DNA of 64,000 nt from Notolepis coatsorum. Its lineage: Eukaryota; Chordata; Actinopteri; Aulopiformes; Paralepididae. The position numbers and the translations under genes were made by a program. The stretch is from assembly GCA_963971535.1 (NCBI GenBank), contig OZ020586.1:70544048-70608047 (forward strand). The letters are read 5' to 3'. This document shows, one piece after another, positions 1 through 64,000 of this stretch. Under the pieces are notes generated by a model that worked only from the letters and a program-made list of their open reading frames with translations, was not told the DNA's origin and ran no database searches. The stretch's first letter is position 1; the number at the start of each line of letters is the position of its first letter.

Positions 1-3000
1 ATGTCGTTAAACGTTAATGGAATGAATAATACGATAAAGAGGGGCAAAGTGATGTTGAAGTGTAAAAAAAGTGAGATGGAAGTGATTTTTCTGCAGGAGA
101 CACATTTGGTAGCACAGGATCATGAGAAACTGAAGAGATTTGGATATGAAAATGCATACTATAGTTCCTTTAAACGGAACCTGAGGAGAGGAGTAATCAC
201 GTTAATCAAAAACAGTCAAATTTGAATTGATCAAGGAAGTAAGAGACAAGGAGGGAAGGTTTGTTCTGGTGAAGGGAAAAATGGAGGGTCAAATGATTAC
301 GTTAGTGAATGTTTATGCACCCCTAGAGAGTGAGAGGGATTTATATGAGACCATTTTTGATATGATAGTGATGGAACTAGAAGGGATATTGATATGCGCG
401 GGAGATTTTAATGTAGTACTGAATCACGACCTAGACACCACGAGTACTAGAAAAGGACGGGCACCAATCAGTAGATATATGAATATTCAGATGACGGAAA
501 TGGGAATTACAGATGTTTGGAGGGGGATGCACGCCATGGACAGGGAATACACACATTACTCACACCCGCACGTGACATATGAGAGAATAGACTACTTTTT
601 GATGACGACGGGGGACAGTTACAGGGTACGGGAGAGCAGAATAGGAGTAGCGGACATATCGGATCACAGTGCCATATATCTGACAGTAGATCTAGAAGGG
701 AGACAGAGGAACACGATCTGGAGACTAAATGTAGGAATATTAAATAACAAGGGGGTGGCGAGTCAGATCAAGGAGGAGATAGCCAGGTATAAGGAAGAAA
801 ATGACAATGGGGCGGTAGATCCGAACATTCTATGGGACACACTGAAGGTGGTGATAAGGGGGAAATTGATGGAGAAGACCGCAATGCTGAAGAAGGCCAG
901 AACGGAGACATATCACAATCTGATAGGGAAGCTGAAGAAGCTAGAGGGGAGACACCAGATATCAAAAGAACAGGAAACGCTCGGAGAAATCAAAGAAGTA
1001 AAGGCCAGGATAAATAGGGAATTATTGACGGAAATAGAAAAGAAAGCGAGGTTCATGAAACAAACGTACTATGAAGGGGGACCAAAAGCGACCAGACTGT
1101 TGGCTAGGAGAATTAGGACACAACAGAAGTTGAACACGATACACACAATAAGGGATACAAAGACTAATATTGAGAGACCCAGCTGAAATAGAGAGGACAT
1201 TTAGAGAATACTATGAGAAACTATACACACAGCCAAAAGCAGCGGGAGAAGAGGAAATAGAAGCATATCTGGAGAAGCTAGAGTTACCATCGATAGGGAA
1301 AGAACAGAATGAAGAATTAAATAAAATAATTACGGAACGAGAACTGGAAGAGGCAATTAGTAGAGCTAAAAACAACAAATCTCCGGGGAGCGACGGATTC
1401 CCATCGGAAGTCTACAAGACATTTAGAACGGAATTAGCACCCATGTTAGGGGCTGGGTTCAGACACACGATGGAGGAGGGCAAAATGCCCCCCCTCGTGG
1501 AAGGAAGCCATAATCACCACGATACCGAAGGAAGGGAAGGATAGAGAATTGTGTAGTAGTTTCAGACCTGTGTCCATACTCAACGTGGATTACAAGATGT
1601 ATACATTGATAATATCAAAGAGATTTGAGACGTTTATGCCAGACATTATAGATGAAGATCAAACTGGATTTATTAAAGGGAGACAGACACAGGACAACGT
1701 GAGAAAGACATTACACATAGTAGAGGAGATACAAAAACAAGGGGGTAGCGCGGTACTGATTAGCCTAGATGCAGAAAAAGCATTAGACAGTGTGAGCTGG
1801 ACATTTTTATATAAAACATTGATGAGGTTCGGACTGAACGGGAGGGCGATGAAGATGATCAAGGCGCTATATCAAGAACCAACAGCGAGGGTTAAGGTGA
1901 ATGGCAGCCTGACGGATAGAATCAGATTAGAGAGGGCTACCAGACAGGGATGTTGTCTCTCACCAACGCTCTTCGCTGTTTTCATAGAACCACTGGCACA
2001 ACTGATCAGACAGACCGAGGACATTAAGGGAGTAAGGATAAAGGGAACGGAATATAAACTAGGCCTATTTGCGGACGACGTGATAGTATACATGAGGCAA
2101 CCAGACAAGAGCTTCCCGGCACTGATGGATCTACTGAAGGAATATGGCCACTACTCAGGATACAAACTAAACGTGACAAAGACACAGACCTTAGCATGGA
2201 ACTATACCCCAACGACGGAAATTAGGGAACAGTACGGGATAAGATGGGACATGGACAAGATTAAATACTTAGGGGTGAACATCACGAGAGGGGTGGGGAA
2301 ACTGTTTGAGGCGAACTATACACAGATAAATCAGAACATCAAGAGAGACTTAGAGAGATGGACAGTAATGCCCTTGGACTTCAATTCAAGAATGGAGGTC
2401 ATTAAAATGAACATACTATCAAGGTTACTGTACCTATTCCAGTCACTACCGATACAAATACCACAGAATCAATTCAGGGAGTGGGACAGACTGATATCGA
2501 GGTTCATATGGGCGGGGAGAAGACCACGGGTCAGATATAAAACACTACAACTACCAAAGGAAGAGGGAGGGATGGCAGTACCCAGCCTACAAGATTATTA
2601 CTATGCAGCATAACTGAGAGCAGTGACGTGCTGGTGTAACGACAGATATGAGGCAAGATGGAAAGACATTGAAAAAGAAGGGGAGGGATACAAGGTACAA
2701 GCTCTGGTGGGAGATAGGGAACTATTTAAAGAAAAAGAGGGACTATTAGATCCAATCACCAAATGCACCTTGACCATATGGAACAGAGTAGTAAAAACAC
2801 ACAAATTGGAGAAGCAGTCAGGGGTTCTGAGATGGGTAGCACATGACAAGAGATTCAAACCAGGGAGGTTAGACCATGGATTCAGAAGGTGGGAGAGGGG
2901 GGGGGGGGGCAACAGCGATATGCAAAATGATAGAGAAGGGGGAAATGCAGACACTTCAGGGGGGGGACCACTTCAGACCACTTCAGATATCTACAGGTTA

Positions 3001-3605
3001 GAGACTACTAACAAAGAAATAAGGGGGGCCAAAGACGAAGAACAGAATGGAATAATCAAGATGATAGTATGGGCATATACGAAGGGGGGCAAGGAAGAGT
3101 AATATCAGCAATATACCGAGCTATAATGAACAGCAAGGGACATACGACCGATTACATAAGGGAGAAATGGGAGAGAGAACTAGAGATAGAAATAACAGGG
3201 AAGGAATGGGGGAACATATGCGAGGTGCAACATTCAACAACAGGATCGAGGATATGGAAAGAGTTTGGATGGAAAAACATAATCAGATTCTTTATAACCC
3301 CAGAGCTGAAGGGAAAATATGCACCAACACAAAGAGCATGCTGGAGGATGTGTGGGAAGGAGGGGGCAAATCACACGCACATATTCTGGGGATGTCAGAA
3401 GCTGAAGGGGTATTGGGAGGAGATAGGGGAGGCAATGATCAGAATATTAGGATACGGGTTACCACAAACATGGCTGGTGCTTTACTTAGGAGACCTGACA
3501 CACGAGGGAATACAAGGGGGGGACAAATATTTAATAAAGATAATGTTGATAGCGGCCAGAAAAGCAATAACAAGACTGTGGTACAAAGAAGACCCACGAC
3601 AATAG
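1..3605 (+). pseudogene. L1 ORF2 (endonuclease-reverse transcriptase), broken
   Basis: Encodes in order an APE-type endonuclease (SLNVNG start, QETHL at about 93-107, GDFN at 401-412, SDHS at 659-670), a linker, a reverse transcriptase (FRPVSILN at about 1561, GFIKGRQTQDN, RQGCCLSP, catalytic FADD at 2068-2079) and a C-terminal Cys-His cluster (CWRMC...HTHIFWGC, about 3339-3395) typical of L1 ORF2. In L1 this protein nicks target DNA and copies its own RNA. Here it is dead: frameshifts near 225, 1170-1186, 1545 and 3069-3102, and an in-frame stop at 2611-2613. Once read across the breaks the length (about 1200 residues) is normal for L1 ORF2. Confidence 0.92.
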
Positions 3606-3998
3606 CACAATGGGTAGGAATAGTGGAAGAGATACAGGATATGGAGAGGATAACACACATGCTGAGGTTACAGGAAGAGAAATTTGGAGAAAGATGGGGA
3701 AAGTGGGAGGATTACAAGGGGAACGAAAACGACATCACAGAGGAAGAACCAAATACATCACAAGAGGGCGAAGGGTAAAGGAGGAAAGAGGTTCAAAGAG
3801 GGTCTCTGAACCCATGTCACACACTTAATGTTTTAAAATTGTTTTATGTTTTTTTAAGTCAGTATTTTTATTTTTCGTCTTTTGGGCATTACATTTTTTC
3901 TTTATTATTTATGTCTGTTTAATAGTGTTGTTGAAGTTATTGTATATGTTGTGTTGTTTGTCTCAATACAAATTTAAGTTTAAAAAAAAAAAAAAAAC
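1..3998 (+). mobile_element. L1 LINE, cut by window start, with poly(A) tail
   Basis: L1-clade non-LTR retrotransposon in sense orientation. It runs from the endonuclease N-terminus at base 1, through reverse transcriptase and a C-terminal cysteine/histidine region, to an AT-rich 3' UTR ending in a run of A at about 3981-3996. The sequence right after the poly(A) matches the inside of the hAT element at 32126-33064, so the L1 jumped into a copy of that hAT. Its 5' end and left target duplication are outside the window. It is transcribed opposite to oxr1. Confidence 0.93.
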
Positions 3999-4582
3999 AG
4001 GCTAGCATATGTATGATTAGCAACAACACTGATTTTGACGGATTTTCAGTTTTTTTGTAATGTCAGATTGAAGAAAATACTCACTCTTACCATAAGGGAC
4101 AAAATTGTCCTCTTCAAAAAATGCCATAAAAACATTAGTATATGTTGAAATAATTTACCACTTTTTCTTTCATAAATCTTTTATTCAACTTCAGCCCTGA
4201 TCATAACACCACATATTCATTTTATAATTCTAACCCTTTAAATGCCAGAGTGTGTGATGGCATACATTATATATCAAATGCAAAGTAGATTTTTCTGGGG
4301 GGAGTTATTACAGGCTAGCATGTGTCAATGATTAGCAACAACACTGATTTTGATGGATTTTTAGTTTTTTGTAAGGGTCCCGCCTCCACCAATCACATGC
4401 GGGTCCCTTTGTGTGTGTGAGCAAGAGAGAGAGAGATAGTTCTCCAACTTGTGTGAGTTGCACTGATCTCCTGGTTGTGCCCCACCTAGGTTATCTAACT
4501 ATTGTGCCGCTGCAACTAGAAACACTGGCCTGGCCGCTTCTATACTTTAAGCAAGTGGCTTGTCCTTGCTACGCCCCTGAGT

Positions 4583-4959
4583 GTGTGTACAGCAGTGATC
4601 AAGGATTCAACATTCTCACCCGGTTCTTGGTTCCGTCTGTTGAAACATGCTCTATCAAATATGACATTCCTCTTACTGACACAATGTGCATTGAAAGCAT
4701 CCGTGACATCCTTGTATTTATTTTTCTGTTCCTCTGTGAGCGGCAAAACACTTAATATGTCTTCGGCGTCGTCTCCCGCCGCATACATGAAGGCATTTAC
4801 TTGGAACTCTTCTGACTGTCTATCCAATCCAGACGCTATTCTATAAGGTCCAAATCGTTTCATCCATCTTGGCCAGTCATTAATATTATTGTTGAAATCA
4901 AACCTGCCTGGCGGAGCCAACTGTGGCAGCGACGGCAACTGGGCTGCTTCGTCTCCCAT
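4583..4959 (-). pseudogene. Gypsy gag fragment
   Basis: From the ATG at 4959 the ORF reads a capsid-type Gypsy gag: [34 protein letters not shown], a DAEDIL block, KRNVIFDRACFNRRNQEPGE, then VESLITAVHTL. This is the N-terminal capsid-like domain of vertebrate Ty3/Gypsy elements. It ends abruptly at about 4583 where hAT-like sequence begins; the open frame continues to 4540 only by chance. Its frame is offset by one base from the H1 ORF with which it overlaps (4898-4959), so a single indel in the A/G-rich stretch around 4965-4990 could have split an original H1-gag fusion. Confidence 0.82.
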
Positions 4960-5335
4960 CCTGTCGTCGTCCTTTTCTTCCTTTCTCTTTTTTCTTCTTG
5001 GCCGCTGGCTTCTTTGCTGGCTTTTTTGCTTTAACCTCAGCCTTCTTGTTGATCTTGAAAGAGCCGGAGGCTCCGGTACCCTTGACTTGGACCAAGGTTC
5101 CCTTCATCACCAGACGCTTGACGGCAGTCCTCACACGCGTTTTGTTTTTATCCACATCGTAGCCACCGGCAGCGAGAGCCTTCTTTATGGCAGCGAGTGA
5201 CACCCCGCTCCTCTTTTTAGAAGCAGATACTGCCTCGACGACCAGGTCACTGACACTGAGACCTGCTTTCTTGAGTCTGGGAGCTGCCTTCTTCTTGGCG
5301 CCCGGCGCGGCGGGAGCTGGATCGACTGCTTCCAT
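4898..5335 (-). CDS. Linker histone H1-like protein within a Gypsy element
   Basis: 145-residue ORF starting 66 nt after the PBS. Residues about 20-98 form a linker-histone globular (winged-helix) domain: [67 protein letters not shown]. This is followed by a lysine/alanine-rich tail with [15 protein letters not shown]. Ordinary H1 binds nucleosomal linker DNA. In this position it could help a Gag-like protein bind nucleic acid or target chromatin, which is inference. The last 20 or so codons overlap the gag ORF in another frame. Host H1 tails are usually longer. A processed H1 insertion is the alternative, but the LTR-PBS context and lack of H1 flanking sequence argue against it. Confidence 0.85.
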
Positions 5336-5400
5336 TATCCTCTCGTTCCCTGCTGCGACACATCTTTTTCTTTTTCTCTCTCGTCTCCTTATATTAAGTT

Positions 5401-5418
5401 ATCCCACTTCTGACACCA
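5401..5418 (-). other. Primer binding site, tRNA-Leu type
   Basis: The minus strand reads TGGTGTCAGAAGTGGGAT, complementary to the 3' end of a vertebrate tRNA-Leu including its CCA. It lies immediately after the LTR end, exactly where minus-strand DNA synthesis of an LTR retrotransposon is primed. This anchors the interpretation of the next ORF as element-encoded. Confidence 0.85.
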
Positions 5419-5549
5419 TGTTGTGTAAACCTCGTACTCTTTGGTTCACATATAATAACGAGACGGAGAGCGTGTGATCACATTGACTGTTTACTAGCTT
5501 CCAGACCAGGAAGTACTGTGCCACATATATACCTGTCCGTGTAGCAACA
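5419..5549 (-). repeat. Short Gypsy 5' LTR (131 bp)
   Basis: Read on the minus strand it begins TGTTG and ends CAACA, a perfect 5-bp inverted terminal pair, and abuts the PBS with no gap. A TATATATG motif lies close to its start (about 5526-5533). 131 bp is short for a vertebrate Gypsy LTR, so the outer edge could lie further out. The second LTR is absent, so this cannot be tested by comparison here. Confidence 0.65.
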
Positions 5550-5571
5550 CAAGCCAATACCTTACATGACA

Positions 5572-5692
5572 AAGCTTAGGCGCTCTTTCGAAGTTGGTTA
5601 AGGTTAGAGTTTGTCTTAGAGCATGGCGATAGAACGCCTGCCCTGATTCCAAACTCTAACCTTAACCAACTGCGAAAAAGTCGCCTAAGCTT
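5572..5692. repeat. Foldback hairpin with GGTTAAGGTTAGAG arms
   Basis: The left arm 5572-5613 and right arm 5650-5692 are near-perfect inverted copies (AAGCTTAGGCG..., GTTGGTTAAGGTTAGAGTTT) around a 36-nt loop. The arm core recurs in direct tandem at 36968-37242, so this belongs to a dispersed family. Confidence 0.8.
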
Positions 5693-5966
5693 AACCAGTG
5701 ATAAACTAGGCGTTAGGTAGTTTGCAGGCTGTTAGACCCGGAAATAGGCGCAGAACTTGCCGTCCCACGATTGGTGCACATGTCACATGACCAGAAACGT
5801 GCATGGCCAATCAGAGCGCAAAACGGGAACGCGGAAGGACAAGCCACTTGCTTAAAATATAGACGCGGCCTGGCCTGCTTCCAGGGCCAATAGGGTCGAG
5901 ACCTCTAGGGGTCGCGACCCCCACTTTGGGAACCACTGCTCTAGAGCACTAACATGTTAGCATGTC

Positions 5967-6397
5967 GGTGCGGCTGGGTAGCGCAGTGGACTAAGCCCTC
6001 GCCTACCACCGCAGAGACTCTGGGATCGAATCCAGCTGTCAGCGATACCTCCGGCTTGGTCAGTCGTCCCTACTAACACAATTGGCAGTGTTAGCAGGTG
6101 GGAAGCTGGTGGGGTATGTGTCCTGGTCGTTGTAAACTGCAACTCCTACTGGTCGGTAGGGAGGGGATCTGGGGAAAATAGCGTGAACCTCTGAGCGTGT
6201 TACATTCCCCCAGTGAAAACTCCTCGCCGTCAGGTGAAAAGAAGCGGCTGGCGACTCCACATGTATCGGAGGAGGCATGTGGTAGTTCTACACCCTCCTA
6301 AGGGCTGACAGTGGGGCAATGCACGCAACGACCAGGAAGGGAATTGAATAACGACTAAATTGGGATGGGTGAAAAATACAGACAAAAAAAATGTAAA
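5967..6397 (+). mobile_element. tRNA-derived SINE, copy 1
   Basis: The head carries Pol III A-box-like GGGTAGCGCAGTGG and B-box-like GGATCGAATCC. The body includes the shared GGTGAAAAGAAGCGG motif, and the tail is A-rich. It is flanked by near-identical 15-bp repeats (5952-5966, 6398-6412; one mismatch). Copies of the same family are at 14193-14687 (+), 44480-44937 (-), 59531-59637 (+, partial) and 61895-62252 (-). Confidence 0.85.
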
Positions 6398-6432
6398 ACA
6401 TGTCAGCATGTCTCAACTAGCAGCATGTTTAA

Positions 6433-7156
6433 GTCATTCAGTGCCATACACAACATTTCTCGGGTTATCTCGCCAGCGGTTGAGCGTCATACCCGAGATT
6501 TCTCTGGTTTTGATCCTTTGATATTTTTCCTCTGATCCCCGTTCTAAACCATCATCCGGATCATTCTATGTGTCCCTGGCTCGTTTGCCTACGTTGGAAT
6601 TGCAATGCCGATCGAATCTCACCAGGTGGCAGTATTGCCTACCTTTTGAACCTTTACAGAACCTGAAACACGTTTATGTAACGATCAGTGTCTTACTTTA
6701 CCGGACATAAACCAAGCGTTTTGTAACAATCGCATTTTCGGGGGAAGACTACCCCCCCCCCCCCCCCCCCTTGATAATTTTGTGAAGGCACATGTGTACA
6801 TGGTATATACACCTTTGATTTGGGAGTATTTGGGGTTTCAGGGGATCAACCAGAATGGTTTGGGCTTATTGCATATAACAGGTTTTATCTCGCGATCTAT
6901 GGAAAAAGACTGGATTATCTTGGAAATGGACGATGTTTAGCGTGTAATAAACTACAAACTACAGTGTGTAGAAACAAACTTTTTTTACATGTTGGACTAG
7001 AAATAGTGTCTGTCAAATGAGCCATACTATTGTCTCCATAGCTATAATATAGAATATACAATAGTGTCCGCAAAGATCTTGAAATATCGCGAAAATGGTA
7101 ATGAAAAGCTGGCGCTAGACAGTGAAGGATGGGGGAAGCTTATGGCGCTCAATGTG
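6433..7156. mobile_element. piggyBac-like MITE
   Basis: TTAA occurs at both edges (6429-6432 and 7157-7160). The terminal sequences GTCATTCAGTGCCATA and, inverted at the right, CACATTGAGCGCCATA match at 12 of 16 positions. No transposase is visible. It contains a poly(C) run at about 6751-6770. Confidence 0.6.
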
Positions 7157-7462
7157 TTAACCAATCCGGTGCGGTTAGAAAATGTGAGCTTCTGCGGAGT
7201 CCGTTCCGCGTACGTTCCGCCCGACTCTGTGGGAGCCTTAAAGGTTATTTATACTTCATCAAATGACACATGCATTTTTTTCAATGATAAATAATAATTC
7301 TTATTTATTTATTTTTTAAACACAATAATATTTTCAGTGATATATTATCAGAGATCAGAGCACATAGCAGCAAGTTGATGATGATGTTCATGAAGTTATG
7401 GCCGACTAGACTCAGACAGTCTGTACCGGTAGGTTGAAGTTAGAGTAGATCGGTTTAAGCCG

Positions 7463-7917
7463 TAGATAAGGTATAAGTATAAGTCTTTATTTGTCATCAG
7501 ATTAACACACACACACACACATGCGATGGGCGACCCACAGGAACACACAAATTAACTGAGTCGCTGACGAAATGTTTTCTGCACTTCCCATCCCGTCGTC
7601 CTTCCACCCAAGGGCAGCCGGGAGCAGACAAGGGCTGCACCGAGCGCCACGCCCCCGGGACCAATCCAAGTGGTCCTGTCCGTCTTCGTCAGGGACGCAA
7701 CAGTGTTGGCGATCTGTTCTGCATGTTTTTCCATTGGGTTTATCTTATTGGGAGGGGAAACCCTTGCGAGCACGGGGAGAACATGCAAACTCCACACAGA
7801 AAGGCCCGGGAGATACCCCACCTGGGTACCTGGCAACCTGGTCCCCAAGCGGGAATCGTACCCACGACCTTCTAGCTGTGAGGCGACAGTGTTAACCACT
7901 AGTACACCACCGTGTAT
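7463..7917 (-). mobile_element. tRNA-derived SINE, second family
   Basis: On the minus strand the head at about 7917-7850 has GTGGTTAACACTGTCGCCTC and a B-box-like GGGTACGATTCCC. The body contains the fish-typical stretch ending GTGTGGAGTTTGCATGTTCT. The 3' end has a short (TG)n and AATAAAGACTTATACTTA. Confidence 0.7.
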
Positions 7918-8206
7918 AGTGATGATGGGTAGTAGATGGGTTTAAGGGGTAGATCTCATAAAACAATGTAATTCTGTAGGCCTGTGAAATAACCTGCTGC
8001 CGGGAGGGTCATCAAAGAGAAGTCGCCTATTCTCAGTCCTTGCCCCACAATGGTGGAATGAACTACCCACCCCAGTTAGGACAGCCGAAACCCGTCCAAT
8101 CTTTCGCCGTCGACTAAAGACGCACTTCTTCAACCATTATCTGAAATAAAATAAAAATAATAAAAATAATAATAAAATAAAGAAATCTAACCTTAACTAA
8201 CCTTAC

Positions 8207-9418
8207 TGTTACAAAGGGTCAGATTAAACCGAATATATGTATTTATTGATTGATATATATTGCATAATATTTGTATATCGTTTGATATCCCTTGTATATT
8301 CTTTGTACATATGCACGGAATATCCCTTTAGCCTACAGCCCATAATAGTTCATTCTCTCATTGGACCAGGACCTGGCGCCAGCAGACAGGCCCCTTGAGT
8401 CAAGTTCAATGGTGCCGACGAACATGTCCCAACTAGCCCCGGTTCCGCGTAGGAATACGTCTACCGAAATACGAATGGTACTATTTGTTCACCGTGCATA
8501 TAAATAGGGCGCAAGAAATGTAGAATTCCTCTTAGTCCCTTGTCCCGTTCAGTCTCGTTCAGTTCCAGTTATCCAAGCGACGTCTCACCCACCATGCAAC
8601 GTGCGGTAGAGTAGGCTCGTATTGCCTCAAATAGAGTCGTGTTTATCCTACTACGTTTGTTTAACGTATCGTTCGCTCCTTACTAGTAAAAGCCTTCATT
8701 ACGAGTCAAAGACCACGTGGAGTGAGTAATTGTGCGTCTACATAGAGCACTTATTGCCGCGTGCTAATAAGGATAGTAACGTCAAGTTCAACCGTGGACC
8801 ACCGCGCACCACGGAGGATACCTACATCGGTGATTGCAGAGCCACTTTCCGGCAAGGATTATTATTCTTCATTGCTTCGACTGTGGCTGCTGGAGCAGAG
8901 AACCGCCTACCCGCTGCTACTGTGGGATCTACACAAGCCCGTGAGGACATCACTCGAGCCCGTCTCTGTCGAAGCAGAGACTCCACGGCTTCATCTGCGG
9001 CGCGCACCCTAGGATTACAGCTGCTGCTTTCCCCGCTGACACAGGGGTGATATCGCCTCCGTGGACCCTTGACTTTGTATAGAGCATTGCCTCCCCCTGC
9101 TGGCTTACAACCGGTAGTACCCCCCTTTCAGTATCTCCAGTATCTCTCCTGAGTACCATAGATAATTACTAATATTCATTATTGATTTGCCTATGCACAT
9201 TCTATTTGCCTTATAAGCGCAATTAAAGTATTGTTATAATATCCTTTGATGTAATAAATATTCTAAACGAGTATTTGTGTGGAAACCGTGTTATTGTGGA
9301 GAAGTTCTCATCTGATATACCTGTGTACGGTACGGCCAGTAATGTACATAAGACGGTAGTAGTTTAATGATACTAATACTTGATTAATACAGTCAGGGAA
9401 TTGTACCCCTCAGTTACA
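8207..9418 (+). mobile_element. Solo LTR, copy 1 (1212 bp)
   Basis: Starts TGTTACA, ends CAGTTACA, and is flanked by the 5-bp duplication CTTAC (8202-8206, 9419-9423). It carries a TATA box and an AATAAA signal (9253-9258). It is homologous along its length to 47120-48416. No internal region remains, as expected after LTR-LTR recombination. The superfamily (Gypsy, BEL or ERV) cannot be told from the LTR alone. Confidence 0.88.
8498..8506 (+). promoter_or_regulatory. LTR TATA box
   Basis: ATATAAATA followed by GGGCGC. The motif is conserved at the same relative place in the second LTR. Confidence 0.65.
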
Positions 9419-9588
9419 CTTACTGTCATGCACATGTCCTAATAAACTAACCTACACTGTAGCACGCAACACTTTGATGAACATTGTTACTGAGCTGATA
9501 GAGTTGTACCCTTCCTGATGACTTCGTACAGAACTTGTAAGTCGCTTTGGATAAAAGTGTCAGCTAAATGACTAAATGTAAATGTAAA

Positions 9589-9788
9589 TGTACACCTGGC
9601 TGGACTCTACTCTCTCCCCTCATCTGCACGTCTACACCTGGCTGGACTTAACTCTCTCCCCTCATCTGCACGTCTACACCTGGCTGGACTCCCCTCATCT
9701 GCACGTCTACACCTGGCTGGACTCCCCTCATCTGCACGTCTACACCTGGCTGGACTCCTCATCTGCACGTCTACACCTGGCTGGACTC
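9589..9788. repeat. Minisatellite CTGCACGTCTACACCTGGCTGGACT
   Basis: Six or so head-to-tail units built on GTCTACACCTGGCTGGACT, with spacers of variable length (25-40 bp period). Confidence 0.85.
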
Positions 9789-9799
9789 CACTCTGGCTC

Positions 9800-10255
9800 G
9801 ACCCGAAGCTGCAGGGTGAACAGTCTACTGAGCATTTTGGGTAAGGAGGTGATAAATTCAAGGTATTGGAAAAGTCTATCTAAATAGAAGTCGGTTCATT
9901 CTGCCACCATCTTGTTAACATGGACTAACTGGTAAATTACATTACCATTATATTAAACAGAGAATGGTTCATTTGGTCAATTAATCCACTTAGACCAGCT
10001 TCTACACAGGTACCATACAGTGGTTTCTGCCAGAGTCCTTAGTTACCATGGCAACCACGCAATTCCCAGCCTTTTGGCAGAGATCGTAATTAATTTCAAA
10101 CATATTTAAAACTCACATTTCACATCGAAATGCAGTAAATCACAATGTTACGGTTTTCTCACTATAATGTCGCTGGTATCGATCCAAACTCCCTCTCCCC
10201 AGCCCAGTAACACCTGTCCAGTGACACCTGTCCAGACTGAACAAGACCGTTTGTA
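9800..10255. other. No recognisable feature
   Basis: AT-rich single-copy-looking sequence. I see no ORF, exon or repeat. Confidence 0.5.
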
Positions 10256-10784
10256 CCAGTTCTAATATGCAACTATTTAGTTTAGACTCCTAGTAGGAAT
10301 AGTTCTAATATGTAACTCTTTTGGTTAGACTCCTAGTAGGACCAGTTCTAATATGTAACTCTTTTGTTTAGACTCCTAGTAGGACCAGTTCTAATATGCA
10401 ACTATTTAGTTTAGACTCCTAGTAGGAACAGTTCTAATATGCAACTCTTTTGTTTAGACTCCTAGTAGGACCAGTTCTAATATGCAACTATTTAGTTTAG
10501 ACTCCTAGTAGGAACCAGAGGTGGGACCAAGTCATTGTTTTGCAAGTCTCAAGTCAGTCGCAAGTCTTGGTACTCAAGTCCCGAGTCAAGTCCCAAGTCA
10601 AGACAGGCAAGTCCCAAGTCGAGTCCCAAGTCAAGACTGACAAGTCCCAAGTCGAGTCCCAAGTCCTAACCTTTAAGTTTCGAGTCCTAAACAAGTCATA
10701 ATACGCTTTTCACCAAAAAGTTTCATTATCAACTTGTTGGCAAAACATAATCTAATTTCTATAAATGTAATAATATTCAGAATC

Positions 10785-10882
10785 AGTCTTACAACTAGAT
10801 ACAATTGGGTACAGTACGGTACAGCTCAATACATACAATTGTTAAGGGGATGCAGACCAGAGAAAGACTTTCGTCTTGTTTA
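10785..10882 (-). mobile_element. LINE 3'-end fragment (same family as 24430-24838)
   Basis: The minus strand reads the GGTCTGCATCCCCTTAACAA ... GTATTGAGCTGTACCGTACT stretch found just before the AATAAAGTTTTCA tail at 24735-24815. Confidence 0.7.
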
Positions 10883-11151
10883 CATCAGGGTCCCCCATTT
10901 TCAATTCATCGTAACTTACTTCTTCTCTGGCGCAAATTGATTGGATGCTGTCGGATTGTTTCAAACAAAGTGGGCAGAAGATATAATCTTTGAGCCAAGA
11001 CACAAATTACATTTAACTAAAACGATTTTTTCTTTGGCTCGACAAAAGAGAAATTGACTTGTGACAATATCCATCTGTAAAAACACGACTAGTGGGGGCT
11101 GCCATGACGGTCAAATAGTAAACACCCCACAGCACAGCGTGTCTCCGCGAG

Positions 11152-11384
11152 TAGGGTCCAGCTGCAGCGCCGGAGAATCCTCTCAAGGGGCAAGCCTGTG
11201 GCAGCTACGAACCTACTACTTTCTATATAGCAGTTGGGAGGTGCGCCGTTTTAAGTGAGCGACGAGCGTGTGTTATTGGATTGATTGATTGAACATCCGA
11301 GCTGCTTCTATAGAAAGAAGGTTCGTGGCTGCCACAGGATTGCCCAGTGAGAGGATTCTCCGGCACTGCAGCTGGACCCTATTG
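11152..11384. repeat. Long inverted repeat, 81-bp arms
   Basis: Arms 11152-11232 and 11304-11384 (AGGGTCCAGCTGCAG...GGCAGCTACGAACC and its complement) are roughly 85-90% alike around a 71-nt loop. Confidence 0.75.
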
Positions 11385-11765
11385 GTCTCAGACCGGAGAG
11401 GAGAACTGCGCTGCAGCTCGCTACCAATCTACATAAAAATAACGCAGTAACTAACAAACCATTCAGTATTTAATATAACTTATATTTGGGCATGGGGGAA
11501 GCCAAGGTATCAAGTCTTCTCAAGTCAAAAGGCTCAAGTCCAAGTGAAGTCACAAGTCATTGGTATTAAAGTCAAAGTCGAAGTCAAAGTCTTTTTTGAT
11601 TTGGTCAAGTCAAGTCCAAAGTCATCAAATTCGTGACTCGAGTCTGACTCGAGTCCAAGTCATGTGACGAGTCCACACCTCTGGTAGGAACAGTTCTAAT
11701 ATGTAACTCTTTTGTTTGGACTCCTAGTAGGACCAGTTCTAACATGTAACTCTTTTGTATGGACC

Positions 11766-12466
11766 AGAGGAAAGAGTAGTCACTGCTTCAACTTCCAAAT
11801 GGCTGATTAATCAATGTTAAAACACTTTCAACAGTACGATATTCTGATTTGATTTCCATGTATTTTCTCTATATCCCAGTAGTGCATTTGAGAGAACATG
11901 CTCATTAGAAGTTAACAATCATAATGATATAAATCCTAAAGATGCAGATGACTACTTATTACATTTCCAAATAATCACATGTTGAATGACATTCTGTGGC
12001 CCTCAACCCACATCACAGCTGTGTTCAGTTCCAGGTAAAATACTTCCTTCTCGTCATACGTCTTCCCTCCAGTCGAGGGGAGAATCCTCAAACTAACATT
12101 ACATTCCCATGATCCCTCGTTTTCCTCCCTTCCAGGAAGGGCATGACATACAAACGTCCAGCATGAAGTGTATCCCACAATCCAATGCTCCACAAAGTCA
12201 CTGAATCTGTGCAGAATCAAGAAAATGCTAAATATTGTGAATACTATATGTTCATGAGATCTAAAGGTCACGAGGTTCCCTTGCAGAGGACCAGAATGGT
12301 TACTTTGTTGTATGTCAGGGGTTTCACAACCAGAGGGCTCACTGAAGGGAAGACAACAAGGAGAGGGAAGGGGCTACACTTGGATCTGAATGCAGCCAAA
12401 ATATCATGCTGAAAGATGGTAGTGCTCTCTAAAATAGAGGGACCCACTGCTCTAGAGACTCTCCCC
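11766..12466. other. Intergenic or intron, nothing recognised
   Basis: Downstream of the oxr1 exon at 12701-12536 on the minus strand, so presumably intron. No TLDc exon is found here or further left. Confidence 0.5.
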
Positions 12467-12535
12467 CTCTCCCCCGCTCTCCCCCCCTCTCCCTCCCTCC
12501 CTCCCTCCCTCCCTCCCTCCCTCCCTCCCTCCTAC
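12467..12535. repeat. (CCCT)n microsatellite at oxr1 splice donor
   Basis: About 60 nt of CTCC/CCCT repeats; on the transcribed minus strand this is (GGGA)n starting within a few bases of the GT of the donor at 12535. Confidence 0.9.
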
Positions 12536-45877
<33,342 letters not shown>

Positions 45878-46113
45878 CTACACAGGGTTGAGTTGGGGGG
45901 TGGAATAGTACTTCATTGATACATTTTATATCTCTGTGCATGCAAGATCTGCATGTCTCATGAAAGGCGCTATATAAATTATTATGTAGAAATTGGATAT
46001 TAAATGTTCTAGACCAGTGCTTTTCAAACATGGGTACCCAGCAGGTTTCCAGAACTCCAAGGTCTTTCTCTAGATGAGGAATGACACAGGCACTCTGTTC
46101 TTTGATATTTTAA

Positions 46114-46679
46114 TCTCTTAACATGCAACGTATTCGGGCCGACGTGCCCGTGGGTGGAACACACTAGCCGAACATATAAATGACAGAATTAAAGATCCAT
46201 TTGTTGCTGTTCGAACGCCACCTCACTCGACCAAATCCGTGGGGATTGTGGGGGGGTGCGAATACGGGATCTAGGTGAAAGTTGACGAGCAAAAACCAGA
46301 AGTGAATCACATTTAGAATGAATGGCCGTGGATGAGGAAATGGAATTCTGGAGAGCTTTTTTTTTTGGCACATAATTTACCCGGATCTCTCCCAAAGACC
46401 CATTTCTGAATGGATTTTTATAAAATGTTGACCTGTACTACATAAGACTTCAGACTTGGACCTGTGGTGTTTTCCCCAAGGGGGGGGGGGGGGGGGGGGA
46501 TATTGCAAACACTACAGAAAAATTTGAGTATTGCATTAGTAACTTCAGAATGTTATCTTTCAAAAGGGACCAGCTCATGCATGTGCTATAAGTATAAAGA
46601 TAAGCTTTGCAAAAGAAGTATGCAGTCCTCAAGTTCAAGTTAAAGAAAATTGCCACTTTTCTGGGTGCCTGTTAAGAGG
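46114..46679. mobile_element. piggyBac-like MITE
   Basis: TTAA at 46110-46113 and 46680-46683. Inverted ends TCTCTTAACATGCAAC / CCTCTTAACAGGCACC. Contains a poly(G) run (46481-46499). The right half matches 31985-32108. Confidence 0.75.
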
Positions 46680-47119
46680 TTAAAGCTCAACTCTAAAGCC
46701 ACTTTACCTCTAAAGCTAGTTTACCCCTCAAGCTAGTTTATCTCTAAAGCCAGTTTACCCCTCAGGCTAGTTTATCTCTAAAGCCAGTTTACCTCTCAGG
46801 CTAGTTTATCTCTAAAGCCAGTTTACCTCTCAGGTTAGTTGATCTCTAAAGCCAGTTTACCTCTCAGGCTAGTTTATCTCTAAAGCCAGTTTACCTCTCA
46901 GGCTAGTTTATCTCTAAAGCCAGTTTACCTCTGAAGCTAGTTCACCTCTAAAGTCAGTTCACAAATGTAACAGTACTGTATATCTGTATATCATGTATGT
47001 CATAAATGTCATAAAATTAGATTATATGATTAGATATCTGTATATCTGTATGTTGTGTATGTCATAAATGTCATAAGATTAGATTAGATGATTAGATATC
47101 TGTATATCTGTATGTTGTG

Positions 47120-48416
47120 TGTTACAAAGGATCAGATTAAACCGAATATAGATATTTATTACTTGAGATATATTGTATAATATTTGTATATTGTCTGATA
47201 TCCCTTGTATATTCTTGTACATATACACGGAATATCCCTTTACCTAGGTACAGGCCAGACCATAATATTCGTTCTCCTATTACCCCCCAATGGCAAGTTC
47301 AAAGCTACCGCTAAGACATGTCTCAACATGTCCAGGTTTGCGCAGTAATACGAGACAGAACTGAGGTTGGCACTAGATTGTTCACCTTACGTATAAATAC
47401 GTCGCAGGTGGATACAGAAGCACTTAGAACAAAACGTTGAAGCCTTCACCACGATACAACGTGCCGTGAAGTGGGCCCTTTTTGCCCCTAAATAGAGCCT
47501 TGAGAACCGCGTGCGAATTGATAGCTAAAGTGTCAGAGTTTAACGCTGTATCGTCGAGTTCGACTTATTCTATTGTAAAGTAATAGTCTATTATTTATAG
47601 TGTATCGTGCGGCTACCGTTCTACAGTGACCAGCATTACCACCGGTTCGTCGTACCGAGCTAGTGCACTTATCCAGGCTGGGCGGCCTAAACTCGTGCCG
47701 CCATCCGATGAGTCCTAGACGAGAACCGTTGGATATGTACACCGGAGAACCTACACCGACGAATGCAGAGCCTTTTCCGGCTGGATTATATTGCTTTGGT
47801 ACTGTGGCTGCTGGAGCAGAGAACCGTCTACCCCACTGCTGTGTGGGATCTACCCTGTGAGGAGCACCGTCGAGCCCGCCTCTAGGACCCACAGAGGTTG
47901 GCTAGCTTTCATCCATGCTGTTTTGCATACCGGAGTATAGCTGTTGCTTTGTCTACGGACCAAAGGATTATTGCACTGTCTCCTGTATCTGGAGTCTCTT
48001 TATTCCTCGTTGATCCAGACTTTGCTCCCGACCATTCCTCTCCCCTGCTGGCTTACAACCGGAGGGAACCCCCTTAGTATCTCCAGCTGACTACGAGTGT
48101 GCCTTATGTAATTCTTATGCTACAGGTGGTGTCAATTATACCCATCTTAATATGCTCATGGACTTACGCTCTTGACCTACTTAAGTGTTCTTCGCCATAT
48201 AAGCGCAATTCATAATTCTCAATATTGTAACCTATTGTTGCTGCTCTGATAATAAATACTTCTAAATATAACTTTCTTTGTTAAGCCGTATTCTTGTGTG
48301 GGTGTTCACCAGATATACCGTGTACTGTATGGCCAGTAATTAAAGTACATAACTAAGTAGTGGTTTAATGATACCATACTCTCAATACAGTCAGGGAATT
48401 GTACCCCTCAGTTACA
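47120..48416 (+). mobile_element. Solo LTR, copy 2 (1297 bp)
   Basis: TGTTACA...GTTACA with the 5-bp duplication TTGTG (47115-47119, 48417-48421). AATAAA at 48251-48256. Homologous to 8207-9418. Confidence 0.9.
47392..47399 (+). promoter_or_regulatory. LTR TATA box
   Basis: TATAAATA at the position equivalent to 8499-8506 of LTR copy 1. Confidence 0.6.
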
Positions 48417-48750
48417 TTGTGTATGTCATAAATGTCATTATGAATTGAAAACCAGACGAAAGTCTCTCTGGTCTGCATCCCCTTAACAATTGTGTGTATT
48501 GAGCTGTACTGTATTGTACCCATTCTGCAATCTGTTAATTAAAGTTTTCAATCAATCAATCAAGCCAGTTCACCTCTAAAGCTACAGTAGTTCACATCTG
48601 AAGCTAGTTCACCTCTGAAGCCAGTTCACCTCTGAAGCCAGTTTACACCTGAAGCTAGTTCACCTCTGAAGCTAGTTCACCTCTAAAGCTAGTTCACCTC
48701 TGAAGCTAGTTCACCTCTAAAGCTAGTTCACCTCTAAAGCCAGTTCACCT

Positions 48751-49345
48751 CAAGTTTCAAGTTTCTTTAATAGTTGTCATACAGAAGTACAGAATACTTT
48801 TATACAAAATGCTTCTTACTGTTACGCTCCAGAGACTGTGCTAGACAAGATAAGTATGAAATAAAATAAAGTAGCATGTAAAAAGAAGTAAAAATAGAGG
48901 TCCCAGTGTTCAGTATAGACATATGTACAATGTTCGATGCAGACTAGAAGTAACTGAGTTACCATACAATATACAATATACTAATATACAATACTATATA
49001 GTGCAAAGCAGAAATGGGATGAGGTACAATTTAGGTACAATTTACAGTAAGGTGTACGAGTTGTAGTGCAAATCCTTTACCAATAAATATAAAGTGTGTT
49101 TAGGTGATCTAAAGTGTGGAGAGTGGGTGCTGCAGTGTGTTGTTTGTTTAAAGTGAGTGTGTGCGTGTGTATTTGATGGTTGTTGCATAGTGTTTATTGT
49201 TCGTTGAGCAGCCTGATGGCCTGGGGATAGAAGCTTCTTCTGAGTCTTTCTGTGCTCGCCTTGAGACTCCGGTATCGCTTGCCTGACCGCAGCAGTTCAA
49301 AGAGGCAGTTTTCGGGTGGCTGGAGTCCTTGATTCTCTTAGCCTT
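48751..49345 (-). mobile_element. LINE 3' fragment (family of 56277-59150)
   Basis: About 595 bp of the C-terminal ORF2 codons and 3' UTR, 5'-truncated, minus strand. Ends (plus sense) at the CAAGTTTCAAGTTTC tail repeats at 48751. Confidence 0.88.
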
Positions 49346-49445
49346 GGTCTATAGAAATAAATGCATTCGAACAAGAAACCAATGTATAGTAGACATAGCA
49401 ATGGCAAAAAAATTGCCAGGCCTAATGCGAGCCAGGGAAGTCTTT

Positions 49446-49621
49446 AGCCCCTTCCGTGACTGCGATGTGCAAGCCAGGGGCTTTATATCTGATATATTTC
49501 GGACCCACCCCGAGCTTTTAAGCAGTGTTTGGTGGTCCAAATTAGCCTGGCTACTATGGAGCTGCGAGTGACTGCGTATTCAAAAGCCCCTGGCTTGCAC
49601 ATCGCAGTCACGGAAGGGGCT
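49446..49621. repeat. Perfect 38-bp inverted repeat
   Basis: Arms 49446-49483 and 49584-49621 (AGCCCCTTCCGTGACTGCGA...) are exact complements around a 100-nt loop. Confidence 0.93.
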
Positions 49622-49982
49622 AGGAAGTCGTGTGCTTGTAACGTGGCTTCATGTTTTCATCCACTGAGCCGTGAGGCTCAACATGCTTGTTTGGTTGAGG
49701 TCTGAAGTTCTCTGAACTCACCAAATTGCCCATAAATATAGTTTGTGGGTATTGTCCAGTTGCTGTATGTTTTTATCTGCCCAAAATTCAAGCAAGCATG
49801 AAAGCATTACAGTAATGACGTTGTGTGTGTCAGCAAGTTGATACAGAAGCCTCTCCCGTGTTTTGGTACAAGCATTGCACACCACGCCCCCCGCTCCCAC
49901 TGGTGCGCACCCGGAACCACCTATTTCAGCGGTCCAGGTTTGGAGCGCATCAGCGTCCCCGGGGACGCGGGGGAGCATTCTC

Positions 49983-50132
49983 AGTAGGACAGACACACCC
50001 TTTTCTGGTGCGATCGGGCTGTGATTCGACCCCGAATGGTTAGTGAGAAAGCCCCCTCAGTAGGACGGACACACCCTTTTCTGGTGCGATCGGGCTGTGA
50101 TTCGACCCCGAATGGTTAGTGAGAAAGCCCCC
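49983..50132. repeat. Two tandem units of about 72 bp
   Basis: CAGTAGGAC(A/G)GACACACCC ... GTGAGAAAGCCCCCT twice, with one difference. Confidence 0.93.
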
Positions 50133-50185
50133 TAAAGCTAGTTCACCTCTGAAGCTAGTTCACCTCTAAAGCTAGTTCACCTCAA

Positions 50186-50441
50186 TCAAGTTTGCCACTG
50201 GCAGCAGCATGCTAATGAACAGATAAATGAGTGAGGTCATGTTGGTCCTTTGCAGCCAAATTAAAATGACCTAATATGAACATGGTTCTCTCCGATTCTG
50301 GTCAGTTGGACATAAAGAATGTCTGTGTGAGTCGAGCGGAGAGCAGGAATAACAAACCAACAACTGCCCTGATTCTGAGAAATGTCTTGACACACAGTGA
50401 TTGTTGGTGTATATGAGAGAGAGAGAGTTATAGTGAGGGTT

Positions 50442-50509
<68 letters not shown>

Positions 50510-51030
50510 AAACACAGTGAGTGATGATGAAAGAAACCGAGGAGCAGCAGATGATTGGCCGGCTGACCACAGTATTACAGCAGATTCTCTCGTTTTCATT
50601 GAATATTCTTGAGAGCCAGTGCTGTTGATCACCACACCGACTGCTACCAATAGAAAGCTACTATCATGATGGAAAACCTTGACTGAGACACATTTGTTCC
50701 ACAACTCTATTTTGCAAGTTACACTTTGGGCTCAGCGCTGCGCTAGACGATTATCATTGGTTTGAGAAAATCCTCCCCCAACCCAGATCTATCACACATA
50801 TCATGTATGCATGTATGTATGTATGTATGTATGTATGTATGTATGTATGTATGTATGTATGTATGTATGTATGTATGTATGCCTGCATGTGTCCAAGCGT
50901 CTGTGAGTGTGTGTGCGAGCGTGTTTATGCATGTTTTGTATGTATGTGTGTGTGTGTGTGTGGTAGATGAGTCAGGATATACGATTCTACCGCCTGGCGT
51001 CATGGCATCTGTCCTCAGCCACCTGTACCA

Positions 51031-51064
<34 letters not shown>

Positions 51065-51416
51065 ACTTGGCCTAAAATCATGAACACATTTTAGTCTACA
51101 GACCAGTTGATGGGAAGCATATGGCCTGCATCTCAATTTAGAAAGCCGATTTCTGGGTCAGTGGTTAAGGTTCATTTGAGTTTATGTTAAAGTAATAATC
51201 TCAAAGTTATTACTGAACTTGAAATAAAAGTCTGTTAAGTTACTTGTTACAGTAAGTTACTGCACATAACTGCCCAATTGCACAGCCCTGCTAAGTATCC
51301 TGTCCCACTTTATTGTTGTTTTTATTCTAATTAGTGTATATACTTGACCACATCTTGCACAGTTGTACAGCCCTGGCCTATTTACATTTGTTATGTTTAC
51401 TTGTAATTATACTATA
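50186..51416. repeat. Microsatellite-bearing spacer
   Basis: (GA)n at 50405-50508, (ATGT)n at 50800-50881, (TG)n at 50942-50962 and 51034-51061. No gene or transposon recognised between them. Confidence 0.9.
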
Positions 51417-51859
51417 TTATATTGCCATACACAGATATTTATATTCAGTGACTCTCTGAATGCTAGAACCACTTACAGTAGATATGTGTACACCATTATA
51501 ATCAATATTTCTGGCTCTAAAAAAACAGCATACATTTAGTGGTATAGCATTAAGAACCAATTTATGTTTAATAAGAACTTCCTGGAGGGTAATAAAGGAA
51601 TGTTGAAAGTTCTCAATGGCCAACTGTACAGAGTCAGCTATACAATACACAGTATCATCTGCATACAGATGGGCTTGACAGCCATTCAATAAAAGACTGA
51701 CAATCATTAATATAAATAGTGAAGAGGACAGGACCTAGAATTGAACCCTGTGGCACACCTTTAGTTATTGGTTAAAAATGTAGATTGGGCATAACTCGAC
51801 TTTACACACTGATGTCTCTCTGACAGATAATCTTAGAACCAAATCAAATGCATTTATAT

Positions 51860-52440
51860 TAGAGGTGGACGGTATAGAAAGTACACCGGTATGGATTTTG
51901 AATATACCTTGTGACCAGTAGAGCAGCTCTAAAGTAGCAATAACATAACCACAGTGTGAATATTTAAAATCGCATTTGCCCCTAAAAATAGCTCTCCCTC
52001 TCTCCCTCCATAGCTCAGCAGCTGTAAGAGAATAATTTTATTATTTACATTTCAACAATGACAAAAGAAGCCAGCGGTGGACCGACATAACAAATGCCGT
52101 CACTGTTTACTTGTGTAAGGACATGGTTCCTTTTCAAACTGTTGATAGAAAGGGCTTTAAAGACATGGTCAAAGCACTGGATCCAAGATACGCTTTACCT
52201 GCCCGCAGACACTTGAGAAAAGGTTTAGCATTTTTCTATTGCAGTTTTGCACAATAAAAGTTCTTAAAATACCTCTGTACTATGTGAAATATGTCCTAGT
52301 AATACAAGAGTACAGTAATAGCTGCCATACCAGTGTTTACCCCTTCAGAAGCATTTATATAGACATTTTATGATAAATGAATATACCGTGATATATACCG
52401 TTACCGTCTATGCTTCAAATTACCATACCGTCCAGCCCTA
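51860..52440. mobile_element. hAT-like MITE (TAGAGGTGGACGGTAT ends)
   Basis: Inverted ends TAGAGGTGGACGGTAT / ATACCGTCCAGCCCTA, 581 bp. No matching 8-bp duplication is left. Confidence 0.7.
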
Positions 52441-52742
52441 AACACTAGTCAATCTTTTTAAGAGCAGGTGGTGATCGACTATCAAAAGCCTTTAACAGAT
52501 CAATAAAGACAGCAGCACAGTGTTATCTATTATATCATTAGTAACTAATGAGATGGCTGATAATGTGCCATGGTTGGCTCTGAACCCAGATTGGTGTGGG
52601 CTTTGCACAGAGTGACTTAAGGACTTAAGTTGATTATTATTCACTTAAGATTCCGGGCCCTCATTTATCAACAATGCGTAGAAAGTGTTCTATTTCCGTT
52701 CCTACGATGATAAATTATTTAATGTTACAAGAAAAAGAAAAG

Positions 52743-52815
52743 TAAGCAAGAGATTCGAACTCAGGACCTTTCGCTCCACAGGCAGCGAACTAACCAGCTG
52801 AGCTAAACGGGCCGT
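52743..52815 (-). ncRNA. tRNA-like sequence
   Basis: The minus strand has GTTTAGCTCAGCTGGTTAG (D-arm, A-box), a 6-bp anticodon-type stem TTCGCT/AGCGAA and GAGTTCGAATC (B-box). The acceptor ends do not pair, so this is a tRNA pseudogene or SINE head. Confidence 0.6.
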
Positions 52816-54308
52816 CATGAATTAATACTGACTAATCCATCATTTACACTTTTCAAGTGCCAATTGCGGTCATCGTCCATTATTTGGCATTAATAAATCA
52901 GATATGATGCTATTATGTCATGTTCTACAGTAGGACTTACTACATGATACCCATTAAAACAAGTCATTCGAATAATAGAAGCATACTTTGCTGGAACGAT
53001 TCATTTCAAACGTATGCGTGTGCGCTCTCACTCTCCACGCATTATTTTTACCCGAGTAATGCCCCCGTTGATGACGGAGACGGTGGAATGTTGGTTCTGC
53101 TTAAATGGGTGTAAACGCGGGCCGGTTCGCCAGAGGGCACCAGAGTTCAGAGGGTTGAGAACGGAGCTGGAGCTTGAACCGGGGCCCGGCCAGTTTAAAA
53201 GCGATATGAGAGGGAGATTGTTCACGAAGGTCTAAGCAAATAATTTAACGCGCTGTCGAACCAAGAAGACACAACGTGTGTTATGGGAGAAATACGCAAC
53301 AGGCTGTCGGACTTGTACACGGTGATGTCAGATATCAACGGTTCCCTAAGACCATTGCTGCAATTCTGCCTGGACAGCTCAAAATACTAATAAAGACCGT
53401 TAACCACTGTTTGGCATTGGTGTCAAACTGTCAATGTCATTATAACCATGCTGGAATATGAATGCCTTTATTCGTTTAGTTCGATTGGCTACCGGTTATA
53501 ATATGATTTGTAGAGGCATAGAATCTATTTTGTTGTCTGTATTAGGTATAGCCTATACAAATTATATATGCATAGCCTACATTATGCAACAGTAATTTGC
53601 ACATAACGCAGCATGGCACAGACATGTCACACGGAGCCCTGCGAAGCCTGCATACAGTAAACTAACTTGATTGTTAATATAACTGTTGTCCTTGTATCTT
53701 TACGCTTATGAAAACATTTAATAATATTTATAGGCTATAGGCCCTCGTTGGGCCATAATAGCCTATTCTCAAATGGCTAAATCTCCTCGTTGACGGACCG
53801 ATGTATAGCCTATTATATCATATCATATTCCTATATGTCTCCAGGGAATCGTGGGGCTCGGGGAAGAAAGGGAACCCCTGCTATAGCCTATCCTTTATAA
53901 TGTTATGCCATTTTATTTACAGTAGTCTATTTATGATTTGTTTCCATAGCCGGTCTCAGTTATGCTGTGGTTGAGATGGGTCGGGATTAATGAAGCTGAT
54001 ATGAGACTGCTTCTCGGCTATATGAATTAAAGGAAAGCCACGATTGAAAATAATGTACTTCCTTCTTGACAATAGCATATACTATAACAATAATACGAGA
54101 GTACAAGAACAATGAATCTCACTGCCATGTAGCCTATATGTATAGCATGCCTATGTGATCAATAAAAAAACGCGAACTTGAATTCCATCATCATATTTAT
54201 GTTGCGTCTGTCCACTATGTTTGTTACTTTGTTATTCCCCCCCCCCTATCTATGTAAAGCGACCTTGGGTCTCTTGAAAGGCGCTATATAAAATTAAGCT
54301 ATTATTAT

Positions 54309-54669
54309 TAGGGATGCTCGATATTGGCTTTTTTACCGATAACGATATACCGATATTGTCCAACTCTTAATTTCCAATACCGATATCAACAGGGTTTCCC
54401 CCCCCAAAAAACTGAATCATTTCAGGTAATTAACATTACATATCTCTTGTTGTGGAATTAACACAACATTATGCATACGTCTGACAATAAATAAAATCAG
54501 AATTTGTTCTTACTGTACTTGCTTGCCGGGGTAAATAAAGGTTATAGAAATGTAAAAAAAATAATAAATTTTTTTTTTTTAAAAACAGATACCGATATTT
54601 TCCGATATCACATTTTAATGCCGATATCGGCCGATAATATCGGTAGGCCGATAATATCGGACATCCCTA
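54309..54669. mobile_element. hAT MITE (TAGGGATGCTCGATATTGG), copy 2
   Basis: 8-bp duplication ATTATTAT (54301-54308, 54670-54677). Homologous to 33549-33924, with one internal deletion. Confidence 0.93.
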
Positions 54670-55426
54670 ATTATTATTATCACGTCTGTGCGGGAGCTCA
54701 CAAATAGACTCTTAGTCTCAGTGAAGTTTCAACGGAGGTCATCTATTCTAACCAACAAATTGAAGTAGAAAGCATTTCGTTGTGACCAATCTTATTTGGA
54801 AACATGACACAAAATAATAGTATTTCGCTTTTTATTTGAAACAATATTTAATCGCGTTTGGAGGTGGGTGTTCTGCGTCTGCCCCCCGTGCCAAACAAGC
54901 AGGCTAACCTCTTGTACTGTCGCTATTTTACAATGAACTATAATGAATTACGTACGGTCCATACAGAACACGCGCCAGTGTTGAAACTAATGCACGGAAG
55001 CTTATTTCTGCTTTGAAACTAATGCATGAAACTGATGAAAGCATAATGCCGTCCGTCTGCAGTCTCCATATTCTACCGCTGGGCGCCAGGTACGCATGGT
55101 CTGAGCTGAGCGTAGATATACGCACAAAGTCAAGCACACGTTCAAATTGATAAGTCCCACACTTTGCTTAGAAATGATCGTACGCTCGGGTTACGCACAT
55201 ATCTGTGCGTACGCACCATTGATAAATGAGGGCCCTGGGACTTTCGCTAAACAGGGTAACTTGCAAATAGGGCGGTAATTATTTAAATCATCTCTAACAC
55301 CACCTTTATGCAACGGAATCACATGGGCAGATATCCAGGCACTAGGAAATCATCCCATTGAAATAGAAAGATAAAAAAACATGTGTCAATTGCTCTGTAA
55401 TTACCAGAGCAGCCAGTTTAAAAAAT

Positions 55427-56275
55427 AATAATAAATGAATGAATGAATGAAAAAGTTTATTTTTGAACATGTATTCTTCATATTCCTTAAAACAATTCAC
55501 GGTATCTAGCTCAAACAGAACAATGATAACAAAATAAAAAAATAAATGTAAAGACAATTTTAAAAAAACATTCAAAAAAAGGAATTATAAACAAAAAGTC
55601 AAGAGCAATGTATTTAGTTAGCAGACATGTCCAAAAAAGGAGTAGAAAGAAGCTAAGCTTATAGATCCCTACCCCCTTACATTTACATTTGTTCTTCCAT
55701 TAATTTGACTAGTTATAAAAATAACATAATTTAGTATAATACAATATAGAATATACTTTTACTTGTATTACGAAAAGAAAAAAAACTTGATTCACATGAC
55801 AGCAGTGAATAGAGTACAGAACTACATAACACAATATAGCATTACTTTGTTTATTCTCATTACTCATTTCTGTATTTCTCTAATGTGTATTTTTTAAGCT
55901 GCTTTTTAAATTGTGCCATGTTTACTCAATTTGATGTATTCAGGTAAAATATTCCACAACTTCTCCACAAACAGATATGCACATGCTTTTCAGCGTAGTG
56001 TGTACCATTGGTTGTTTAAGATTCCCTCTCAAGTTATATTATCCTTCCCTGTCTCTGAACCATTTTTGAATGTTGCCTGGGATTAGTTTGTATCTGGCTT
56101 TGTATACAATGAGGGCAGTTTTGAAATCAACTAGGTCCATACATTTCAATGTTTGTAGCTTTATAAATAAGTTATTGGTGTGTTCTTATTGCTTTTTTTT
56201 GCATGGTGCATATTGGCTGTAGAGTCCAGTATATGTCCAGTCCTCACCAGTAGAGCTCCTGGGATCTATGGATAG
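55427..56275 (-). mobile_element. LINE 3' end with (ATTC)n tail
   Basis: The minus strand ends AAACTTTTTCATTCATTCAT. The body carries eroded ORF2 sequence (55900-56270). AT-rich. Confidence 0.6.
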
Positions 56276-56775
56276 TTTCAAGTTCAAGTTCAAGTTTCTT
56301 TAATAGTTGTCATACAGAAGTACAGAATACTTTTGTACAAAATGCTTCTTACTGTTGCGCTCCAGAGACTGTGCAAGACAAGATAAGTATGAAATAAAAA
56401 CATAGTAAAATTAGAAGTAAAAAAAAGAGGTCACAGTGTTCAGTTTAGACATATGTACAATGTTCGATGCAGAATAGACGTAGTTACCATACAATATACA
56501 ATACTGTGCAGTGTACTAATATACAATACTATATAGTGCAAGGCAGAAATGGAGAAATGGGACGAGGTGCAATTTAGGTACAATTCACAGTAGGTGTACG
56601 AGTTGTAGTGCAAATCCTTTATCAATAAATATAAAGTGTAAGTGTGTTTGTGTGATCTAAAGTGTGGAGAGTGGGTGCTGCAGTGTGTCGTTTGTTTGAG
56701 TGAGTGTGTGCGTGTGGGTGTGTGTGCTGTGTGCATTTGATGGTTGTTGCATAGTGATTATTGTTCGTTTAGCGA

Positions 56776-58170
56776 TTATAGTTCGTTTAGCAGCCTGATG
56801 GCCTGGGGATAGAAGCTTCTTCTGAGTCTTTCTGTGCTCGCCTTAAGACTCCGGTATCGCTTGCCTGACCGCAGCAGTTCAAAGAGGCAGTTGTTCGGGT
56901 GGCTCGAGTCCTTAATAATTCTCTTAGCCTTCCCCTTGCACCGCTTGTTGTAAATGTTCTGGAGGGTGGGAAGCCCCCCTCCAATTGTGCGTTCGGCTGA
57001 ACGTGTCACTCTTTGTAGTCTGCTACGGTCTTGTGCAGTGCTATTCCCAAACCAGGAGGTGATGTTGCCGGTCAGGATGCTCTCTATTGTACATGAGTAG
57101 AAGTTCCTAAGGATCTTCTGACTGACTTGGAACTTCCTTAGGCGCCTGAGGAAGTAGAGGCGTTGTCGTGCCTTCTTCACAACACTGTCAATGTGTGTGG
57201 TCCATGTCAAGTCCTCGGATATGTGGGCTCCGAGGTACTTGAAACTGTTCACTCTCTCAACCGGTGCCCCGTCGATGCTGAGGGGGCTGTAGTCCTTGAC
57301 CCCCGACCTCCTGAAGTCCACAATCATCTCTTTTGTTTTGCTGACGTTCAGGGAGAGGCAGTTCTCCTGACACCACTGTGACAGGTTCTCTACCTCTTCC
57401 AGGTAGGCCCTTTCGTCGTTGGCAGAGATCAGGCCCACCACTACTGTGTCATCAGCAAATTTGATGATGGTGTTGCTGTTCCGCTGTGCTACGCAGTCAT
57501 GTGTGTACAGGGAGTAGAGGAGGGGGCTCAGAACACAGCCCTGGGGGGCCCCTATGTTGAGCATGATGGATGAGGAGGTGCAGTTGCCGGCTCTTACCAC
57601 CTGGGGTCTGCCCGTCAGGAAGTCCAAGACCCACTGGCACAGGTCATAGTTCAAGCCCAGGTCCCTGAGCTTGGCTATGAGTTTGGAGGGGACTATGGTA
57701 TTGAATGCTGAGCTGTAGTCGATGAACAGCATTCTCACATAGTTCCCCTGCCTCTTGTCCAGGTGTGATGCTGCTGTGTGCAGCACATGGGCTATGGCGT
57801 CCTCCGTGGACCTGTTGGGGCGATATGCAAATTGCAGAGGGTCCAGGTTGATGGGGAGGGAGGAACAGATGTAGCCCTTCACTAGCTTCTCAAAGCACTT
57901 CATGGCTATGGAGGTGAGGGCTACAGGGCGGTAGTCGTTGAGGCAAGCGGGCGTAGATTTTTTGGGTACAGGGATGATGGTGGACTTCTTCAGACAGGTG
58001 GGGATGACAGCCTGTTCCAAGGACAGGTTGAAGATGTCAGTGAATACCGGGGCCAGTTGGTCGGCACAGACTTTTAGGACGCGGCCGGGGATGCCGTCCG
58101 GTCCTGCTGCCTTCCTGATATTCACTTTTTTAAAGATCCGTCTCACCTCATGCTCTGTTACCCTGAACAC
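56776..58170 (-). CDS. LINE reverse transcriptase (ORF2 C-terminal part)
   Basis: 464 uninterrupted codons: [95 protein letters not shown], catalytic FADDTVVVG (complement of about 57441-57467), then the C-terminal [10 protein letters not shown] end. In LINEs this copies the element RNA at the nicked target. The only obvious lesion separating it from the upstream endonuclease part is the C/G run at 58186-58204. Confidence 0.9.
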
Positions 58171-58180
58171 TGAGTCTCCA

Positions 58181-59056
58181 TCAGCAGACCCCCCCCCCCC
58201 CCCCCATTGCCGTGGTTTGTAGGCTGGTGTTGTTATTCACAGCCTCAAACCTCGCATAGAAGGAATTGAGATCATTTGCTAAGGAGATGTCACTGTTCAG
58301 TTTGAGGGGGGTGCCTTTGTAGTCTGTCATTGTTCTGAGGCCCTGCCACATGCCTCTAGAGTCAGCCTGTTCAAACTGAAGTTCAACTTTATCCCTGTAA
58401 CGTCGTTTTGCCTCTATTACTGCTCTCCTGACGTTGTATCTTGCCATCTTGTGTTCTTCCATGTTGCCTGTCACCAGCCCGGTGTTGTATGCTGATGTGC
58501 GCACTTTCAGAGCCTCACGGACGGATTTGTCTACCCAGGGCTTTTGATTTGGGTAGATTTTAATTTTGGTGGAGGGGATTGTTTCTTCTACCTGAGTACA
58601 GATATAGTCAATCACCGTTTCGGTGTATTCGTGAATATTGGCTGTGTTATCACGGAATACACTCCAGTCTGTGCATTCCAGTACAGCTTGGAGTGACTCC
58701 TCTGACGTCACGGCCCAACGCTTAACCTCTCGCGAGACCACCGGCGTTCGCTTGAGACTTCGTTTGTACTTTGGCAAAAGAAAGATGGCGGCGTGATCGC
58801 TTTTACCGAATGGACTAAGAGCCTGTGACTTGTACCCATTCTTAAATTGCGAGTATACATGGTCTAATATGTTCTCGCCTCTGGTGGGACAGGTCACATG
58901 CTGATAGAAATTCGGCAGCACCTTTTTAAGACGCGCGCTGTTGAAATCGCCCAGAACCAAAATGGCAGCGTCAACATTAGCTGCCTGGAGTTTGTTTACC
59001 TCGTCGTGAAGTTTTGAAAGTGCGACCCCAGTGTTCGCGTGTGGTGGAATGTACAC
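58181..59056 (-). CDS. LINE endonuclease C-terminus and linker (ORF2 N-terminal part)
   Basis: 291 codons: [26 protein letters not shown] and [12 protein letters not shown] are the last APE-endonuclease motifs. A linker follows with [14 protein letters not shown] and [19 protein letters not shown]. The frame ends in a glycine run produced by the poly(G) tract, right before the RT frame. The first endonuclease motifs (N, QETH) are missing by 5' truncation. Confidence 0.88.
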
Positions 59057-59308
59057 TCCGATGAGGATGATGGACGTTAACTCTCTTGGGAGGAAGAAGG
59101 GTCGACATTTTATCGTGATAAACTCCAGGTCTGGATTGGAGAGTGTCTAATACTTCATCATGTAAAAGGGGATAAAAGGAGAATTGAGGGGTGTGAATGA
59201 TCACACAATAAGTGTCTATATCAACATCAACAAGAAGAAGTCTGATTTATTCTCTATCAAACAATTTCCCATCAACTGCAAAGTGTTTATTAAATGCAAG
59301 ACCAATTA

Positions 59309-59475
59309 AATTCTGGCTATGAATAACACAATTGTGATCATTAATATGAGCAGGTAGTAGGGATGGGCATTTTTAAGAAGAATCCAGATACATTTTGGCT
59401 ATGAATAACACAATTGTCATCATTAATATGAGCGGGTAGTAGGGATGGGCATTTTTAAGAAGAATCCAGATCGAT
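59309..59475. repeat. Two tandem units of about 84 bp
   Basis: TTTTGGCTATGAATAACACA ... GGGATGGGCATTTTTAAGAA repeated with three differences. Confidence 0.9.
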
Positions 59476-59530
59476 TGATCACATGCTATACTCGAGTGAT
59501 CGTGTATTACTCGAAAAGGGAAAAAAAAAT

Positions 59531-59637
59531 GTTGGACGTTGGACGTTGTGGACAGCGACTCCTACAGGTCGGTTGGGTGACGCCTGTACAGCAGAAACAG
59601 GAAGTATCGGGGGCAGCGTGAGCCTCCCACGCGTTAC
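59531..59637 (+). mobile_element. tRNA-derived SINE fragment, copy 4
   Basis: Body segment GACAGCGACTCCTACAGGTC ... GAGCCTCCCACGCGTTAC. Cut at the right by the hAT sequence at 59638. Confidence 0.8.
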
Positions 59638-59780
59638 TAGGGATGGGTATCGTTAGGATTTTATCGATACTACTACTCTTATCGATACTGTTTAACGGTT
59701 CGGTACTTTATCGATACTCTTATCGGTTCTTTTTGATAATTTTTTTGTGTAGTTGACAAGTCAGGTAATAGGTTAAAAAC
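59638..59780. mobile_element. hAT MITE fragment (TAGGGATGGGTATCG end)
   Basis: Left terminus followed by TATCGATAC repeats. The right end is lost. Confidence 0.6.
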
Positions 59781-59784
59781 ACTT

Positions 59785-60175
59785 CGGAAAAAACCAGGGT
59801 GGTCAAAGTTTGGGGTGTATACATTTAAGAGGGTAACATGAAATGATAACATATTGCCCATGACAATCAAATAGCGGCCGTTGGGATCGGCTATGGTAGA
59901 TATATGTTGGAATGGGATATTTTTGCGCATTAGTATAGCCACCCCTCGCGCCTTTGATGAAAGTGATTGATAGACCTGGCCCACCCAACCGCACCTCAGC
60001 TTGTGCGCGTCACAGTGTTTAATATGAGTTTCTTGGAGAAACATAATATCAGCAGACAGCGATTTCAAGTGAGAGAAAACTTTCGATCGTTTAACGGGAG
60101 TATTTAACGCTCGGACATTCCAGCTGGCTAAAGTAATATTGCCATCCCGGTTGATATTAGGAGTCGTCATAATCG
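59785..60175 (-). pseudogene. L1 ORF2 start, endonuclease domain fragment
   Basis: From the start codon at 60170 the minus strand reads ITLASWNVRALNTPVKRSKV, ADIMFLQETHIK, ARGVAILMRKNIPF and VTLLNVYTPNFDHPGF, the N-terminal third of an L1 APE endonuclease. Truncated after about 130 codons. The sequence to about 60370 is probably the ORF1-ORF2 spacer. A different L1 lineage from the one at 1-3998, judging by residue differences. Confidence 0.85.
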
Positions 60176-60370
60176 GAATTTATAGCGTGAAATAGGACAT
60201 CATGATCATGAACAATGTAAAAGAGCACAATAACACACATAAACACATCCCATACCTCCCCATCCTCCCGCTTCCCCAAATGAAGCAGGAATAGAAAATA
60301 AAAAAAAGCGTTACCTTTGCGAGACTGCTGGGCAATACACAGAGTGGTGGTAGAACTAAACATATTGTTT

Positions 60371-60606
60371 AGGCTTCAGCTCAAACTCTGATCAAATAAT
60401 ACTAGTCGCTCTTATGTAGTTATAGGGAATACAAAATAAATAAAGTTATGTCTCTGACCAGACCAGGAAATTATTATGTAGTCTGGGAGTAAAAGAAATA
60501 ATTATATATATACACATACACACGCATATATATACCGGTACATACAATACATACATATGACATACCCATCCGTTCGAGGGAATGCTTTGATAACGAAAAT
60601 TAAGCT

Positions 60607-60648
<42 letters not shown>

Positions 60649-61104
60649 GAAGTATTATAATAATAATTTAAAAGAGAATGGGCTATCTTCAGTCAGCCTT
60701 AATTTAGGCTATGGTCCTAGAGCTGTATTTAAAGAGAAGAAAATCAAGCATAGTCCATATTAATGAGAACAATTTATTATATTCTGATGTTTATTTTTAC
60801 TTACTCTTATGAAAGTCACCACATTTGACTAAAATGCCATGTACTGTACATCTCACGTGAGTGTGACAGTGTAAGCATGCGTGTGTCTGTGTGTGTGTGA
60901 CCACCTTCTGAGAGTCGGAAATATGTTTCTATCACAGACCCAGTAATCTTCTCCACAGGACACACACACCCTGCCAGATACAACCGGTGTGTGTGTGTGT
61001 TCCTGGGCATATATCCAGTCCCCTGCAGGTACCATAGTAACAGCCGGTTACAATAGAGAGCCACAGTGACCGGATCCACCCGTCAACATGTCCCTTACGG
61101 TCAC
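60371..61104. other. Spacer with (ATA)n and short (GT)n
   Basis: (AAT)n at 60611-60648. No gene recognised. A Cys-containing minus ORF at 61035-60853 is discussed under rejected items. Confidence 0.6.
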
Positions 61105-61893
61105 ACAGTCATACCTATGCAAACTAGCACTCCACACCAACAAGTAAACACAACGTCATACCTACGCAAGCTAGCACTCCACACCAACAAGTAAACACAA
61201 CGTCATACCTACGCAAACTAGCACTCCACACCAACAAGTAAACACAACGTCATACCTACGCAAGCTAGCACTCCACACCAACAAGTAAACACAACGTCAT
61301 ACCTACGCAAGCTAGCACTCCAAACCAACAAGTAAACACAACGTCATACCTACGCAAACTAGCACTCCACACCAACAAGTAAACACAACGTCATACCTAC
61401 GCAAGCTAGCACTCCACACCAACAAGTAAACACAACGTCATACCTACGCAAGCTAGCACTCCACACCAACAAGTAAACACGTCATACCTACGCAAGCTAG
61501 CACTCCACACCAACAAGTAAACACAACGTCATACCTACACAAGCTAGCACTCCACACCAACAAGTAAACACAACGTCATACCTACGCAAGCTAGCACTCC
61601 ACACCAACAAGTAAACACAACGTTATACGGTAACCTACACAAACTAGCACTCCACACCAACAAGTAAACACAACGTCATACCTACGCAAGCTAGCACTCC
61701 ACACCAACAAGTAAACACAACGTCATACCTACGCAAGCTAGCACTCCACACCAACAAGTAAACACAACATCATACCTACGCAAACTAGCACTCCACACCA
61801 ACAAGTAAACACAACGTCATACCTACGCAAGCTAGCACTCCACACCAACAAGTAAACACAACGTCATACCTACGCAAGCTAGCACTCCACACC
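61105..61893. repeat. 47-bp minisatellite, about 17 units
   Basis: CGTCATACCTACGCAAGCTA + GCACTCCACACCAACAAGTAAACACAA repeated with very few variants (CAAGC/CAAAC alternates, one 4-bp deletion near 61480). Confidence 0.97.
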
Positions 61894-61894
61894 A

Positions 61895-62252
61895 ACAGTG
61901 AACAGGTCCGGAAGGGCGGAGACTATCGCATGCTTCCTCCGACACATGTGTACCCAGCCCACCGCTTCTTTTCACCTGGCAGCGCGGACTCTCACTGGGA
62001 GAGTGTAACGTGTGGAAGGTCACACTACCTCTCTCAGATCCTTCCCTTGCTGTGCAGGCGCCCCGACCGAACTGTAGTAGTTGCTGTTTACAACGACCAG
62101 GACCCACCCTCGCCGGGTTTCCCACCCTCTAACACTGCCAATTGTTAGTATGGACGGTCGGCCAACCCGGAAGCACCACAGCTGGATTCGATCCCACTGT
62201 CCCTGTGGTGGTAGACAGACGCTTAGTCCGCTGCTACCCGGCCGCCGGGTTC
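61895..62252 (-). mobile_element. tRNA-derived SINE, copy 5
   Basis: The minus strand has head GGCCGGGTAGCAGCGGACTAAG, B-box GGGATCGAATCC and shared body AGGTGAAAAGAAGCGG. The 3' part abuts the minisatellite. Confidence 0.88.
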
Positions 62253-62465
62253 ATGTTTAATGATCCCAATTAAGGGATCATATGTAGGAACATTCACTCA
62301 GTAACCATCTCCCCAATTACATTTCAACAGAACACGTCACACTGCGTGTGCATGTTTAATTTTGAAAAGGTCATTAAGCTCTTTGAAATCTCAAATTACA
62401 GAGTTTAATTTGTTAAAGTACACATTCTTTTCTTTGGTTGAATTTGTAAAATGAAGTGCATGTCT

Positions 62466-63783
62466 GCATGGCCGCCTAGTTATAGTTGAAAGTGGGGGTG
62501 CAAGATTATTAAGTGATAGGAAAGGGGTGGGTTGGAGGTTTTTCTTTAATTTAATAAACACCTGTACGTGCAATTTCCTGCAATATAGAGCCTTCAATCT
62601 TGACCAATAAAGCTGCTCTTTTCACTATAAAACTCAGTTTATATTGCAGTATGATAGCCAATTACTATAATAATAATAATAATAATAATATATACTGTAT
62701 ATTGATTTTTCGCTTTTATTTTTATTAAATCAATCTCCTTTCAAATAGGCCACGTTTTTAATAAGAAAGAGAAAAAAGATAATTATACCATATATTGTCA
62801 TTTTATTGTATGACAATTATCATGAGGCAAATGTATAATAATTGTCACAGCCCTAGGCACAAGTAAAATGTAAGAACTTAAGAGAATTAAAATTACTTGT
62901 AATGTAAAAATACCAACAAGGAACAATAACAGGGTCTGCTGTAAATATAGCCTATTTTCAGAGAATGACAAGAATATAAACAGAACATGGGAAACACAAA
63001 AAAATCTATAGAAATGAACGTTCTTACAAACAGAATTGAAATTCTCCCAGTATTCATTTTCCCCCCTCCCAGCACTCCCTCCCCCTTTTATGATGGTAAA
63101 AAAACTAAATGAAAGGAAGTTATTTATAAATAAAAGTTATTTGACTGAACAAGTCTTTTTCTTTACAAAACAAGACCATCAGTGGTATTTAAAAATCTAA
63201 TCTAATCGGGATTTGAAGAATGCCAGAGGCTGTTCACCTTGGAGACCTGCTGCGGATATGGGTACGGCCTAGCGCGAGATTTACACCTTCTCCCCCGGAT
63301 TTTCAAGGGCCAGCGAGAGCTCACCGGACGCCGCCGGAACCGCAACGCTTTCCAGGGCACGGGCCCCTCTCTCGGGGCGAACCCATTCCAGGGCGCCCTG
63401 CCCTTCACAAAGAAAAGAGAACTCTCTCCGGGGCTCCTGCCACCAATGACAGACTCGGTCGCCTGTGATATTTACACTCAGCCTACCTGCAGCAGGCGCC
63501 ACTGACTGCTGGGGGAGGGGCCGTGGGAGGCAGTTGATCAAACCATTAAAATGTGGGGGGCGGGGGTCACAATCTTTCGAAACTTAAAAACTCGCTATTA
63601 AGTGTCATTGCGTATTATTAATTTGATTGAAATGACGTAGTTATGTTTACAGTGATATATTGGGGAGGGACATGTCATATTTTTCATATGATCAAAAAGT
63701 GGGGGTGCAAAAGCACATGTTTGCTCCCCCAAGTTCAATTGTGGGGATGCACCTGCTCCGTTTGCTCCATTGCTCAGGCGCCC
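62466..63783. mobile_element. Possible DNA transposon carrying a 28S rRNA fragment
   Basis: Flanked by the 10-bp direct repeat GTGCATGTCT (62456-62465, 63784-63793). The ends GGCCGCCTA and, inverted, GGGCGCCTG are loosely alike, and GTGGGGGTGCAA motifs occur near both ends. No ORF. Confidence 0.5.
63219..63440 (-). rRNA. 28S rRNA fragment
   Basis: About 220 nt on the minus strand nearly identical to an inner part of vertebrate 28S: GGAGAGAGTTCTCTTTTCTT, AGGGCAGGGCGCCCTGGAAT, CGGCGGCGTCCGGTGAGCTC, CCTTGAAAATCCGGGGGAGA, CCGTACCCATATCCGCAGCA, CAGCCTCTGGCAT. Both edges are abrupt and the flanks are not rDNA, so it is a dispersed copy rather than a ribosomal gene. Confidence 0.93.
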
Positions 63784-63905
63784 GTGCATGTCTGTCTCAA
63801 CCTCACCTGTCCAACTGTTTTACCACTTTATACTCATTTTCTTGGTTGCCAGGATTTTTTGTGAATTCTTCCTTTGATTATTTTGATAATAGGTGGTGAC
63901 TGAGC

Positions 63906-63995
63906 CCGTCTGTCTCTGCTTTCTATTTGACCTTACATATATTCTTGTTTGAGTCTGTCTCTGCTTTCTATTTGACAGTACATATATTCTGGTTA
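63906..63995. repeat. Two tandem units of about 47 bp
   Basis: GTCTGTCTCTGCTTTCTATT + TGACNNTACATATATTCTNG twice, reaching the window end. Confidence 0.85.
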
Positions 63996-64000
63996 GATTC

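Follow-up and report, generated by a model that had tools for sequence, protein, structure and literature searches.

The window (the whole 64-kb stretch of DNA analysed here) lies on contig OZ020586.1 of Notolepis coatsorum, and all parts of the H1-bearing element within it are on the minus strand (Table 1). The initial annotation read the locus as a Gypsy retrotransposon in which the end of a long terminal repeat (LTR), an abutting primer-binding site, a linker-histone H1 open reading frame (ORF) and gag follow one another, and this layout is confirmed. The primer-binding site (TGGTGTCAGAAGTGGGAT), which presumably fits tRNA-Leu, is separated from the H1 ATG (5335) by 65 nt; the same 18-nt site is present in two H1-less copies, L040 and L042. 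A tRNA gene scan of 26 element loci found none.

The H1 ORF as read (5335-4898) matches PF00538 over residues 27-96 (E 7.1e-23), and among solved structures the closest chains are globular domains of H1. Because the gag ORF (4540-4959) and the H1 ORF overlap in different frames, the window copy is interrupted around its Lys-rich stretch. The gag ORF has no match in a Pfam scan; it shares 75% identity with the gag-pol protein P0054 (residues 6-133), and its best match among fish proteins, in a search covering lengths up to about 243 aa, is from Merluccius polli (80% identity over 79% of the query). Gag similarity ends at 4579 and the remainder of the element is absent from the window copy. The proposed H1 globular domain and Gypsy gag both hold, but the gag is truncated and out of frame, and only the start of the proposed Lys-rich tail is present. 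The window copy is a broken remnant of a non-autonomous Ty3/Gypsy family, and is itself probably nested in another transposon. A small fold-back element (arms 5583-5613 and 5650-5680) adjoins it.

Table 1. Parts of the H1-gag remnant and of the inverted repeat around it, in window coordinates
Feature	Position	Strand	Basis or remark
5' LTR, 153 nt, TG..CA	5419..5571	-	Sequence; LTR matches, some partial, upstream of H1 in 26/26 copies
Primer-binding site, directly adjoining the LTR	5401..5418	-	Sequence
Element leader	5359..5400	-	Similarity of L010 to H1-less copies stops near here; boundary transferred by eye
About 23 nt of host sequence directly preceding an H1 ATG, presumed 5'UTR	5336..5358	-	L010 against host locus L036; boundary by eye
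H1-derived coding part: N-terminus, globular domain, start of Lys-rich tail	4997..5335	-	PF00538; 3' edge (4997) from the L010-host alignment, transferred to the window by eye
H1 globular winged-helix domain	5048..5257	-	Pfam residues 27-96; supported by its fold in copy L010
Lys/Arg/Glu/Asp-rich stretch where the H1 tail meets the former gag leader	4960..4996	-	H1 and gag out of frame here
Gag fragment, N-terminal part of capsid, truncated	4579..4959	-	Protein similarity
Inverted-repeat arm, 41 nt, 93%, flanking the truncated copy	4527..4567	-	Probably another element
Second arm of the 41-nt inverted repeat	5835..5875	+	Pairs with 4527..4567

Other repeats are found elsewhere in the window. 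A 154-nt inverted repeat with 100% complementarity (19498-19651 and 22299-22452) flanks an ORF (20327-20866) that, by eye, we take to resemble a tyrosine recombinase; the element at 19498-22452 is possibly DIRS-like or related. Broken non-LTR retrotransposons, whose ORFs appear endonuclease- or reverse transcriptase-like by eye, occupy 227-3605 (plus strand) and 56776-60170 (minus strand). Minisatellite arrays are present at 61108-61904 (17 units of 47 nt), 45079-45716 (18 units of 35 nt) and 10257-10515 (6 units of 43 nt).

A dispersed family with H1 ahead of gag

A search of the N. coatsorum genome (3.42 Gb) with the window H1 ORF, in which 150 of 599 candidates were scored so that all counts are lower bounds, identified at least 26 dispersed copies of the H1 element on 11 contigs, the window copy included, with identities of 83-100%. 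Many of these copies sit inside long open frames. The remaining 124 matches, five of which were retrieved, read as host-type H1 genes, mostly clustered, judging by place and identity. These host-type genes seem to form several large clusters, on contigs C4, C9, C29, C32 and C1 near 13.3-13.7 Mb, where the majority of the 124 are located.

The 26 copies were selected by their H1, so its presence in them is by construction and copies without H1 are not counted. The family LTR sequence, leader and gag surround H1 at all 26 places, partially in some, and a second LTR match lies downstream of H1 in most. Two LTR matches pass the length cut in 13 copies, of which 11 have an exact 5-bp target duplication (absent in L019 and L021). 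The two LTRs of these copies diverge by K 0.0065-0.061; because each pair differs at just 1 to 9 of 141-154 sites, insertion ages are rough. Together, the surrounding element sequences, target duplications and LTR divergence indicate that H1 moved with the element and that the insertions vary in age. The recurrence of H1 between primer-binding site and gag that the initial annotation proposed to look for is thus found, and the identical order at 25 other places excludes chance for the window arrangement.

A polypurine tract, AAAAGGGGAAG, precedes the 3' LTR in 12 of the 13 copies and in variant form in one. The polyprotein has the order H1, capsid, CCHC, protease, integrase core; a retroviral capsid fold and a CCHC knuckle are recognized with moderate scores in the Gag of copy L010, and the CCHC spacing is found in seven of the eight copies that are open from H1 through integrase. 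This frame is broken or incomplete in the other 18 copies. Counted by coordinates, a single open frame spans H1 and gag in 19 of the 26. With an element length of 3.3-3.4 kb, there is little room for env.

The H1-to-gag distance of the in-frame copies ranges from 402 to 603 nt and takes seven different values. It is 402-435 nt in 17 of them; in L018 (603 nt) and L019 (567 nt) repeated units of about four residues (ERKK) lengthen the stretch, which remains in frame. L014 (565 nt) and L033 (482 nt) also have longer stretches, but these are out of frame.

Reverse transcriptase loss and H1-less relatives

No reverse transcriptase or RNase H of the H1 family is seen in any of the 26 copies on comparison with the gag-pol relative P0054. 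A single deletion, which joins P0054 residue 459 to about residue 998, is shared by 23 copies; L015, L017 and L034 end before this point and are uninformative. Since the same join recurs in these 23 copies, the deletion is probably older than the copies seen. A protease motif followed by the integrase core is retained. Thus, the H1 family is a non-autonomous deletion derivative, which was unforeseen in the initial annotation, and the missing reverse transcriptase implies that it was probably mobilized in trans. Non-autonomous LTR elements that keep gag without a reverse transcriptase and are helped in trans are known from plants as TR-GAG elements. The H1 family resembles them in having LTRs and gag and in needing help in trans, but it resides in a fish-like host, keeps protease and the integrase core, and has a host H1 fused to Gag.

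Reverse transcriptases lying close to family copies were considered and set aside. A second gypsy element in L015 (6816-9500 of that locus), which gave the sole reverse transcriptase match in the comparison with P0054, has identities of only about 24% to L010 and 32% to P0054, and belongs to another family. Reverse transcriptase ORFs in L009 and L028 also carry PF09004 and look like inserted non-LTR elements.

A search of the same genome with gag, in which 150 of 3360 candidates were scored and counts are again lower bounds, gave 82 gag places at 80% identity or more, lower matches being left out. An H1 copy lies within 2.5 kb of 25 of these scored places and none lies within that distance of the other 57; the 26th H1 copy (C43:50247768) has no gag counterpart among the scored matches. 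Median identity to the window gag is 95% in the H1 family and 91% in the H1-less places, and over the part compared the gags of the two groups are about 9% apart. Open frames of at least 900 aa occur in eight of the 57. In L040 and L042, an LTR and leader 78-79% identical to those of L010 are followed by an A-rich leader that runs straight into gag, and the L040 copy has an open reverse transcriptase and RNase H. A third H1-less copy that was sampled, L041, has lost its LTR, leader and gag start. Judged from these sequences, at least some of the H1-less places are an H1-less sister family, which would be the natural helper candidate; others, being partial matches, may be truncated copies of either family. 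Copies without H1, which the initial annotation regarded as a sign against an H1-bearing lineage, therefore do exist, but in part as a sister family.

More distant relatives include the fish-like Ty3/Gypsy gag-pol proteins P0053, P0054 and P0057, which are 67-79% identical over the searched gag-protease part and less close than the H1-less copies of the same genome (median 91% over the gag part). They share the order gag, protease, integrase with the H1 family, whereas they have a reverse transcriptase and an RNase H and no H1. Similar relatives are named K02A2.6-like or Gypsy retrotransposon integrase-like. PF00538 was detected in none of the best 120 of 692 gag-pol matches.

Descent of the H1 segment

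Retroelements capture host genes, and both edges of the captured segment can be followed in copy L010. The stretch of about 23 nt that precedes its H1 ATG matches, with 21 identical positions, the one preceding the H1 ATG of host locus L036. Near codon 113, within the Lys-rich tail, the match to host H1 stops and the old element leader resumes; the sequence is A- and AAG-rich on both sides of this junction. Most of the H1 C-terminal tail is absent from the captured segment, and the element H1 therefore lacks the long Lys-rich tail of a full linker histone. Three of four host H1 ORFs read on to 204-224 aa; L036, the host locus nearest in silent sites, reads to 160 aa with an odd tail. This pattern would fit template switching between an H1 mRNA and element RNA.

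A protein tree of 47 H1 sequences (26 from the element, five of the many host genes and 16 from other species) places the element sequences in one clade (99/94; tree without P0049), beside the host H1 genes as the initial annotation suggested examining. Element and host sequences together split from the 16 of other species (100/98); the bootstrap is not fully settled for either split. In a first tree that included P0049, which has a very long branch, the element sequences did not fall on one side of a branch, and a single element clade was not rejected there (p-AU 0.553). The element H1 thus descends from a cellular H1. Silent differences average pS 0.21 between the element copies and L036, and 0.0685 (largest 0.197) among the element copies. 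The single clade, the shared host sequence of about 23 nt and an element-host silent divergence above most of that within the family point to one capture that is old relative to the insertions seen. The initial annotation had named near-identity to a host H1 mRNA with UTR pieces as a contrary sign; a piece of upstream sequence is indeed kept, but the element H1 shares only about 84% identity with host H1 DNA, and it was multiplied along with the element.

Protein searches gave no second example. The H1 part matched 24 proteins of about 467-1487 aa out of 2166 candidates, and these were rejected as H1-gag proteins: they are doubled H1s, models of H1 plus core histone, H1 joined to other proteins (P0029, P0040, P0041, P0048) or HP1BP3-like, a classing based on inspection of 11 sequences, Pfam scans of nine and the tabulated domains. 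At E 1e-3 no gag similarity appears in any of the 24, and at E 0.01 no H1 match appears in 148 gag relatives. The best relative in the protein library reaches 79-80% identity. Among viral contigs, 14 stretches matched a peptide pattern and none encodes a relative (tblastn); plasmid records gave no match. In P0041, a 604-aa gene model of Acipenser sinensis, about 400 residues that by eye look like a transposon protein precede a complete H1; this may reflect merged gene models or a further case of H1 attached to a mobile element.

Possible roles of the H1 head

Variation among the copies was expressed as the ratio of nonsynonymous to synonymous changes (N/S) against a neutral expectation, for variants shared by at least two copies, which come mostly from replicating lineages, and for single variants, which arose mostly after insertion. 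The ratios for shared and single variants are 0.25 and 1.03 in gag, 0.18 and 0.82 in protease, and 0.60 and 1.08 in the integrase core. Gag and protease are clearly constrained despite the loss of reverse transcriptase.

On balance, the most probable history is that an H1-less, gag-pol-like ancestor captured H1, that a deletion derivative spread with a helper, and that the H1 head serves Gag. The ancestor would have been close to the H1-less gag-pol family still in the genome. Into its A-rich leader, behind the primer-binding site and ahead of gag, it would have taken up the start of a host H1 message, about 23 nt plus about 113 codons; the likeliest mechanism is that reverse transcriptase switched templates where the sequence is rich in A or AAG. 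H1 and Gag would thereby have been joined in frame behind a new start codon. Either earlier or later than the capture, the loss of about 540 codons would have taken out reverse transcriptase and RNase H, and probably also the zinc finger of the integrase, and the resulting polyprotein, running from H1 through capsid, CCHC and protease to the integrase core, would have been copied to at least 26 places. Reverse transcriptase and a full integrase would presumably come from the sister family through co-assembly of Gag. In the least certain step, the H1 head would most likely be an added nucleic-acid- or chromatin-binding domain on Gag that holds RNA or cDNA, or tethers the integration complex to nucleosomes.

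H1 may also be a mere passenger: the capture would be real, with H1 keeping its frame by chance and doing little while the LTRs and Gag-protease drove the spread. This is possible, and constraint on H1 is indeed weak, with ratios of 0.48 (single) and 0.51 (shared) that become 0.51 and 0.43 without CpG sites (both P 0.11, not significant). In agreement with a passenger, copies diverge more in H1 (mean 0.0436) than in gag (mean 0.0283), and the Lys of KGTGASGSF, presumably a nucleosome-contacting residue, is replaced in 14 of the 26 copies (Thr in 13, Met in one), including young ones whose LTRs are nearly identical. Less expected of a passenger are the absence of stop codons from the 88-95 aligned H1 codons of all 26 copies, though few would arise at such divergence, the persistence of the H1-gag frame across seven distances, and a change of Glu to Lys that adds charge and is fixed in every copy. 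Six H1 residues in all differ in most element copies from four host genes. We read H1 as probably kept for general nucleic-acid binding rather than for an exact nucleosome fit, with the passenger as a serious rival.

Somewhat less likely, the H1-Gag is a decoy that co-assembles with the sister Gag and captures or poisons helper particles, H1 then serving RNA binding and not chromatin tethering. The constraint on gag and protease in a family without reverse transcriptase would suit this, as would an H1-less relative with reverse transcriptase in the same genome, but the difference between the two gags leaves co-assembly only likely. Domestication of the copies as host genes that use H1-Gag in a cellular function is very improbable: eight copies do have one open frame from H1 to integrase, but the copies are dispersed, with LTRs and target duplications, most of them are not open throughout, and single gag variants accumulate at the neutral ratio. 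An H1 segment that begins upstream of the host ATG could also be a processed pseudogene that landed by an LTR, or an assembly chimera might have joined the two. Both are refuted by the recurrence at 26 places and by the target duplications; the layout is the same across 11 contigs, and two other copies have the arrangement without H1.

A more specific form of the preferred reading, in which the stolen linker histone makes particles or integration complexes bind nucleosomes, and the tether helps the family to compete with its helper and steers insertion, is tentative. Foamy virus Gag carries a chromatin tether. The p12 part of murine leukaemia virus (MLV) Gag likewise binds nucleosomes as a tether (PMC6021111), and a chromatin-binding part on Gag would do the same job; the tethers of these viruses are viral nucleosome-binding sequences, whereas the candidate tether here is a captured host linker histone. 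Proteins in which H1 is joined to part of LEDGF/p75 bind chromatin and work as HIV-1 cofactors (PMC2706977). By analogy with these fusions and with p12, the H1 head could act as a chromatin-binding part of Gag, or it could hold RNA. A reference cited in PMC2706977 names the H1 C-terminal domain in its title as the primary determinant of chromatin binding in vivo, and the loss of most of that domain at capture speaks against a chromatin-binding role. Giant viruses also encode H1-like proteins (PMC9145170) and are, like the H1 family, mobile genomes with an H1-like domain, but they are DNA viruses without a Gag fusion; words that start with retrovir or retrotranspos are absent from the available text of that review. 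Searches of the accessible, non-subscription literature showed no multiplied family in which Gag is fused to a linker histone.

In this family, the capture is visible with both junctions, and Gag and protease stayed under constraint after reverse transcriptase was lost. The H1-less relatives, with their similar leader, are the genome's own control and allow a direct comparison of what the H1 head does to packaging, partnership and insertion sites. An H1-Gag family that spread without a reverse transcriptase of its own is a natural experiment on whether a retrotransposon can benefit from carrying a chromatin protein.
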